From: Pukyongia sp. | GTDB taxonomy: Bacteria > Bacteroidota > Bacteroidia > Flavobacteriales > Flavobacteriaceae | Direction: 5' to 3' | DNA: 64,000 nucleotides | NCBI GenBank assembly: GCA_030148705.1 | Contig: JASBSY010000001.1 | Span: 62,001-126,000, forward strand | Program-made: the position numbers and the translations under genes | The notes under the pieces: generated by a model | Seen by the model: the letters and a program-made list of their open reading frames with translations, nothing else | Database searches by the model: none | What the model was told of the DNA's origin: nothing | Part shown: piece after piece, positions 1 through 64,000 of the stretch | Layout: each line of letters starts with the position of its first letter | How positions within the stretch are numbered: the first letter of the stretch is position 1

Positions 1-17
1 TAGATCTTAAAGAATAA
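1..17 (+). CDS. 3' end of an upstream ORF (partial)
   Basis: Reading GAT CTT AAA GAA TAA gives a C-terminus DLKE followed by stop. It resembles the end of the second DUF6090 gene (..IKE, stop) and is followed, as there, by a CGAAAGCC stretch and the GC palindrome. A further member of the array therefore probably lies just left of the window. Only five codons are visible, so this is inference from the repeated layout. Confidence 0.3.
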
Positions 18-30
18 GAAAAACGAAAGC

Positions 31-101
31 CTCCCTGCCGGCAGGCAGGTACAACCAGGTATATAAGCCATTAAAACGGTCCATATACAATTCCGTTGTG
101 C
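31..101 (+). repeat. GC palindrome plus attC-like hairpin, copy A
   Basis: A GC-rich palindrome (core CCTGCC/GGCAGG, 34-45) is followed by a hairpin whose outer arms are GTACAAC (49-55) and GTTGTGC (95-101), with inner arms GTATAT and ATATAC. The order (stop codon, palindrome, hairpin, next start codon) recurs after the next gene. The arms resemble integron R boxes (GTTRRRY / RYYYAAC) with mismatches. It is 24 bp upstream of the first DUF6090 gene. Confidence 0.6.
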
Positions 102-125
102 TTCATTATGACAAACTGCTAACCA

Positions 126-917
126 ATGATAAAATTCTTTAGAAAAATTAGACAGAATCTACTTGAGGAAGGCAACACCGGAAAGTATTTAAAATATGCG
201 ATTGGCGAAATTATTCTTGTTGTGATTGGAATTTTGATTGCTTTATCAATTAATAATTGGAATGAATCAAGAAAAGATAGGATTTCAGAACAAGTGATTT
301 TGAAACAGCTGAAATCAGAGTTTAATAGTAATCTTAAGCAACTGGATGAAAAAATTGGAATAAGAGACTACATGATGAATTCTGCTATTCAATTATTAGC
401 TACTATCGATAATCCAAGCACCAGAAGTATTGATAGTATAGAAATGCATTTAGCAAAAACAATTCCTTATACAACATTTGACCCAATTCTTAACGATTTA
501 GCAACTTCAGGAAATTTAAGATTGATTAAAAATGATAGTTTAAAGGCTTTACTTTCTGTATGGACTAGTGAAATTGTACAAGTTACTGAAGGAGAACAAA
601 CTTGGGCTAAATACAGAAATGAAATCTACATACCATTTTTAATTAAAAACTATCAGGTTAGAACACTTCGAAATAAGGCAATGAAAACCAATCTGTTATA
701 TACCTTTTTAATTAATCAAGAAAACAGGGAGTCAGAAATAAAAGAGATAGGAAATTCAAAACACTTTTCTGATATTAATTTTCTTCTAGATAATCCTGAT
801 TATGAGGATCATCTCGTAAGATGTATTACAACAAATAGAAATACACAACAACAAGCTTTTATTCTAAGAGACAGAATTATAGGAATATTGGATATTCTAA
901 ATGATGAAATTAATTAA
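126..917 (+). CDS. DUF6090 family membrane-anchored protein, copy 1
   Basis: The 263-residue product opens with a basic amphipathic stretch (MIKFFRKIRQNLL, then GKYLKYAIGE) and one transmembrane helix (about residues 28-44, LVVIGILIALSINNWNE), the signature of the Bacteroidota family DUF6090. The remaining 210 residues are predicted mostly helical and extracytoplasmic, and their function is unknown. It is the first of three paralogs in tandem. Residues 1-46 match copy 2 almost exactly at DNA level, whereas the rest is unrelated at DNA level and only loosely similar in protein (for example SSGKLRIIKN versus TSGNLRLIKN). The start is fixed by the shared MIKFFRKIRQ motif. Family assignment is firm; no role is proposed. 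Confidence 0.85.
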   Translation: MIKFFRKIRQNLLEEGNTGKYLKYAIGEIILVVIGILIALSINNWNESRKDRISEQVILKQLKSEFNSNLKQLDEKIGIRDYMMNSAIQLLATIDNPSTRSIDSIEMHLAKTIPYTTFDPILNDLATSGNLRLIKNDSLKALLSVWTSEIVQVTEGEQTWAKYRNEIYIPFLIKNYQVRTLRNKAMKTNLLYTFLINQENRESEIKEIGNSKHFSDINFLLDNPDYEDHLVRCITTNRNTQQQAFILRDRIIGILDILNDEIN

Positions 918-925
918 CGAAAGCC

Positions 926-998
926 GCCTGCCTGCCGACAGGCAGGCACAACCAGGTATATAAGCCATCAAGACGGTCCATATACAATTCCGTTGTGC
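926..998 (+). repeat. GC palindrome plus attC-like hairpin, copy B
   Basis: The stop codon of copy 1 is followed by ACGAAAGCC and then a perfect palindrome with arms GCCTGCCTG (926-934) and CAGGCAGGC (939-947) around a CCGA loop. A second hairpin has outer arms GCACAAC (946-952) and GTTGTGC (992-998), perfectly complementary, and inner arms GTATAT (956-961) and ATATAC (980-985). From the hairpin through the next start codon the DNA is nearly identical to copy A, at an offset of 897 bp. There is no T-run, so it is not an ordinary terminator. Confidence 0.65.
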
Positions 999-1022
999 TT
1001 CATTATGACAAACTGCTAACCA

Positions 1023-1787
1023 ATGATAAAATTCTTTAGAAAAATTAGACAGAACCTACTTGTGGAAGGCAACACCGGAAAGTATTTAAAATATGCGATT
1101 GGCGAAATTGTTCTTGTTGTAATTGGAATATTAATTGCCCTTCAAATTAATAATTGGAATCAAGCACGAATAGAAAATAATGAAGAACGAATCGCGTTAC
1201 AAAATTTAAAACAAGATTTCGATTTTAATTATGAGACTCTAGATGGGTATATAACCCAAACAGAAAGCATAAAAACAAGTCAATTAATCATTCTTAACCA
1301 TACAGGGAATAAACCAAAACCCAAAACAGATGATGAGTTTAATATTTTACTCAATAGTTCATTAGGCTTGAAGGAATATTTTCCAAGAAACGGTTCTTTG
1401 GATGAGCTATTAAGCTCAGGGAAATTGAGGATTATTAAAAATCAGAGGTTAAGAAAACTTTTATCTTCTTGGCATCCATTATTTGAAAATATAAAAACCC
1501 GCGAAAAGACCGTATTAAGAGATATTTACAAAATAAACGAATATACTTTAACAAAAGCTAGTTGGTTGAATGTAGATGCCGCAATTAGCAGTGACCCGAG
1601 CAAAAATAATTCATACCCAAAATCAGGTTTTGAAATTGACAACAGAATATTATTAAATGAACTAGAATTTGAAAATATGATTGAAAACGCTAGTTATCAA
1701 AATGATTTGCTGATTAATCAGCAAAAAATAGGATTGGAATTAGTTAAGGAAATTAAAGATTTAATAGAAAAAGAAATTAAAGAATAA
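1023..1787 (+). CDS. DUF6090 family membrane-anchored protein, copy 2
   Basis: This 254-residue protein has the same N-terminus as copy 1 (MIKFFRKIRQNLL, GNTGKYLKYAIGE) and one transmembrane helix (about 28-44, LVVIGILIALQINNWNQ), placing it in DUF6090. The extracytoplasmic portion differs from copy 1. It retains the family-like SSGKLRIIKNQRLRKLLSSW segment around residues 137-156. The upstream 75 bp and first 140 bp of the gene nearly duplicate copy 1, suggesting tandem duplication with later divergence or replacement of the 3' part. The stop codon runs directly into the next GC palindrome. Function unknown. Confidence 0.85.
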   Translation: MIKFFRKIRQNLLVEGNTGKYLKYAIGEIVLVVIGILIALQINNWNQARIENNEERIALQNLKQDFDFNYETLDGYITQTESIKTSQLIILNHTGNKPKPKTDDEFNILLNSSLGLKEYFPRNGSLDELLSSGKLRIIKNQRLRKLLSSWHPLFENIKTREKTVLRDIYKINEYTLTKASWLNVDAAISSDPSKNNSYPKSGFEIDNRILLNELEFENMIENASYQNDLLINQQKIGLELVKEIKDLIEKEIKE

Positions 1788-1792
1788 CGAAA

Positions 1793-1873
1793 GCCTGCCC
1801 GCCGGCGAGCAGGCACAACAACGTAACAAGTCTATAGCGGCTGAATTTACTTATTGGAAATTCGAGCCGTTGT
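1793..1873 (+). repeat. GC palindrome plus attC-like hairpin, copy C
   Basis: After the stop codon of copy 2 comes CGAAAGCC and a palindrome with arms GCCTGC (1793-1798) and GCAGGC (1809-1814). The next hairpin has outer arms ACAAC (1815-1819) and GTTGT (1869-1873) and inner arms CGGCTGAATTT and AAATTCGAGCCG, which pair with one bulge. The inner sequence differs from copies A and B while the outer arms are kept, which is the pattern expected of integron attC sites, where structure outlasts sequence. Confidence 0.5.
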
Positions 1874-2124
1874 TTAAAATTCAGTGCTTCCGACAAAAAT
1901 AGTTAAGCTCGCCCTTCCGATTCGCACGCTGGCGCTTCCCAACAACATTTTGCGCTCGCTGGTTAAGAGAACGAAATTTCCTACCTGTTTGGCAGAAAAT
2001 GATCCAATCGATTTTACAATCCATTTTCCCAAATTATAGTATTCTTTTGAAAGTTTCGGACTATCGATCAAGATGTTTAACGCGGCGAGCCAACCGCTAC
2101 TTTTTATATACAAACCCGTTGTAC
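1874..2124 (-). other. possible inverted cassette-like insert with a 79-codon ORF
   Basis: Between hairpin C and a second GTTGTAC box (2118-2124) lies about 250 bp. Read on the minus strand it carries an open frame of 79 codons (1874-2113, MYIKSSGWLAALN...) that stops immediately before an ACAAC box, the same stop-to-box spacing as the plus-strand cassettes. The peptide matches no family I recognise, is uneven in composition and may not be translated. The segment has no counterpart in the other two spacers and separates copy 2 from copy 3. Confidence 0.3.
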
Positions 2125-2184
2125 TTCATTATTCCGAACCCCATATTCAATTTATAATCATACATTTAGAGAAACTAATCCCTA

Positions 2185-2919
2185 ATGATAAAATTCTTCA
2201 GAAAGATTCGTCAAAGATTACTGACCGAGAACAAGTTCAGCAAGTATCTACTTTATGCCATTGGAGAAATTATTCTTGTCGTTATTGGAATTTTGATTGC
2301 GCTTTCAATAAACAATTGGAATAACAACAATGTAAGAGCAAATCAAGAAGTTAGTTTATTGCAAGATATGATTGTAGACTTGAAACAAAACATTAACACA
2401 TCCAATGCTGTTTTAAATATTCATAATGCAACTTTGAAACAAAATATTACACTAAGACAAGTTTTATTAAGCAAAGATACTAAAGGAGATATTCCTCAAA
2501 GACTTATTGGATCGTTGAGTAGTTCGGCAACACCAACATATAGTACATCAACTTATAAAACTATTTCACAAACAGGGTTAAATATTGTTAGTAGTGATAC
2601 CTTGAAAAAGTCAATACTTAGATATTATGAGGTTATTCTTCCATATGTGAATTATAAATCTAATGTGGATCCAAAAAATCAATTCCAAGAACTACTAAAG
2701 CCTTATTTCAATAAATATTTAAAACTAGAATTAAACTCTAATGATTCTATTATTCGCTCTATTAATAGTACACAAGATATGTTTAATGATAATGAATTCT
2801 TGAACGAACTACATACTACTATTGGAAAGAGAAAAAAATTAATTCAACATCTCCATACAGGCATAAGAAATTCGGAGTTCTTAATACAGGAAATAGAACA
2901 ACACTTAACAGAAAAATGA
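2185..2919 (+). CDS. DUF6090 family membrane-anchored protein, copy 3
   Basis: The 244-residue product starts MIKFFRKIRQRLL, followed by KYLLYAIGE and one helix (about 28-44, LVVIGILIALSINNWNN), again DUF6090. Its N-terminal DNA is more diverged from copies 1 and 2 than they are from each other, so it is an older or independently gained copy. The C-terminal part is rich in Asn, Ser and Thr with a predicted helical tail (RNSEFLIQEIEQHL). Only the 20 bp around the start codon (CTAATGATAAAATTCTT) match copies 1 and 2 closely; the rest of the leader differs. Function unknown. Confidence 0.85.
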   Translation: MIKFFRKIRQRLLTENKFSKYLLYAIGEIILVVIGILIALSINNWNNNNVRANQEVSLLQDMIVDLKQNINTSNAVLNIHNATLKQNITLRQVLLSKDTKGDIPQRLIGSLSSSATPTYSTSTYKTISQTGLNIVSSDTLKKSILRYYEVILPYVNYKSNVDPKNQFQELLKPYFNKYLKLELNSNDSIIRSINSTQDMFNDNEFLNELHTTIGKRKKLIQHLHTGIRNSEFLIQEIEQHLTEK

Positions 2920-2934
2920 TAGAAAATAACGAAA

Positions 2935-2956
2935 GCCTGCCTGCCGACAGGCAGGC
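2935..2956 (+). repeat. GC palindrome, copy D
   Basis: A perfect palindrome with arms GCCTGCCTG and CAGGCAGGC lies a few bases after the stop of copy 3, preceded by ACGAAAGCC as in the other copies and followed by ACAAC. A matching GTTGTGC box within 100 bp is missing here, so this may be the worn edge of the array. Confidence 0.6.
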
Positions 2957-3029
2957 ACAACATTAGCTATGAATTTAGTGCTTTGTTGGTCGGTACAACA
3001 AAACTCCCTATTTTTAATAAAACGATACT

Positions 3030-4403
3030 ATGAAATTAAAAGGGATTGCATTAATCGTATTAATCACACAGATAAACGTTTGGGCTCAATTTAGTGAGCC
3101 ACAAATAATTTCAGATTTTGGAAGTCCGGAAGTATATTCATTCGATTTTGATGGAGATAATGACAATGATATTTTATTAGTTAATAGCGGTGCAACCATT
3201 TGGATTGAAAACATAGACGGTTTAGGAAATTTTGGTCCGGATAGGATAATTAGTAATAATTCTGGTTGGGCAGCGGCACATGCCGGTGACATAAACGGCG
3301 ATGGCGACATGGATGTATTATCTGTTTTACTGGATTGGCAATCAGGTCAAGATTATTATAAGATCGTTTGGTTCGAGAATTTAGATGGTCTTGGTAATTT
3401 TGGAACTCAACAATTAGTGGGAGACGCCATCTTACTTAATGGCAGGACGGTTTTCGCCGGAGATCTTGATAGCGATGGAGACGTTGACGTTCTCTCGGGA
3501 TCTCACACAGAGTTATTTTGGTTCGAAAATATAGACGGTCTGGGCTCGTTTGGACCTAAAAATGTCATTACAACTAATGTAGCAATAGTTAGAGAGGTCT
3601 TAGGAAGTGATGTGGACAATGATGGAGATTTGGATGTATTTGCTTCGTCGATCCAAGATGATAAAGTCTTTTGGCATGAAAACATTGATGGGTTAGGAAA
3701 TTTTGGTATACAACAAATCATAGATACAGAAATTGGTGAAGTTTGGTCAATTTTTACTGAGGATATTAATTCGGATGGAAGTCTAGATTTTTTAATCGCA
3801 ACCTGGATTGGAGGCGAAATTTCTTGGTATGAAAATTTGGATGGTTTTGGAAACTTTGGAACTAAACAAGTTGTTACAAATGATGCTATAGGAGGCTCCT
3901 CCGTTTTTGCGGCCGATTTAGATAACGATGGCGATAATGACGTTCTTTCTGCATCCTATGACCCTCCTGTTCAAAAAATAGCTTGGTATGAAAATCAAGA
4001 TGGAATGGGCTCATTTAGTGCTCAACAAATTCTCCCAGGAGCAAGTATTTGGGGAAATGCCGTATCTGCCAGCGATTTCGACGGTGATAATGATCTTGAT
4101 GTTATAGGATCCAGCCCTTCAAGTGGAACTGTTTGGTATGAAAACTTCGGAGCTTTGGCGATTGATGATACAGCATTGCAGAATGTTTCGATAGTTCCAA
4201 ATCCAACCACAAAATATATAAGTATTATTGGATTAAATAACTTTCAGGTAGGTCAGTTAATGATATTTGATTCTTTAGGAAAATTTGTTCTAGAAGCGAA
4301 AAATGAAAATAATATTGATTTATCTATTCTTGAAAGTGGAATTTATTATTTAAAGCTCTTTTCAGACCGAAAGATAATCGAGCGGAAAGTAATAAAATAC
4401 TAA
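3030..4403 (+). CDS. FG-GAP/VCBS repeat protein with T9SS sorting domain
   Basis: The 457-residue protein has a signal peptide (residues 1-19, cut after NVWAQ). It then has about seven FG-GAP/VCBS-type repeats of roughly 50 residues, each with a calcium-binding-like loop such as DFDGDNDND, DINGDGDMD or DLDNDGDND, paired with a WFENLDGLGNFG motif. The last 75 residues (VPNPTTKYISI to IIERKVIKY) are a type A T9SS sorting domain, so the protein is exported by the type IX system and probably attached to the cell surface. The repeats should form a beta-propeller, often an adhesion or binding scaffold. It lies in the AT-rich block downstream of the DUF6090 array. The ligand is unknown. Confidence 0.85.
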   Translation: MKLKGIALIVLITQINVWAQFSEPQIISDFGSPEVYSFDFDGDNDNDILLVNSGATIWIENIDGLGNFGPDRIISNNSGWAAAHAGDINGDGDMDVLSVLLDWQSGQDYYKIVWFENLDGLGNFGTQQLVGDAILLNGRTVFAGDLDSDGDVDVLSGSHTELFWFENIDGLGSFGPKNVITTNVAIVREVLGSDVDNDGDLDVFASSIQDDKVFWHENIDGLGNFGIQQIIDTEIGEVWSIFTEDINSDGSLDFLIATWIGGEISWYENLDGFGNFGTKQVVTNDAIGGSSVFAADLDNDGDNDVLSASYDPPVQKIAWYENQDGMGSFSAQQILPGASIWGNAVSASDFDGDNDLDVIGSSPSSGTVWYENFGALAIDDTALQNVSIVPNPTTKYISIIGLNNFQVGQLMIFDSLGKFVLEAKNENNIDLSILESGIYYLKLFSDRKIIERKVIKY

Positions 4404-4417
4404 GATTAGTACTTTGG

Positions 4418-4640
4418 GTAACATCGCTTGGAAGCAGCGCTAAAAACCCTGCTAAAACCATGCCTTTCATTCAGAACAACTATCTTAACTTTCGGAAAAT
4501 AAAGTACATTTGGTTTCGCCCTAGCTCCGAAACGCACGCAGAGGCGTGGCCTCTGCTACCAGCCTGTCTTTCACGGGCAGCTTGGCACCCCGAGCTAACC
4601 GCCAACCGCACCGCATCATAGACGCAACTGTTATATGTTA
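4418..4640 (+). other. structured intergenic region, attC-like candidate
   Basis: This spacer is far more GC-rich than its flanks and contains a perfect hairpin CAGAGGC/GCCTCTG (4540-4556). Its ends, TAACA near 4418 and TGTTATATG near 4630, are complementary over five bases and lie just before a start codon. Such GTTATATG boxes are integron-like, but a 220-bp element is longer than a normal attC site, so this is a weak candidate. Confidence 0.25.
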
Positions 4641-4657
4641 TTCTTAAGAAACTCTAG

Positions 4658-5234
4658 ATGAATTTAATTGAAGAATTGGTAGATAAGTATTCTGGAAATT
4701 ATTCAGAAGAAATCAAAAAAAAGTTCAATTTCTCCTACCGGAAAATTTTCTTTTCATCCACAGAAAGGAATGATCGAAATTGATGGTACAAAAATTTCGG
4801 TGAATATTCAAGCTGTAGGTGATGCAGCCAGAGTTGCTGAACCTTACAGAATTATTCTCCATTTAAAACAAAGTTCTATTAATCAATTATAAATTTACCC
4901 CAGGTCTTTTCTCGGGAAAATAGTACACAGCATATTTAATAATGATACTGCTGAATTAAAGAAAGAGTTTTTTATTAAAGGAGATGACTCAATTGTAAAC
5001 AAATTAGCCGGTGACAAAGCGCAAATAAATCTAATTAGCGGAGAAAAAGTATATATTGTCTTAAAAGAACCAATTCCAAATAAAATAATACTTAAACCTG
5101 CCCACGGGATTGAGGATTTAGATCAATTTGAAAAATTCCTTTTAATTCTAAAAATCATTGAATCTTATATAGAAGGAACATCCTTTAAGCAAAATATCGG
5201 CCTCGATAATAAGCCAAAGGAAATCAGTACTTAA
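4658..5234 (+). pseudogene. decayed conserved gene of unknown function
   Basis: An ATG at 4658 opens MNLIEELVDKYSGNYSEEIKK, then the frame breaks in a run of eight A (4715-4722). With one A fewer, the reading continues SSISPTGKFSFHPQKGM and so on, up to an in-frame TAA at 4890-4892. Beyond that stop the same frame remains open to a TAA at 5232-5234, giving clearly protein-like sequence (KEFFIKGDDS, VLKEPIPNKIILKPAHG). The intact protein would be about 190 residues. A frameshift plus a nonsense codon indicates a pseudogene; the homopolymer change alone could be a sequencing error. I do not recognise the family. Confidence 0.7.
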
Positions 5235-5265
5235 TGCCGCTCTTATTTTCTTTAAACTAATAAAC

Positions 5266-6348
5266 TCAATCTATAACATACAACAACCGTGCATCCATAT
5301 GGTCGGCTACTTTGCCATAGGCTATCAAAGAGGCTCCAATGGTCCATTTTTTGGACCTTCCTATCCGGTACCAAAAGGAATACCGCTGATACAACCATCT
5401 GGGCTGTATGTTCCTGGGACGTGTGACGTATCCGCCAAACTGCTGCAGAAAATAAAAATTCCCCAATTTAAAATGATGGCCCAGTGTTATGGCTGATGAA
5501 AATGCCGAATCCTCCAGGCCGTCGCGTTCGGCTATTTGCTCATCGGAATAATCGTACCACAGCTCCACCCCTGCATTGATCCCGTTGATGCCTGATAGCG
5601 GTTTGAGTCCGCCACCTAAAAATCCAATAAGCAAATGATTTGAGGCTTCTGCCTCATTGCCGGAGGATCGCAAGCTGAAAAAGCTGCCCAAATAGTATTC
5701 TATGGATGTTTCATAAGCGCGTAATTCATCTGGTTTGGACTGCAGCGGCTTAAAATTGAAGATCCTGTCGATCCCAATGGATACCGTGGGGAAATTCATA
5801 CCCTTATTGGGCTGCTTCTGTCCCCCGTTCGAAATGTGGTTGTAGTTGGCAGACAGGTTGAGGGCATATTCATCGTTGAGATGGTAATTAAGATTTAATG
5901 ATAATGCCAGAAAAAAGCTTAAATGGCTACTAAAAAGAAGGTTCTCGGGATTGGTTGCGGCATCGAATTTCTTATTGAGATAAGTGGCACCAATCGTTCC
6001 TCGAAGAGAGAGTTTTAAGGGGCCTTTATAGGTAAAATAGGGTTCGACAAAATAAAGTAGGTTATAGGAACTTCCCAAAACCTCCGGATTGGCAAAATTA
6101 AAATACGCAAAGGAAAAACCCGATCGGCCATAGCAATAACATGTTTTCCAGGCTTTATCGTTGGTTTTGAGTCGGCTGTACTCCAATTGGATCCCATAGG
6201 GATAGCTTTGTGATATAGGCTTTAGTTCTTCGGAGTGCGCAATAATAAACCCATAGTGCCCTTTTAGACCATAAAATGTAACCGTTTCCTGTCCTGAAAT
6301 TAAAGAGCAAGTCAGAAGGCATAGTACTGTATACAAAAGCTTTATCAT
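5266..6348 (-). CDS. acyloxyacyl hydrolase (PagL-like lipid A deacylase)
   Basis: This outer-membrane beta-barrel protein resembles PagL, which removes 3-O-linked acyl chains from lipid A. I chose the start at 6348 (MIKLLYTVLCLL), which gives 360 residues with a clean signal peptide ending SLISGQ; an ATG eight codons upstream would spoil it. The motif NYNHISNGGQKQPN around residues 176-189 fits the catalytic His-Ser of PagL (HxS), with the rest as alternating beta strands. At 360 residues it is about twice the length of enterobacterial PagL. The second half (from about 205) repeats the barrel-like pattern, as in other Bacteroidota members. It stands alone; the lipid A operon lies 53 kb away. 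Confidence 0.75.
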   Translation of the reverse strand: MIKLLYTVLCLLTCSLISGQETVTFYGLKGHYGFIIAHSEELKPISQSYPYGIQLEYSRLKTNDKAWKTCYCYGRSGFSFAYFNFANPEVLGSSYNLLYFVEPYFTYKGPLKLSLRGTIGATYLNKKFDAATNPENLLFSSHLSFFLALSLNLNYHLNDEYALNLSANYNHISNGGQKQPNKGMNFPTVSIGIDRIFNFKPLQSKPDELRAYETSIEYYLGSFFSLRSSGNEAEASNHLLIGFLGGGLKPLSGINGINAGVELWYDYSDEQIAERDGLEDSAFSSAITLGHHFKLGNFYFLQQFGGYVTRPRNIQPRWLYQRYSFWYRIGRSKKWTIGASLIAYGKVADHMDARLLYVID

Positions 6349-6489
6349 CACTGTTAATCTACAAAAAAGCACGTACTATTTCAGAAATTAAGTCGCTCCT
6401 TTTCCAAATTATGGTTCTTTTCGTCTTTCAATACGACAAAGCTTTCGGAAATCAACCTAGAAGATAACATTAATCGCTTAACACCAGTC

Positions 6490-6624
6490 CTACCCCAACT
6501 CCCCTATCACGCCCAACGCCCTGTCGATCTCCTCTTTAGAATTATAGATATGCACCGAGTGGCGTAGCAGCTCTTCGCCTACAGCACGTGGATAAAAGTA
6601 CAGTCGCTCCCCCGGCAAATTGTT
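6490..6624 (-). pseudogene. 3' remnant of a class V aminotransferase paralog
   Basis: Read on the minus strand this gives ERLYFYPRAVGEELLRH... ending ..GVIGELG and stop, which matches the C-terminus of the intact aminotransferase gene at 7471-8751. An 81-bp block (6493-6573) is identical to 7477-7557, while the sequence upstream diverges (FYPRAVGEE versus LQPRSVGEE). The remnant therefore comes from a paralog, not just a recent copy. The rest of that gene is gone. The remaining parts of the 400-bp gap (6373-6489 and 6625-6774) hold nothing I recognise. Confidence 0.75.
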
Positions 6625-6774
6625 TTAATCCCCGTAATTGTATTTATCTGTTTTTTGTAAGTTCGGCAGCTGATCCTTCGTATTAGGAAACTTGTTACGT
6701 GTACGCTGTTAAAACGCACAGTAATTTCAGGTGTTGATGGGCACGGTTTTTAGTTTTATAATCTATTAATTCTG

Positions 6775-7347
6775 TTAGAATATTTTCGGAATGAGCTTTC
6801 CGGTTTTCTTGCTATATGTTTCATATAGTTCGCCAAACTTCTCTTTAAGTAATTTTTCCTCCTCACGTACCGGAACAAAATACATCAAGGCAATATATAG
6901 AGGCCATAATCCAAGTAATATCCAATTGAGCATACCTAATGCTGTTGCTAACCACAAAGCAATATGGGCAGAGTAGATTGGATGTCGCAAGAATCGAAAT
7001 GGGCCAGAAGTGATGAGTTGTTGTTTTTGGAAAACACCACTTCCCGGAACAAAATGTTGCCCCATCACTATTAAAGACCAAACATTCATGATGATGTGGT
7101 ATATGCTTAGTGCAAAGCCAAGTACTCTCAAGAGTAGAAAAGTTTCAGATATTTCTCCGATCTCGATAAGCAGGAATACCAATGGAATCCCCCATGATAT
7201 AAGTGAGCCTGGAGTAGGCAAAGGCCCCTTCTTTTTCTCAATTACAGGACGCCTTCGGTGAAAATGTATAGCCAGAACAATAAACGTAACAATATTCAAG
7301 ACATAAATTACAATAAACCAAATTCTAAAAGCATCAAAGAGTGACAT
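6775..7347 (-). CDS. isoprenylcysteine methyltransferase (ICMT) family membrane protein
   Basis: The 190-residue protein has about five hydrophobic helices and the C-terminal signature of the ICMT/PEMT-like integral membrane methyltransferases. GPFRFLRHPIYSAHI (around residues 113-127) and EEKLLKEKFGELYETY (around 160-175) form the S-adenosylmethionine and substrate site. Bacterial members methylate small or lipid substrates that are mostly undefined; no prenylated protein is expected here. The gene sits between the paralog remnant (6490-6624) and the intact aminotransferase, so it was probably inserted into, or captured with, a tandem pair of those genes. Substrate unknown. Confidence 0.8.
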   Translation of the reverse strand: MSLFDAFRIWFIVIYVLNIVTFIVLAIHFHRRRPVIEKKKGPLPTPGSLISWGIPLVFLLIEIGEISETFLLLRVLGFALSIYHIIMNVWSLIVMGQHFVPGSGVFQKQQLITSGPFRFLRHPIYSAHIALWLATALGMLNWILLGLWPLYIALMYFVPVREEEKLLKEKFGELYETYSKKTGKLIPKIF

Positions 7348-7470
7348 AATTAATATTTTAAATTTTGCATACCTCTGTTTCTCTAAATTGTGACTAACAT
7401 TGGAAAGGTATATTTACATAGTTATTCAATAAAAAAGGAAATTAACAATTTACTTTTCATTTCTTAAATC

Positions 7471-8751
7471 CTATCGCCCCAACTCCCCTATCACGCCCAA
7501 CGCCCTGTCGATCTCCTCTTTAGAATTATAGATATGCACCGAGTGGCGTAGCAGCTCCTCACCTACTGAACGCGGCTGTAAACGCTCCCGTTCCCAGAGA
7601 GTTTTCTGCAGTTCGGGGCCGCTAAGTCCATTAACTGCATAGGTTGTAATTCCGGCAGCAAGCTCTTCGTTGGTTGAAGACGAAATTGTAACATGGGGCA
7701 TCTCCTTAAGACCGTTGCGCAAATAGGCACCCAATTCCTTTATTCGGCTTGTCCAGCGCTTACTGCCAACGCTGTTAAAGAAATCCACGGCCGCCTCATA
7801 ACCTGCGATAAGAGCCGGATTGCCGGTGCCATTCTGCATAAGCCTAAAACCGTGGTCGTCGTGGTTGTCCCAGTTATAGCTGGCAATGGTGGTCCAGATG
7901 TCGCCCACAACATTCTTGTTGATGTAAAGCAGTCCGCTACCCGGCGGTGCCAGCAGCCACTTGTGTAAGCTGCTGTAATAGGCATCGCAGCCAATATCCT
8001 TTACATCCACCTCTATATGACCCACACACTGTGCTCCGTCCAGGATGGTAAAGATGCCGCGCCGGCGTGCTTCCTCACATATTGTTTTTACCGGCATCAC
8101 CGTGCCGTAGACCGAAACGATATGAGGTACTGCGATCACCTTGGTTTTTGGGGTTACCTGGCTGAAAATAGCGTCGACGATTTCCCGGGTATCGTTGGCA
8201 GGAACCGGCATTTCAGCCTGTTTGTAAACACAGCCCTTGCGTTTGGCAAGGGTTTGCCAGGCGCCGAATCCACCCCCGTGTTCCTGGTTGGTATTTAGTA
8301 ACTCATCTCCCGCTTTGAGATTGAGGCCCATCCCAACATAATTCATTCCAAAGGTTGCGTTTTGCGTAAGTGAGATTTCTTTATAATCACAATTGATGAG
8401 CTTCCCCAGTTTTTCACGTAATTCCACATATGGAAAATAACCGCTGAGCAGCTCCGGGCCGGAGCCGTCCTTATAGTCGATGGTGGCTGCTTCCTTATTG
8501 TAATGCAGCATGTGATTTATCATGGTATCAAGCACGTATCCCGGGGTTGGGCCCATGGTGCCGTTGTTAAAATAGGTCTGCCCCTCCTTGAGGATGAATT
8601 GCTTTCGGATCATGCGCCAATAGGCTTCGGGGTCTGAAGGAGGGGTTATTAGAGGTTTCAGGGACCATTCCCTACTTTTGGTAAAAGATAAGAATGGTGT
8701 CCCCACTGCAGCCAGGGCGACAGATCTTAGAAAATCTCGGCGTTGGGTCAT
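7471..8751 (-). CDS. class V aminotransferase-fold PLP enzyme, Tat-exported
   Basis: This 426-residue protein starts with a twin-arginine signal (MTQRRDFLRSVALAAVGTPFLSF), so it is probably folded and loaded with cofactor in the cytoplasm before export. The body is a fold-type I, class V aminotransferase like cysteine desulfurases and isopenicillin N epimerase. The PLP-binding lysine is K264 in SLHKWLLAPPGSG, and AVPHIVSVYGTVMPV and LDGAQCVGH precede it. No cysteine-desulfurase partner (SufE, SufBCD) is nearby, so an epimerase or lyase role is as likely as desulfuration. The last 81 bp are duplicated in the remnant at 6490-6624. Confidence 0.85.
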   Translation of the reverse strand: MTQRRDFLRSVALAAVGTPFLSFTKSREWSLKPLITPPSDPEAYWRMIRKQFILKEGQTYFNNGTMGPTPGYVLDTMINHMLHYNKEAATIDYKDGSGPELLSGYFPYVELREKLGKLINCDYKEISLTQNATFGMNYVGMGLNLKAGDELLNTNQEHGGGFGAWQTLAKRKGCVYKQAEMPVPANDTREIVDAIFSQVTPKTKVIAVPHIVSVYGTVMPVKTICEEARRRGIFTILDGAQCVGHIEVDVKDIGCDAYYSSLHKWLLAPPGSGLLYINKNVVGDIWTTIASYNWDNHDDHGFRLMQNGTGNPALIAGYEAAVDFFNSVGSKRWTSRIKELGAYLRNGLKEMPHVTISSSTNEELAAGITTYAVNGLSGPELQKTLWERERLQPRSVGEELLRHSVHIYNSKEEIDRALGVIGELGR

Positions 8752-8900
8752 GGAAAAGACGTTTATGGTTGGAAATACCTAAGAAAGTTAAGTAATATTT
8801 TTTTTAACTTCGGACAACCATATATAACCCTCTAAAAAATGAGTGTTAAACTATTCTAAAATCGACTCCGTCTAAACTTCTTTTTTGTATATTTATATCA

Positions 8901-8981
8901 TCATATCGGGGTGCTTAAGTCCTAACAGCTGAGAATATACCCGTTGAACTTCGTCGGATAATACCAACTGAAGGAATATGA
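8901..8981 (+). promoter_or_regulatory. TPP riboswitch (THI element), no thi gene downstream
   Basis: The core matches the thiamine pyrophosphate riboswitch closely: GGGGTGC (8908-8914), GCTGAGA (8928-8934), ACCCGTTGAAC (8939-8949), GGATAATACC (8956-8965) and AAGGAA (8971-8976). The closing P1 stem TCATAT (8901-8906) and ATATGA (8976-8981) pairs perfectly. A TATATTTA element (8888-8895), close to the Bacteroidota -7 box TAnnTTTG, lies just upstream. In known cases this RNA shuts off thiamine synthesis or uptake genes. Here the next gene is 660 bp away and is an FAD/NAD(P)-binding protein, beyond a terminator and repeats. Confidence 0.93.
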
Positions 8982-8984
8982 AAG

Positions 8985-9026
8985 CAAAGGGAATTAAGAT
9001 TTTGTCTTATTCCCTTTGTTGTTTTT
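8985..9026 (+). terminator. intrinsic terminator after the TPP riboswitch
   Basis: Arms CAAAGGGAA (8985-8993) and TTCCCTTTG (9010-9018) pair perfectly and are extended inside by TAAG/CTTA across a single bulged T. A T-rich run follows (TTGTTTTT). It begins four bases after P1, so it could be the riboswitch expression platform or a constitutive end of a short RNA of about 125 nt. Confidence 0.85.
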
Positions 9027-9041
9027 AAACCGCTCCTAGTC

Positions 9042-9556
9042 GCTTCTCGATACTAATTTGAAGTAGCTCGCGCACTTCAAATTCACTCGAAGTGACAATT
9101 TCAAACATCACTCTTCACCACTCACGATTCACTACTCACCACTCTTTATTCCCTACTCACTATTCACTCTTAACGCTTCACCAATCACGGCTTCCCCTGT
9201 CCGCCGAAGCACATGCGAAGGCGGAGGCTTTCGACTTCAAATTCACTCGCTTCTCGATACTAATTTGAAGTAGCTCCCGCACTTCAAATTCACTCGAAGT
9301 GACCGCATTCCAACATCACCCTTCACGTTTCACCATTCACTTTTCACTCCTCACCACTCACTATTCACTCTTCAAACCGGTAATTTCGATACACTTCCTC
9401 TTTGCGGAAGCACTCAATCACCTGGTTTAAAACTAACAATTCACAACTCACGCTTCACTATTCACTCGAAGTGACAGCTTTCCAACATCACTCTTCACGG
9501 TTCACCATTCACTTTTCACACCTCACCACTCACTATTCACTATTCACTCTTCACTA
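9042..9556 (+). repeat. repeat cluster: palindromic units and TTCAC-rich tracts
   Basis: A 55-bp unit occurs at 9042-9096 and 9249-9303 with one difference, and its last 15 bases recur at 9461-9475. Within it AATTTGAAG/CTTCAAATT and TCACT/AGTGA form hairpins. Each copy is followed by 60-100 bp of irregular TTCAC/CTCAC-type short repeats (such as CACTCACTATTCACT). A further hairpin TCCGCC/GGCGGA lies near 9199-9225. No open frame of note crosses the region. With the riboswitch and terminator, this accounts for the 890-bp gap between genes. Confidence 0.8.
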
Positions 9557-9638
9557 CTAACCCCCAGGTTAAACATCTCTTAAACAATTTTTAGCTAGAA
9601 AGCATACTCCTATCTTTACTACTTAACAAAAAACCATC

Positions 9639-11339
9639 TTGTATACAATCGCCATCATAGGCCTGGGGCCGCGCGGACTCCATGCACTGGAACAACTGCT
9701 GTTGAGGCTGGAAAAAAATCATATCCGGGCAAAAATTCTGCTTTTCGACCCAACTCCATGGCCGGGCGCCGGACCGGTATGGTCGCCCGAACAACCGGAT
9801 ACCAACTGGATAAACAGCCCGGAACAGTCCCTTACCGAACTGGCAACACGCCCGGCTCTGAATTTCGACCAGATCGAAATCCCGGCCTTCCCCTCCTACC
9901 TCGAGCAAGTCGATGTCGATAACAAAACCTATATTTTTCCGCCACGAAACAAGATTGGCCTATACCTGCAGCAACGCTTCAATTCCATAATCGACGCCTT
10001 ACAACATTCCCCACTATTGGAGTACGTTCAAGCCGCTATAATCGATATCAAACCGCTGCAGTCAGAGTTACAATTAATCAGTAAAGCACAAGACACCTAT
10101 ACGGCAAACGAAGCGCTGCTCTGTGTTGGGCACCAACCAACCAAACTAAGTGAAGAGTTACAAAATTGGAAGGAGCTGGTGGCATCCAACAACAGCCTAC
10201 ACCTCTTTACAAACCCTTACCCTATCTCACAGTTCGAAAAACTTAAAACAACGGAGAACCACCGTATCGGGATCCGGGGCTTCGGTCTGGCAATGCTGGA
10301 TGTGATCCGGGCACTGAGTCTTAACCTGGCGGGAGAATTCAGGCAAACCGACACCAAGACCCTTGCTTGTGAATTCGTTAAAACTTCAAACACTGGGTTA
10401 AGGATCTATACCTATGCCCTTGATAGCAACCCACCTGCTCCTAAACCCCTAAATAAAAGTATAGATGATCGCTTTGCTCCCACTTCAGAAGAAATGCGAC
10501 AGCTAAGCAACACCCTTGTAACAGCCCCAGCATCTAACAATGCTAAACGTTCCATAGATCTTGTCGTGAATCCGGTAATCACCATCTGCTGCAGGGTATT
10601 TAGTGAGATGCAAGCCAAAGACCGACCCTTGGAAGAGGTTAAAACGGTGTTGGAACATTGGACAACCGACGAAAACTTTAAACACCCGTTGATCCTGGAC
10701 ACTTCCCTGGCCGTTACTGAACAGATCGAGGCATTTATTGAAATGGCCGGTGGAAACCGGCCGAGCAGCCTGGATTACTGCTTCGGACAAGTCTGGCGCC
10801 ATTGCTGGCCCCGTTTGAGTAAACTTCTATCACATTCCGGCCTGGATGGTGACACTATGTATAAGCTTATTAAATTCGATGAGCGGATAAAGCGGTATTC
10901 TTTCGGACCTCCTGTTGAAAGCATGCAGCAAGTACTTGCCCTGGTTGACGCAGGTATTCTGAATCTCGATTATCTCGATGACCCTGAACTTGAGCTTAAC
11001 AAACAAGGCTGGAAAATAAGCAAGAATGGAGATTCTGTGGTTGTCGATACACTCATTAATTCAGTATTGGATGAACCTGTTCTTCTTGAAGTAGTCTCCC
11101 CTTTATTCAAAAACCTGCGCAAACGAAATCTGGTTTTACCGGTGCATCCCGAACTGGGAGCGAAAACAAATCACAACACGGGACTGGTTAATATATATCC
11201 TGCGAACAGCACGACCACGATCGCATTAACTGGGAGTATGGCTAAAGGAAGTGAAATGGGCGTGGATTCTATTTCCCAGGCCTTTGGGCAAATAATTGAG
11301 GTTTGGGCCGGGGCTGTAGCAAGGCGAGCACAAAATTGA
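9639..11339 (+). CDS. FAD/NAD(P)-binding protein
   Basis: The 566-residue protein begins YTIAIIGLGPRGLHALEQLL, a Rossmann dinucleotide-binding motif of the GxGPRG type typical of the NAD_binding_9 family (PF13454). INSPEQSLTELATRP and FPPRNKIGLYLQQRF follow, also typical. The C-terminal part has TGLVNIYPANSTTTIALTGSM, where family members read the second nucleotide site. The start is TTG at 9639; no upstream ATG is in frame, and TATCTTTA at 9611-9618 resembles a -7 box. Family members are poorly characterised flavin-dependent oxidoreductases, so no substrate can be given. Its GC content is higher than the upstream repeat tract. Confidence 0.85.
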   Translation: MYTIAIIGLGPRGLHALEQLLLRLEKNHIRAKILLFDPTPWPGAGPVWSPEQPDTNWINSPEQSLTELATRPALNFDQIEIPAFPSYLEQVDVDNKTYIFPPRNKIGLYLQQRFNSIIDALQHSPLLEYVQAAIIDIKPLQSELQLISKAQDTYTANEALLCVGHQPTKLSEELQNWKELVASNNSLHLFTNPYPISQFEKLKTTENHRIGIRGFGLAMLDVIRALSLNLAGEFRQTDTKTLACEFVKTSNTGLRIYTYALDSNPPAPKPLNKSIDDRFAPTSEEMRQLSNTLVTAPASNNAKRSIDLVVNPVITICCRVFSEMQAKDRPLEEVKTVLEHWTTDENFKHPLILDTSLAVTEQIEAFIEMAGGNRPSSLDYCFGQVWRHCWPRLSKLLSHSGLDGDTMYKLIKFDERIKRYSFGPPVESMQQVLALVDAGILNLDYLDDPELELNKQGWKISKNGDSVVVDTLINSVLDEPVLLEVVSPLFKNLRKRNLVLPVHPELGAKTNHNTGLVNIYPANSTTTIALTGSMAKGSEMGVDSISQAFGQIIEVWAGAVARRAQN

Positions 11340-11432
11340 ATCCTACAATGACCGGGATTAATAATAAAGTATTGTTAATGCTGATTAGCCAATAAATCCA
11401 CAGCAGTATCTTAGATGTAAAGAAACTGAAAC

Positions 11433-11570
11433 ATGAAAAAACTCTTGCAAATTTTCGGCGCAGCCTGGGGAGCAAAAAAGATCGGTGGTGGTAAGTGCGG
11501 CTGCATCGGTACTATTATCGTATTCATTATCCTTTACTGGTTGCTGGGCTATGTCTTCGAGATTTTTTAA
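11433..11570 (+). CDS. 45-residue membrane peptide
   Basis: An ATG at 11433 opens 45 codons, MKKLLQIFGAAWGAKKIGGG, then KCGCIG and a single hydrophobic helix (TIIVFIILYWLLGYVFEIF) to the stop. The N-terminus is basic and the CGC pair sits at the membrane edge. It lies 93 bp after the FAD protein and about 120 bp before another small membrane protein in the same orientation. No family recognised; coding is supported by the composition and the clean helix, not by homology. Confidence 0.55.
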   Translation: MKKLLQIFGAAWGAKKIGGGKCGCIGTIIVFIILYWLLGYVFEIF

Positions 11571-11688
11571 AGGCCGGGGAATTAACAGCTTATTAGGACT
11601 TCAACTTAAAGATAAGCTAAAATGACGCTAATATTTTTGAAGCCGTAACCAATCACGTACTTTTAGAATAACATATAAATTTACAACC

Positions 11689-11886
11689 ATGAGAACAAAC
11701 CATATCGAATTCTGGGCTCTTGCAGGTGTAGCCGTTGCGGCCGGAACGCTGGCTTATTTGCGATACCGCAGCATGCCCGACAATGAAAAAGCCGAACTGG
11801 AAGAATTATTCACCTCGGTGAACGACCGTTGGAAAAGCGCTTCCAGCATTATTCCTACTTCAATTAAATCGCATTTATTGGGTTAA
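11689..11886 (+). CDS. small membrane protein, YtxH-like
   Basis: The 65-residue product has one N-terminal helix (about 8-25, FWALAGVAVAAGTLAYL), then YRSMPDNEKAELEELF and a short amphipathic tail. It resembles the 77-residue protein at 15418-15651 in layout and in the YRxx(P/A)xxEKAxL segment, so the two are probably paralogs on either side of the large propeller gene. YtxH-type proteins are small envelope or stress proteins. The role is unknown. An intrinsic terminator follows 20 bp after the stop, so it ends a transcript. Confidence 0.65.
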   Translation: MRTNHIEFWALAGVAVAAGTLAYLRYRSMPDNEKAELEELFTSVNDRWKSASSIIPTSIKSHLLG

Positions 11887-11907
11887 CACATATTAATTTT
11901 TGCACCT

Positions 11908-11945
11908 AAAAACTGACAGTTCCTCTTGGGATTGTCAGTTTTTTA
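11908..11945 (+). terminator. intrinsic terminator
   Basis: Arms AAAAACTGACA (11908-11918) and TGTCAGTTTTT (11933-11943) with a T-run end the transcript of the small membrane protein. Confidence 0.85.
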
Positions 11946-12044
11946 TTGGCGGTGTTTTCTTTATTCGCTAACAGTTTTTCGCTTTAAAAATTATAAGTAA
12001 CTTTAAGGTCTTTACTAAAACTGTCAACAATAAAATTCCTATTT

Positions 12045-15000
12045 ATGAGATCATTCCTTTCCCTGCTAACCGTATGCCTATTCCTATTGAGCGCTATAAA
12101 TCTTTCTGCTCAAACACCGGATAAACCTGAAAATATCTATAACGGACTCAAACTGAGAAGTATCGGCCCTGCTTTTATGAGCGGACGGATAGCTGATATC
12201 GAGATTCACCCTGAAAACGAACACATCTGGTATGTTGCGGTTGGATCGGGTGGCGTATGGAAAACCGAGAATGCCGGTACCACCTGGACTCCTGTTTTCG
12301 ACAAGGAGTCCTCTTACTCTATAGGCGCCGTTACTGTAGATCCGTCGAAGCCCAATACGGTTTGGGTTGGAACCGGTGAAGATGTTGGTGGACGCCATGT
12401 GGGCTATGGGGATGGAATTTATAAAAGTGATGACGGAGGGATGTCCTGGAAGAATATGGGGCTTAAGGATTCCCAGCATATCTCCCGAATCCTGGTTCAT
12501 CCCTTCGATAGTGATGTGGTTTGGGTAACTGCCCAGGGGCCACTATGGAGTAAAGGCGGTGACCGTGGCTTGTACAAAACCACCGATGGTGGTAAGACCT
12601 GGAAGAAAACCCTTGGCGACAGCGAATGGGTTGGAGCCACCGATCTTGTAATGGATCCACGAGACCCGGATGTGTTGTACGCAGCCACCTGGCAACGACA
12701 CAGAACCGTAGCTGCCTATATGGGTGGTGGTCCTGGAACGGCACTATATAAAAGTACCGATGGAGGCGAAAATTGGGAAAAACTCACCAATGGGCTTCCG
12801 GATTCCTGGATGGGAAAGATCGGTTTGGCCATTTCGTACCATAATCCTGATATAATCTACGCCGCAATTGAACTCGATAGGAGAACCGGTGGGCTTTATC
12901 GCTCGGACGATGCAGGCGGGTCCTGGCAAAAGATGTCGGAAACTGTTTCAGGCGGAACCGGCCCCCATTACTACCAGGAGCTTTATGCCTCACCTCACCA
13001 GGAAGGGCGGCTTTATCTTATGGACAACAACCTGCAGATTTCTGAAGACGGTGGAAAGACCTTTTACCGCATGAATGAGAAGAACAAACACGGAGATAAC
13101 CACGCAATTGCTTTTAAGAAAAGTGACCCCAATTACCTGATAGTTGGTTCAGATGGAGGTTTGTACGAATCTTTCGACCTTACCAAAACCTGGAAGTACA
13201 TCGAAAACCTTCCGGTAACCCAATTCTATAAAATGGCGGTTGATGATGCCGAGCCTTTCTATAATATCTACGGCGGAACCCAGGATAACAGTACCCAGCA
13301 GGGTCCTTCTCGAACCGATAACGTGCAGGGCATCCAAAACAGCGACTGGCGAGTAATTCTAAACTGGGACGGCCACCAGCCGGCCACCGAACCCGGCAAC
13401 CCCAACATCGTATATGCCGAACGCCAGGAAGGAACCTTATCGCGAATCGATATGAGCACGGGCGAGGTGGTCGACATTCAACCACAGCCGGGTGAGAACG
13501 AAGACTATGAACGATATAACTGGGATGCTCCCATTCTTGTAAGTCCGCACTCCCCTACTACCATTTACTTCGCTTCCCAGCGGGTATGGCGCTCGGAGAA
13601 CCGAGGTGACAGCTGGACAGCCATTTCGGGCGATCTTACCAGGGATGAGGAACGCGTAGCCCTACCTATCATGGGCAAAACCCAATCATGGGACGCTCCC
13701 TGGGATGTATGGGCCATGTCCAACTATAATACCATCACTTCCCTGGCCGAATCTCCAAAGCAGCAGGGCCTCATCTACGCAGGAACCGATGACGGATTGA
13801 TCAATATTACTGAAAACTCCGGCGGAAGCTGGCGCTCGGTTGAAGTAGGGAACTTACCGGGAGTTCCGTCTACTGCTTTTATTAATGATATTAAAGCAGA
13901 TATGTTCGATGCTAACACGGTTTATGTGGCACTCGATAATCACAAGTACGGCGATTTTTCTCCCTATCTCTTGAAAAGTACAGACAAGGGAAGAAGCTGG
14001 ACCTCGATAGCCGGCAACATTCCGAAGCGAACGCTGGTGTGGAGATTGGTGCAGGATCACGTTAAACCGGGATTGATGTTCTTAGCCACCGAGTTCGGAC
14101 TGTACTTCACTACAAATGGCGGACAAAAATGGACTCAGCTTAAAGGTGGGGTGCCAACCATATCTTTCAGGGATTTGGCAATTCAGCGAAGGGAGAACGA
14201 CCTTATCGGGGCATCCTTCGGACGCGGATTCTATATACTGGACGATTATTCGGCACTGCGGGAGATCACAAATGAAACCCTTCAGCAGCCGGCCGCTCTG
14301 TTTTCAGCAAGGGACGCCTGGTGGTACGTGCCGCGATCCCACCTCGATTTCGACGGGGGTAAGGGCAGTCAGGGTGACTCTCACTTTATCGCTCCCAATC
14401 CCGATTTTGGAGCTGTCTTTACATATTATCTGAAAGATGCGCCTAAAACAATTAAACAGCAACGCACTGAAACTGAAAAGAACAAGAACACAGCCGCAGT
14501 TGCTTTCCCGGGCTGGGATAAACTGGCAGCGGAAACGACCGAACAACAGCCATACCTAACCTTTGCAATCAGCAACGACAAAGGGCAGGTTGTAAGACGT
14601 CTCACCACCCAACCCAAAGAGGGTATAAATCGAATCGCCTGGGATCTCCGCTACCCGCTTTCTGAGATCATAAAGCTTTCCGATAAACCCATGGATCACT
14701 CCGCCTTCCTGGCTCCTCCGGGAAATTATACAGTTGAAATGTACCTCACGGAAAGTGGAAACACCAAAAAATTAGCGGGTCCGGTTAACTTCAAGGTAAA
14801 ACCTCTGCGTGAGAATTGGTTGAAGGGCGCAAGCCCGGATATCGCTTCCAAATTTTGGCGCAATTATGAGAAAGCCTCTCAAAAAGCTTCAGAATTCAAC
14901 CTGAATATGGAAAAAGCCGGTAAACGAGTCAAAGCCATGCAACTCTCGTTAAAGCGCAGCAGCATATCGCCGGGATCTATAGATAACCAATTATCGGAGG

Positions 15001-15281
15001 TTATGGCCGAATTAGACCAATTGAGAGCTGATTATTACGGCAATCCGGCCAAAACAGAAATTGGAGAAAAAGGACCTCCCACAGTAAACGATAGGATGTT
15101 TGCCATATACCGAGGTGTGGAACGGGCAACCTATGGCCCTACTCCTACCCATCAGCAGCAACTGAATATTGTAAACAAAACGTTGGAAACTTCCATGAAC
15201 AGATTGGCAGGGATTCAACAAAAACTTGACTCTATATATGACAGGCTGGTTTCGGCAGGAGCCCCACCGATAGAAAATTAA
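12045..15281 (+). CDS. large secreted Asp-box beta-propeller protein (VPS10/sortilin-like), copy 1
   Basis: This 1078-residue protein has a signal peptide (1-23, ..LSAQ) and at least eight Asp-box motifs of the S/TxDxGxxW type (SDDGGMSW, TTDGGKTW, STDGGENW, SDDAGGSW, SEDGGKTF, STDKGRSW, TTNGGQKW). These mark one or two beta-propellers like those in VPS10/sortilin and exo-sialidases. Residues from about 760 form a separate beta domain (FAISNDKGQVVRRL..) and a helical end. Members are often annotated as glycosyl hydrolases, but no catalytic residues are obvious. No T9SS domain is present. It is paralogous to the gene at 41431-44523. A binding or processing role at the cell envelope is inference. 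Confidence 0.8.
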   Translation: MRSFLSLLTVCLFLLSAINLSAQTPDKPENIYNGLKLRSIGPAFMSGRIADIEIHPENEHIWYVAVGSGGVWKTENAGTTWTPVFDKESSYSIGAVTVDPSKPNTVWVGTGEDVGGRHVGYGDGIYKSDDGGMSWKNMGLKDSQHISRILVHPFDSDVVWVTAQGPLWSKGGDRGLYKTTDGGKTWKKTLGDSEWVGATDLVMDPRDPDVLYAATWQRHRTVAAYMGGGPGTALYKSTDGGENWEKLTNGLPDSWMGKIGLAISYHNPDIIYAAIELDRRTGGLYRSDDAGGSWQKMSETVSGGTGPHYYQELYASPHQEGRLYLMDNNLQISEDGGKTFYRMNEKNKHGDNHAIAFKKSDPNYLIVGSDGGLYESFDLTKTWKYIENLPVTQFYKMAVDDAEPFYNIYGGTQDNSTQQGPSRTDNVQGIQNSDWRVILNWDGHQPATEPGNPNIVYAERQEGTLSRIDMSTGEVVDIQPQPGENEDYERYNWDAPILVSPHSPTTIYFASQRVWRSENRGDSWTAISGDLTRDEERVALPIMGKTQSWDAPWDVWAMSNYNTITSLAESPKQQGLIYAGTDDGLINITENSGGSWRSVEVGNLPGVPSTAFINDIKADMFDANTVYVALDNHKYGDFSPYLLKSTDKGRSWTSIAGNIPKRTLVWRLVQDHVKPGLMFLATEFGLYFTTNGGQKWTQLKGGVPTISFRDLAIQRRENDLIGASFGRGFYILDDYSALREITNETLQQPAALFSARDAWWYVPRSHLDFDGGKGSQGDSHFIAPNPDFGAVFTYYLKDAPKTIKQQRTETEKNKNTAAVAFPGWDKLAAETTEQQPYLTFAISNDKGQVVRRLTTQPKEGINRIAWDLRYPLSEIIKLSDKPMDHSAFLAPPGNYTVEMYLTESGNTKKLAGPVNFKVKPLRENWLKGASPDIASKFWRNYEKASQKASEFNLNMEKAGKRVKAMQLSLKRSSISPGSIDNQLSEVMAELDQLRADYYGNPAKTEIGEKGPPTVNDRMFAIYRGVERATYGPTPTHQQQLNIVNKTLETSMNRLAGIQQKLDSIYDRLVSAGAPPIEN

Positions 15282-15417
15282 GAGTTTTAGTTATGAGTTT
15301 GTTAGTGGGAAGTTAAAGTTTGAACATAAAGCGGTATAAAGACCTGACAACTGTAACTTCCGCATGGTTGTTGTACTAAGTAGTAGTAACAATTATTAAC
15401 TTAAAAACTCAAATAAC

Positions 15418-15651
15418 ATGAATAGGAAAACCGGAGGAATTTTAGCATTATTAGGACTTGCAGGTGGTGCTTTCGCATATTGGAAGTACAGGAACCTGTC
15501 TGCTGAAGAAAAGGCGCAACTTAAATCGAAAGTCAATACAGTAGGCCGTAAGATTAAAGCCACAGCCAGCGATGTAGAGGAAACAATTACAGACTCCTTT
15601 ACCAATGGAAAAAAGAAGGTCCGTAAAGAGTACAATAACACAACCTCTTAA
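15418..15651 (+). CDS. YtxH-like small membrane protein
   Basis: The 77-residue protein starts MNRKTGGILALLGLAGGAFAYWKYRNL, a glycine- and alanine-rich membrane helix, followed by SAEEKAQLKSKVNTVGRKI and a charged amphipathic helix. This is the YtxH layout: one membrane helix and a cytoplasmic or periplasmic coiled tail. It is similar to the 65-residue protein at 11689-11886. It lies about 130 bp after the large propeller gene and has its own terminator. A general stress role is suggested by the family only. Confidence 0.75.
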   Translation: MNRKTGGILALLGLAGGAFAYWKYRNLSAEEKAQLKSKVNTVGRKIKATASDVEETITDSFTNGKKKVRKEYNNTTS

Positions 15652-15670
15652 ACTGAATAAACAGTGTCTT

Positions 15671-15700
15671 AAAGTCCCGCCCGCAGCGGGACTTTTTATT
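15671..15700 (+). terminator. intrinsic terminator
   Basis: Arms AAAGTCCCGC and GCGGGACTTT around a CCGCA loop, followed by TTATTTT, 20 bp after the YtxH-like gene. Confidence 0.9.
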
Positions 15701-15903
15701 TTAAAATATTGATTATTAGGTTTATGTAGGATAGTATAAAGAATTTTCGTACATTTCTACTCCCATATCTTATAGTCGATCCTTCCTGATCGCCTTTTTC
15801 CATCTACTTACTTGCATATTCTAGGGTTTAATTAAAGCTGAAGCGAGATTTTTATATCCGCTTAACGCTTAGTCACTGAGTATTAATCTCTAAACAGAAG
15901 TAT

Positions 15904-16026
15904 ATGGTAAAACTATTACGTAAAATTAATTCTGAATTGTTTAATGACTGGGAAGAAAAAAAGAGGAAATGGGGACTAAAACTGGAAGAATATGCCAGAG
16001 CTAGTAGTTATGCCATTCATCGATAA
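15904..16026 (+). CDS. 40-residue charged peptide
   Basis: ATG at 15904 opens 40 codons (MVKLLRKINSELFNDWEEKK, then RKWGLKLEEYARAS, ending AIHR), strongly basic and helical, with a terminator 25 bp after the stop. The 250 bp between the preceding terminator and this terminator otherwise hold no gene, so something is transcribed here. No homolog recalled; it may be a real small protein. Confidence 0.4.
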   Translation: MVKLLRKINSELFNDWEEKKRKWGLKLEEYARASSYAIHR

Positions 16027-16051
16027 ATTTCTGGTCGTAAACTATGACAAG

Positions 16052-16087
16052 AAAAAAACCCGAACTGATTATTTGTTCGGGTTTTTT
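16052..16087. terminator. bidirectional terminator
   Basis: Arms AAAAAAACCCGAAC and GTTCGGGTTTTTT with T/A runs on both sides lie between the small plus-strand ORF and the minus-strand S41-like gene, and serve both. Confidence 0.9.
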
Positions 16088-16104
16088 AGTGAAGACTCTT
16101 ATCC

Positions 16105-17757
16105 TTAATGACTTCCGGATTTAATTCTTTCAAGCATATGGCTGGCATTCCTTCCGGTAGGACCGTTCGGGTCCATGGACAATGCTTTATTGTAATACTC
16201 AATGGCCTTCTCTTTCTCCCCCGCCTTCATATATCCTTCTGCAAGACTGTCCCAGGCATTAGCTGATTCTGGGAACAAGCTGGTGACAAAGGTGAAGATA
16301 AAAATTGCCTCCTGGGTCTTCCCGCTTCCCAAAACATTATAACCGGCACGATTGAGTTCAGATTCAAAATCGAAGAATTTATAGGCAGGATCCTGGATCA
16401 TTCGAACGGCTTCCTGTTGTACTTTCTCCATCTCCCCTGCTTCGTACAATGAGGTAAGGTATTGCATTGGGTCCAATATGAATTCATCATCCGAAAAACT
16501 CAAAGCCGCTTCCAGCACAGGATCGCGGTTCAACTTATAATCTTCCGAACTCATATCGATAGCGATATGTGGAGCGGCCCATTCGGCACCTTCCCATTGA
16601 GGTTTGTCCTGCCACCAGGCAAATGAGAGGTAAACCGGAATTTCACTGTTAGGCAATACCACCCGGTTGTTATCGCCGTAGAAGTTTACATTTTCAGATG
16701 TAGGCTCCCCTATGAAAACGGCATTGGTGTAATTGTCTAATTCGTTCACCAGGTTCTGACATGCAGAAAAAGTGCGTCGCCCGATGATGACATACAAATT
16801 GCCAACTGTGTTTATCTTCTTGTTTTCTATTATTCGGGTAATTACCGCCTTGTTCTTGTAGTTGTTTCCTCCTCCATTCAGTCGTACATCGATTACCAAT
16901 CGTTCAACCTCATTGTTCTCTATAAAATCGAAAACCCGGTCGTAAAACGCCGGAATGGGTTCGGAAGGATCGTCCTGTATCTGGCTCTGACGCACATAGA
17001 CGGTTTTCTTTTCCGGGATATACTCGAAATAATAGATTTTATCGAGTTTCTTGATATAAAGAGGTGTTTCCCCTTGCATCCTCGCATCCAGCCAGTCGCC
17101 TTCCTGTTGAACCAAACCGTAACTAAGGGGAACCCGACTTCCCGGCTCCATGGCAGTGATCTTTTGTTTGAAGATTTTACCGTCCTTTTCGAAGGTAAAT
17201 TCTACTGAAGTGCTCAGTTCGTCGATCACACCCTGGGTGTGCAAAATCTCGGGACTGGCCAGATAGCGAATGCCATAGGCTTTGAAATACTGATCGTTTT
17301 CGGCAGGTACGACAGGGTATATAGCCGCCATAGCTTCTTCGGCCGACTTATTTCCTATTGAAATAACTTTAGCTCCAACAGTGTTTGCGTAATCCTTATG
17401 AACTCCCTGAACAAATAAACCGTCATTAAAGAGGTAAAAGTTTATCGGAAGTGGATGGAATCGAGCTGCCATCGCCTGGTTAGAAATTGAAGTATGGCCG
17501 TATTTAAAGGAAGAAATGATCTTGGCCAGCCCTACTATGATTTCGTGTTCTTCCAGGCCGGGGATCTTGTTGTGAAGATCGTTAACCACCGTATTAAAAG
17601 CTTCAGGCGTCGTCTTCTTGAATAGGAAAGGATAATCGTTGTGAACAGTCTGCTGTAGGAATTTGAGATCTTCCTGCCATTGAGTGGCTGTAAGTGCTGT
17701 TTGTGCGGAAAGCTGAAGTGTTAGTCCGCAAAAGAGCAAAAGCATAAAATTTTTCAT
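16105..17757 (-). CDS. S41-like peptidase with C-terminal TPR
   Basis: The 550-residue protein has a signal peptide (1-18, ..LQLSAQ). A helical N-terminal domain is followed by a tail-specific-protease (S41) core with LVIDVRLNGGGNN and then GRRTFSACQN. Here the nucleophile is probably Ser331, followed by FIGEPTSENVNFYGD. The lysine that canonical S41 proteases carry about 25 residues after the serine is not seen, so it may use a different dyad, as tricorn-type members do, or be inactive. Residues from about 470 form one or two TPR units (AWDSLAEGYMKAGEKEKAIEYYNKAL). It is probably periplasmic, but the substrate is unknown. Confidence 0.75.
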   Translation of the reverse strand: MKNFMLLLFCGLTLQLSAQTALTATQWQEDLKFLQQTVHNDYPFLFKKTTPEAFNTVVNDLHNKIPGLEEHEIIVGLAKIISSFKYGHTSISNQAMAARFHPLPINFYLFNDGLFVQGVHKDYANTVGAKVISIGNKSAEEAMAAIYPVVPAENDQYFKAYGIRYLASPEILHTQGVIDELSTSVEFTFEKDGKIFKQKITAMEPGSRVPLSYGLVQQEGDWLDARMQGETPLYIKKLDKIYYFEYIPEKKTVYVRQSQIQDDPSEPIPAFYDRVFDFIENNEVERLVIDVRLNGGGNNYKNKAVITRIIENKKINTVGNLYVIIGRRTFSACQNLVNELDNYTNAVFIGEPTSENVNFYGDNNRVVLPNSEIPVYLSFAWWQDKPQWEGAEWAAPHIAIDMSSEDYKLNRDPVLEAALSFSDDEFILDPMQYLTSLYEAGEMEKVQQEAVRMIQDPAYKFFDFESELNRAGYNVLGSGKTQEAIFIFTFVTSLFPESANAWDSLAEGYMKAGEKEKAIEYYNKALSMDPNGPTGRNASHMLERIKSGSH

Positions 17758-17965
17758 GATGATGGAATTTTGATTGATATAATAAATAGAGTATGATTTT
17801 AACTGATTGTTACAGTATTTAACAGAATTTCAGATGAATAGCTCCTGATTTTGATTTACCCTCATCGATATCGTTCAGTTCAATGAAATTCAAAAAGTTA
17901 ATACGCACAATTGAAAACTCGCTAATTAGCTTTATTTTTAGCCTTTAACCAATCAAAAACAATCG

Positions 17966-19513
17966 ATGAAACATATACTTCTTTTTTGGATTACAGCTGT
18001 TCTTTTTGTCTCCGCTTCTATCGCACAGGATAACCCCGTGGTTAACGGGATAATTGAAGAGGCCACTGAAAACTCTCAGCTTGAAGAACTGGCACACGAA
18101 TTAACCGACTTTATCGGACCGAGGCTTGTAGGAACCCCTCAAATGCAGCATGCTCACGAGTGGGCTGTGGCCAAATTCAATAGTTGGGGAGTTTCCGCAC
18201 GGAACGAGAAATGGGGAGAATGGCGTGGTTGGGAAAGAGGAATAACGCATATCGATATGGTTCACCCCAGGGTACAAAGTTTACGAGGCACCCAACTGGC
18301 CTGGAACCCCGGTACGGGTAAGGACGGAATTACGGCCGAAGTAGTTGTATTACCTTTTGTTTCCGATTCACTGGAGTTCGACCGCTGGTTAAAAACCGTA
18401 AAAGGAAAACTTGTAATGACCTCGAAACTTGAACCAACAGGAAGACCCGATTATAACTGGGAAGAGTTTGCAAAACCCGAATCATTCGAAAAAATGAAGA
18501 AGGAACGGGATGCTCAGGATAAGGCCTGGAGCGAAAATATGAAAAATACGGGCTACGATCGTCGTACCCTGCCTGCTGCCCTGGAAGCCGCGGGTGCAGC
18601 CGGAATTATTACTTCCTATTGGTCTAATGGCTTTGGAGTTACCAAGATATTTGGAGCGCGAACAGAAAAGATCCCCACCGTAGACCTGGAGCTTGAAGAT
18701 TACGGCATGGTCTATCGCCTGGTGGAGTCAGGCAAAAAACCAAAACTCAAGGTCGTGGCCATGTCGAAGGACCTGGGTACAGTACCTACGTTTAATACGA
18801 TCGCAGAGATACGAGGTAGTGAGAAACCTGAGGAATATGTAATTCTTTCAGCTCATTTCGATTCCTGGGATGGCGGTACAGGTGCAACCGATAACGCTAC
18901 GGGTACTATTGTAATGATGGAAGCCATGCGTCTTTTGAAGAAATTTTATCCCAATCCTAAGAGAACTATTCTGGTTGGCTTGTGGGGAAGCGAAGAACAG
19001 GGACTAAACGGATCCCGTGCCTTTGTGGAGGATCATCCCGAGATCGTCGACGGCGTTCAGGCCGTCTTTAATCAGGACAACGGAACCGGCCGTGTGGTGC
19101 GCCTTTCGGGTGGAGGATTTCTGCATGCGTACGATTATTTGTCGAGATGGTTGAGCGCAGTACCGGAGAATATCACCTCCGAGATTGAAACGACTTTTCC
19201 CGGAACACCGGCAAGGGGTGGTTCAGACTATGCCTCCTTCCAGGCGGCTGGTGCGCCGGCCTTCAGTTTAAGTTCGTTGAGTTGGTCCTATTGGAATTAT
19301 ACCTGGCATACAAACCGGGATACTTACGACAAGATAATCTTCGACGATGTTAGGGATAATGCCATATTAACCGCCATTCTTGCCTATATGGCCAGTGAGG
19401 ATCCGGAAAAAACATCAAGGGTTCAGGCAGTATTACCCCTTAACAGCCGTACAGGTGAAACCCGCGAGTGGCCGACTCCCAGGTCGCCAGTACGGAAAGG
19501 TGGCATCGATTAG
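17966..19513 (+). CDS. M28 family zinc aminopeptidase
   Basis: The 515-residue protein starts with a signal peptide (1-20, ..ASIAQD) and belongs to peptidase family M28. The zinc ligands fit H297 (SAHFDSWD) and D309 (GATDNATG), with the catalytic/metal pair E343-E344 in LWGSEEQGLNGS and a later His in WNYTWHTNRDTYD. A protease-associated (PA) domain is inserted at about 120-280 (AAGAAGIITSYW, IPTVDLELEDYG). Such enzymes are exported exopeptidases that release N-terminal amino acids or process glutamate-containing peptides. It stands alone between divergent and downstream genes. Confidence 0.9.
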   Translation: MKHILLFWITAVLFVSASIAQDNPVVNGIIEEATENSQLEELAHELTDFIGPRLVGTPQMQHAHEWAVAKFNSWGVSARNEKWGEWRGWERGITHIDMVHPRVQSLRGTQLAWNPGTGKDGITAEVVVLPFVSDSLEFDRWLKTVKGKLVMTSKLEPTGRPDYNWEEFAKPESFEKMKKERDAQDKAWSENMKNTGYDRRTLPAALEAAGAAGIITSYWSNGFGVTKIFGARTEKIPTVDLELEDYGMVYRLVESGKKPKLKVVAMSKDLGTVPTFNTIAEIRGSEKPEEYVILSAHFDSWDGGTGATDNATGTIVMMEAMRLLKKFYPNPKRTILVGLWGSEEQGLNGSRAFVEDHPEIVDGVQAVFNQDNGTGRVVRLSGGGFLHAYDYLSRWLSAVPENITSEIETTFPGTPARGGSDYASFQAAGAPAFSLSSLSWSYWNYTWHTNRDTYDKIIFDDVRDNAILTAILAYMASEDPEKTSRVQAVLPLNSRTGETREWPTPRSPVRKGGID

Positions 19514-19593
19514 ATCGGCCCGGATTTTGGTCTTGTAAAGGTATAAAACGCACATATTTAACAGATTAGCTTCCAATTACAACAGAAGTTTCG

Positions 19594-19601
19594 TATCTTT
19601 A
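19594..19601 (+). promoter_or_regulatory. Bacteroidota-type -7 box (TATCTTTA)
   Basis: TATCTTTA fits TAnnTTTG in all but the last base and lies 45 bp before the start codon of the slipin gene, a suitable distance for a promoter. Confidence 0.5.
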
Positions 19602-19646
19602 AGAGATGGGCATTGAGCTGTTTTAGGCCCTGTAATTTCTACTGTT

Positions 19647-20399
19647 ATGAATCCTGTCCTATTGCTGTCGGTTATTTTTGGTTTGTTCTTGCTTTCCGGA
19701 ATTCGGGTGGTCTTCGAATACAAAAGAGCACTTAAATTCAGATTCGGGAAATACATCAAAACCCTGCAACCGGGCTTTCGATGGATCATTCCAATTGTAG
19801 AAACGCTCCAGGTGGTGGACATACGGGTGATTACCATAAATATCGTTTCCCAGGAAGTAATGACCGAAGACAATGTTCCCTGTAGTATTGACGGGGTGGT
19901 TTTTTTCAGAATTAACAACCCGGAGAAAGCTGTGCTGGAAGTGGAGGAATACACCTTCGCTATTTCACAACTATCACAGGCTGCGCTCCGCGATGTATGT
20001 GGTAAGGTTGAATTAGACACCATACTCTCCAATCGGGAGGAAATGGGTAAGAATATAAAAGCCATTGTTGAATTGGAAACCAGAGAATGGGGTATCGATA
20101 TTAATGATGTGAAGATAAAGGACATACAGCTCCCTGAAAATATGCGACGGATGATGGCTAATCAGGCTGAAGCAGAACGTTCCAGAAGGGCGAGAATCAT
20201 TCTTGCCGAAGCCGAAGAACAGGCCGCAGGGAAACTGCTCGACGCAGGTAGAATGATCGATCAGTCGCCTTCTGCCATTAAATTACGGTTGTATCAGACC
20301 CTGGCAAATATTGCCGCGGAAAAAAACTCGACAATTTTGTTTCCTTTCCCTGAAGAGGTCTTGCCCAGGAAACGACGCCGTAAAGATAAATCCAAGTAG
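19647..20399 (+). CDS. slipin (SPFH/band 7 domain protein)
   Basis: A short membrane helix (3-18, PVLLLSVIFGLFLLSG) precedes an SPFH/band 7 domain (about 20-190, with VFEYKRALKFRFGKY, QPGFRWIIPIVE and the ELETREWGIDINDVKIKDI segment). A C-terminal helix (QAEAERSRRARIILAEAEEQ) forms a coiled coil for oligomers. It is of the stomatin/slipin type, 250 residues, a normal length. Slipins form membrane microdomain rings and usually pair with an NfeD protein, but no NfeD gene is adjacent. A second SPFH protein (prohibitin) is at 52561-53376. Confidence 0.9.
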   Translation: MNPVLLLSVIFGLFLLSGIRVVFEYKRALKFRFGKYIKTLQPGFRWIIPIVETLQVVDIRVITINIVSQEVMTEDNVPCSIDGVVFFRINNPEKAVLEVEEYTFAISQLSQAALRDVCGKVELDTILSNREEMGKNIKAIVELETREWGIDINDVKIKDIQLPENMRRMMANQAEAERSRRARIILAEAEEQAAGKLLDAGRMIDQSPSAIKLRLYQTLANIAAEKNSTILFPFPEEVLPRKRRRKDKSK

Positions 20400-20402
20400 A
20401 CG

Positions 20403-21101
20403 CTAATTTCTGGTAAATTCTACGAAGACGACGGGCATCCTGTTTCGCATTTTGTACTTTCCGTTTTTTTTCTTCACAAGCACCAATTGGCGCACACTGC
20501 GTTTTTTGCCAACAGGCACGATCATCCGTCCTCCCTCGGCCAACTGATCCAGTAGCGGTTGTGGAATTTCTTCTACTCCGGCGGTGATAATGATAGCGTC
20601 GAACGGAGCCTCATCGGGCCAACCTTCATAACCATCCCCAATTCGAACCTTTACATTGTGATAGCCAAGACGGTCCAGGGTTTCTGTAGCTTTCAGACCA
20701 AGAGATTCAACAATTTCGATGGTATACACTTCAGCTACTAACTCACTTAAAACAGCTGCCTGATACCCGGAACCTGTCCCTATTTCGAGGACTCTGTCTG
20801 TTGGTTTCAACTTTAATTCCGAAGTCATAAAAGCCACTATAAAAGGTTGTGATATAGTCTGCCCCTTGCCTATTGCCACAGGAGAATCCACATATGCCAT
20901 GTTTCGTGCATTTTCCGGAACAAATTCATGCCGTGGCACGCTTCTCATCGTTTCCAAAACCTGTTTATCGGTAATACCCATTGCTTCGATCTGATTGGTT
21001 ACCATATCATTCCGTTGTTTTTCAAACTCGGTTTGGGCATAAATGTTTGAAGACATAATGAGCAGTGCAAAAAGAAAGCTTGGTATTAGTACTGTTCGCA
21101 T
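20403..21101 (-). CDS. pcm: protein-L-isoaspartate O-methyltransferase, exported
   Basis: Repairs isoaspartyl residues in damaged proteins by SAM-dependent carboxyl methylation. The family signatures are visible: PRHEFVPENARNMAYVDSPVAIGKGQTISQP, the SAM motif VLEIGTGSGYQAAVL, and FDAIIITAGVEEIPQPLLDQL. I placed the start at 21101 (MRTVLIPSFLFALLIMSSNIYAQ), which gives a signal peptide and an enzyme of 232 residues. The ATG 13 codons upstream only adds a polar tail. Export, if real, would place the enzyme in the periplasm, where no SAM source is known. Tail to tail with the slipin gene (3 bp apart). Confidence 0.9.
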   Translation of the reverse strand: MRTVLIPSFLFALLIMSSNIYAQTEFEKQRNDMVTNQIEAMGITDKQVLETMRSVPRHEFVPENARNMAYVDSPVAIGKGQTISQPFIVAFMTSELKLKPTDRVLEIGTGSGYQAAVLSELVAEVYTIEIVESLGLKATETLDRLGYHNVKVRIGDGYEGWPDEAPFDAIIITAGVEEIPQPLLDQLAEGGRMIVPVGKKRSVRQLVLVKKKNGKYKMRNRMPVVFVEFTRN

Positions 21102-21160
21102 AGCTATAATGTACAAAATTTTAGATTCAGTCCTAAACATATATGGTCAGGTTGTATGGC

Positions 21161-22516
21161 TTATTTTACATAAACTGTTTTTCTGTTCACAAATTCCATA
21201 ATACCGTCTTTTGACAGTTCACGGCCGTAACCGGACTTTTTGGTTCCGCCAAATGGTAGGCGCGGATCGGATTTTACAAGCTCGTTTACAAAGCAAGCCC
21301 CGTCACTAACGCGGCCGGCAAAGTCCATGGCAACGTTTTCGTCTGTCGTGCAAATGGTAACCCCCAGGCCAAATTTGGACATTTCAGACAGTTCAAGCGC
21401 GTGTTCAAGGCTGGTGGCCTTTATCATACTGGCGAGCGGACCAAAGGTTTCTTCGTCGAAGGCCGGCATACCGGGCTGAACTTCAGCAATAACAGTAGGT
21501 TCGAAAAAACATTCTTCTCGTTTTCCACCATGCAGAATGACGGCTCCTTTTTCAACGGATTTATTCATCTGTTTTTCCAGGGTTTCTGCCAGGTCCTCCC
21601 TTGCCATTGGCCCTATGTCTGTTTCATCCAACAGCGGATTTCCGGTTTTCAGTTTTTTTAGTTCATTGATAAAACGCGGGATGAATTTTTCATACATGGA
21701 CCCGATAAGTATAAATCGCTTGGCCGCTATACAGCTCTGCCCGCAATTCTGCATACGTGCCTGTACTGCGGTTTTTACAATTTTTTCCAGGTCGGCATCC
21801 TCGCAAACCACAAAGGAATTGCTGCCACCTAATTCCAGAACTGTCTTTTTAAGCTGTTTCCCCGCTATTGCTGCTACGGAAGATCCGGCGCCTTCACTGC
21901 CTGTAAGGGTAACTGCCTGCACGTATTCACTGCCGATAATCTCTTCTGCCAGATCGTGATCTACGATCAAACTTTGAAACACCTCTTCCGGGTATCCTGC
22001 CTCTTTGAATACTTCTTCAATAAGTAATGAGCAGCCGGTGACATTGGATGCGTGTTTTATTAATCCAACATTACCCGCCGTCAAGGTAGGCGCGGCAAAC
22101 CTAAATACTTGCCAAAAGGGGAAATTCCACGGCATTACCGCAAAAACTACCCCTAGCGGATCGTAACGCACCAGGCTTTTGCTTGCATCGGTCTCGATAC
22201 GTTTGTCTTTAAGGAAAACTTTAGCATTGTCTGCGTAATAATCGCATACCCAGGCACATTTTTCAATTTCCGACCTGGATTCTGAAATTGGCTTGCCCAT
22301 CTCATCCGTGATCATACGACCATAGCGATCGATATTGTCACGTAGTACTTGTCCGGCCTTTCTGATAAGTTCACAGCGAACCTCCAGCGAAACATCTCTC
22401 CAGGACTTACCGGCCAGGGAGGCATTCCGAAGCCGATCCTTGAGTTCGTAGGACGAAATTGTTTCGTATTCTCCTATGGCAACTCCGGTATAGGGGTTTT
22501 TACTATAAATCTTCAT
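21161..22516 (-). CDS. aldehyde dehydrogenase, succinate-semialdehyde dehydrogenase type
   Basis: An NAD(P)-dependent aldehyde dehydrogenase of 451 residues, most similar to succinate-semialdehyde dehydrogenases (SKNPYTGVAIGEYETIS.. is a SSADH-type start). The general base E228 (LELGGSN) and the catalytic C262 (QNCGQSCIAAKRF) lie 34 residues apart, as in the family, with MPWNFPFWQ upstream. I chose the start at 22516 (MKIYSKNPYTG). ATGs 5 and 15 codons upstream only add MKKTC and a hydrophobic lead. Succinate semialdehyde as substrate is inferred from overall resemblance; no GABA genes are adjacent. Confidence 0.85.
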   Translation of the reverse strand: MKIYSKNPYTGVAIGEYETISSYELKDRLRNASLAGKSWRDVSLEVRCELIRKAGQVLRDNIDRYGRMITDEMGKPISESRSEIEKCAWVCDYYADNAKVFLKDKRIETDASKSLVRYDPLGVVFAVMPWNFPFWQVFRFAAPTLTAGNVGLIKHASNVTGCSLLIEEVFKEAGYPEEVFQSLIVDHDLAEEIIGSEYVQAVTLTGSEGAGSSVAAIAGKQLKKTVLELGGSNSFVVCEDADLEKIVKTAVQARMQNCGQSCIAAKRFILIGSMYEKFIPRFINELKKLKTGNPLLDETDIGPMAREDLAETLEKQMNKSVEKGAVILHGGKREECFFEPTVIAEVQPGMPAFDEETFGPLASMIKATSLEHALELSEMSKFGLGVTICTTDENVAMDFAGRVSDGACFVNELVKSDPRLPFGGTKKSGYGRELSKDGIMEFVNRKTVYVK

Positions 22517-22698
22517 ACATGTCTTTTTCATAAAATTAACCTTATATATTTTGAATTTCATGACGTTTAATATGGTTTTAACGAATTGAATTTCAATTCA
22601 CAACTGTTGGGAATTCTTCTTTTTGACTCTAAAATTTGGCTGAAGGAACTACGGGAATTTCTGAAATCGTATTATATTAGCGCATATTAAGCCACGTT

Positions 22699-24618
22699 AT
22701 GAAAAAATTAGTACTACTTCCCCTTATTCTTTTTAGTTTTCAAATAAGTGCCCAGGTAAATCGCTCTTACGACGGGACCAACAATAACCTGACGAACCCC
22801 GAATGGGGTGCTGCCGGAACCTATTTCGGCAACTTCGTTACCAACGGCTTTGGAGATGGAATTAGTCTTCCCGGTGGTGAAAACCGGGAAAATCCCCGAA
22901 CGATAAGTAACGCACTTGGAAGCCAGACTGAATTTACACCCAACGAATTCGAACTCAGTGATTTTATCTGGGGTTGGGGGCAGTTCATCGACCACGATAT
23001 CAATCTTAACGACGATAACTTCAACGAGCCACACGACATTCCCATTCCTCAGTGTGAACCGTTGTTCGACCCGAACTGTACTGGTACAGCCACTATGCGG
23101 ATGTTTCGATCCCTCTCCGATCCGAACACCGGTACAGGTCCCGGGAATCACCGACGCACCATCAATGATATTACGAGTTATATAGACGGTTCTGCAGTTT
23201 ATGGCAGTGACCAGGAACGGGCCGATTGGCTGCGGTCTAATATTGACGGTAAACTGAAAATGTCTTCAGGAAATCTTTTGCCCTGGAATACCATAGACGG
23301 GGAATACGAGAGCCCAATCGATCCGAATACGCCTTTTATGTTGCTTGACGGCTTTCCTCTGCCAGAAAAATTCTTTGTCGCCGGAGATATCCGCGCAAAC
23401 GAACAACCCGGATTGATAGCTTTTCATACCTTGCTGGTACGCGAGCACAACCGCCTTTGCGATGAATTAAAGGCTGAAAACCCGGGTTGGAATGACGAAG
23501 AATTGTTTCAGAGAGCCCGGAAGATAGTTGGAGCGCTTATCCAGGTAGTTACCTATGAAGAGTTTTTACCACATGTGGGAATTACACTAATCCCCTATTC
23601 GAGCTATAACCCCAACCTGGATGCCGGCATCATGAATGCTTTTTCTGCTGCGGCCTATAGATTCGGACATACTATGATAAACGGCCGATTGGTGCGTTTC
23701 GACGAAAATGGAGACGACTGGGTTTTTGGAGCGGTAGATCTTAGAGACGGTTTCTTTAACCCTGATATTATACGGGAAGAAGGCGGAGTTGAGCCTTTTT
23801 TCAGAGGATTTGCAGCCCAGCAGCACCAGTTGGTCGATCCCTTGATAATGGACGACATCCGTAACTTTTTATTCGGCCCTCCCGGAGCCGGCGGCATCGA
23901 TCTCTTATCGATAAACCTGGCGCGGGCAAGAGAGCGCGGCCTTCCGGATTATAATACCATTCGTACAAATTTATCACTTGCCCCCCACACCAGCTTCAGT
24001 GACCTCACTTCCGATGTTCAACTGGCTAATGCCTTATCGACCGTATACGGAGGAGATATAAACGATGTAGATCCGTGGATTGGATTTATGAGTGAAGATC
24101 ACCTACCCAATGCAATCATAGGTGAAGGATTGTATGCCATGCTGAAAAAACAATTCCTGGCCTTAAGAGACGGGGATCGGTATTATTATGAAAACGACCC
24201 GGCTTTTTCAGCCGATGAAATCCAGGAGCTGAAAAACACCAAGCTTTCTGAAATCATTCTTCGAAACACCACTATTGAAACCCTGCAGGAAGATGTTTTT
24301 GTAGCGGTACCACGAGATTTACTGGCGGTAGAATTGTTTCCCTTCCCGGAAATCAAGAACATCGAGTTAACTGCATACCCCAATCCGGTACAAAAATATT
24401 TCAACCTGGTAATAGAAAGCAGCCGTCCCAGTAGTGCGACCTTGACAATTTCAGCAATAAACGGACAGCTCATCAGCACTCAGGCTGTAAACCTAAACCG
24501 GGGAAAGAACGAACTCAACTTTGAATTAAGCGACCAGATTGCCAATGGCCTTTACATTATTTCTCTTGATTCAGATAATGGACAGGGACAATTAAAGATT
24601 ATAAAAAGACCGGGGTAA
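22699..24618 (+). CDS. animal-type heme peroxidase with T9SS sorting domain
   Basis: This 639-residue exported protein (signal peptide 1-18, ..QISAQ) belongs to the peroxidase-cyclooxygenase (animal heme peroxidase) superfamily. The distal pair is D98-H99 in GQFIDHD, the helix REHNRLCDEL sits near 250, and the proximal heme ligand is H324 in AAYRFGHTMIN. The rest of the family fold follows (PWIGFMSEDHLPNAIIGEGL). The last 85 residues (AYPNPVQKYFNLVIES.. to ..GQGQLKIIKRPG) are a type A T9SS domain, so the enzyme is probably surface-exposed or released. It likely oxidises halide or phenolic substrates outside the cell; the substrate is not evident. Confidence 0.9.
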   Translation: MKKLVLLPLILFSFQISAQVNRSYDGTNNNLTNPEWGAAGTYFGNFVTNGFGDGISLPGGENRENPRTISNALGSQTEFTPNEFELSDFIWGWGQFIDHDINLNDDNFNEPHDIPIPQCEPLFDPNCTGTATMRMFRSLSDPNTGTGPGNHRRTINDITSYIDGSAVYGSDQERADWLRSNIDGKLKMSSGNLLPWNTIDGEYESPIDPNTPFMLLDGFPLPEKFFVAGDIRANEQPGLIAFHTLLVREHNRLCDELKAENPGWNDEELFQRARKIVGALIQVVTYEEFLPHVGITLIPYSSYNPNLDAGIMNAFSAAAYRFGHTMINGRLVRFDENGDDWVFGAVDLRDGFFNPDIIREEGGVEPFFRGFAAQQHQLVDPLIMDDIRNFLFGPPGAGGIDLLSINLARARERGLPDYNTIRTNLSLAPHTSFSDLTSDVQLANALSTVYGGDINDVDPWIGFMSEDHLPNAIIGEGLYAMLKKQFLALRDGDRYYYENDPAFSADEIQELKNTKLSEIILRNTTIETLQEDVFVAVPRDLLAVELFPFPEIKNIELTAYPNPVQKYFNLVIESSRPSSATLTISAINGQLISTQAVNLNRGKNELNFELSDQIANGLYIISLDSDNGQGQLKIIKRPG

Positions 24619-24872
24619 GAGGACAAAACTATTAGTCCTATTTCAAGCGATATAGACCGGCATTCTCATTTGGCTCACAATGTGTGGTTTAAATCTATTC
24701 CGTATTGATACAACAAACGAGAAATTCATATTACTTCATAATTCCTACTTTTTAGCGCTCAATTCTTACAGGAAATTGCATATATTGTTATTTATTCGAT
24801 ATAATGCATTAAATAATCGTTATATAACCTATTCTAAATATCTCTTTAACAGTTAGGTATGGGTTCCTCTCC

Positions 24873-24880
24873 TATCTTTG
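24873..24880 (+). promoter_or_regulatory. Bacteroidota-type -7 box (TATCTTTG)
   Basis: A perfect TAnnTTTG (TATCTTTG) lies 22 bp before the start codon of the secreted protein gene at 24902, giving a short leader. The remainder of the 280-bp spacer after the peroxidase gene holds nothing else recognised. Confidence 0.75.
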
Positions 24881-24901
24881 TAGAGCCCAAATTTAATACT
24901 T

Positions 24902-25477
24902 ATGAAAACCTACGGATTACTACCAATATGTCTCGTTATTATATACCTAAATATCAACGGTATAGGTTACGCTCAAACCGACAGGAACGAGATTGGTATC
25001 GATAAGATGAACGATTCCGGTTCCCCTGATGTCTACCAATTGGCTCAGGCTAGCACTACAGCTTCTTTTAACTTGACCGGTTCTACTGCTAAGGGTCAGC
25101 TCGCTTCCAGGACCATCGCAATGCAGGTAGTGCCAACCGATAAGGTACGAGTAGTCGACTACGATATTTCACTTTCAAAACTCAATTCGAACAAAATAGA
25201 CCTCATGTACAATGCCACCGAATACGTGGTAGGGATTGCCAAAGTAAGGTTTAATAAGAAGTCCGGTATGCCCGGCGGTTCAGAATTTGTGAAAACCGTA
25301 CTTATAGACGGAAGCTGGCATTTAATTTTGAAAGACTCCATTAAAGATTCAATTACAGTTGGTGCAAAACTACAAGTCTCATTATTGATTTATGACAGGG
25401 ACTACTATCAATCCCTTGGGCCGGAGGCCGCAAGATTCGTTAGTGGTGCTGTTACAGATGTTCAATACTTTAAATAA
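24902..25477 (+). CDS. secreted protein of unknown function
   Basis: This 191-residue protein has a signal peptide (about 1-24, ..GYAQ) and a mature chain of short beta strands with no family I recognise. It is rich in Ser, Thr and Val, and ends in VQYFK with no T9SS sorting domain. A perfect -7 box lies just upstream and a terminator about 180 bp downstream, so it is a single-gene transcript. The LASRTIAMQVVPTDKVRVVDYD segment could form a beta sandwich; that is a guess. Confidence 0.65.
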   Translation: MKTYGLLPICLVIIYLNINGIGYAQTDRNEIGIDKMNDSGSPDVYQLAQASTTASFNLTGSTAKGQLASRTIAMQVVPTDKVRVVDYDISLSKLNSNKIDLMYNATEYVVGIAKVRFNKKSGMPGGSEFVKTVLIDGSWHLILKDSIKDSITVGAKLQVSLLIYDRDYYQSLGPEAARFVSGAVTDVQYFK

Positions 25478-25656
25478 GTGAAAGAAGATAGTTAAAAACT
25501 AAACAGAAACCCCCGATGCATACGTTCCTACTTAATTTAATACATTAGAAGTTTTTTCAACGCTTCGATTCCCATTTTTAGAGGTTTTGGGTTGCATGAA
25601 GCGGATGTAGTTACCAGACTACATCGCAGTTAAACAGGAACTATTCAACAGAGGTG

Positions 25657-25690
25657 AAAGGCGGTACTCAATGTATCGCCTTTTAATTTT
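25657..25690. terminator. terminator between convergent genes
   Basis: Arms AAAGGCGGTAC (25657-25667) and GTATCGCCTTT (25673-25683), with one G-T wobble and a T-run TTAATTTTT. It lies between the plus-strand gene ending 25477 and the minus-strand gene ending 25712, and can act for both. Confidence 0.75.
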
Positions 25691-25711
25691 TACAATGTGG
25701 GTTGTTTGGTA

Positions 25712-27394
25712 TTAATCGAGGATCAGCTTTATGGTAAACCAACTGTCTTCTATCCGCAGTCGTGCGAAATACAATCCATTGCCAAGGCTGTTCCCGGCTT
25801 CATTTGTTCCGTTCCAGCGAATTCTTTGATCACCTTCTACTTGAGCATCCAACAGCGTGATTAATCGCCTTCCTTCCATATCAAATATCTCGAGCGTTAC
25901 AGAATTGAGATCTGCAGTCCTAAAACCAATTATTGTTTCATCCGAAACCGGGTTCGGCACAGCCGAAAACCGAAATTCTGAAGTGAGTTGTTGTTCGTTT
26001 AAAGCCAGAATTCCCTCGGGAGATATCTTGGTGTAATACACATCCTGGCCCCCGTTTAATGTGTTACACCATGCCAGGTGGGCAAAATCGTTATCCGATT
26101 TCATGTCGAAGTAATCTCCCATCTTATCCTGGTTGGGATATCCGATGGTAGGATCGAACATTTCGGAAATCACGGCGTAATCATTCCAGGTATCACCCTG
26201 ATCTTCAGACCAGGCATATATAAGCCTTGAATCCACATTCCCGCTACCGGCAGTACTCGTATCGAGATATACAACATCGATCCTTCCATTAGGAGCGACA
26301 GACATGGTTCCAAACCATTGAAAGGAATCGGTGCCACTATCAACATTGATTCTAACCGGGGGAGAAAAACTGTTGCCGCCATCGCTGCTCTTTGCAAACA
26401 TCACATCGGCAGGATCGCTTATTCCCGATCTAAAGACGGAAGCCAGAACATAAATGTTGCCGTCTCCCGGCCCACCGGAGTTATCATGATCGATATCTGC
26501 CTGTCCTACCAGCCCTTCGGGATTTACAGCGGCACCGGCATATACAATCCCATCGAGATCTATATTGGTAAGAAAGTCCCAGCTAACCGACTGTCCCGGG
26601 TCCTTAGCGTTGGTAGATTTTACCACCACCATATTGTTTTGGGTTCTGCCAACTAAATACAAATCTCCATTACCATCCACAGTCATTGTACCCCAGAACG
26701 GTTGCCCCAGAATGGTTTCACAAGGCTCGAAGCTATTACTGCCATCGGTAGAGCGTGTAAAGGCTCCGGGGGCACAGGTGGTAAAGGAGGTGTTCCAGTA
26801 TGAGTAATTATGTCCATCGCTCGCAAGTCCCGATCGGTCTAAAGTCATCCATTGTTTATCTCCCCCAAAAGCCGGAACAGGCGGTTCCCAGTCCACGCCC
26901 CCATCGGTGATCTTATAGACATCACAATTGAATGATTGCCGCAAACTGTTGTAATAGAAATTTCCCTGGTTGTCGTAATCCAATACAGGATCGGATCTGA
27001 AAACCCCGGGATCGATCACTCCCGGAAACGTCCAGCTGAGACCACCGTCCAGAGAATAACCATAACCGGCCTGACGGAAATTATTATTTACGGTATCGAA
27101 CTGTCGCCATCCGATAACGATCCGGTTTGGATTTGTGGGATCGATTGCGATGGAAGGTTCATTTGCAGCGTCTCCGATAATATTATTGCCATTCTCATCC
27201 ACATTTACCTGAGTCGTATAAAAATTCGTCCCGGTACGAATGTAAGGAGTGGATCGCTGCATACTGCTTCTATCCACGAAGATATACGGATCATCCGGAA
27301 TTTCAGGAGGCATATTGCTTATATCCTGGCCAAAGGAGGAAAGACTGTAGAGTATAAATGAAGAGAAGATAAAAAGCTTGTAATAATTTTTCAT
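25712..27394 (-). CDS. sialidase-like Asp-box propeller with T9SS domain
   Basis: The 560-residue protein has a signal peptide (1-22, ..SFGQD) and a six-bladed propeller with Asp boxes (SLDGGLSW, STDGSNSF, SSDGGNSF, SEDQGDTW) plus ANEPSIAIDPTNPNRIVIGW, an exo-alpha-sialidase-like or BNR-repeat layout. The catalytic Arg triad and Tyr of true sialidases are not evident, so enzyme activity is uncertain. The last 85 residues (RFSAVPNPVSDETIIGFRT.. to ..DSWFTIKLILD) combine a T9SS type A signal with a FlgD-like Ig element (IFDMEGRRLITLLDAQ, GNGLYFARL). Exported through the type IX system. Confidence 0.85.
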   Translation of the reverse strand: MKNYYKLFIFSSFILYSLSSFGQDISNMPPEIPDDPYIFVDRSSMQRSTPYIRTGTNFYTTQVNVDENGNNIIGDAANEPSIAIDPTNPNRIVIGWRQFDTVNNNFRQAGYGYSLDGGLSWTFPGVIDPGVFRSDPVLDYDNQGNFYYNSLRQSFNCDVYKITDGGVDWEPPVPAFGGDKQWMTLDRSGLASDGHNYSYWNTSFTTCAPGAFTRSTDGSNSFEPCETILGQPFWGTMTVDGNGDLYLVGRTQNNMVVVKSTNAKDPGQSVSWDFLTNIDLDGIVYAGAAVNPEGLVGQADIDHDNSGGPGDGNIYVLASVFRSGISDPADVMFAKSSDGGNSFSPPVRINVDSGTDSFQWFGTMSVAPNGRIDVVYLDTSTAGSGNVDSRLIYAWSEDQGDTWNDYAVISEMFDPTIGYPNQDKMGDYFDMKSDNDFAHLAWCNTLNGGQDVYYTKISPEGILALNEQQLTSEFRFSAVPNPVSDETIIGFRTADLNSVTLEIFDMEGRRLITLLDAQVEGDQRIRWNGTNEAGNSLGNGLYFARLRIEDSWFTIKLILD

Positions 27395-27546
27395 AGCGGT
27401 GATATTGCAGGTTTTCGAATAGTATGACGATCTACTTGCTTAAATATAGTTCAATTTGTACAGTCTAAACTGGGTAAGTGCCCGATACTAGTCTGCATTT
27501 ATAAATGACGCTCTCATTAATCGACAGCTTGATGTTAAACTGTTTA

Positions 27547-28080
27547 CTATTCAATCTCACTAGGACGCAGGGCCTCGGACGAAATTTTCCAGCGGTCGTC
27601 ATAGATGGATTTATATTGGATCTCGAAATCAAAGCCTTCAGATCTTAGGCGTTCGAGAATCTTTAGAAATGCTTTGTAACTGTATTCATCACCTCCTACA
27701 ATAAGTACGTTCCTCCTGGAGCTGGCCGGTATGGCAACACCAAGATGAAGTGTAGTGAAATTGATTATATGAATACTATCCATTTCAGGGACATAATCCC
27801 TCAGAAACTCGTGAAACTCCATATCATATGTCTTATTCTTATAGTGAATCACACGACTTTCAATTATAGCAGGCCCAACTCCATAATTTTCAAGATCTAT
27901 GGAAAATGTTTTTTTTGCCCCATTATCAGACGAGTCTAACATGAGATATGGCAATACCGATAGTTTGCTTTGTTCTTCGATAATGTTAGTCTGTTTCACA
28001 AAGATAAACAGGGTAAAAAGGCTGATTGCTATAGCGACTATACTAACGATTTTATCGGACGTCCAGAATTTACTTTTCAT
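27547..28080 (-). CDS. membrane-anchored protein of unknown function
   Basis: The 177-residue protein has an N-terminal helix (about 11-28, IVSIVAIAISLFTLFIFV) and a soluble domain with alternating beta strands (FSIDLENYGVGPAIIESRVIHYKNKTYD). The latter resembles the membrane-anchored beta domain of unnamed bacterial proteins beginning KQTNIIEEQSKLSVLPYL. No family name is certain. It is divergent from the ExbD gene (105 bp between starts), a spacing that may hold both promoters. Confidence 0.6.
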   Translation of the reverse strand: MKSKFWTSDKIVSIVAIAISLFTLFIFVKQTNIIEEQSKLSVLPYLMLDSSDNGAKKTFSIDLENYGVGPAIIESRVIHYKNKTYDMEFHEFLRDYVPEMDSIHIINFTTLHLGVAIPASSRRNVLIVGGDEYSYKAFLKILERLRSEGFDFEIQYKSIYDDRWKISSEALRPSEIE

Positions 28081-28185
28081 AATAAAATGTAAGAAAGTAT
28101 AAAGATATTAATTCTAAGGAGTTTGAAATGAGGTGTTTCTGGCACTTTCTTTGATGTTTCCGTAATACATCAAACCATCAATCCA

Positions 28186-28743
28186 ATGTCAAGACGTAGA
28201 TCACGCCCTTCAGTAAATGCAGGAAGTATGGCAGACATAGCGTTCCTGTTATTAATATTTTTCCTCGTAACATCCATGATCCCTAATGACAAAGGGATTG
28301 CTCGAAAACTACCGCAAAAATGCCCTCCGGGTACGATTTGCGACACGGATATTGCAGTTCGAAATCTATTTCAGATATATTTGAATGAAACCGGCGAACT
28401 ATTGGTAAACAACCAACTAACTCCTATTGATATGATGGGAACGAAATTAGTGGCCTTTATCGATAACAATGGTAGTAACAGCTGTCACTATTGTACCGGA
28501 GCGCAATTAGCCACTTCGTCCGAGCACCCCAATAAGGCGGTAATTTCGTTAAGTACGCATCGGTTAACCCCATATTCAGAATTCATCAGGGTTCATGATG
28601 AGATCACCAAAGCTTATAATGAGCTTAGGACTAACTATATGACTACTATCTTAAAGAAAGAGGAAGATCAATTAACTACCGACGATTTGCATGAAATTAA
28701 AGAAGCCTATCCCTTTCTTATTTCTGAAGCAGTGCTCAAATAA
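28186..28743 (+). CDS. ExbD/TolR family biopolymer transport protein
   Basis: The 185-residue protein starts MSRRRSRPSVNAGSMADIAFLLLIFFLVTSM, the ExbD N-terminal signature, with the conserved membrane Asp (SMADIAFLL, residue 17) that carries protons. In the ExbB-ExbD-TonB complex this energises outer-membrane receptors. Its periplasmic domain holds four cysteines, C46, C52, C100 and C103 (the last two in CHYC). No exbB or tonB is adjacent, so it works with a partner elsewhere. It is probably co-transcribed with the CxxC protein at 28794 (50 bp apart). Confidence 0.9.
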   Translation: MSRRRSRPSVNAGSMADIAFLLLIFFLVTSMIPNDKGIARKLPQKCPPGTICDTDIAVRNLFQIYLNETGELLVNNQLTPIDMMGTKLVAFIDNNGSNSCHYCTGAQLATSSEHPNKAVISLSTHRLTPYSEFIRVHDEITKAYNELRTNYMTTILKKEEDQLTTDDLHEIKEAYPFLISEAVLK

Positions 28744-28793
28744 CATTCACTTTCACAGATTATCTATATATTGTACCTATAAAATCTCGCAAA

Positions 28794-29441
28794 ATGATTA
28801 AAAAATTACCATTGGCCTTACTTGCGATTATTGGAATTTCCGTTTCAATTTCGGCACAGATCAGGCCCGTTAAGATCGAAGATGAAAAGCTAAACAACCG
28901 CGTCCTCATCTATGCCCTGAATGAGAATGAATTTGATCTGGACGTTTCTATAGAAGTTGAAGGCACAGGCTTTAGGCAGCGCGGAGGGGTGGCTAGATTA
29001 TACAGGGTTCCCGCAGCTTCCCGGGTGAATATTCACAGCCTTATCGTAGAACGCGGAAAAGTACCCGTTTACACCTACAAACTCAAGGTAAACGACAGCC
29101 TTTCACGCCGCGTTATAAAACCGGAGGCTACTCCTATCAAAATCGATCCCCGTAAAAATATACTGGTGTATTTAAAAGAAGGCTGCAGCAGCTGTGAAAC
29201 CATGGTTCAAAAGTTAGATAGCAGTTATTATAAGTATCGCACCATGGACCTGTCGGAAAAACCGGAAGTGAAAGAGTACCTGATCAATACATTTAAGTAT
29301 ACCTCTACCCCGTATGACTCTATCCGAAACCCAATTGTAAGTCTTGGCGGAACGCTATATTCTGAAATTGAAACATATAATCAGCTGCTCGAAAAGTTGA
29401 ACGCTCCTGACGAATCCAAAACGGAGTCGCCCGAAGATTAA
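28794..29441 (+). CDS. secreted CxxC protein, glutaredoxin/thioredoxin-like
   Basis: The 215-residue protein has a signal peptide (1-21, ..ISAQ) and an N-terminal beta domain (about 25-105). A C-terminal domain has the motif EGCSSCETM, in which C131 and C134 form a CxxC pair in a thioredoxin-like strand-helix setting (NILVYLKEGCSSCETMVQKL). That suggests a periplasmic thiol-disulfide role. It directly follows the ExbD gene, whose periplasmic domain also carries cysteines. The gene ends 4 bp inside the 3' end of the convergent HTH gene. No exact family known. Confidence 0.65.
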   Translation: MIKKLPLALLAIIGISVSISAQIRPVKIEDEKLNNRVLIYALNENEFDLDVSIEVEGTGFRQRGGVARLYRVPAASRVNIHSLIVERGKVPVYTYKLKVNDSLSRRVIKPEATPIKIDPRKNILVYLKEGCSSCETMVQKLDSSYYKYRTMDLSEKPEVKEYLINTFKYTSTPYDSIRNPIVSLGGTLYSEIETYNQLLEKLNAPDESKTESPED

Positions 29442-29638
29442 TCGGTATCGGTTAAGCTGAAGATATCGTTGACCGGTTTGCCAAACACCCTCGAGAGTTT
29501 TAATGCCAGTACAGTGGACGGCACATATTTGTTCGATTCTATTGAATTAATCGTCTGTCGCGAAACGTCAATCTTACGTGCCAGTTCTTCCTGAGTGATA
29601 TTCAGGATAGCACGTTCCACTTTTAGCGTATTCTTCAT
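29438..29638 (-). CDS. small XRE-type helix-turn-helix regulator
   Basis: A 66-residue DNA-binding protein of XRE/Cro type: NTLKVERAILNITQEELARKIDVSRQTINSIESNKYVPSTVLALKLSRVFGKPVNDIF contains the HTH (about residues 13-33). I set the start at 29638 because that ATG overlaps the stop codon of the upstream membrane gene (ATGA), the normal arrangement for coupled translation; an ATG three codons upstream is also possible. With its membrane partner it forms a two-gene operon, which it probably represses through the palindrome upstream. Confidence 0.85.
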   Translation of the reverse strand: MKNTLKVERAILNITQEELARKIDVSRQTINSIESNKYVPSTVLALKLSRVFGKPVNDIFSLTDTD

Positions 29639-30084
29639 GATCGGCATTTTTTTAGCATAACATAGAAGAACATAAGCTGCACCATTAACATAAAGGTCAT
29701 TACCTGATAATAACTTATCTCCCAGCTAGTGTTTTCAGAGCCGAGAATCGTAAACACAGCTAAGTTTACTAGTGGCTGCACTACCGAGTATAGCACGCCG
29801 AGCACAAATGCCAGAGCGTACGATTGCATTCTGATCATTCTGATCATCTCGTCCTCTACCCTTTCTCTCGAGACCGATACCAATAGTAACCCAATAAGCA
29901 TCAGATTCCTTATCACCGGTCTGGACCAGGCGAGCTCTACTTCTGAAAATTTAAAGAACAGTAACCCACTAAAAGCAAGCAAAGCCAGTATCCAGCCAAC
30001 CGATTTATATGAATGCGGCAATTGAAACTTTTTTAATCGCTCCAGATTTCTTTTGTCCCATTCTATTATTTTTCTAATCCCCAT
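29635..30084 (-). CDS. four-helix membrane protein paired with an HTH regulator
   Basis: Start set at 30084 (MGIRKIIEWDKRN), 149 residues; an ATG ten codons upstream lies inside the operator-like region. It has about four transmembrane helices (WILALLAFSGLLFF, LMLIGLLLVSV, ALAFVLGVLYSVV, VMTFMLMVQLMFFYVML). A cytoplasmic loop has VSRERVEDEMIRMIRMQSY, a conserved motif of the membrane half of such membrane-protein/HTH pairs in Bacteroidota. The genes overlap by 4 bp with the HTH gene, so the regulator may be controlled by or control the membrane protein. Function unknown. Confidence 0.75.
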   Translation of the reverse strand: MGIRKIIEWDKRNLERLKKFQLPHSYKSVGWILALLAFSGLLFFKFSEVELAWSRPVIRNLMLIGLLLVSVSRERVEDEMIRMIRMQSYALAFVLGVLYSVVQPLVNLAVFTILGSENTSWEISYYQVMTFMLMVQLMFFYVMLKKCRS

Positions 30085-30093
30085 AACAATATA

Positions 30094-30146
30094 GTTTACT
30101 TTACATAATGACAAATATACTATATAATATGTAAAATATACTTTAC
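30094..30146 (-). promoter_or_regulatory. operator-promoter region of the membrane-protein/HTH operon
   Basis: The -7 box TATATTTG reads on the minus strand at 30119-30112, 28 bp before the start. Upstream is a near-perfect palindrome GTAAAATATACTTTAC (30131-30146), and a half-site-like GTTTACTTTAC lies at 30094-30104. Overlap with the promoter suggests autoregulation by the HTH protein. Confidence 0.5.
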
Positions 30147-30177
30147 TTTTAAGAAAAAATAAGAAAGAAGTGCAGTA

Positions 30178-30828
30178 TTATTCTTTTATTACGATGACCG
30201 TAGCCCTGTTCCCGGTGAGTAAATTCCATTCAGCAGCAGAGATCAACTGTCCCTTATCGTTGTAGACGTGCAATTCGGCGGTATTCGGTCCTGATGACCC
30301 CTGGTTTAATGCGAGAAATTCAATTCGGTTATACCCTTCTACAAGGGTTAGAGTGAACCCGGCAAAGGCACCACCCAGGGAGATATCCGACTGAACGATG
30401 TCTTCGTTCACCAGTACCCTGATACGGTCTCCGTCTACAAATTCATGGTCACGGTACTTCACCTGAACGAAGCCTCCGCTTGTAAGCAATTCTCCTAAAA
30501 ACTGGTCACGACCGTACTCTTCTTTGGCCTCTTTGTCTTTTTTAAATGCTTTGGGAACGATGTTAGAAGTATAATCCATTAGTCCGTCCCCGGCTGTAAA
30601 ATCAACTTTCTCCTCCGAATCGAGTAAATCCCTTTCGGTATTTGGATTCAATGGGCTGTCGAAGTTGCTCAGGCTTGGGGTTTTAACAGGTGGCAATTCC
30701 AGGCCTTCAGAGCTCTTAAATTCATCTTCAACCTGTTCGAACTGAACTTCCGGCAACGGATTTTCAACCTGTGCAAAAACATATCCGCATGGAATCATAA
30801 AAAACAAGAAAAGAATATAATTTCGCAT
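30178..30828 (-). CDS. secreted protein of unknown function
   Basis: The 216-residue protein has a signal peptide (1-20, ..YVFAQ) and an acidic, proline-rich linker (21-75). A C-terminal beta domain (about 100-215) follows, with FVQVKYRDHEFVDGDRIRVLVNEDIVQ and GYNRIEFLALNQGSSGPNTAELHVY, an Ig-like beta-sandwich pattern. It precedes no enzyme in its orientation but follows the M14 peptidase gene by 53 bp on the same strand, so co-transcription is possible. No T9SS domain. Family not recognised. Confidence 0.65.
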   Translation of the reverse strand: MRNYILFLFFMIPCGYVFAQVENPLPEVQFEQVEDEFKSSEGLELPPVKTPSLSNFDSPLNPNTERDLLDSEEKVDFTAGDGLMDYTSNIVPKAFKKDKEAKEEYGRDQFLGELLTSGGFVQVKYRDHEFVDGDRIRVLVNEDIVQSDISLGGAFAGFTLTLVEGYNRIEFLALNQGSSGPNTAELHVYNDKGQLISAAEWNLLTGNRATVIVIKE

Positions 30829-30881
30829 TTGTAGTTTTTTGAAGATCGCAGCAATAATTACACCAACCCGTTATAACAACT

Positions 30882-33197
30882 TTAAATTTTTATCAATTTT
30901 CTTGTGAAGACAGTATTTTCAAACCCGTCTGCTACTTTCAGAAAATAAACTCCACGGGCCAAAGAACCGCTTACCGAAAGTTTAATCGAAGTATGTCCGT
31001 GAATTTCTTCAGTTGGAATAAGCCTACCCTGAATATCATATAGCTTTACTCTCACGGTATCACCTGAATAAGGGCCGCCTAATTCGATAGTAAACTCATC
31101 TTTAAATGGGTTGGGAAAGATTGCCAGCCGCTGTTCCAATAGTTGGCCTGAATCCAGGATCTCCGTATCGTAGTCCAAAAGCCTGAAATCATCAAAATAG
31201 AACCCATCCCCCGGTAAGGAGTTATCTGTGTTCAATTCAAACCTGAAACGAACATCACTAAATCCGATAAAGCCATCTAATAACACGACTTCGTTCTTCC
31301 AATCATTATTAGTACTGTATTCCCTAAGGTCGGTCCAGGTTGTCCCACTATCTATGGAAACCTGGAATGCAGCCCTGTCGTCCTCTTCAATAGACCATTT
31401 AGCTGCATAGGTTATCACCGGATTTTCAAGTCCGGTAAAATCGAAAGCCAGATCGAGTTCGAAAAAATTGAGACTGTTATTCTCCGAATTACCCCCGTTA
31501 GAATCTCCGAAAGAAAATTCACCACTATAGGAATCGTCCGCCACCAGTCCCCAACTAATACCATTTCCGCTCGCAATCCATTGAGAGGGTCCATTTTCTG
31601 CATCGTCATTGAACACAACAGTGTGATTGCCTACAATTATAGGAATTTGTTCAATTTCATTCAACACCCCATCCTGATAGGTGGATGCTGTAAGCGTAAA
31701 GGAGGAGTCGGAGAATGAAGGGTCTATTTCAATGGTAAAAGGGCTGCTGTTGTTATCCTTCCTCTCTCTTGGAAGAATCGTACCGTAACCTGAAGCTGTC
31801 GATACACTTACAAGTGGCGAAGAAGCCTCCAGCACCACACTTACCACATCTGCACCGGCTCCCACTCCTACATTCTTCACTTCCACGATAAGGTCGAAAC
31901 TGGAACCGATAAGGGCATCACCTAATTGAGTATGACTTTGAACATCCAAATACGCTCCGGCTATCCATGATTGATAATACATGGGCCGTACATTTTCACC
32001 CACCAGGTCGAAAATGGTACTTGGAGTTGGCCAGAATCCATCGCCGTCAATTTCCGGAGTCCAACCGTAAATACCTTCCGAAAAGAAGTAATCACGGGTA
32101 GTTCCACAACTCGTATACCCCAGCATCTGGAAGGTTACGCCGTAGGGATAGTCATTATCGTTAAGAAAGGCCGACGCCCACTCTGAAAATATTCCAAAGG
32201 CCGGCGGTGAGGTATCAAAACCGAAAGGCATCAAATAACTACCTGCCGTAGAGTGAATGGAAAAGCCCATTTTTGGTTCAATCTGGGCAAGAAAATTACT
32301 GATCACCGTGGTTTCGGGTTCGGAGAAAGGTCCCGTGCCCCTGTAAGTATTAGAGCATGGGTCACCGCTGCTGCAGTCGCTGTTGTGATTGTACCCGAAC
32401 GAATAATTCCTATTCAGGTCTACCCCTATGCAACCTCCCGGTGAATTCCTGCGGTTCTTTCTCCACAGACCACCACCATTCGGATCAGTTTGTTGGTTGT
32501 GAACGTATCCGTCGGGATTTACTACCGGAACAAAATACAGTTCCCTGTTGTTTACCAGGAATTGAACTGCGGGGTCGGTGTCGTAATTCTCCAATAACCA
32601 GAACATATAATTAATGTTGGTGGCCATGGACAAAGGTTCCCTGGCGTGGTGTAAACCGTCGAAATAAGCTGCCGGCTCAGGCTCATCAATGTTGGGATTG
32701 TCGGATATCTTGACCATCCAGATTGGTCGTCCTTCCAGAGAATTTCCAATATTTATTTTTGGGGTAACGAGGTTGGGATAATTAAGCAGCATCTCATCGA
32801 GTTTGGCTTCAACTTCCGCCAAAGTATAGAAGCCACCCATTGAGCCCAGGTCGAAACCATCGGCAACATTTCGGTTTTTGGTCATACTTAAACGATTGGG
32901 TTGGTCGTTTTCCACCATAGTCTCATAAAAAGCGCGGTAGTCCGGTATAACTATCTCGTAATTGAATTGCTGATATTCCAATAGCCGAAGTTCATCTTGA
33001 TTGACAAAAAAGCCAATACTGTTGTCCTTTCCTATCTCGGGATGGTCGATATCGAATCCTAACGAGGCCAGTCTCTCGATCTCAACAGCTGTATCGTAGT
33101 AAACCTTTACTTTGCTGTAGACCTGTTGTTGTGCCCTTCCGAAAAAACTAATTAATAGAAAACCTAAGAGCAGTGCAATTTTATTTATTCGATTCAT
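30882..33197 (-). CDS. M14 zinc carboxypeptidase with T9SS domain
   Basis: This 771-residue exported enzyme (signal peptide 1-22, ..FFGRAQ) has the M14 (carboxypeptidase A type) core. Zinc ligands are H184 and E187 (HHAREP) and H315 (SIHSTAG), and the general base is E382 (WTPEIDGD). Substrate-binding motifs are NPDGYVHN and CIGVDLNRNYSFGY. A propeptide-like segment (25-120), a CARDB-like beta domain (about 440-520) and a carbohydrate- or jelly-roll domain (530-680) lie around it. The last 80 residues (LAIFPNPFKDEFTIEL.. to ..NTVFTRKLIKI) are the T9SS sorting domain. It degrades extracellular peptides. Its start overlaps the end of the small gene at 33181. Confidence 0.92.
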   Translation of the reverse strand: MNRINKIALLLGFLLISFFGRAQQQVYSKVKVYYDTAVEIERLASLGFDIDHPEIGKDNSIGFFVNQDELRLLEYQQFNYEIVIPDYRAFYETMVENDQPNRLSMTKNRNVADGFDLGSMGGFYTLAEVEAKLDEMLLNYPNLVTPKINIGNSLEGRPIWMVKISDNPNIDEPEPAAYFDGLHHAREPLSMATNINYMFWLLENYDTDPAVQFLVNNRELYFVPVVNPDGYVHNQQTDPNGGGLWRKNRRNSPGGCIGVDLNRNYSFGYNHNSDCSSGDPCSNTYRGTGPFSEPETTVISNFLAQIEPKMGFSIHSTAGSYLMPFGFDTSPPAFGIFSEWASAFLNDNDYPYGVTFQMLGYTSCGTTRDYFFSEGIYGWTPEIDGDGFWPTPSTIFDLVGENVRPMYYQSWIAGAYLDVQSHTQLGDALIGSSFDLIVEVKNVGVGAGADVVSVVLEASSPLVSVSTASGYGTILPRERKDNNSSPFTIEIDPSFSDSSFTLTASTYQDGVLNEIEQIPIIVGNHTVVFNDDAENGPSQWIASGNGISWGLVADDSYSGEFSFGDSNGGNSENNSLNFFELDLAFDFTGLENPVITYAAKWSIEEDDRAAFQVSIDSGTTWTDLREYSTNNDWKNEVVLLDGFIGFSDVRFRFELNTDNSLPGDGFYFDDFRLLDYDTEILDSGQLLEQRLAIFPNPFKDEFTIELGGPYSGDTVRVKLYDIQGRLIPTEEIHGHTSIKLSVSGSLARGVYFLKVADGFENTVFTRKLIKI

Positions 33198-33381
33198 CAG
33201 ATTCTTTCTTTTTCGACCTTTTTTTGCGCATCACAAGATACAAAATCAGGAATATCAGAGGTACTACAATATAAATAATGATATCTGCGGGGTCCGAGAT
33301 GTCCAGTGGGGTGTTATTGTCTGGATGTGGTACTTCCCTGGGAATTTGAATAAGTGCGACGATGGTGTTTAAAATGGCCAT
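33181..33381 (-). CDS. 66-residue single-helix membrane protein
   Basis: Short protein with a leading polar segment (about 1-30), a single helix (about 31-48, ADIIIYIVVPLIFLILYLVM) and a lysine-rich tail (RKKRSKKKESDESNK). Its 3' end overlaps the start of the M14 peptidase gene by 17 bp, so the two are co-transcribed. Similar small proteins are common upstream of adenylosuccinate or peptidase genes in flavobacteria, but no role is known. It could anchor a partner. Confidence 0.65.
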   Translation of the reverse strand: MAILNTIVALIQIPREVPHPDNNTPLDISDPADIIIYIVVPLIFLILYLVMRKKRSKKKESDESNK

Positions 33382-33509
33382 TCTTTTTTATTTTAAGTTA
33401 CAAAAAGTATCCATGTTGCCCTTAAAATTTAACAAATTATGTTAAGTATTTGGATATGTCGATTAAGAGTGTTATCCTGTCGTGTTCACTTAAAAACAAA
33501 AATCCATAT

Positions 33510-34376
33510 ATGAGACAACTCAAAATTTCGAAGCAAGTTACCAACCGTGAGACCAAGTCGTTAAATACCTATCTCCAGGATGTAAGTAAACTGGATATGA
33601 TTACCGCTGAAGAAGAGGTGGAATTGGCGCAAAAGATTCGGGAAGGTGACCAGCAGGCTTTGAATAAGCTAACGAAGGCAAACCTTCGATTTGTGATTTC
33701 AGTTGCCAAGCAATATCAGAATCAGGGATTAAGTTTGCCCGATTTGATCAATGAGGGAAATGTGGGGTTGGTAAAAGCTGCTAAGCGCTTCGATGAAACT
33801 CGTGGATTCAAATTCATATCGTATGCGGTGTGGTGGATCAGGCAATCGATACTTCAGGCCATCGCAGAACAAGCGAGGGTTGTGCGTTTACCTCTGAATA
33901 AGATAGGAGACATCAGTAAAATTAAAAAGACGGCACTTCACCTTCAGCAGATCTACGAACGTATGCCCACGACGGAGGAGATCGCAAAGGAATTGGATAT
34001 GTCGGTAAGTAAGGTAAAGACCTCCCTTAAAAATGCCAATAAGAGCTTGTCGATGGATGCACCATTCCAGGAAGGTGAGAACGACAATAACCTATACGAT
34101 GTGATTTCATCGGGAAACAATCCGGTGCCGGATCGAAGCCTGCTTTTAGAATCCTTGCAAATTGAAATAGAGCGAGCCCTTGACACATTGCCCGATCGCG
34201 AGGCTGATGTAGTAAGACTCAATTTTGGGCTTTCTGATCAACCGGCGATGACTTTACAGGAAATTGGAGATACATTCGACCTGAGTCGGGAACGTGTTCG
34301 ACAGATTCGGGAAAAGGCAATTAGGAGTTTGCGCAGTACTTCAAAAAGTCATATTCTTAAAAAATATTTAGGTTAA
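33510..34376 (+). CDS. RpoD/SigA-type RNA polymerase sigma factor, likely paralog
   Basis: Sigma-70 family member of 288 residues, starting [15 protein letters not shown], the normal Bacteroidota RpoD opening; I used the start at 33510, not the ATG 20 codons upstream. Region 1.2 ([20 protein letters not shown]), region 2 ([30 protein letters not shown]), region 3 and region 4 ([26 protein letters not shown]) are intact. It lacks the long region 1.1 of proteobacterial RpoD, as is normal here. Several core positions depart from the usual housekeeping sequence ([25 protein letters not shown]), so it may be a second RpoD-like factor. It would read TAnnTTTG promoters. Confidence 0.85.
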
Positions 34377-34403
34377 ACTATCCCCACAACCTAATATTTA
34401 CGG

Positions 34404-34434
34404 GCCCTTTCGCTGATTGTGTGAGGGCTTTTTC
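34404..34434 (+). terminator. possible terminator after the sigma factor gene
   Basis: Arms GCCCT (34404-34408) and AGGGC (34424-34428) with a TTTTTC run. Pairing inside the loop is weak, so this is a tentative call. Confidence 0.45.
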
Positions 34435-34502
34435 TATTTGTGCCGAGCACATTTAACATAACTATAGCAGTCATTAACTAATTATTTGGAGGGGTGAGCA
34501 GT

Positions 34503-34510
34503 TATCTTTG
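34503..34510 (+). promoter_or_regulatory. Bacteroidota-type -7 box (TATCTTTG)
   Basis: A perfect TAnnTTTG lies 26 bp upstream of the OmpA lipoprotein start codon. Confidence 0.75.
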
Positions 34511-34536
34511 TGATAACAAACCTATAAACTATTATT

Positions 34537-35391
34537 ATGAAGAAATTAATTGCCCTATCCCTACTATCGGGTACAGTATTTTTAGCTTCCTGTGTCTCGA
34601 AAAAGAAGTATGTTGAACTTGAAAATCAGTACAATACTACCCGTTCAACACTTACAAAGACACAACTTGAGAAGGAAGAGATCGAAGCCAAGTACGCTAA
34701 GATCGAAGAACGTGTGGCTGCTTATAATCAAAAGATTAGTGCGCTCACTTCAGAGAATGTCGAGCTTGAGAATAACAGCTTGAGAAACTACGGTAATGTG
34801 GTACTGTCTAAAAAAGACAAAGAACAAATGAAGGCAGCTCTGGCAAACGTTGACCAGAGTGAACTTGCGGCAGCCAGAACATTGGAAGATTCGATGAATC
34901 TTATTATCTCGTATAATCTGAAGAAAAACCTGGACAATAACCTTGTAGCCGAAGGAGAAGAAGACGATATAGAGATTGATATCGATGAAACCGTGGTTAT
35001 GATTACTGTTTCAGACAAGCTATTGTTTAACTCGGGCAGTGCCCGCGTAAATCCAAAGGCAAACAACTTGCTGCAACGACTTGCTGAAGTAATCAACAGT
35101 GAGCCGGCAATGGAAGTTTTAATTGAAGGTCATACCGACGCAAGGACGATCAAGCCCGGTGCCTATGTAAAGGACAATTGGGAGTTAAGTGTTGAGCGAT
35201 CTACCGCCGTTATTCGTAAATTACAGGAGGATTATGGTGTTGCACCCGAAAAGCTTATCGCAGCCGGTAGAAGTAGTTTTCAGCCAATAGCAGATAACGA
35301 CACAAACGAAGGTCGCGCGAAGAACAGACGTACGCGTATTGTAATCCTTCCAAATCTTGATAAATTTTTAGCTTTGCTTTCTGCCAATTAA
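34537..35391 (+). CDS. OmpA-family lipoprotein
   Basis: The 284-residue protein has a lipobox (FLASC, cysteine at about residue 19), so it is lipid-anchored, probably in the outer membrane. A coiled-coil rod follows (about 25-90, KYVELENQYNTTRS..KISALTSENVEL) and then an OmpA-like peptidoglycan-binding domain (about 165-280, LLFNSGSARVNPKANNLLQRL, LIEGHTDAR, SVERSTAVIRKL, NRRTRIVILP). The D and R that bind diaminopimelate are in the EGHTDAR and NRRTR motifs. It probably tethers the outer membrane to the cell wall. A single-gene transcript with its own promoter and terminator. Confidence 0.9.
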   Translation: MKKLIALSLLSGTVFLASCVSKKKYVELENQYNTTRSTLTKTQLEKEEIEAKYAKIEERVAAYNQKISALTSENVELENNSLRNYGNVVLSKKDKEQMKAALANVDQSELAAARTLEDSMNLIISYNLKKNLDNNLVAEGEEDDIEIDIDETVVMITVSDKLLFNSGSARVNPKANNLLQRLAEVINSEPAMEVLIEGHTDARTIKPGAYVKDNWELSVERSTAVIRKLQEDYGVAPEKLIAAGRSSFQPIADNDTNEGRAKNRRTRIVILPNLDKFLALLSAN

Positions 35392-35412
35392 TTTAGAGAG
35401 TAAATAACTATG

Positions 35413-35446
35413 AAAAGTGGCCCTCCGCTATGGGCCACTTTTTTTT
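35413..35446 (+). terminator. intrinsic terminator
   Basis: Arms AAAAGTGGCCC and GGGCCACTTTT with a long T-run, 20 bp after the OmpA lipoprotein gene. Confidence 0.92.
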
Positions 35447-35524
35447 GTAATATTTTGTTAAAACATTTTTACAAAATTGGCTGCTGAATTAATTTTATAT
35501 GTAACCATCATTCAGTAATACGCC

Positions 35525-35896
35525 ATGACACAGAACCTTACCCACGATTTTTGCGAACTATCCCTGCAACCTAAATACGCCATACTGCGTGTTTTTGAAA
35601 ACATCTATGTAGATGAGGATAAAACAAGTGTTATTAGAGACAGCCTTAAAAATTTCTACAGGAATAAACCATTCGTAATGATCACCGACCGAAAGTATAA
35701 ACATAAGATCGACCCAGCGGTGTATAAAAACAGGAGCTTAAAGAATATGATTGCTCTGGCTGTAGTTTCTCAACATTCCGATGGACGGGAGAAAGCTTCA
35801 GATGAACAACCCCTGTTCGACGACAGTTTTGCGTTTTTCAATAATGTAGAAAGTGCGATAGACTGGGCAGAAAGCTTTTTTGCCAGAAAATCCTAA
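35525..35896 (+). CDS. conserved small protein, STAS/SpoIIAA-like fold possible
   Basis: The 123-residue protein has no signal peptide or membrane helix. The alternating strand and helix pattern (CELSLQPKYAILRVFENIYVDEDK, NKPFVMITDRKYKHKIDPAVY, SLKNMIALAVVSQHS) recalls the SpoIIAA/STAS-like or SEC14-linked small domains of flavobacteria, but I cannot name a family with certainty. It is followed 5 bp later, tail to tail, by the SDR gene on the other strand. Likely cytoplasmic. Confidence 0.65.
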   Translation: MTQNLTHDFCELSLQPKYAILRVFENIYVDEDKTSVIRDSLKNFYRNKPFVMITDRKYKHKIDPAVYKNRSLKNMIALAVVSQHSDGREKASDEQPLFDDSFAFFNNVESAIDWAESFFARKS

Positions 35897-35900
35897 CTTA

Positions 35901-36629
35901 TTATTTAGCGCCGGGCGGAATTGAAGGTCTCACTTCTATCTTACTGGGTAATGTTCGGGGATGCATTTTAAGCAGGTCGACCAAAATCTGACCAATATCT
36001 TCTATTTGAATTTTCCAGGAATCGCTTTCGTCCGGGTCATTTCCGTTGAAATGAGTTGCAACACTTCCCGGCATGACGGTGGTGACTTTAATCCCGTGTG
36101 CCCGAAGATCGAGCATCGCTGCCTGGGTGAACCCGGTTAAACCAAACTTACTTGCATTATAGGCCGCCCCGCCGGCAAAGAAATTAGTCCCCGCCAGACT
36201 TGAAATAGAGATATAATAGCCTTTAGTCCGTTTTAGGGCTTCCACAGAAGACTTCAGCGTAAAGAAAGCACCACTGAGGTTTGTATCTACGGTTTCTTTC
36301 CATTGTTCAACGGTCAGTGAATCCACGGGAGAAAAATGTCCAAGGCCGGCATTGGCAATTACATAGTCCAATTTCCCGAATTTATCGATCAAAGCGTTCA
36401 CTGCATTCACTTGGTCTTCATAATTCCTAACATCAGCTTGCAGAGGCAAAATTTCACCCTTGCCGTCTGTCTTTTCCCTGAGGTTTGCTGCGGCTTTTTC
36501 AGCGGAAGCCTTATTCCTGCTGGTAATGCCTACATTAATTCCCTGGTTTAGAAAAGCTTCAGCAATACCAAAGCCGATTCCTTTCGATCCTCCTGTAATA
36601 AGGGCGACTCCTCCTTTTAGTTCCTTCAT
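35901..36629 (-). CDS. SDR family oxidoreductase
   Basis: Classical short-chain dehydrogenase/reductase of 242 residues: cofactor motif TGGSKGIG (about 13-20), NAGLG (near 93), catalytic Ser in YISISSLAG and the YNASK motif. GSVATHFN follows. It differs from FabG (55433-56179) in having a broad C-terminus, and no pathway partner is adjacent. The cofactor is probably NADP(H), to judge from the TSRNKASAEK segment after the second strand. Substrate unknown. Confidence 0.88.
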   Translation of the reverse strand: MKELKGGVALITGGSKGIGFGIAEAFLNQGINVGITSRNKASAEKAAANLREKTDGKGEILPLQADVRNYEDQVNAVNALIDKFGKLDYVIANAGLGHFSPVDSLTVEQWKETVDTNLSGAFFTLKSSVEALKRTKGYYISISSLAGTNFFAGGAAYNASKFGLTGFTQAAMLDLRAHGIKVTTVMPGSVATHFNGNDPDESDSWKIQIEDIGQILVDLLKMHPRTLPSKIEVRPSIPPGAK

Positions 36630-36701
36630 AATCTTGGGTTTCTTACAAAGTTACGATTAGAGAGGAAAGTGAGTCGTTAATTATTCTTAAATTTAGATTA
36701 A

Positions 36702-37304
36702 ATGAGATTGGTCTGCACCATAGTGTTGCTTCTACCCACCATTGTGATTTTTTCACAAAATCGTCTGGTGGATATTTCTAATTTATCAACCGAATTCGAC
36801 TACGAGATTCGTTACGCCACCAAAGAGAATTTCATAGGAGAACAGTTGTACGATTGTGCCAAATGTATGCTGCGAGAAGAAGTTGCGGCCGCCTTGCTTA
36901 AAGCCAATCAGTATTTCTGTGAGAAAGGGTATCGAATTAAATTCTACGACTGCTACAGGCCGCTGGATGTTCAGAAGAAAATGTGGGAAAAAGTGCCCCG
37001 TCCCGCTTATGTGGGAAATCCTTATGGCAACGGTTCGGTTCATAACTGGGGAGCAGCCGTGGACATTACGCTAGTTACCTTAGAAGGATGTTACGTCGAG
37101 ATGGGTACAGATTATGATTATTTTGGAAGAGAGGCGCACATTGATTATATACAGCACAAGGAAGAGGTCCTGGAAAACAGAGCATTACTGATAGAAGGCA
37201 TGCGTCTCTTCGGATTTATTACCATACGGACCGAATGGTGGCATTACAGCTATCGCAGAAATTGGGATTATTCGGTTCTGAACGAACCCCTCCCCTGCGA
37301 TTGA
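36702..37304 (+). CDS. D-Ala-D-Ala dipeptidase, VanX/DdpX type (M15 family)
   Basis: The 200-residue protein has a signal peptide (1-18, ..VIFSQ) and the M15D dipeptidase signature: zinc ligands in SVHNWGAAVDITL (SxHxxGxAxD) and EWWHY (Glu and His), with the substrate arginine in FYDCYRPLDVQ. Such enzymes split D-alanyl-D-alanine released from peptidoglycan, in the periplasm, either for recycling or, in VanX, for glycopeptide resistance. No vanHA genes are adjacent, so recycling is the likely role. Confidence 0.9.
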   Translation: MRLVCTIVLLLPTIVIFSQNRLVDISNLSTEFDYEIRYATKENFIGEQLYDCAKCMLREEVAAALLKANQYFCEKGYRIKFYDCYRPLDVQKKMWEKVPRPAYVGNPYGNGSVHNWGAAVDITLVTLEGCYVEMGTDYDYFGREAHIDYIQHKEEVLENRALLIEGMRLFGFITIRTEWWHYSYRRNWDYSVLNEPLPCD

Positions 37305-37376
37305 TCTGCCTTCATTCCGGTTGAGCGTTGGGGCTGTAAAAATTAATAAATTGAAGTGCGAATAGAACTCAAAGTG

Positions 37377-37384
37377 TATCTTTG
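37377..37384 (+). promoter_or_regulatory. Bacteroidota-type -7 box (TATCTTTG) fixing the DUF3817 start
   Basis: A perfect TAnnTTTG. Transcription from it would begin near 37390, after the first in-frame GTG (37356). The next in-frame start, TTG at 37401, is therefore the probable initiation codon. Confidence 0.75.
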
Positions 37385-37400
37385 CACAAATTTTAACGCT

Positions 37401-37676
37401 TTGAATTCAGTAAAGACTTTTAAGATAATAAGCACACTCGAGGCCATATCATTCCTACTGCTTCTCGCAGTTGCCATGCCTCTTAAATACATTTGGGAAA
37501 TTCCCGAGTTCGTTCAGGTAATCGGGATGGCTCACGGGATATTATTCATGCTTTATATCGGCGGTGCATGGATGATGAAACAGAAACTTAACTGGTCGAT
37601 GAAGATCTTTTTAATTGTTATCATCTGTTCGGTCCTGCCGTTTGGACCTTTTTATGCTGAACGCAAATACTTATGA
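37401..37676 (+). CDS. DUF3817 membrane protein
   Basis: The 91-residue protein has three membrane helices: KTFKIISTLEAISFLLLLAVAMPLKY, then VIGMAHGILFMLYIGGAWMM, then MKIFLIVIICSVLPFGPFYAE. It matches DUF3817 of small membrane proteins with the AHGILFMLY and GPFYAE motifs. The start is TTG at 37401, not the GTG at 37356, which would lie upstream of the promoter. Its stop overlaps the ATG of the MscS gene by 4 bp, so the two are translationally coupled. Role unknown. Confidence 0.85.
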   Translation: MNSVKTFKIISTLEAISFLLLLAVAMPLKYIWEIPEFVQVIGMAHGILFMLYIGGAWMMKQKLNWSMKIFLIVIICSVLPFGPFYAERKYL

Positions 37677-38953
37677 TGGATTACAAAACGCTTACAACCT
37701 ATGCCGAGTGGTTCGAATTTTTCCTGAGAGATCAGGGGGTTTCGAATTACTGGGCTTCCGTTATCAACACCTTCTTATTGCTGGTAACGGTATTAATCGT
37801 GCTCATTATTCTCGACATCATTATTCGCAAGGTTGTGGTTCAGGGCTTTAAAGCTTTCAGCAATAAGTCGAAAACAACATTCGATGATTTTCTGGCTGCC
37901 AGTAATTTCCCGAGATATATTGCGCATACCATTCCCCTGGCCATTTTATGGTCTGTGATTCCGGTAATCTTTCGTGATTACCCCACGATACAAAAGGCTT
38001 TCGACATACTGGTAATTGGCTATCTGGTAATTCTGTGTATTTTAATTTACAGGAGTATTCTTCGAACGATCACTAACTACCTTAGAGAGACCAACGAAAA
38101 ATTTGCGGATAAGCCTCTTGAGAGTTATCAGCAGGTAATGATGATATTTGCCTGGGCGACCGGAATTTTTTTTCTGGTTCACCTGCTCACCGGTTATACC
38201 CTTCAAAGCGTAGCCACGTTTGGGGCCTTGTCTGCCGTAATATTACTTATTTTTAAAGACACCTTGCTGGGCTTTGTAGCCAGTATTCAGATATCGGTAA
38301 ACGATATTGTACGAATAGGAGATTGGATCACTTTCAGCAAATTTGGAGCCGATGGTTACGTTACCGAGATAAACCTGGCAACCGTTCGTGTTCAGAACTT
38401 CGATAATACCTATACTACCATTCCCACCTACAGCCTTATTTCCGATTCCTTCCAGAACTGGAGGGGAATGCAGGAATCGCCGGGAAGACGAATTAAACGA
38501 TCGATCTTTATTAAGCAGACCTCCATAAAGTTTCTCACTCCGGAGGAGCTGGAAGAACTAAAGAAAATTCAACTAATAAAACCTTATATAGAACACAGGG
38601 AGAAGGATGTGATGTCTTATAACAAGAAGACCGAGGCCGATAAATCCCTATTGATAAACGGTCGAAATCAGACCAATCTGGGAATTTTCAGAAAGTACGC
38701 CGATGCCATACTTCACGAGAATCCGGCAATCAATAAGAACCTCTTTCTAATGGTAAGACACCTGGCGCCAACAGATAAAGGGATTCCTATAGAGATCTTT
38801 TGCTTTAGCTACGATAAGACCTGGGAGAATTACGAGCATATCCAGGCCGACATCTTCGACCACTTGTTGGCGTCAATTCCCTACTTCGGACTGGAGATTC
38901 ACGAGTCGCCAACGGGTAAAGATATTTCCCAAATTTCTATTAAAGCAGAATAA
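37673..38953 (+). CDS. MscS-family mechanosensitive ion channel
   Basis: The 426-residue protein has about five membrane helices. The pore-lining and beta-domain segment is ATFGALSAVILLIFKDTLLGFVASIQISVNDIVRIGDWI and then VTEINLATVRVQNFDNTYTTIPTYSLI, the signature of MscS. It has extra N-terminal helices and a long C-terminal domain (about 285-426), resembling the E. coli YbdG type (a miniconductance channel) rather than MscS itself. It releases ions on membrane tension, protecting against osmotic downshift. Co-transcribed with DUF3817 and probably with the downstream phosphatase-like gene, 45 bp later. Confidence 0.9.
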   Translation: MMDYKTLTTYAEWFEFFLRDQGVSNYWASVINTFLLLVTVLIVLIILDIIIRKVVVQGFKAFSNKSKTTFDDFLAASNFPRYIAHTIPLAILWSVIPVIFRDYPTIQKAFDILVIGYLVILCILIYRSILRTITNYLRETNEKFADKPLESYQQVMMIFAWATGIFFLVHLLTGYTLQSVATFGALSAVILLIFKDTLLGFVASIQISVNDIVRIGDWITFSKFGADGYVTEINLATVRVQNFDNTYTTIPTYSLISDSFQNWRGMQESPGRRIKRSIFIKQTSIKFLTPEELEELKKIQLIKPYIEHREKDVMSYNKKTEADKSLLINGRNQTNLGIFRKYADAILHENPAINKNLFLMVRHLAPTDKGIPIEIFCFSYDKTWENYEHIQADIFDHLLASIPYFGLEIHESPTGKDISQISIKAE

Positions 38954-38997
38954 GTTCTATATTGAACTAATTAAGTTTAGCTAATCAAAACCAACCT

Positions 38998-40077
38998 TTG
39001 AAACTAAAAACTGTACTTTATATTTTCGCCGGACTGGCCATCGTTTTGGTTTTGTTTCGATTCATCGCATTGGATTACTGGTGGGTGCGCATGTTCGACT
39101 TTCCGCATGTTCAGTTTACGGTACTTACGATTATAGCCTTTCTCACTTATTTTATCAAGTTCGATTTTAGGAGCAAGTCCGATTATGCCGTAGCGGTAAT
39201 GCTAATAGCCTGTATCGTTTTTCAGGCTGTAAAGATATATCCATACACTCCGCTGGCACCGCATAGCATTAAAGATTCGGTAGATTCTTTAAATGTGGAT
39301 AAACTCTCTCTCTACACGGCAAATGTCCTGCAGGATAGTAAAGACAGGTCGAAATTACTAAATACAATCAAAAACACCGATAAGGATGTATTGCTTTTTA
39401 TGGAAACCGATAAAAGCTGGATGGAAGCAATAAGATCGGTACTGCCTGACGATTACAGGTACAGGATAGAATATCCTCTGGACAATACATATGGAATGCT
39501 TTTGTACTCCAAAAAAGAACTAATCGATGCCGAAGTTAAATTCCTGGTGGACGATAGTATCCCGTCCATTCATTCAAAGCTGGTTCTCGACTCGGGAGTG
39601 GCCATACAATTGTTCGCCATCCACCCTACTCCTCCCATGCCCATGCACAATCCTAAATCGACCGACAGGGATGCGGAGATGATGCTGATTGCCTTGAAAA
39701 GTCATGAGCGTACATTGCCGGTGATCGTTATGGGCGATTTTAACGATGTAGCCTGGAGTCAGACTACCCTGCTGTTTCAACAGGTAAGCGGTTTACTCGA
39801 TCCCAGAAAAGGGCGTGGTTTCTTCAATACATATAATGCCGATAGCTGGATCATGCGATGGCCATTAGACCATTTATTTCTTTCCCCGGAATTCCGGGTG
39901 GTCGAATTACAAGTAGGTGAAGATATAAACTCAGATCATTTTCCCATGGAAGCCATTCTTAGTTTTGAACCGGAGATTACAGATGAACAGATCCCCGATG
40001 AACCCACCGAAGATCAGCTTAAAAATGCTAAAGACCAAATAGAAAACCAATACCTGGATAAGCAGGACGGGGATTAA
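38998..40077 (+). CDS. endonuclease/exonuclease/phosphatase (EEP) family membrane protein
   Basis: Start is TTG at 38998 (KLKTVLYIFAG); no closer ATG gives a full N-terminus. Three N-terminal helices (about 5-24, 37-52, 61-77) precede a soluble EEP domain (from about 105: LYTANVLQDSKDRSKL, LFMETDKSW, MGDFNDVAW, and DHLFLSPEFRVV .. INSDHFPMEA). The last motif carries the metal and catalytic Asp-His. These proteins cleave phosphodiesters or phosphate esters; the substrate of the membrane-anchored, DUF-like type is unknown. It follows the MscS gene and ends 4 bp into the opposite gene. Confidence 0.85.
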   Translation: MKLKTVLYIFAGLAIVLVLFRFIALDYWWVRMFDFPHVQFTVLTIIAFLTYFIKFDFRSKSDYAVAVMLIACIVFQAVKIYPYTPLAPHSIKDSVDSLNVDKLSLYTANVLQDSKDRSKLLNTIKNTDKDVLLFMETDKSWMEAIRSVLPDDYRYRIEYPLDNTYGMLLYSKKELIDAEVKFLVDDSIPSIHSKLVLDSGVAIQLFAIHPTPPMPMHNPKSTDRDAEMMLIALKSHERTLPVIVMGDFNDVAWSQTTLLFQQVSGLLDPRKGRGFFNTYNADSWIMRWPLDHLFLSPEFRVVELQVGEDINSDHFPMEAILSFEPEITDEQIPDEPTEDQLKNAKDQIENQYLDKQDGD

Positions 40078-40472
40078 TCCTCTGCCAGCCGATCTTTCAC
40101 AAATTCCATCTTAGTCTTTCCGTGAGGAACAGGAGCTCCGTTCTCATCGAGACTAACCATCACGATACGGTCGATGGTAATTATGCTTTCACGTGTCATT
40201 TTATTGCGCACTTCAGCTGCCAGGATTAGTGACGTCCTTCCAAACTCCTTTATTCCGATTCCAATTTCGATTATGTCGCCCTTAGCGGCAGAGCTCACAA
40301 AATTGATCTCACTCATGAATTTGGTTACAACTTTGGGATTTTCCAATTGGATGATGGCGTATAATGCAGCCTCTTCATCGATCCATTCCAGTAGGCGTCC
40401 TCCGAACAGGGTGCCGTTTGGGTTTAAATCTTCGGGTTTGATCCATTTCCGTGTATGATATCTCATTTCCAA
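40074..40472 (-). CDS. acyl-CoA thioesterase, hotdog fold (YciA type)
   Basis: The 132-residue protein is of the hotdog fold, with NPNGTLFGGRLLEWIDEEAALYA (active-site loop, catalytic Asp) and KVVTKFMSEINFVSSAAKGDIIEIGIGI, the YciA/BACH acyl-CoA thioesterase pattern. It hydrolyses fatty acyl-CoA to fatty acid and CoA in the cytoplasm. It is convergent with the EEP gene, and the two stops overlap by 4 bp with no terminator between. It is a single-gene transcript. Confidence 0.88.
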   Translation of the reverse strand: MEMRYHTRKWIKPEDLNPNGTLFGGRLLEWIDEEAALYAIIQLENPKVVTKFMSEINFVSSAAKGDIIEIGIGIKEFGRTSLILAAEVRNKMTRESIITIDRIVMVSLDENGAPVPHGKTKMEFVKDRLAED

Positions 40473-40607
40473 TTAATTAGTGTGATGATCGATGTATGCA
40501 AAGATACTTAATTACAAAAGTTGGTGCCCTAAAAAATTCGGTGGGATTGTAACAAAATATATTTTCTAAAGACTTACCTTTAAGCTAAACTTTAATTATT
40601 CGTAAAA

Positions 40608-41366
40608 ATGAAAATCTTTAAAACACTGCTTATAATCTTATTAATGGTCGCCGTAGTATCTGCAACTGCTCAAACTGCGGACGAAATCATCGATAATTAC
40701 TTTGAGAATACAGGAGGTGCGGAAGCATGGAATAACCTTCAAGGGATCAAATATGTTGGGAGTGCCAATGCCCAGGGGATGACTATTCCGGTAGAATATT
40801 ATCTTACAAAAGACGGCAAACAACTCCTTAAGATAAATCTTCAGGGGCAGGAAATGGTGCAATTTTCTTTTGATGGCGAAAAGATGTGGACTACCAACTT
40901 TATGACCATGCAACCTGAAGAGGCCGATTCGGAAACCACACAAAACATGAAAAACCAGACCATGGACTTCCCGGATCCTTTTCTCAATTACAAGGAAAAA
41001 GGATATTCGGTTGAGCTTCTAGGAAAGGAAACCATGGAAGGAACTGAAACCTATAAGATCAAGCTTACAAGAAAGCCAATGCTGGTAGATGGTAAAGAAG
41101 AGCCAAATGTCACTTATTTTTATTTTGAAACTGAAAATTTTGTCCCTATCGCTACCGAAGCTGAAGTGAAACAAGGCCCAATGAAAGGTCAGGTAGTTAA
41201 AGACACCATGAGTGATTACCAGGAAGTTGACGGCTTATATTTCCCTTTTGCTATCACCATGGGAGGAGGTCAACCCGTAACGATCACGGAGATTGTCCTA
41301 AACCCTGAAATAGATGAAGCCATGTTCTTAATGCCTGCTGCGGCTGGTTCTGAAGAAAAAAATTAA
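40608..41366 (+). CDS. LolA-like outer membrane lipoprotein-sorting protein
   Basis: The 252-residue protein (signal peptide 1-22, ..SATAQ) has the LolA/LolB-like half-barrel features: repeated hydrophobic strands (YYLTKDGKQLLKINLQGQEMVQFSFDGEKMW, YKIKLTRKPMLVDGKE, TYFYFETENFVPIATEAEV). In Bacteroidota these proteins are annotated as lipoprotein sorting. A TACCTTTA (40573-40580) lies 28 bp upstream, close to a -7 box. A terminator follows, then the large propeller gene, so it is its own transcript. It could instead have a different hydrophobic ligand. Confidence 0.75.
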   Translation: MKIFKTLLIILLMVAVVSATAQTADEIIDNYFENTGGAEAWNNLQGIKYVGSANAQGMTIPVEYYLTKDGKQLLKINLQGQEMVQFSFDGEKMWTTNFMTMQPEEADSETTQNMKNQTMDFPDPFLNYKEKGYSVELLGKETMEGTETYKIKLTRKPMLVDGKEEPNVTYFYFETENFVPIATEAEVKQGPMKGQVVKDTMSDYQEVDGLYFPFAITMGGGQPVTITEIVLNPEIDEAMFLMPAAAGSEEKN

Positions 41367-41384
41367 AAACCCTCTATTAACCAT

Positions 41385-41412
41385 AAAAAATCCCCTTTCA
41401 TGGGGATTTTTT
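41385..41412 (+). terminator. intrinsic terminator
   Basis: Arms AAAAAATCCCC (41385-41395) and GGGGATTTTTT (41402-41412), between the LolA-like gene and the second large propeller, 18 bp before the latter's start. Confidence 0.88.
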
Positions 41413-41430
41413 GTAACCAAAAATCAAAAC

Positions 41431-44400
41431 ATGAAAAAACTGATCTTTTTATTAATGGCTGCGCTTACTATTCCTGTAGTACTTCCGGCGCAAGAGATTT
41501 CATTAAAAGGAAAGGAGCTTTTTGGCGATATGAAAGCCCGCCATATAGGGCCCGCACTTATGAGCGGTCGAATAAACGATTTGGAAACGCATCCAACGAA
41601 TCCTCGAATTCTGTATGCTGCTACAGCCGGAGGAGGTGTATGGAAATCCAGTGACGGAGGTGCCACTTTCGTACCGATCTTTGATGATTATGTGCAATCC
41701 ATAGGAGTAGTAAAATTGGATCCTAAAGATCCGGATCAGACTATCTGGGTAGGAACTGGAGAAACATGGACGCGTAATTCGGTGTCGATTGGAGATGGTT
41801 TGTATAAATCTACAGACGGCGGCAGTAACTGGAAGGAAATCCCTGGTTTTGAAAACAGCGAGCGAATTGCATCGATTGCAATTAACCCGGAAAATACCGA
41901 TATAGTGTATGTAGGTGTACTGGGAGCACTGTGGAGTGATAGTGAGGACAGAGGAGTGTATAAGACTACCGACGGTGGTAAAACCTGGAACAAGATATTG
42001 TATGTAAACAAATCCACAGGGGCTGCCGATGTAATCATGGATCAATCAAATCCTAATATTCTATATGCTTCCATGTGGGAATTCAGACGAACTGCCTGGG
42101 GTTTTAATTCGGGTGGTGAGAACAGTGCGCTTTACAAAACTACAGACGGAGGCAAAACCTGGAATAAGATTCACAATGGCTTTCCCGCAGGAAAACTTGG
42201 AAGAATTGCAGTTGAAATTGCGCCAAGCGACACCAATATAATCTATGCAGTGCTCGAAACCGAAGACAAAACCAAGAACGGATTGTGGAAATCGACAGAT
42301 GCAGGTGCAAGTTGGGAACATTTAAATTCGGATTTTGGGCTGACAGTAAGACCATTCTACTTTTCGAGAATAACTGTAGACCCGAGGAACCCTGATATTG
42401 TGGTAAAAGGCGGGCTGAACGGTTCGATTAGTCGTGACGGCGGAAAAACATTTAAGTCCTTGGGGAACATGCACAGCGACATCCACGATGTGGTTTTTCA
42501 CATCAATGACAGCGATGTGATGTATTCGGGGACCGATGGAGGAGTATATCGCTCCTGGAACGGAGGAACAACCTTCGAAATTGTTGAAAACTTACCGCTT
42601 TCCCAGTTCTATCACATTAGTGTAGATGATGCCGAACCTTATAATGTTTACGGAGGTTTACAGGACAACGGAAGTTGGTACGGGCCATCAAGCGCTCCCG
42701 GCGGGGTTAACGCCCGCGACTGGAACAGTGTTGGCTATGGCGATGGATTTAGAGTACTGAAACATCCTACAAAGAATATTATCTATTCCGAAATGCAAGG
42801 CGCCGAAAATGTATGGCGCTACGATGTGGATCGAAATCGGACCAAGACCATACAACCCCTTCCAAAGAAAGGAGATGCAAAATTGCGCTTTAACTGGAAT
42901 GCGCCTATGGCAGTAAGCCATCATGTTCCAGATCGATTCTATATGGGTAGTCAGTTTGTACATCGATCGGACGATATGGGCGACAGCTGGACGATCATTT
43001 CTCCCGATCTTACCACCAACGATCCTACCAAACAGGATCAGTCCAATTCGGGGGGATTATCGGTAGATAACAGCGGAGCGGAAAATCACACCACCATTTT
43101 TACAATTGCAGAATCGCCCCTGGATGAAAACATACTCTGGGTGGGAACAGACGATGGAAATGTGCAGCTAACTCAAGACGGCGGAAAAACGTGGAATAAT
43201 GTTACCGCAAACCTAACCGGAATCCCGGCCAATACCTGGGTATATCATATCGAAGCCAGTGTTCACAACAAAGGAACAGCATATGCGGTCTTTGAAGGCC
43301 ATACCAAAGGAGATTTCAAGCCTTATGCATTAAAGACAACCGATTTTGGTAAAACGTGGAAATCGATTGTTTCGGATGATATACAGGATAATGCTTTTGT
43401 ACGAAATATACAGGAGGATTATGTAAACGAGGATTTACTGTTTCTCGGGACCGAAATGGGGTTGTACGTCACAATTGATGGTGGCAAAAACTGGTCGCAT
43501 TTTACTAACAATATGCCTCCGGTAGCTGTTCATTTCATCGATTTACAAAAACAAACCAACGACCTGGTTATGGGTACCCACGGCCGGGGAGTAATTATAA
43601 TAGACGATATCAGTCCGCTGAGAGAACTCGATCAGGAAGTATTGAATAAGGATGTACACTTCTTTGAAACCAAACCTTTCGTGATGGTCGAAGATAGTGG
43701 GTTTAGCGGAAATTTTGGAGGAGAGACCCAATTTGTTGGGGCTAACAAAAATACCGCTGCCAGGATCGTATATTACCTTAAAAAGCGTCATACCTTTGGG
43801 AAGATGACTATGGAAGTTCAGGATATGGAGGGAAATAAAGTAGTTTCATTGGATGCCGGGAAATCCAAAGGTATTAATGTAGTCTATTGGCCCTATACTA
43901 CCAATATTCCAAAAATGGCCGAGGCCAAAACACTTTCTTTTGGTGGATTTACGGCACCCCGGGTAGCTGCAGGAACTTATAAGGTGGTGCTTAAAAAAGG
44001 CAACGACACCTACGAACAGCTCATTGAATTGAAATACGACGATAAATCGCTTACCACCCTGGCAGAGCGTAAGGAACAGGAAGAATTTACCCGAAATATG
44101 TTCAACATGGTAGAAGATCTGGCATATATGGTATATGAGTTAAACGAATACCAGGATAAAGCACAGGAGGTGATAGATTCGAAGCCCAAGGGCAAGAAGC
44201 TTGCCCAAAAGACATATGATGCATTGGAAGAACTGAAAAAAGAGTTGGTTGTAACTACAGGTGATAATTATGTGGCATCTGCCGAGCCGCAACTTAGGGA
44301 GCGTATGGGGAACCTCTACTCCGGAATCGCATCCAGCTATGATCGCGTGTCCGGAGCACAAAAGGCCAACTATGATCTAATCTCGGAAGAATGGCGGGAA

Positions 44401-44523
44401 GCACAGGTTAAATTCGCTGAGATCAAGAAGAAAGAAGTAGCCAAACTCCTGAGTTTTGTCGAGAAAAATGAAATTGAGTCCCCGGCAATTAAAAGTAAAG
44501 AGGAGTTTTTAGACAAAGATTAA
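41431..44523 (+). CDS. large secreted Asp-box beta-propeller protein, copy 2
   Basis: The 1030-residue protein (signal peptide 1-21, ..VVLPAQ) has the same layout as the gene at 12045-15281, including the opening IGPALMSGRINDLETHP and many Asp boxes (SSDGGATF, STDGGSNW, TTDGGKTW, STDAGASW, SRDGGKTF, SDDMGDSW, TQDGGKTW). A propeller of the VPS10/sortilin type is inferred, followed by a beta domain and a helical tail (about 890-1030). The promoter and leader are short: the preceding terminator ends 18 bp before the start. Paralogous, not adjacent, to the first. No catalytic site is visible. Probably extracytoplasmic. Confidence 0.8.
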   Translation: MKKLIFLLMAALTIPVVLPAQEISLKGKELFGDMKARHIGPALMSGRINDLETHPTNPRILYAATAGGGVWKSSDGGATFVPIFDDYVQSIGVVKLDPKDPDQTIWVGTGETWTRNSVSIGDGLYKSTDGGSNWKEIPGFENSERIASIAINPENTDIVYVGVLGALWSDSEDRGVYKTTDGGKTWNKILYVNKSTGAADVIMDQSNPNILYASMWEFRRTAWGFNSGGENSALYKTTDGGKTWNKIHNGFPAGKLGRIAVEIAPSDTNIIYAVLETEDKTKNGLWKSTDAGASWEHLNSDFGLTVRPFYFSRITVDPRNPDIVVKGGLNGSISRDGGKTFKSLGNMHSDIHDVVFHINDSDVMYSGTDGGVYRSWNGGTTFEIVENLPLSQFYHISVDDAEPYNVYGGLQDNGSWYGPSSAPGGVNARDWNSVGYGDGFRVLKHPTKNIIYSEMQGAENVWRYDVDRNRTKTIQPLPKKGDAKLRFNWNAPMAVSHHVPDRFYMGSQFVHRSDDMGDSWTIISPDLTTNDPTKQDQSNSGGLSVDNSGAENHTTIFTIAESPLDENILWVGTDDGNVQLTQDGGKTWNNVTANLTGIPANTWVYHIEASVHNKGTAYAVFEGHTKGDFKPYALKTTDFGKTWKSIVSDDIQDNAFVRNIQEDYVNEDLLFLGTEMGLYVTIDGGKNWSHFTNNMPPVAVHFIDLQKQTNDLVMGTHGRGVIIIDDISPLRELDQEVLNKDVHFFETKPFVMVEDSGFSGNFGGETQFVGANKNTAARIVYYLKKRHTFGKMTMEVQDMEGNKVVSLDAGKSKGINVVYWPYTTNIPKMAEAKTLSFGGFTAPRVAAGTYKVVLKKGNDTYEQLIELKYDDKSLTTLAERKEQEEFTRNMFNMVEDLAYMVYELNEYQDKAQEVIDSKPKGKKLAQKTYDALEELKKELVVTTGDNYVASAEPQLRERMGNLYSGIASSYDRVSGAQKANYDLISEEWREAQVKFAEIKKKEVAKLLSFVEKNEIESPAIKSKEEFLDKD

Positions 44524-44543
44524 TTAGTATCGATAATATTCAT

Positions 44544-44571
44544 AAAAACCCTGCAGTTGCAGGGTTTTTTT
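44544..44571 (+). terminator. intrinsic terminator
   Basis: Arms AAAAACCCTGCA (44544-44555) and TGCAGGGTTTTT (44558-44569), 20 bp after the large propeller gene. Confidence 0.9.
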
Positions 44572-44652
44572 GTTGAAAACATCGTTTATAACTTGTGCTT
44601 CATATTGCTTATAAGCTAGAGTGATTTCCTACTTTTATTAAAACCTTGTATC

Positions 44653-45060
44653 ATGGAAACCAGAGAAACTCTGTTACTTCATCTAAGGCCCGAAATTCCT
44701 TCAGCAACCATTAACCCCTCAATGTCATCGGATGAAATATTTCAGAACCGAACCTTGCGGCCTGTTGTGAAACTGCAAAGTGAATTGCTTGTAGAAGTAT
44801 TTCAGAATTACATCCGCAAACACAAGAATGTGTTTTACGACCTAACAATCGAAAAACGCCTTGACTACATTGAGAACGCGATTCATAAGGATATGAAGTT
44901 TCGCAACTCGCTTAAAGGCATAATCATTGGTCAGTTCACCGTGACCGAATATCGGGATTACGCCACAAATTCGTCCGATCTTAACAAGCGAATGATGAAT
45001 CTGGTAAAGGAGCGTTTAAAAAGCAATATTCAACTCTTAGAGTATCAGTACGCGCATTAG
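44653..45060 (+). CDS. conserved protein of unknown function
   Basis: The 135-residue protein is helical and cytoplasmic, with no signal peptide or membrane helix. It has conserved-looking segments: LHLRPEIPSA, NRTLRPVVKLQSELLVEVFQNYI, KDMKFRNSLKGIIIGQFTVTEY and NKRMMNLVKERL. I recall it only as a frequent flavobacterial protein, sometimes labelled glyoxalase without support. Its 3' end overlaps that of the convergent DUF3307 gene by 24 bp. No role is proposed. Confidence 0.75.
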   Translation: METRETLLLHLRPEIPSATINPSMSSDEIFQNRTLRPVVKLQSELLVEVFQNYIRKHKNVFYDLTIEKRLDYIENAIHKDMKFRNSLKGIIIGQFTVTEYRDYATNSSDLNKRMMNLVKERLKSNIQLLEYQYAH

Positions 45061-45768
45061 GAATCCTATAATTATGGTGAGCGCAAAACTCATCAAGGTT
45101 CCTATAAGTACGTATTCGGTTTGCTTCCTGGCGCCGCTTTTGCTCTTATCGCTAAAGCGCAGTATGGATTTAGCCGCAATCAGGAAACCTATTGCCGAGA
45201 AATTATCGGTGAGGACAAAGGTAAGAACGAGTATCCGTTCAAAGATTCCTATATACCTCCCGGCCTTTTTTAAGCTATTAAGGCCGTCTTCCTTGCTGAT
45301 CTCCATTTGCCAGCGATGTGTGGCCTTTCCTATCACAAAACCAACCGGAAATATAACCAGCAGATAGCCAATGAGATAAACAAGTGAGATTGTAGATGTA
45401 AAAAAGGATTCCGCAAAGGGCAGAATTTCCTGAAAATTATCAGTAAGAAGTAGCCAAACTAAGACCAGAACAACTAGATGCATAGCCTGGTCTGCCAGAA
45501 AATACTTTAAAGCATCGCTGTTTTTATTTAGTTTCCACAAGTCTATAAAGAAATGCGTAATTGTAATGATCAGCGCAGGCCACCAGAGCGACCACTGCTG
45601 CAGGATAAAATAGGTAAGTAAGCCGGCCAGTATTGCATGGATGTAAAGGAATGGGGTTCTCGCCTTCTTTTCCTGTTTGATTTCGATCAATTTTTTAGAT
45701 TGTAACACAAAATCTGTTACTAGATGTGCCAGCAGTAATTGAAGTGCCAGGATCAACTCTGTATTCAT
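45037..45768 (-). CDS. DUF3307 membrane protein, partner of SatD
   Basis: The 243-residue protein has about six membrane helices and begins LILALQLLLAHLVTDFVLQ, the DUF3307 signature, followed by THFFIDLWKL with conserved His and Asp. It starts 4 bp inside the end of the SatD gene (overlap ATGA), so the two are translationally coupled. Pairing of DUF3307 with SatD recurs in bacteria. The His/Asp-rich helices could bind metal, but the activity is unknown. The 3' end runs 24 bp into the opposite gene. Confidence 0.85.
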   Translation of the reverse strand: MNTELILALQLLLAHLVTDFVLQSKKLIEIKQEKKARTPFLYIHAILAGLLTYFILQQWSLWWPALIITITHFFIDLWKLNKNSDALKYFLADQAMHLVVLVLVWLLLTDNFQEILPFAESFFTSTISLVYLIGYLLVIFPVGFVIGKATHRWQMEISKEDGLNSLKKAGRYIGIFERILVLTFVLTDNFSAIGFLIAAKSILRFSDKSKSGARKQTEYVLIGTLMSFALTIIIGFLMRVLIL

Positions 45769-46439
45769 GGAAAATACTTTTTAATTACCCGCTCATATCG
45801 ATTTAATAATATCTTTATCTCTTCCCAGCCCGATGCTTTCTTTCTGAGATTAATTGCTGCCTGGGAGCGGTTCAGTTTATCGGCAATAGCACGTTCCTTA
45901 TAATTGTTTAATAGAAAGTAGACCACTTCCGCCGATGAGATAGACCATCGACTTATAAGGCTGTCGAGCATTCTCATATGCACCAAAAACTCTTCATTCA
46001 CCTCGGAAACAGAGGTGGTTAGCCTTATAGTTTCATTTTTTGCTTTCATTTCATCCAGTATTCTTCCAGAAAGCTGAAAAGCCTCTCCGTTGCTAATATG
46101 TATTGTCTTAGTATCGTAATGCCCCTCGCCTATCCCAATAGATATCCGGATATCGGTGATGGGCGTTTTATTCCTGCCATTCCCCTCTTCGCTGTAGCTA
46201 TTCACCAGCGCTTTAATTCTCAAAGCAAGTACAAGCGCACTACTCAGGTTCTCTGTTATACCCTGAAAACTGTCACCTCTAAACATGGAGAAATTAAGAC
46301 TGTTGGCTGAACTATCATCCACTATGGTTTTAAACTCCAAGTTCAGTCGCTGAATAATCGCGTCCATATGCGGCTGAGAGTAACTGGAGGAGTCTACCAG
46401 ATCCCCGGTAAGAACGGCTATTATTCCGGTTTTAGTCAT
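45765..46439 (-). CDS. SatD family protein with C-terminal helix-turn-helix
   Basis: The 224-residue protein has an N-terminal domain typical of SatD (TKTGIIAVLTGDLVDSSSYSQ, SMFRGDSFQGITEN, ISIGIGEG), resembling a degenerate nucleotide-cyclase-like fold. An HTH-like C-terminal segment (about 170-205, NNYKERAIADKLNRSQAAINLRKKA) follows. In streptococci the name comes from an acid-tolerance locus. The presence of a DNA-binding end and a repeat array at its promoter suggests it regulates its own operon. A -7 box lies upstream on the minus strand. Role beyond this unknown. Confidence 0.8.
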   Translation of the reverse strand: MTKTGIIAVLTGDLVDSSSYSQPHMDAIIQRLNLEFKTIVDDSSANSLNFSMFRGDSFQGITENLSSALVLALRIKALVNSYSEEGNGRNKTPITDIRISIGIGEGHYDTKTIHISNGEAFQLSGRILDEMKAKNETIRLTTSVSEVNEEFLVHMRMLDSLISRWSISSAEVVYFLLNNYKERAIADKLNRSQAAINLRKKASGWEEIKILLNRYERVIKKYFP

Positions 46440-46468
46440 CCGTTATCAAACTTTTTCCTTAATTAAAT

Positions 46469-46550
46469 CAAATATAAGTTATTTTACTTATATAAACAAA
46501 TAATAAGCATAAACACTTATTTATATGTTACTTATGCAGATTTACTTATA
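46469..46550 (-). promoter_or_regulatory. SatD promoter with an array of ACTTAT/ATAAGT repeats
   Basis: On the minus strand the -7 box is TATATTTG (46476-46469), 29 bp before the SatD start. Overlapping and upstream of it are an inverted repeat TATAAGT/ACTTATA (46473-46492, 6-bp spacer), a second pair AATAAG/CTTATT (46502-46521, 8-bp spacer) and two further TTACTTAT units (near 46528-46535 and 46542-46549). The regular recurrence suggests cooperative binding by a regulator, probably SatD itself. Confidence 0.6.
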
Positions 46551-46557
46551 ACCCCAC

Positions 46558-47241
46558 TTAATGCTCAAGTAGAGAAACCCCATTGAGATCGGTTGTTAAT
46601 ACCTCACTCATATAGTCGAAAAATGGTCTGAGTAATAGATAATACCCCAGCAACTTATCGCGAAAATCCGGTGCCAGAACCTCTGCATCTGTAAACTCAT
46701 GAGTTACAAAATAGCTCTTCAGACGAATAAGATCGATGTTCGGATGATCTTTGCTGAAGCCTTTTGGTGCTGTTTTCACAGCATCCCGTTGTACAAAGCC
46801 GTTAAATGCCAATTTAAAGTCCTCGTGTTCAAGAATGTTACTAATAGGCCGTGCATCTGTCTCGAATTCTTTTCTAATTCTAAGGAGATCGGCGGTTTCC
46901 GGTTGAAAAAACCCCCCGGCCATTAGAGAATTCCCCGGTTCGATGCGCAGGTAATAACCCCCTCTTCTATGCGCCCCTGCCCTACTGAAACTAACACTTC
47001 GATGCACGTTATAAGGAGTCTTGTCTGGACTAAACCGAATATCGCGGTTAATTCGGAAGACCTTTACCTTTTCAATCTGGTCTTTTTCATTCAATCCCTG
47101 TTCCACCGAGGCATAGAACTGTTTTAAGGCCTTTTCATTTGCCTGATATTGTTTCTTATTCGCCTGCATCCAATCCTTGTCATTATTCAGTTTTAGCGCT
47201 TGCAGAAATGTAAAAACCGCCTTAGGGATTACCGCACTCAT
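46558..47241 (-). CDS. DUF2461 family protein
   Basis: A 227-residue cytoplasmic protein matching DUF2461 (TIGR02453): FLQALKLNNDKDWMQANKKQYQ, FRINRDIRFSPDKTPYN and YYLRIEPGNSLMAGGFFQPE are family motifs. I chose the start at 47241 (MSAVIPKAV); an ATG four codons upstream is equally possible. Its role is unknown in all organisms I know of. It is close to the SatD promoter region, which lies just beyond its 3' end, and it is divergent from the membrane protein at 47323. Confidence 0.85.
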   Translation of the reverse strand: MSAVIPKAVFTFLQALKLNNDKDWMQANKKQYQANEKALKQFYASVEQGLNEKDQIEKVKVFRINRDIRFSPDKTPYNVHRSVSFSRAGAHRRGGYYLRIEPGNSLMAGGFFQPETADLLRIRKEFETDARPISNILEHEDFKLAFNGFVQRDAVKTAPKGFSKDHPNIDLIRLKSYFVTHEFTDAEVLAPDFRDKLLGYYLLLRPFFDYMSEVLTTDLNGVSLLEH

Positions 47242-47322
47242 AATTTTTGGCATTAGAACATTAAATATACGCTTAAATTTTTTTCCGTACTTTTAATCTA
47301 ATCAACCTTAAAACCGTGTATT

Positions 47323-47751
47323 ATGACTACGACTAAACCCAACACAGGATTTTGGATAATCGCTGTACTGGCGCTTCTTTGGAATTTAATGGGACTATTC
47401 CAATACCTGGCTACCACCCTAATGGCAGACACCGTAAATGAAGCCTTACCCGAAGAGCAGGTTGCTCTTATGGATTCGTTACCTGCATGGTATACGTATC
47501 TGTTTGCCATAGCCGTAATTGCCGGAACATTGGCATCATTGTTAATGCTGCTTCGCAAGAAAGTGGCCGTGCCACTCTTCGGACTTTCATTAATCGCCGT
47601 TTTGGTACAAATGGGTTATTGGCTTTTTGCAACAGATGTGATGGAAGTAGTGGGAATGCAATCAGTGATCATGCCACTAATCGTGATTACCATCGCTATA
47701 TTCCTGTATTTCTATAATAAGGGTGCTGCGCAAAAAGGCTGGCTGAGATAA
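47323..47751 (+). CDS. four-helix membrane protein of unknown function
   Basis: The 142-residue protein has four hydrophobic helices (about 10-28, 56-76, 83-103, 109-130), the first opening GFWIIAVLALLWNLMG. It has been labelled a sugar transporter in some genomes, with no support visible here. A TACTTTTA (47289-47296) may be a -7 box. The terminator that ends it also ends the opposite corA transcript. Confidence 0.7.
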   Translation: MTTTKPNTGFWIIAVLALLWNLMGLFQYLATTLMADTVNEALPEEQVALMDSLPAWYTYLFAIAVIAGTLASLLMLLRKKVAVPLFGLSLIAVLVQMGYWLFATDVMEVVGMQSVIMPLIVITIAIFLYFYNKGAAQKGWLR

Positions 47752-47767
47752 AATATCGTTTAAGTAG

Positions 47768-47796
47768 AAAAAGCGGATGAAGATCCGCTTTTTTTA
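47768..47796. terminator. bidirectional terminator
   Basis: Arms AAAAAGCGGAT (47768-47778) and ATCCGCTTTTT (47783-47793), with A/T runs on both sides, between a plus-strand membrane gene and corA. The last bases touch the corA stop. Confidence 0.9.
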
Positions 47797-48900
47797 TAGC
47801 CATTTCTTTCTCTTAAAATACCATAGCATTCCTAAAAATACCAGTATCATCAATCCCCAGAGGTAATAATAGCCATATTTCATCTGTAATTCCGGGATGT
47901 TTTCGAAATTCATCCCGTAAATCCCCGCCATAAAGGTTAAAGGAATAAATATGGAAGCCATAATGGTTAATACCTTCATAACCTCGTTCATTTTGTTGCT
48001 GATCGTAGACATATACATATCCATAAGACCCCATACCATTTCCCGGTACAGATCCACATTTTCACTCACCTGAACTATATGATCGTAAAGATCCCTAATA
48101 TAAGTAGTAGTTTTATCGTCAATCAGACCGGTATCTATCTTTTCTAATCTGTTAATCACTTCACGCAGAGGCACTATGGCTTTTCGAATTTTTAGCACTT
48201 CTTTTTTTAGATCCTGTATGTCGTGGGTAATATCATTATTAATATCATCATTAAACAACTGATCTTCAAGTACTTCAATCTTGTCACTTAAAGTTTCCAT
48301 TACAGCAAAGTAGTTGTCGACCACTGCATCTAATAGCGCAAACATTAAATAATCGGCTCCTGAATTTCTTATACGCCCTTTGTCGTTTTCAATCCGTTCT
48401 CTAACTCCTCCGAACACATCCCCATCCGACTCCTGAAAAGTGAGCACATAATCCTTGCCCAGCACCATACTAACGTGTTCATTTATAAATTCTGCATTAT
48501 CATTATAATGCAGCATTTTGAATACTATAAACAGGTAATCAGTGTATTCATCAATCTTTGGGCGCTGAGTCGTAGTAACGATATCTTCCTGAATAAGTGG
48601 GTGTAATTTAAAGTAATCGCCTAATTCTTCGATCTGAGCTGTGTTGCTCAATCCATCGATATTTATCCAGGTTACGTGTTCGGTATCTTTAAATTTAAAG
48701 GCATCGGCTATTTTTTCAGAAGCTACCTGCGAATAGTGTCGATTAGAATAATCGATAATCTCGAGCTTTGTAACTAACTTCTGTTTCTTTCCCTGATATG
48801 TAACCTGTCCCGGGATTTGGTTTTGGGCCTTTCTGCCAGGGATCTTGAAAATTTTCTTTTTTCGATTTTTACGCTTTGGTGGAGCCATATAAAGATTCAT
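47794..48900 (-). CDS. corA: CorA magnesium/cobalt transporter
   Basis: The 368-residue protein has a long cytoplasmic N-terminal domain (basic start, then HVTWINIDGLSNTAQIEELGDYFKLHPLIQEDI) and a helical funnel (SDKIEVLEDQLFNDDINND). Two C-terminal membrane helices are joined by the YGMNFENIPE loop, the CorA signature GMN. It imports Mg2+ (and Co2+) across the inner membrane as a homopentamer. The very basic N-terminus (KRKNRKKKIFKIPGRK) is typical of flavobacterial members. Not in an operon. Confidence 0.95.
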   Translation of the reverse strand: MNLYMAPPKRKNRKKKIFKIPGRKAQNQIPGQVTYQGKKQKLVTKLEIIDYSNRHYSQVASEKIADAFKFKDTEHVTWINIDGLSNTAQIEELGDYFKLHPLIQEDIVTTTQRPKIDEYTDYLFIVFKMLHYNDNAEFINEHVSMVLGKDYVLTFQESDGDVFGGVRERIENDKGRIRNSGADYLMFALLDAVVDNYFAVMETLSDKIEVLEDQLFNDDINNDITHDIQDLKKEVLKIRKAIVPLREVINRLEKIDTGLIDDKTTTYIRDLYDHIVQVSENVDLYREMVWGLMDMYMSTISNKMNEVMKVLTIMASIFIPLTFMAGIYGMNFENIPELQMKYGYYYLWGLMILVFLGMLWYFKRKKWL

Positions 48901-49154
48901 TATAATTTTAAAGGTATGAAAAAGTATAGTTAGTGTCGCCTTTTATTCGGCTATCACATTTTATGTCAAGACGCGCACTGGTGGTATGTCTTTATTCTGG
49001 CTTCTCACAAGAACAGCAGATTGCAGTGAAGTTGTTGACTTCTCTGTGAAAAACATCTGAAATTAATTCCAATTGGCTTCGATATATTTTATAGATTTGG
49101 TAGAAATGCAGTAATAGTCAATAAAAACCCCGCAACCTCTGCCCCTTCACATAA

Positions 49155-50144
49155 ATGAAAAATTTTATAATTGCATTTTTAGTGTTCCTGGTTTGGTCTT
49201 TCTTCGGACTTTGGCTTTATACTGTACTACAACCGGATAATCCGGCCCTCACTGGGGATTCAGAAGTAGCTGCAAATAACACCTTGGAGACAGACAAAGA
49301 ACTTGAGTCCTTGGAAAATATGAAAGAAACACAAACCGACTCCATCCTGATTACAAAAGCGTATGAGGAGGAACCGGTTGCAACTTCCACACAAGGACTA
49401 AAGGCGCTAAGCGAAACCGGGGATATCATTTTTTATTTTCCTGAAGGATTCAAAATCGTGAAAAATTCTTCGCGGGTCGAGATTCCGGCCGGTTTAATCG
49501 ATTTTAAATACAAACTGAATACCTACTTCGTGGAGCACCCGAATACCGAATTGCATATTACGTCTCAATACAGTCCGGGAGAAAATATCGAAACGCCAAA
49601 CCTGGGAATTAAGCGCGGTCAGTACCTAAAACAAATCCTTGCAAAAGCAGGGATTCCCTCCCAACGCATTGTAATTAAGCCGCATATCACCCAGATTGAA
49701 TTTCAGCCCGACAACACTTATCGTCACAGCTTTTCTTTCAGCTTTAAGCCGTTGAACGATAAAAGGGTTAGCGCATTAAAATATCAAATGCCGGAGGATC
49801 GAGTGGTATATCCTAATTTTTCTTCCCAGGGAATTTGGGAGAACGAGGATTTACGACTTTTGGCCAAGGATATATCAGAAATTCTCATAGAAAACCCTAA
49901 TTTGCATATAACGGTTATCGGGCATACCGATAATATTGGCAATGCCATAGACAATTATCGGCAAGGTCTCGAATACGCCAGGCAGGTGCGGTGGTACCTC
50001 GTAAATAAAACAGGTATAGATCGAAACAGGATATCTGCCGATTCCAAAGGCGAATCTGAACTAATTGCCGGCAACGATACGGAGCGCGAACGAAATATTA
50101 ACCGCCGTATTGAAATTAATTTTTACCAGGACACCTATGAATAA
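49155..50144 (+). CDS. OmpA-domain protein with N-terminal membrane anchor
   Basis: The 329-residue protein has one N-terminal helix (about 3-25, NFIIAFLVFLVWSFFGLWLYTVL), an acidic linker, and two OmpA-like segments. The first is degenerate (about 90-200, FKYKLNTYFVEHPNTELHITSQYSP .. RIVIKPH). The second is complete (about 215-325, LHITVIGHTDNIGNAIDNYRQGLEYARQVRWYLV and NRRIEINF). The peptidoglycan-binding residues are in GHTDN and NRRIE. It is an inner-membrane protein reaching the cell wall, unlike the lipoprotein at 34537. It overlaps the next gene by 8 bp and starts an operon of three. Confidence 0.85.
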   Translation: MKNFIIAFLVFLVWSFFGLWLYTVLQPDNPALTGDSEVAANNTLETDKELESLENMKETQTDSILITKAYEEEPVATSTQGLKALSETGDIIFYFPEGFKIVKNSSRVEIPAGLIDFKYKLNTYFVEHPNTELHITSQYSPGENIETPNLGIKRGQYLKQILAKAGIPSQRIVIKPHITQIEFQPDNTYRHSFSFSFKPLNDKRVSALKYQMPEDRVVYPNFSSQGIWENEDLRLLAKDISEILIENPNLHITVIGHTDNIGNAIDNYRQGLEYARQVRWYLVNKTGIDRNRISADSKGESELIAGNDTERERNINRRIEINFYQDTYE

Positions 50145-50733
50145 CATATCCGATTTTATTGAACAGCTCCCGGATCTGGCCGGAATATTCTTTCTTATGT
50201 TCAGCACATTTCTTATCGGGTATTTCGCGGCTTCCTGGTTTCAGAAAATAAAATTCCGAAGAATAATTGAACGACTCAAAAAAGAGGTGAATACTCTGAA
50301 GGTAAAAGATACAAAAGATCGCGATTTCGATACACTATTTACCGAAATGAAACCCAGGATCATCGAAGTGGTGAAACAAACCCGCGACGAACTCGATGAA
50401 CAGGAAGAAAATGAATTGTTGACTTCTTCCCAGGAATCTATTGCAGAAAAAGCTAGGACAACGTTTGTTTCATACACAGTGGATAAACCTGAATTGGATT
50501 TCGACAGCTTCGGCTATGCCGATCACGACAACAAAGACGACCTAACGAAGATCATGGGGATCGGGCCATATATTGAACAGAAACTCAACGAGATAGGGAT
50601 TTGTAATTACGACCAGATAAGCAAACTCAAAGAATCCGATATCCGGGTAATTACAGAACTCATCGACTTCTTTCCGGGAAGAATTGAACGGGATAACTGG
50701 GTTGGCCAGGCGAAAGCACTCAAAGTCTATTAA
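50137..50733 (+). CDS. membrane-anchored helix-hairpin-helix (H3TH) protein
   Basis: Start set at 50137 (MNNISDFIEQLPDLAGI), 198 residues; the frame is open further upstream but that lies within the OmpA gene. One helix (about 13-31, LAGIFFLMFSTFLIGYFAA) is followed by a coiled-coil-like stretch (RIIERLKKEVNTLKVKDTKD) and a C-terminal helix-hairpin-helix domain (from about 135, LTKIMGIGPYIEQKLNEIGICNYDQISKL). It resembles the domain called predicted 5' DNA nuclease/H3TH. A DNA-binding membrane protein or a structural helical repeat is possible; it lacks nuclease motifs. Overlaps the OmpA gene by 8 bp and precedes the symporter by 2 bp. Confidence 0.8.
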   Translation: MNNISDFIEQLPDLAGIFFLMFSTFLIGYFAASWFQKIKFRRIIERLKKEVNTLKVKDTKDRDFDTLFTEMKPRIIEVVKQTRDELDEQEENELLTSSQESIAEKARTTFVSYTVDKPELDFDSFGYADHDNKDDLTKIMGIGPYIEQKLNEIGICNYDQISKLKESDIRVITELIDFFPGRIERDNWVGQAKALKVY

Positions 50734-50735
50734 AT

Positions 50736-52508
50736 ATGCATTTAGAATTTCTCGATTGGGCATTGATACTTTCGTTTTTTGCCATTTTTATACTCATCGG
50801 AATTGTCGTTGCTAAACGATCCGGCAAGGATACAAAGGAATTTTTTCTCTCCGGTCGAAATATGCCGTGGTGGTTGCTGGGAATATCGATGGTGGCTACA
50901 ACATTTTCGGCCGATACCCCAAATCTCGTAACCGACATTGTACGACAAAATGGTATCTCGGGCAACTGGGTATGGTGGGCATTTCTTATAACAGGCATGC
51001 TAACCGTATTTGTCTACGCAAAATTATGGAGACGTAGCAAGGTACTTACCGACCTCGAATTTTACGAACTGCGTTACAGTGGTAAGGAGGCTGCATTTTT
51101 ACGCGGTTTTAGAGCCATATACCTGGGCGTCTTCTTTAATGTGATGATTATGGCCTCGGTCTGTCTGGCAGCCATTAAAATTGGCGGGGTATTGTTCGAT
51201 CTTCCCCCGGTAGAATCGGTGGTGATCGCTTCGGCCGTTACAGTCCTATACAGTGCTTTTGGCGGATTGCGCGGAGTGATATTCACCGATTTTCTGCAGT
51301 TTATAATTGCCATGGTTGGATCGGTATGGGCCGCTTATTACATAGTTTCAATGCCTGAAATCGGCGGGTTGAACCAATTGCTCACCCATGAAAACGTGGC
51401 CGACAAATTGAATTTTCTTCCGGATTTTAATGATTCAAGTTCTATTCTCGTTCTATTGATCATTCCTCTTGCCGTCCAATGGTGGAGTGTATGGTATCCG
51501 GGCGCCGAACCCGGAGGTGGGGGCTATATCGCGCAACGGATGCTTTCCGCCAAGGACGAAAAGAACGCCATTGGGGCCACCCTCCTCTTTAATATTGCAC
51601 ATTACGCCCTCAGACCATGGCCATGGATAATTATCGCCCTGGCTTCGTTGGTGCTGTATCCGCAGTTATCTGATATTGGCGCAGAGTTTCCAAATGCAGT
51701 GCTCGGCCATGATCTTGGATATCCGGCTATGCTTACCAATTTACCGTCGGGGCTGCTGGGATTGGTAGTGGCCTCCCTAATCGCAGCTTTTATGAGTACT
51801 ATATCATCTCATCTTAACTGGGGTTCCTCCTATATTGCGCTCGACTTTTATAAGAGGTTCGTAAAAACAGACGCCTCGGAAAAAGAGCTTGTAGCCGTTG
51901 GCAGAATCTCTACGCTTTTACTAATGGTATTTGCCGCTGCTATCGCCTTGATGTTGAGTAGTGCGCTGAGTACCTTTGCAATTTTATTACAAATAGGAGC
52001 CGGAACCGGGTTGATATTTATCCTAAGATGGTTTTGGTGGCGAATTAATGCCTATAGTGAGATTACAGGAATGGTTGTCTCATTCGTGGTGGCCATAGTG
52101 TTCGAATTCGTAGACCTGGGTCTGGAGACCCATGAAAAGCTTGTGTATAGCGTCCTGATTACCACTGTAAGCTGGTTACTGGTTACGCTCCTCACCAGGC
52201 CCACGAACGCAGAGAAACTTGCTGCGTTCTACAACAAAGTAACTCCTTACGGGATGGGATGGAATCGATTTAAAAGAATGGCCGAAGATCGGGGTCTCAA
52301 ATTAAAAAGAAGTACCGATAATTTTACGATCGATCTCTCCTCAATGCTCCTGGGCATCTTATTGGTGTATTCCGGACTTTTTGCCACCGGTTATATTATC
52401 TACGGAAATTTACTTGGAAGTCTGATCCTGTCAGCAGTTTCGGTGCTTTCGGCTATAGCCATATTCTTCTTATGGCAACGCAAGCGTACCAATTCGACAA
52501 AGGGATAA
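50736..52508 (+). CDS. sodium:solute symporter family transporter
   Basis: The 590-residue protein has about thirteen membrane helices and SSS family features: the opening LEFLDWALILSFFAIFILIGIVVAKRSGKDTKEFFLSGRNMPWW, then VATTFSADTPNLV, and SAFGGLRGVIFTDFLQFIIAMVGS. It imports a small solute, probably driven by Na+, and the substrate cannot be told from the sequence. It follows the H3TH gene by 2 bp, so it is translated from the same transcript. A terminator lies after it. Confidence 0.92.
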   Translation: MHLEFLDWALILSFFAIFILIGIVVAKRSGKDTKEFFLSGRNMPWWLLGISMVATTFSADTPNLVTDIVRQNGISGNWVWWAFLITGMLTVFVYAKLWRRSKVLTDLEFYELRYSGKEAAFLRGFRAIYLGVFFNVMIMASVCLAAIKIGGVLFDLPPVESVVIASAVTVLYSAFGGLRGVIFTDFLQFIIAMVGSVWAAYYIVSMPEIGGLNQLLTHENVADKLNFLPDFNDSSSILVLLIIPLAVQWWSVWYPGAEPGGGGYIAQRMLSAKDEKNAIGATLLFNIAHYALRPWPWIIIALASLVLYPQLSDIGAEFPNAVLGHDLGYPAMLTNLPSGLLGLVVASLIAAFMSTISSHLNWGSSYIALDFYKRFVKTDASEKELVAVGRISTLLLMVFAAAIALMLSSALSTFAILLQIGAGTGLIFILRWFWWRINAYSEITGMVVSFVVAIVFEFVDLGLETHEKLVYSVLITTVSWLLVTLLTRPTNAEKLAAFYNKVTPYGMGWNRFKRMAEDRGLKLKRSTDNFTIDLSSMLLGILLVYSGLFATGYIIYGNLLGSLILSAVSVLSAIAIFFLWQRKRTNSTKG

Positions 52509-52510
52509 TA

Positions 52511-52541
52511 AAAAAGCCGCTTCGGAAGAAAGCGGCTTAAA
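52511..52541. terminator. terminator between convergent genes
   Basis: Arms AAGCCGCTT (52514-52522) and AAGCGGCTT (52530-52538), preceded by an A-run and followed by AAATTTG. It lies between the symporter and prohibitin genes. The A-run upstream makes it a good terminator for the minus strand. Confidence 0.7.
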
Positions 52542-52560
52542 TTTGTGAAAAGAGCAATGC

Positions 52561-53376
52561 TTACTGGTTTCCAAGTATAATTGGCATCCCGTCTTTGCCC
52601 GAACCGATTATCACAACTTTACTGTTTGGCGATTCGGCCAATTTCATCGTAGCCTCGATCCCTTTATCTTGTAGGATCTTATCGGTTAATGATGCACTTA
52701 GAATTCTGTTTGCATCGGCTTTACCCTGAGCTTCAATAATAACTTTTTCTGCCTCTTTCGCGGCTGTAACAAGTCGGAATTCGTATTCAAGCGATTCCTG
52801 TTCCTGCTTTAGTTTACGTTCAATAGCGTCTTTAATGGTCATTGGCAGGGTGACATCCCGCACCAGAACTTCGTTGAGCTGCACAAATTGCTGCTCAAGG
52901 ATTTTCTTTGTTTCGGTAAAGATCTCATCCTGAATGGCATCACGCTTGCTCGAATACAGTTGCTCCGGGGTATAGCGACCCACCACGCTTCTTGCTGCCG
53001 ACCGAATCGCCGGCTGGATTACACGTTGCAGGTAATTTTCGCCCAGGTTTTGATGTAGCTTTCCTAAATCTGAATAAACAGGCTGATACCAGGCAGAAGC
53101 ATCGATCTGAATTTCAAGTCCGTTGGATGAAAGCACCTTCATCTTTTCGAATAGTTCCTGCTGTCTTACTTCATAGATAATCACCTTATTCCAGGGTGCC
53201 ACCAGGTGAAAGCCTTCTCCCAAAGGCGGCTTGTCGATTACCACCCCGTCATCGAAGGTTTTATAGAGCACCCCCGCCTCACCCGAGCCGACAGTAACCG
53301 CCGATTTTGCGATGACGATAATGAGAATGATTACAATAATTATGACCGGAATTCCGATCTTTGGTAGCTTGTCCAT
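52561..53376 (-). CDS. prohibitin family protein (SPFH domain)
   Basis: The 271-residue protein has one N-terminal helix (about 7-24) and a prohibitin-type SPFH domain (VTVGSGEAGVLYKTFDDGVVIDKPPLGEGFHLVAPWNKV). The coiled-coil segment (KQEQESLEYEFRLVTAAKEAEKVIIEAQGKADAN) and GMPIILGNQ C-terminus follow. It probably forms a large ring-shaped scaffold on the inner membrane. It is the last gene of the run fabG, VWA-like protein, prohibitin (15 bp after the VWA-like gene). Confidence 0.9.
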   Translation of the reverse strand: MDKLPKIGIPVIIIVIILIIVIAKSAVTVGSGEAGVLYKTFDDGVVIDKPPLGEGFHLVAPWNKVIIYEVRQQELFEKMKVLSSNGLEIQIDASAWYQPVYSDLGKLHQNLGENYLQRVIQPAIRSAARSVVGRYTPEQLYSSKRDAIQDEIFTETKKILEQQFVQLNEVLVRDVTLPMTIKDAIERKLKQEQESLEYEFRLVTAAKEAEKVIIEAQGKADANRILSASLTDKILQDKGIEATMKLAESPNSKVVIIGSGKDGMPIILGNQ

Positions 53377-53391
53377 TTTTTTATGTTTAAA

Positions 53392-55425
53392 TTAAATTAG
53401 TCCATTGTATTTTCTGATAAACCATTCTGTACTCAATAGCAGTACTATAAAGAGGAGTAGGTATTTCCAATCGATTAAAGGTACGATTTTTTGTTCGCTT
53501 TTCTGGATTGCCTGATAACGTTCATCCTTCATTAAGGCGTCTTGCAGCTTGTTTGCTTCCGTTACAAAAAATGCCTCTCCGGAAGTATTGGTCACAAAAC
53601 GCTGTAGCTTTGTTACGTCTGCGTTGAGGAACTGTTGTTCCACATTAAAGTCCAGTATACTAAAGTTTCCACTTCTGGAAACCGTTTCACTATCTACGGC
53701 CACGGTGAAATTATAACTGCCGGCCGGAAGTGAATTAAGATCGACTTCATAATAGTTACCCTTCAGAAGCATAGGAAACGTGAATTGTTCATTGGTTTCC
53801 GTATTTGTAACTCGTATTTGTAATAAGGCGCGGCTGTCGAAAACATAATTGCTGTCGAAATACTGGGCAGAAATTTTTATGGGATTATTATTGTAATAGA
53901 ACGATTCATGGCTTACTTCCAGTCGGCTTCTCCGCTTGTTCGATGCGAGGTATTGCACCAGTTTACCCATAAATTCGTCGAAAGCCTCAAAGCCACCGTC
54001 CTTTAAATACACCTGGGCTCGCCAGCGCCAGAAATCTTCCCCGTCCAATATTGCCTGCCGCCTGCCGTCTAGCTCCATTGTGGCCAGCAAGGCACTCCCG
54101 CTTGCTATACCATCGATATACTGCTCCAGCAATATTTCGTGGGGCACAGTAATTACCAATTCTCCGAATGCCGTATTAAGCGGAGGAAAATTATCGAAAC
54201 CAAGGTCTTCTGTTCCGAAGGTGCCGTAGTTAAGATTAAATGCAGCGGTTACCAATTCATTCTGAAATGTGGCATCTTTTTCAAAGCTGCCGGAAACCGA
54301 ATTCAGGAAATTCCAGTCTGTTTCCGTCCCGCTAATTGTAAAGGTATTCTTCTTTAACTGACTTAATTCAGAATAAACCGAAGAAAAACTTCTGTCGGGC
54401 TGATAAAGAATAATTAGTTGATAATCGTCAAGCTTGTTTAGGGCTTCGGCGGGTTTACTGAAAGTTATACTTCGCTGTTCGTTAGAGGTGATAGCTTTCC
54501 TGAGTGCACCCAGGTCGGGGTGAATAATGCTGCTTACCACCAGGACATTGGTCGCCTGGTCGATTACCTCAACAGCGAACTGTTTTGTATTATTCTGCTT
54601 ATTCTTTTCTTCCTGAACCGGTACTAAATGGGCCGAGTATTTTTGAAGGCCTACACTGTTAGCGGGTAGCGTGAATGTTATAATTTTGCTGTTATTCGAT
54701 TCGGTAAATGAAACAGTCTGCCTGAACACCGTACTTCCGGCCTGGGTTACCACAAAATCGGAAGTTCGGGTCTCTGAACCGTTGTAAATAAGCACAACCT
54801 CGACGGGAAACTGGTTTTTCAGGAAAGCGTATCGGTTGCTGTTTAGCTGTTCTATCCTCATATCTGTATACTGAGTGGAATCGCCCAAAATTATTGTATA
54901 TACCGGATTTTTTATGGTGGTACCCGCATATTCGTAATCGGCCCCGAAGGTCTGGTTGCCGTCTGTAATGAGAACAGTTGGTGCGATTTCCGATTGGTAA
55001 ACAGCATTAACTCCTGAAAGGGCTTTTCTGATATTTGTGTTCCGTTCGGTGAACGAGAGGGAGTCTGAGGTGTTTAACTCACTGCCAAACCCGTAATATC
55101 GAATGTCGAATTTATCATTCAGGTCTTCGCTAGATTTTAAAAAGCCCACGAAATTCTCCGCATTTTCGCGTTGTTCAAGAGCTGTTACCGAAGCGGAATT
55201 ATCAATAAGAACCGGCAATTTTGGTTTCTCTATAGTATAGGTCTCGCTTCTGAATTTTGGATTAATTATCAATAATAAAAGCAGAAAGAAGCTAAAGAAT
55301 CTCAGGGTTCCAAACAGCCATTTGTGCCGTGCTGAATGGGTCGTTCTGTATCCATACATGAATACCGCCACTGCTAAGGAAACAGTGGCGGCGATAATAA
55401 TATACAGTATGGTTTCCGGGGTCAT
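53392..55425 (-). CDS. large membrane protein with a VWA-like domain
   Basis: The 677-residue protein has two N-terminal helices (about 5-24 and 41-54) and a C-terminal helix (YLLLFIVLLLSTEWFI), so its bulk is probably outside the cytoplasm. A von Willebrand factor A-like domain begins at PVLIDNSASV, with a MIDAS-like DxSxS at D75, and continues in ITDGNQTFG. The rest (about 230-640) is a series of beta domains. It resembles BatA-type or other aerotolerance-related VWA proteins in layout, but no BatABC genes are adjacent. It sits 7 bp after fabG. Confidence 0.75.
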   Translation of the reverse strand: MTPETILYIIIAATVSLAVAVFMYGYRTTHSARHKWLFGTLRFFSFFLLLLLIINPKFRSETYTIEKPKLPVLIDNSASVTALEQRENAENFVGFLKSSEDLNDKFDIRYYGFGSELNTSDSLSFTERNTNIRKALSGVNAVYQSEIAPTVLITDGNQTFGADYEYAGTTIKNPVYTIILGDSTQYTDMRIEQLNSNRYAFLKNQFPVEVVLIYNGSETRTSDFVVTQAGSTVFRQTVSFTESNNSKIITFTLPANSVGLQKYSAHLVPVQEEKNKQNNTKQFAVEVIDQATNVLVVSSIIHPDLGALRKAITSNEQRSITFSKPAEALNKLDDYQLIILYQPDRSFSSVYSELSQLKKNTFTISGTETDWNFLNSVSGSFEKDATFQNELVTAAFNLNYGTFGTEDLGFDNFPPLNTAFGELVITVPHEILLEQYIDGIASGSALLATMELDGRRQAILDGEDFWRWRAQVYLKDGGFEAFDEFMGKLVQYLASNKRRSRLEVSHESFYYNNNPIKISAQYFDSNYVFDSRALLQIRVTNTETNEQFTFPMLLKGNYYEVDLNSLPAGSYNFTVAVDSETVSRSGNFSILDFNVEQQFLNADVTKLQRFVTNTSGEAFFVTEANKLQDALMKDERYQAIQKSEQKIVPLIDWKYLLLFIVLLLSTEWFIRKYNGLI

Positions 55426-55432
55426 GAATTTC

Positions 55433-56179
55433 TTAAGTTAACATTCCGCCATCTACGTTAAGAACCTGCCCGGTAACATAAGATGAAAGATCACTGGCCA
55501 GGAACACACAAGCGTTGGCTATATCTTCAGGCGAACCACCTCTTTTCAGGGGAATAGCATCTCTCCAGCTCTGAACTGTTGCTTCATCCAGCTTCCCGGT
55601 CATTTCGGTTTCGATAAAGCCCGGAGCTATGGCGTTACAGCGTATATCCCGAGAGCCGAGTTCCAGGGCGACCGATTTGGTAAACCCGAGAATCCCCGCT
55701 TTAGACGCGGCATAGTTGGTTTGTCCGGCATTCCCTTTTACTCCAACCACCGAACTCATATTAATAATGGAACCTTTCCGTTGCTTTAACATAGCCCGCT
55801 GCACGGCTTTAGTCATATTAAATACCGATTTCAGGTTTACCTCAATAACTTTGTCGAAATCTTCTTCTGAAATACGCATTAAAAGATTGTCCTTGGTAAT
55901 CCCCGCATTGTTTACCAATATATCGATACTCCCGAATTCTTCAAGTACCTGAGAGGCCAGTTCCTGGGATTCATCGAAATTAGCCGCATTGCTCTGATAT
56001 GCCTTTACCTTAACGCCTTCTTTAGAGACTTTCTCGGCTATAGCATCGGCCGACTCTTTAGAGGAGTTATAGGTAAAGGCGACGTTTGCACCGTGCTTTG
56101 CAAAAGTTTCAACGATGCCCTTGCCAATTCCGCGGCTACCACCGGTTACGATAGCGGTCTTTCCTTCTAATAATTTCAT
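55433..56179 (-). CDS. fabG: 3-oxoacyl-[acyl-carrier-protein] reductase
   Basis: FabG reduces 3-oxoacyl-ACP to 3-hydroxyacyl-ACP in each round of fatty acid elongation. The 248-residue protein shows TGGSRGIGKGI (cofactor), NNAGITKDNLLMR, NMSSVVGVKGNAGQTNYAASKAG (catalytic Ser, Tyr and Lys), RCNAIAPGFIETEMT and GQVLNVDGGML at the C-terminus, all FabG hallmarks. It is the first gene of a run with the VWA-like and prohibitin genes, so transcription of fatty acid synthesis is linked with envelope proteins. No acpP or fabF is adjacent. Confidence 0.95.
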   Translation of the reverse strand: MKLLEGKTAIVTGGSRGIGKGIVETFAKHGANVAFTYNSSKESADAIAEKVSKEGVKVKAYQSNAANFDESQELASQVLEEFGSIDILVNNAGITKDNLLMRISEEDFDKVIEVNLKSVFNMTKAVQRAMLKQRKGSIINMSSVVGVKGNAGQTNYAASKAGILGFTKSVALELGSRDIRCNAIAPGFIETEMTGKLDEATVQSWRDAIPLKRGGSPEDIANACVFLASDLSSYVTGQVLNVDGGMLT

Positions 56180-56318
56180 AGTTGTTCTGCTTAATTTTTG
56201 GATTGACTAAGATAAAAAGATATTATAAGACCTTATAAGTCTTCCTGAGTTTTATTCTCATTTAGACACTCTAGAGAAATATATTGTATCTTAACTACTT
56301 ATAAATCAATCCAACAAC

Positions 56319-58253
56319 ATGAAAAATCTAATTTTTTTATTAAGCATCCTAATGTTGGTAGCCTGTAAAGACAGTAAGGAATCGAAAGTGGTTTCCGAAG
56401 TAAAGCAGCCACCACCTGAAATCTCCGTTGAGGATTTTGTAAAGAACTCTGAACAACGCACATTTCGTATGTCACCGGACGGTTCGCATATTGCCTATCT
56501 GGCTCCTTACAAAACGAGAATGAATATCCATGTAAAAGCTGCCGGTTCGGAGGACGTTATCAGAGTAACGGGAGTAGAAGACCGAGACATCAATAATTTC
56601 TTCTGGGCAAGCAATGACCGGTTAGTGTATATAAAAGACAATGCCGGAAACGAGAATTTCCATTTGTATTCGATTGGCAAGGAAGGAAAAGATGAAAAGA
56701 ACCTTACCCCATTTGATGGTGTAAGGGCGCAGATAATAGACGACCTGGAATCCCAACCGGAGTTTATGATCATTGGACTTAATAACAGGAATCCGCAAGT
56801 TTTCGATCCTTACCGAATCAATATTAAAACCGGTGAGATGGATCTCATTTACGAAAACCCGGGGGATATAACCGGATGGGGAACCGATCATGACGGGAAA
56901 TTGCGCCTGGCTTATAAGACAAATGGCGTGGATACAAGTATTTGGTATCGACAAAGTGAGGAGGATGAGTTTAAAGAGGTTATTTCTCTGAATTTTAAAG
57001 AAACCTTATCGCCACAATTCTTCGATTTCGATAACGGGGATGTGGTATACGCCATTTCCGATCTAAACAGGGATAAATCGGCTATAGTTAAGTACGATTT
57101 AAAGCAGAATAAGGAAATTGAAGAGATTTATGCCAATAGCGAGGTCGACGTGGACTATCTGGCATACTCTAACCATCGTAAAGTACCTACACACATAGGA
57201 TATACAAGGGCTAAACACGAAAGAAAATTTATGGACGATGAAACCGAAAACCTGTTCAAAAGATTTCACGATGAACTAGGCGATGAAAACGAGTATTACA
57301 TCGTATCTACAAACAAGGAAGAAACAAAAATGCTGGTTTATTTGAGTCATGATACGTCTAGAGGGTATTATTATTATTATGATAAAGACGCAGACACGCT
57401 TAAAAAAATAGCAGATCTCAGTCCATGGCTGAATCCGGAGCATATGGCACAGATGAAACCAATAAGCTATAAAAGTCGGGATGGACTAACCATTCACGGA
57501 TATCTTACTCTTCCCGTTGGGCGGGAAGCCAAGAATCTTCCGGTGGTTATAAATCCACATGGCGGCCCGTGGGCAAGGGATAATTGGGGATACAACGCCG
57601 AAGTTCAATTGCTGGCCAATCGAGGTTATGCTGTCTTGCAAATGAACTTTAGAGGATCTACTGGATATGGCAAAGAGTTTTGGCAAAAATCATTTAAACA
57701 ATGGGGCCAGGCAATGCAGGATGATGTTACAGACGGCGCGCATTGGCTTATAGACCAAGGTATTGCCGATCCTGACCGCCTTGCCATTTACGGTGGAAGT
57801 TACGGGGGTTATGCCACACTTGCCGGAATTACCAACACTCCGGAGCTGTATGCAGCCGCGGTAGATTATGTTGGAGTTTCAAATTTATTTACGTTCATGG
57901 AAACGATTCCACCTTACTGGGAACCTTATAAAAAGATGCTTTATGAAATGGTGGGAGATCCCAATACCGCCGACAGTATAATGATGAGGGCAAATAGCCC
58001 TGTTTATAACGTCGATAAAATTAAAGCTGCATTATTCGTGGCACAGGGGGCGAATGATCCCAGAGTTGTTCAGGCAGAATCGGACCAAATGGTTGAAGCG
58101 TTGGAAAAGAAAGGTGTGAATGTGCAATATATGCTCAAGACGGATGAGGGCCATGGCTTCAGAAATGAGGAAAATCGGTTCGATTTCTATAATGCCATGA
58201 TTATTTTCCTCGATGAGAATATGAAAGAGAAAGTTGCGGACATAAAAACCTGA
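56319..58253 (+). CDS. S9 family peptidase lipoprotein (prolyl oligopeptidase type)
   Basis: The 644-residue protein starts with a lipobox (LMLVACKDSK, cysteine about residue 16) and is probably an envelope lipoprotein. It has an N-terminal propeller (about 40-360) and a C-terminal alpha/beta hydrolase domain with the catalytic triad S494 (GGSYGGY), D580 (GANDPRV) and H612 (DEGHGF). VVINPHGGPWARDNWG precedes it. This is the acylaminoacyl-peptidase/dipeptidyl peptidase branch, which trims peptides. A TATCTTAA at about 56287 may be part of its promoter. A terminator follows. Confidence 0.93.
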   Translation: MKNLIFLLSILMLVACKDSKESKVVSEVKQPPPEISVEDFVKNSEQRTFRMSPDGSHIAYLAPYKTRMNIHVKAAGSEDVIRVTGVEDRDINNFFWASNDRLVYIKDNAGNENFHLYSIGKEGKDEKNLTPFDGVRAQIIDDLESQPEFMIIGLNNRNPQVFDPYRINIKTGEMDLIYENPGDITGWGTDHDGKLRLAYKTNGVDTSIWYRQSEEDEFKEVISLNFKETLSPQFFDFDNGDVVYAISDLNRDKSAIVKYDLKQNKEIEEIYANSEVDVDYLAYSNHRKVPTHIGYTRAKHERKFMDDETENLFKRFHDELGDENEYYIVSTNKEETKMLVYLSHDTSRGYYYYYDKDADTLKKIADLSPWLNPEHMAQMKPISYKSRDGLTIHGYLTLPVGREAKNLPVVINPHGGPWARDNWGYNAEVQLLANRGYAVLQMNFRGSTGYGKEFWQKSFKQWGQAMQDDVTDGAHWLIDQGIADPDRLAIYGGSYGGYATLAGITNTPELYAAAVDYVGVSNLFTFMETIPPYWEPYKKMLYEMVGDPNTADSIMMRANSPVYNVDKIKAALFVAQGANDPRVVQAESDQMVEALEKKGVNVQYMLKTDEGHGFRNEENRFDFYNAMIIFLDENMKEKVADIKT

Positions 58254-58272
58254 TAACTCCTAACACAAACGT

Positions 58273-58299
58273 AAAAAGGGCTCAAAGAGCCCTTTTTTA
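58273..58299. terminator. terminator between convergent genes
   Basis: Arms AAAAAGGGCTC (58273-58283) and GAGCCCTTTTT (58287-58297), with A/T runs on both sides, between the S9 peptidase and sucD. Confidence 0.92.
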
Positions 58300-58315
58300 G
58301 ATTGTAATATCTGTT

Positions 58316-59191
58316 TTAGTTTCCAAGTACCTCGGCAACGCGTTTGCCGATTTCGGCCGGGGAGTCGACTACGTGAATTCCGCAGTCTCTCATAATTTTC
58401 TTTTTCGCCTGAGCAGTGTCATCACTTCCGCCTACTATGGCGCCGGCATGTCCCATGGTTCTTCCTGCAGGAGCAGTTTCTCCTGCGATAAAGCCAATTA
58501 CCGGTTTTTTACTGCCACTTTTCTTATACCACTGGGCTGCATCGGCCTCCAACTGCCCACCGATCTCCCCGATCATAACCACGGCCTCCGTCTCTTCGTC
58601 GTTTATTAGTAATTCTACCGCTTCGCGAGTGGTCGTCCCAATGATAGGGTCCCCACCTATTCCGATGGCCGTAGTTATTCCCAGCCCTTGCTTCACAACC
58701 TGGTCGGCTGCTTCATAGGTAAGTGTTCCGGATTTTGATACGATTCCCACCCTACCTTTTTCAAAAACAAAGCCGGGCATGATACCTACTTTAGCTTCAC
58801 CGGGCGTAATAACCCCGGGGCAATTAGGGCCTACCAGACGGCAATCCCGATCTTTGAGATAATCGGCAGCTGTGATCATATCGGCAACGGGGATGCCTTC
58901 AGTAATGGTAATGATTACCGATATCCCGGCATCTGCAGCTTCCATAATAGCGTCGGCTGCAAATGCGGGAGGCACGAATATGATAGATACATCGGCGTCG
59001 GTAGCTTTTACAGCCTCTTCCACCGTGTTAAAAACAGGTTTGTCGAGGTGGTTTTGTCCGCCTTTTCCGGGTGTAACTCCACCTACTACGTTAGTTCCGT
59101 ACTCTATCATCTGCCCGGCGTGAAAAGTTCCTTCACTACCCGTAAAGCCCTGCACTATTATCTTCGAATTTTTATTGACTAAAACACTCAT
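58316..59191 (-). CDS. sucD: succinyl-CoA synthetase alpha subunit
   Basis: The alpha subunit of succinyl-CoA synthetase (TCA cycle; succinate, ATP or GTP and CoA) binds CoA and carries the phosphohistidine. The 291-residue product has the NAD-like N-terminus [57 protein letters not shown] and the active-site GHAGAIVGG. The start is 59191 ([10 protein letters not shown]), because a perfect -7 box lies between it and an in-frame ATG at 59251. The beta subunit (sucC) is not in the window, which is usual in flavobacteria. Confidence 0.95.
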
Positions 59192-59226
59192 TGGTTTTTG
59201 TAGTATTTGTGCGATTAATAAGGCCG

Positions 59227-59234
59227 CAAAGATA
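59227..59234 (-). promoter_or_regulatory. Bacteroidota-type -7 box (TATCTTTG) for sucD
   Basis: CAAAGATA on the plus strand reads TATCTTTG on the minus strand, a perfect TAnnTTTG, 35 bp before the sucD start. It gives sucD its own promoter within the lipid A gene run and excludes the upstream ATG at 59251. Confidence 0.8.
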
Positions 59235-59262
59235 TTATTTTGCGACGCCATAAAAAAGAAAT

Positions 59263-59676
59263 TTAAACTTTAACCCTGTGATAGGATTCGGAAGTATCGT
59301 CTTTATCGGTTACAGGCTGGCTCACCTGGTATCCCCTGTATAACTGACCGTCCTTCACTTCCCAGATCGCAATAAAATGGGCAATTCCCAGCTCTTCATC
59401 GGGATTCTCCATAGTGCGGACGTAGTATTTATACCTTATGGTAATATGATTATCATCCTGTAACAAATGACTTATTTCTATTCGAAGATCGTGATAGGAA
59501 CGTTTAATTTCGTTGAAGAAATCTGTAAGATCATCATAATTCATGATGGTGAGTCCATCGACGCTGTTCCAGATCAACACGATATCTTTATGGAAGTATG
59601 ATTTTAAAACCGAATCATCCTTTAATATGTCGGATTTATAAAAACCCTTCACTACATCTTTAGCGCTTTTACTCAT
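59263..59676 (-). CDS. NTF2-like (SnoaL) family protein
   Basis: The 137-residue protein has the cone-shaped alpha/beta fold of NTF2/SnoaL proteins: [50 protein letters not shown], followed by [25 protein letters not shown] and [18 protein letters not shown]. It could bind a small hydrophobic ligand or be a regulatory or cyclase-like enzyme. Its start overlaps the stop of the lpxD-like gene by 4 bp, so it is co-translated with lipid A genes. Role unknown. Confidence 0.85.
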
Positions 59677-60611
59677 TGTATTTTATCAAGTTTATCAATT
59701 ATATCGGGAATTAGTTTAATGGACGCTAATTCCTTGTATTTTTTTCTGAATTCATCTGCCGGTGTCCCAAAATAAGATTTGTGTCCCGGAAGGGATTTGC
59801 TCACTCCGCTCTGAGCGGAAATAATTGCCTTCTCCCCTATGGTTACACCACTGGTGATTCCAACCTGTCCCCAGATGGTCACAAAGTCTTCAATAAGTAC
59901 ACAGCCGGCAATTCCAACCTGGGATGCGATAAGGCATCGGCTGCCTATTACCGAATCATGTCCTACGTGGACCTGGTTATCCAGCTTAGTTCCTTCTCCT
60001 ATCACGGTGGAAGCCGTTACTCCACGATCGATACTGCAAAGTGCACCAATATCCACATTGTCCTTTATTACGACATTTCCGCCACTTAAGAGTCGGTCGT
60101 ATTTTTCGGGTCGGTTCTTGTAATAGAATGCATCTGCCCCGAGTACTGTTCCGGAGTGAATGGTAACATTGTTGCCTATAATCGTATTGTCATAAATGGA
60201 AACATTGGAGTGTATTACACAATCACTACCAATTCTCACATTATTCCCTATAAAGACGTTTGGTTGAATTACCGTGTGTTTTCCAATTAACGCGCTTTCA
60301 GCTATTACTGCTCTCGCCACCTGAAACGGGTTAAAATGCCGGGTTAGTTTATTGAAATCGCGAAACGGATCGTCTGAGATCAACAGGGCCTTATCTTTGG
60401 GGCAATCGACTTTCTTGTTGATCAGGATAACTGAGGCCAGTGATCGCAACGCTTTATCATAGTATTTAGGATGATCAACGAAGACGATATCCCCGGGTTG
60501 CACCACGTGGATCTCGTTCATTCCGTGTACCTGAAAATTGGGAGCACCCACGAATTCGCAATCGAGAATTGCAGCGATATCTTTTAAATCAAGCGGGTGT
60601 TTAAATTTCAT
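59673..60611 (-). CDS. second LpxD-like N-acyltransferase
   Basis: The 312-residue protein has the LpxD layout. The N-terminal UDP-binding domain (about 1-100, LKDIAAILDCEFVG, VQPGDIVFVDHPKYYDKALRSLASVILINK) leads to a left-handed beta helix of hexapeptide repeats. The catalytic His is in NQVHVGHDSVIG. A C-terminal helix ends the protein ([23 protein letters not shown]). It is distinct from the true lpxD at the window end. It may acylate a different sugar nucleotide, or serve a second lipid A variant. It is 5 bp after efp and overlaps the NTF2-like gene. Confidence 0.88.
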   Translation of the reverse strand: MKFKHPLDLKDIAAILDCEFVGAPNFQVHGMNEIHVVQPGDIVFVDHPKYYDKALRSLASVILINKKVDCPKDKALLISDDPFRDFNKLTRHFNPFQVARAVIAESALIGKHTVIQPNVFIGNNVRIGSDCVIHSNVSIYDNTIIGNNVTIHSGTVLGADAFYYKNRPEKYDRLLSGGNVVIKDNVDIGALCSIDRGVTASTVIGEGTKLDNQVHVGHDSVIGSRCLIASQVGIAGCVLIEDFVTIWGQVGITSGVTIGEKAIISAQSGVSKSLPGHKSYFGTPADEFRKKYKELASIKLIPDIIDKLDKIQ

Positions 60612-60616
60612 AGACC

Positions 60617-61183
60617 TTATTCTTTAATACGTTCCTGGTATTGCCCTTTGTCTGTATCGATCCTTATCTTATCCCCTTCATTTATAAAGAGAGGCACATT
60701 AATCTGCGCACCTGTTTCCACAGTCGCAGGTTTAGTAGCATTGGTGGCGGTATTTCCCTTAACACCCGGTTCGGTGGCAGTTACTTCCAGAATTACGTGC
60801 GCCGGCATTTCAACAGAAAGAGGCATATTGTCTTCTGTATTAATGAGCACCGTTACAACTTCCCCTTCTTTCATCAATTCGGGAGTATCAAGGGCTTCTT
60901 TCAACAGCCTGATCTGGGTATAATCCTCAGTATTCATGAAATGATACATCTCACCTTCACTATACAGGTATTGAAATTTGTGCGTTTCAACCCGAACATC
61001 ATCAATCTTATGTCCCGCAGAGAATGTATTGTCGATAACCTTGCCGGTCGTCACACTTTTTAACTTGGTACGAACGAAGGCCGGGCCTTTACCTGGTTTC
61101 ACATGTAAGAACTCGATGATCTTATAAATGTCGTGGTTATAGCGTATGCATAATCCTTTGCGTATATCTGAAGTTGTTGCCAT
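60617..61183 (-). CDS. efp: translation elongation factor P
   Basis: EF-P relieves ribosome stalling at polyproline stretches. The 188-residue protein has the three-barrel layout: KGLCIRYNHDIYKIIEFLHVKPGKGPAFVRTKLKSVTTGKVIDNTFSAG, with the conserved lysine in the PGKGPAF loop, then VTVLINTEDNMPLSVEMP and VPLFINEGDKIRIDTDKGQYQERI. It lies inside the lipid A gene run, 16 bp after lpxA, a placement typical for flavobacteria. No epmA/epmB modification genes are adjacent. Confidence 0.95.
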   Translation of the reverse strand: MATTSDIRKGLCIRYNHDIYKIIEFLHVKPGKGPAFVRTKLKSVTTGKVIDNTFSAGHKIDDVRVETHKFQYLYSEGEMYHFMNTEDYTQIRLLKEALDTPELMKEGEVVTVLINTEDNMPLSVEMPAHVILEVTATEPGVKGNTATNATKPATVETGAQINVPLFINEGDKIRIDTDKGQYQERIKE

Positions 61184-61199
61184 AAAATATATTTGGTAA

Positions 61200-61985
61200 T
61201 TAATTAGAGCTGAAATAGCCCTTCATAATTCCTCTTTTTGAATTTTTAATGAATTGTAGTATTTCATCCCGTTCCGGGGTTGCTTCCATTTCGGCTTCGA
61301 TAATTTCCGAAGCCTGAGTATTGTTGTAATTCCTCTGATATAACAGTCTGTAAATATTTTGGATCTCCCTGATCTTTTCGGGAGCAAAACCTCGTCTCCT
61401 GAGCCCGATGGAATTGATTCCCACATAAGATAAGGGTTCTCTTGCAGCCTTTACAAAAGGAGGTACATCCTTCCTAACAAGCGATCCACCTGTTACAAAT
61501 GCGTGCTGTCCGATCATACAGAATTGGTGTACTGCCGTCATTCCGGCCAGCACCACATGATCACCCACGGTAATATGTCCGGCCAGGGTACTGTTATTCG
61601 AGAAGATACAATTGTCGCCAACTATACAATCGTGGGCTATATGACAGTACGCCATAATAAGACAATTATTACCAATAACAGTCTTGCCTCGGTCTATCGT
61701 TCCCCGATTAACAGTTACGTATTCTCTTATTGTTGTATTATCTCCTATTTCGGCGGTGGTCTCCTCATCCTGGAATTTCAGGTCCTGAGGGATGGCACTT
61801 ATTACTGCTCCGGGGAAGATATTGCAGTTCTTACCTATTCTTGCGCCTTCCATAATCGTCACATTCGAACCAATCCAGGTTCCTTCACCAATAACTACAT
61901 TATTGTGTATGGTTGTAAATGGTTCGATTACCACGTTCTTCGCAATCTTTGCGCCGGGATGGACATATGCTAAAGGCTGATTCAT
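61200..61985 (-). CDS. lpxA: UDP-N-acetylglucosamine O-acyltransferase
   Basis: LpxA transfers a 3-hydroxyacyl chain from ACP to the 3-OH of UDP-GlcNAc, the first step of lipid A synthesis. The 261-residue protein is a left-handed beta helix of hexapeptide repeats, starting LAYVHPGAKIAKNVVIEPF. It has the catalytic His in CHIAHDCIVGDN and a C-terminal helical domain (REPLSYVGINSIGLRRRGFAPEKIREIQNIYRLLYQRN). It begins directly after lpxC-fabZ with no gap, so the two are co-translated. Confidence 0.96.
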   Translation of the reverse strand: MNQPLAYVHPGAKIAKNVVIEPFTTIHNNVVIGEGTWIGSNVTIMEGARIGKNCNIFPGAVISAIPQDLKFQDEETTAEIGDNTTIREYVTVNRGTIDRGKTVIGNNCLIMAYCHIAHDCIVGDNCIFSNNSTLAGHITVGDHVVLAGMTAVHQFCMIGQHAFVTGGSLVRKDVPPFVKAAREPLSYVGINSIGLRRRGFAPEKIREIQNIYRLLYQRNYNNTQASEIIEAEMEATPERDEILQFIKNSKRGIMKGYFSSN

Positions 61986-63392
61986 TTAGTCTTTTTTAGT
62001 TTTTACAATTTGTGCCATAAGTTCCGCTTCTGTTACAAGTCGGCCATTGGCATATGCATTTCCGGACATATGTACGATTCCCCTCCTGATAGGCGTAATA
62101 AGGTCTAGTTTAAAGATGAGTGTATCGCCGGGATTGACCTGCTGTTTGAACTTTACGTTGTTGATCTTCATAAAGAAGGTAAGGTAATTCTCAGGATCGG
62201 GCACGGTACTTAATGCGAGTATACCCCCTGTTTGTGCCATGGCTTCGACTATAAGTACGCCGGGCATTACAGGAGCCCCGGGAAAATGCCCCACGAAGAA
62301 AGGTTCGTTCATGGTTACATTTTTAAGCCCAACAACATGGGTATCTGAAAGCTCAAGTATCTTATCGACTAAGAGGAATGGTGGACGGTGAGGGAGCATG
62401 GCCATAATGGCATTTACATCCTTAACCGGTGTTTTATTGATATCGAAGGTTGGCACCTTATTGCGCTTCTCGATCTTAATTAATTTGGAAAGTTTTTTGG
62501 CGAACTGGGTATTTACATGATGCCCGGGTTTGTTAGCTATCACTTTCCCCCGAATCCTTGTTCCTACTAGTGCAAGATCTCCAATCACATCCAACAGTTT
62601 GTGGCGTGCTGCTTCATTGGGGTAATGCAGGGTTAGGTTATCCAGGATACCATTGGGTTTCACCGAGATCTGGTCCTTTTTAAAGGCAGCTCGTAATTTT
62701 TCCATTGTTTTTTCTGAAAGCTCTTTATCCACATATACAATGGCATTGTTGAGATCACCTCCTTTTATAAGGCCGTGATCAAGCAGTGTTTCCAGTTCAT
62801 GTAGAAAACTAAAAGTCCGCGCATCGGAGATCTCATCTTTAAAATCGGATATATTCTTTAAGGATGCGTTCTGGGTTCCCAGCACTTTAGTTCCAAAATC
62901 GACCATAGCGGTTACCTGGTATTCTTCTGAAGGGATTACGGTAATCTCACTTCCGGATTCTTCGTCCGTGTATGATATTACCTCTTTAACTATGTATTCA
63001 TCCCTGGGAAGGGTTTGCTCGACGATTCCTGCCTTTTCAATAGCCTCTACAAAGAATTTTGAAGAACCATCCATAATGGGAGGTTCGGATGCGTTGAGTT
63101 CAATTAAACAATTGTCAACCTCCATACCAACCAGCGCAGCCAGTACGTGTTCTGATGTCTGTATCTTTACTCCCCGTTTTTCCAGGTTTGTTCCCCTTTG
63201 TGTATTTACAACGTAATTGACATCGGCTTCGATCTCCGGTCTTCCTTCCAGGTCCACTCTAACAAATGTATAGCCGTGATTTTCCGGGGCCGGCTTAAAG
63301 GTAATCGTTACATCCTTTCCGGTATGAAGCCCAACACCGGTGAGCGACACCTCTTTCCCAATCGTGCGTTGTTTAACCATACATTCAGTCAT
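61986..63392 (-). CDS. lpxC/fabZ: bifunctional LpxC deacetylase / FabZ dehydratase
   Basis: A fusion of UDP-3-O-acyl-GlcNAc deacetylase (LpxC, the committed step of lipid A) and 3-hydroxyacyl-ACP dehydratase (FabZ), as in many Bacteroidota. LpxC (about 1-310) shows [19 protein letters not shown] (zinc His), MDGSSKFF and [17 protein letters not shown] (second zinc His). FabZ (about 320-465) has [14 protein letters not shown] and [20 protein letters not shown] (active His and Glu). The start at 63392 ([10 protein letters not shown]) overlaps the lpxD stop by 8 bp. The second Met (63380, MVKQRT) lies 4 bp after it and may be the true start. Confidence 0.95.
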
Positions 63393-64000
63393 TATTCTGA
63401 TTTTTTTCAAATGTATTCAATCGTTCTATGATCTTTGGCAGATTCTTAAAATGGACATAACTCTTATTATAGTCTCCGTATTTTAAGGCCGGGGAACCTT
63501 GTAGTACCTCGTTGTCCTTTACATTTCTTCCTATTCCGCTTTGCGCCTGTATGCGAACGTTGTCGCCTATGGTAAGATGGCCAACAATTCCTACCTGGCC
63601 GCCTATCATACAGTTCTTTCCAATCTTTGTAGAGCCTGCAATTCCTGTCTGGGCCGCTATAACCGTATGTTGTCCTATTTCCACATTGTGAGCGATCTGG
63701 ATTTGGTTGTCCAGCTTAACTCCCCGCCTGATAACTGTCGATCCAAGGGTTGCCCGGTCAATGGTAGTCCCGGCACCCACATCCACGTTATCCTCTATTA
63801 CAACATTGCCCGTCTGTGGCACCTTGGTGTACTCACCTTTATCATTAGGAGTAAAGCCAAAGCCATCAGCTCCTACAATAACCCCGCTGTGAATAACGCA
63901 GTTATTTCCGATTATACTTTCCGAATAAATCTTGGCGCCGGCGAAAACAACAACATCATTACCAATCTCCACATTATCGCCTATATAGACATTAGGATAT
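63385..64000 (-). CDS. lpxD: UDP-3-O-acylglucosamine N-acyltransferase (partial)
   Basis: Partial LpxD, running off the right edge. The 3' 205 codons are visible, from [22 protein letters not shown] (at the edge) through hexapeptide repeats to the catalytic His in [14 protein letters not shown]. The ending is a C-terminal helix ([27 protein letters not shown]). It N-acylates UDP-3-O-acyl-glucosamine in lipid A synthesis. It is the first visible gene of the run lpxD, lpxC-fabZ, lpxA, efp, and its stop overlaps the next start. Confidence 0.93.

Follow-up and report, generated by a model that had tools for sequence, protein, structure and literature searches.

Within the 64,000-nucleotide stretch of Pukyongia DNA analysed here (the window), cmscan returned the TPP riboswitch family RF00059 as the sole Rfam match at gathering level, located at 8897-8992 on the plus strand with 56.2 bits and an E value of 2.5e-8, the gathering cut-off being 54.3 bits. 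The aptamer lies between a divergent aminotransferase gene and a flavoprotein gene, and the features of this locus are as follows.

7471-8751, minus strand: divergent upstream gene encoding a class-V aminotransferase fold (PF00266; ORF call and Pfam)
8845-8850, plus strand: GTTAAA upstream element (from sequence; in 43 of 59 elements)
8888-8895, plus strand: putative -7-type promoter box TATATTTA (from sequence; TAnnTTTA in 49 of 59 elements)
8897-8992, plus strand: TPP aptamer, RF00059 (cmscan, 56.2 versus 54.3 bits)
8902-8906, plus strand: 5' strand of P1, perfect 5-bp pairing with 8976-8980
8930-8934, plus strand: J3/2 UGAGA, the pyrimidine-binding T-loop (mean column identity 0.96 in 41 clustered elements)
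8949-8973, plus strand: P4-P5 arm (cmscan alignment)
8968-8969, plus strand: J5/4, here CU, at the positions of thiM C77-G78 (cmscan alignment)
8976-8980, plus strand: 3' strand of P1 (sequence and covariation)
8985-8993, plus strand: lower stem of the terminator hairpin, 5' arm CAAAGGGAA (identity 0.96 in 41 clustered elements; compensatory changes)
9010-9018, plus strand: lower stem of the terminator hairpin, 3' arm TTCCCTTTG (identity 0.97 in 41 clustered elements)
9019-9027, plus strand: T-rich tract, expected 3' end of the RNA (from sequence; the match to the R1 model described below stops at 9027)
9040-9555, no strand: direct repeats of three families, separating the RNA from the flavoprotein gene
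9568-9618, plus strand: promoter-like GTTAAA (9568-9573) and TATCTTTA (9611-9618) before the flavoprotein gene (putative, from sequence)
9639-11339, plus strand: FAD/NAD(P)-binding protein (PF13454, NAD_binding_9), judged not to be the target (ORF call and Pfam)

The -7-type box follows the Bacteroidota promoter consensus, and the promoter is putative; since the box ends 6 nt ahead of P1, the RNA is predicted to start almost at the aptamer. The hairpin, CAAAGGGAATTAAGA...TCTTATTCCCTTTG with one bulged T, begins 4 nt past P1 and is followed by TTGTTTTT. Folding of the 131-nt RNA gave -33.3 kcal/mol with a z score of -2.74, and 1 of 200 shuffles was as low. A simple terminator scan and a sigma-70 promoter scan returned 0 sites each; the former may have missed the hairpin because of its bulge, and the latter the promoter because it is of the Bacteroidota type. 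A small ORF within the RNA, with its ATG in the 3' strand of P1, was set aside because by eye it is not kept in homologs, evident by an adjacent stop in one (L031) and the lack of the ATG in another (L044).

These results bear out a preliminary description of the locus, which had reported a TPP aptamer with a perfect P1 and a terminator four bases later: the covariance-model score is above gathering, 8902-8906 pairs with 8976-8980, and the hairpin starts at 8985. It had also placed the next plus-strand gene 610 nt past the terminator, beyond repeats, and noted the absence of thiamine genes. Indeed, no same-strand ORF of at least 60 aa occurs for 610 nt after the terminator, the first being the PF13454 protein at 9639, and no thiamine gene was recognised by Pfam among the 8 neighbouring proteins. 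The check for thiC elsewhere, which the description had proposed, found none in the window's genome or in 6 genus mates.

The tract at 9040-9555 is of low complexity, with direct repeats of the TTCACT/CACTCAC type and a 57-nt repeat whose copies are 98% identical. Elsewhere in the window (126-2919), three tandem paralogs start with MIKFFRKIRQ..LL, the first of them a DUF6090 match; a further copy lies just upstream in L022, and similar proteins are found in the genus mate G001 (L027). The host genome of 2.9 Mb contains two TPP elements, that of the window and a weaker one (40.4 bits) that precedes a TonB-receptor plug-domain protein. Four of the six genus mates have one TPP match each, which by its position beside the same neighbours is of the type of the 40.4-bit element, and two have none. 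The window's element was not found among the TPP matches of these six genus mates and is present in one of the seven genomes of the genus, suggesting that it is dispensable, often lost, or transferred. Homologs of the divergent aminotransferase, at 84-85% identity, occur in four of the six genus mates, and upstream of this gene no synteny with the window was seen in G001, G005 and G006, where other genes are found; the comparison was thus uninformative on the ancestral gene order.

A box-aptamer-hairpin unit in Flavobacteriaceae

When nucleotides 8880-9035 (156 nt) were used as a DNA query against 299 family genomes, 18 long matches (L031-L048) were obtained at 70-87% identity from 14 other genera, together with short low-scoring matches. 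In 11 of the 18 long alignments the match spans the -7 box through the hairpin, and in the homologous units the box is closely followed by an aptamer, which a short linker joins to the hairpin stem. Alignment of 19 sequences supported the proposed fold over 36 base pairs, 17 of which changed on both sides; 90.6% of cells were paired, a measure favoured by the fact that the tested structure was derived from the Rfam fold and from the window's element, itself one of the aligned sequences. Two-sided changes affect 3 of the 5 pairs of P1 and 7 of the 14 pairs of the terminator helix. None of 500 shuffles was as high on any of five measures, and slid controls reached at most 8 two-sided pairs. RNAalifold, given no structure, recovered P2, P3, P5 and the hairpin, and did not recover P1 or P4.

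A covariance model of the whole unit, R1, was then applied to 397 family genomes under stricter filtering, at which weak matches may be lost. Some match at an E value of 1e-4 or below was obtained in 314 genomes, and 35 matches of at least 73.7 bits were obtained in 33 genomes belonging to 24 of 237 genera. We also fetched 20 lower scorers (49.5-88 bits): L151-L155 and L168 have the hairpin stem and share no downstream gene, L157 is a doubtful variant, and the other 13 have a same-strand ORF downstream; L168 (61.1 bits) and L157 lie outside the 35 matches. Across 296 genomes of the order, a set that includes the family itself, no match from outside the family scored above 69.3 bits (L171).

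A pattern scan of named genomes, with a pattern built from the elements, gave at least 32 loci. These come from Aequorivita (A. antarctica, A. aurantiaca, A. capsosiphonis, A. todarodis, A. aquimaris, A. vitellina, A. lipolytica, A. vladivostokensis and several unnamed members), Gelidibacter, Winogradskyella, Altibacter, Ulvibacter antarcticus, Luteirhabdus pelagi, Hanstruepera ponticola, Formosa maritima and other MAGs. R1 matched 31 of the 32, the exception being L150, labelled Lokiarchaeota; L138 is an element that is cut off and scores 63.4 bits. Two stand-alone copies per genome were observed in G214 and G271, about 3 kb apart (L125, 933 and 3888; L129, 880 and 3862). Carriage of the element showed no clear association with thiC, which was found in 3 of 33 carriers and in 7 of 33 non-carriers, the latter taken from the top of the list and not drawn at random.

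Upstream of the aptamers, 49 of 59 elements have TAnnTTTA where the box is expected; the corresponding fraction is 0.02 for 528 other upstream windows and 0.12 for shuffles of the same bases. A looser box, TAnnTT[TAC], fits 57 of 59 elements, yet also 0.61 of shuffles of the same AT-rich 28 nt, and TAnnTTTA was used for this reason. Exact GTTAAA occurs 30-75 nt upstream in 43 of 59 elements, compared to 4 of 175 control windows further up. Both motifs are candidate parts of a promoter.

Conservation was measured as mean column identity in 41 elements clustered at 90% identity. The base of P3 was highest (1.00), and it alone exceeded the lower hairpin arms, which at 0.96 and 0.97 are as conserved as J3/2 (0.96); the values for the arms are to be read with the fact that R1 and the pattern, both of which include the stem, helped to select these elements. 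Lower identities were seen in L5 (0.94), P2 (0.92), P4 (0.82), P1 (0.81), P5 (0.73), the upper hairpin stem (0.63) and J5/4 (0.52). Since a terminator works by pairing and needs no particular sequence, conservation of the lower stem suggests an additional role for the hairpin. A search of 395 family genomes for the exact hairpin pattern, in which variant GAG/CTC stems do not count, gave 23 places, and 21 of these are stand-alone elements; the reversed pattern gave one. At the two other places (G011 and G257), GCTGA[GA]A was absent within 160 nt upstream. The one in G257 (C36:29964-29997; L182/L200) is the same CAAAGGGAAT..ATTCCCTTTG hairpin without the aptamer motif, flanked by A and T tracts, and is apparently a bidirectional terminator.

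A stem conserved as much as the ligand loop could mean that selection acts at the level of DNA or of termination, the hairpin serving as a terminator for the convergent gene or as a palindromic binding site and the aptamer being a passenger. The many elements that abut the end of a convergent gene (34 of 58) and the similar aptamer-free hairpin in G257 fit this explanation. We nevertheless regard it as unlikely, for J3/2, P2, the P3 base and L5 are near-invariant, the helices covary, and the exact hairpin almost always comes with an aptamer (21 of 23 places).

Downstream genes and termination

TPP riboswitches are known as cis-regulators, of which a conserved target on the same strand is expected. 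Downstream genes were collected for 59 elements, i.e., the 54 left after nine same-sequence loci (including L138) were dropped, plus L151-L155. The downstream gene was taken as the nearest ORF of at least 100 aa, called mechanically in a manner that misses small genes. Such an ORF was found for 58 of the 59 elements, on the opposite strand in 43 and on the same strand in 15, where it lies at 81-784 nt; of the 43, 34 end within 60 nt of the end of the match. For L109, entered as same-strand at 634 nt, a 66-aa ORF on the opposite strand lies closer (L042).

The downstream proteins formed 36 clusters without mutual BLAST similarity. According to Pfam, run on one protein per cluster, the largest (12 elements) is release factor RF-1/PCRF, and other clusters sampled comprise HisIE domains, Asp/Glu racemase, chloride channel, universal stress protein, fatty acid hydroxylase, acetyltransferase, NAPRTase and a tRNA-binding domain, while L104 gave no family. 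No thiamine gene was seen among the ten clusters submitted, one protein each. The elements thus occupy unrelated intergenic spaces, mostly against the 3' end of an opposite-strand gene, and sequence comparison of the relatives, a check that the preliminary description had suggested, reveals no cis target shared across the family and no conserved same-strand gene.

As a control, we treated in the same way, with an ORF limit of 70 aa, the 29 highest-scoring ordinary TPP loci (L060-L088), 11 of which belong to other families of the order; the nearest ORF was on the same strand in 26. At L061 and L062 a ThiC-like ORF is located about 288 nt downstream, with a 72-aa antisense ORF in between. The genes that follow ordinary TPP elements in relatives encode ThiC, ThiD, ThiM, transporters or TonB receptors; at nine of the 29 loci Pfam identified the downstream protein, giving ThiC, phosphomethylpyrimidine kinase, hydroxyethylthiazole kinase, an NMN-type transporter (2) and TonB plug (4). 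An exception in the control set is L078 (G037, 1464-1588, minus strand), a 65.1-bit TPP element with an opposite-strand ORF downstream; its hairpin is strong but different (GAGCTTCATTTCC...), and L078 is possibly an independent stand-alone TPP RNA.

The flavoprotein gene was considered as a target and rejected. Its homologs occur in the host's own genome and in 7 others among 120 family genomes, and at the 8 loci in these 7 genomes (L008-L015) no TPP match lies alongside. G001, the sole one of the six genus mates with a homolog (39% identical), has its only TPP match elsewhere. Homologs on 57 plasmid records and weak NCBIfam matches were uninformative on this question. The suggestion that the element controls the flavoprotein at a distance is therefore not supported, given also that this gene has a promoter-like sequence of its own and that the gene facing related RNAs is mostly on the opposite strand.

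To describe termination, we predicted hairpin strength and alternative pairing. The hairpin has a median of -18.4 kcal/mol over 51 stand-alone elements, a set in which the wrong hairpin was picked in L140 and L116; two further elements, L121 and L118, gave none. In transcripts truncated before the 3' arm, pairing of the 5' arm with the aptamer had a median of 0.09 in these 51 elements and 0.42 in 19 ordinary elements, a weak comparison in that a hairpin was obtained for 19 of 34 ordinary elements and many of these are doubtful. For the window's own RNA the mean pairing probability was 0.53, so that attenuation is conceivable for this element. The strong hairpin and the rarity of arm-aptamer pairing across the family argue, in these models, for constitutive termination.

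The same data bear on a cis attenuator, by which TPP would set termination at 9027 versus read-through into the flavoprotein gene or, in relatives, antisense into the convergent gene. In the genus mate G003, a hairpin and T run lie between an ordinary TPP element and its downstream gene, and this and the pairing of 0.53 in the window would accord with an attenuator. We hold this explanation to be improbable, however, because the downstream genes fall into 36 unrelated clusters with 43 of 58 on the opposite strand, the hairpin is strong and its alternative pairing low over the family (medians of -18.4 kcal/mol and 0.09), and the flavoprotein gene has its own promoter-like sequence and no TPP match beside it at 8 loci in 7 other genomes. 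Finally, the proposal that the element is a relic of a thiamine operon or transporter gene deleted at the repeats, for which the lack of thiC in the genome and the repeats after the terminator could be invoked, is very hard to sustain, as the unit recurs with a covarying terminator in 24 genera (33 of 397 family genomes) before unrelated, mostly opposite-strand genes, and a relic should not retain a hairpin stem that is 96-97% identical.

Ligand pocket and proposed function

In TPP riboswitches, the aminopyrimidine of the ligand sits between G42 and A43 and bonds with G40 and G19, and the pyrophosphate bonds with C77 and G78 together with two Mg ions, as given in excerpts of PMC7824784; J3/2 acts as the pyrimidine-binding loop (PMC3764141, PMC7824784, in part), and C77 and G78 of J5/4 are highly conserved, according to an extract of PMC3764141. 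J3/2 (U39-A43) is kept in the window as TGAGA. At the C77/G78 positions of J5/4 the window has CU, and CG was found in 3 of 53 parsed stand-alone elements. In a model-based alignment, J5/4 is CG in 23 of 24 biosynthesis or transport cis elements versus 10 of 23 TonB-linked ones, with labels mostly read from the downstream protein (ten Pfam-checked) and one letter only visible in three of the deviating TonB-linked rows. The idea that the J5/4 change is special to the stand-alone class was dropped, since 13 of 23 TonB-linked cis elements deviate likewise. Because the relaxation also occurs in these cis elements, the lack of CG does not exclude TPP binding, which is plausible from the sequence; a changed ligand is possible. 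Among TonB-linked elements, L159, L160, L165, L167, L086 and L088 have CA instead of CG, i.e., a relaxed pyrophosphate contact.

Compared to RF00059, the stand-alone elements have the same aptamer architecture, with J3/2 UGAGA and L5 UAAU, and all 20 loci tested (of 29) match that family at 42-65 bits, 7 of them above gathering. They differ in the absence of a shared downstream gene, in a J5/4 that is mostly CU or CA and not CG, and in the fixed hairpin attached to the aptamer.

We consider it likely that the element is a dedicated small non-coding RNA without a shared cis target, most probably acting in trans and probably responsive to TPP. The preliminary description had offered a short TPP-responsive RNA among its explanations; of this, the sequence comparison backs the short stand-alone RNA, while its expression and its response to the ligand are predicted. 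Transcription would start at its own promoter and stop at its own terminator hairpin, giving an RNA of some 120-140 nt, or about 125 nt for the window's element. The TPP-class aptamer would be the sensor, and the hairpin with the conserved lower stem, joined to it by a short linker, would be both terminator and output module. With the TPP level the aptamer would fold or unfold, TPP stabilising it, and its state could make the RNA more or less stable or change how readily a partner protein or an mRNA reaches the hairpin or strands of the aptamer. Vitamin B1 status would thereby be coupled to distant genes. Several observations count against this proposal: the same-strand ORFs at 15 of 58 elements, the pairing of 0.53 in the window's RNA, the absence of the element from the TPP matches of six genus mates, the missing association with thiC, the failure of RNAalifold to recover P1 and P4, and a J5/4 that in most elements lacks the G contacting the pyrophosphate.

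Among the matches listed in a search of mainly open-access literature, judged by titles and abstract openings, none concerned a stand-alone TPP RNA in Flavobacteriaceae. Bacteroides thetaiotaomicron is of the same phylum as the window's host. It has TPP aptamers too, and the three riboswitches named in PMC7366714 are 5'-UTR elements of thiamine or transport genes. The HMP-PP (thiS) riboswitch likewise joins a thiamine-pathway sensor to a terminator, but its aptamer is embedded in the terminator stem (PMC6478431), whereas in the stand-alone elements the hairpin begins after a complete TPP-type aptamer.

The nearest precedents are SreA and EutX/Rli55. SreA and SreB, Listeria SAM riboswitches acting in trans on prfA, are short RNAs of aptamer plus terminator with a proposed trans action (parts of PMC8079631 and PMC9495176), and in SreA a riboswitch, once terminated, is able to pair with an mRNA (PMC8079631). 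This anatomy, a short terminated RNA with an aptamer, is predicted here from sequence. SreA, however, is the terminated leader of an operon that it also controls in cis, whereas the stand-alone TPP RNA has no shared operon or other shared downstream gene and belongs to a different ligand class. EutX/Rli55 is a free-standing non-coding RNA with a vitamin (B12) aptamer and an output module, not tied to the orientation of a gene, and through it the aptamer in a free RNA controls a distant regulator protein (PMC5821096 and PMC8079631, both in excerpt). Its output, an EutV/ANTAR site, lies beyond a ligand-controlled terminator, while in the TPP RNA only the terminator hairpin follows the aptamer.

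A further reading, which we put forward tentatively and hold to be doubtful, is that the elements form a new class of free-standing vitamin-B1-sensing RNA in Flavobacteriaceae, in which a relaxed pyrophosphate pocket, perhaps accepting thiamine or thiamine monophosphate as well, is combined with a fixed hairpin recognised by a protein or an mRNA to govern a thiamine regulon in trans. Should the element be a dedicated small RNA, as we propose, it would mean that a riboswitch can turn into one and would point to thiamine-responsive targets in these bacteria; it would also explain orphan TPP matches that can be mistaken for leaders of unrelated genes.
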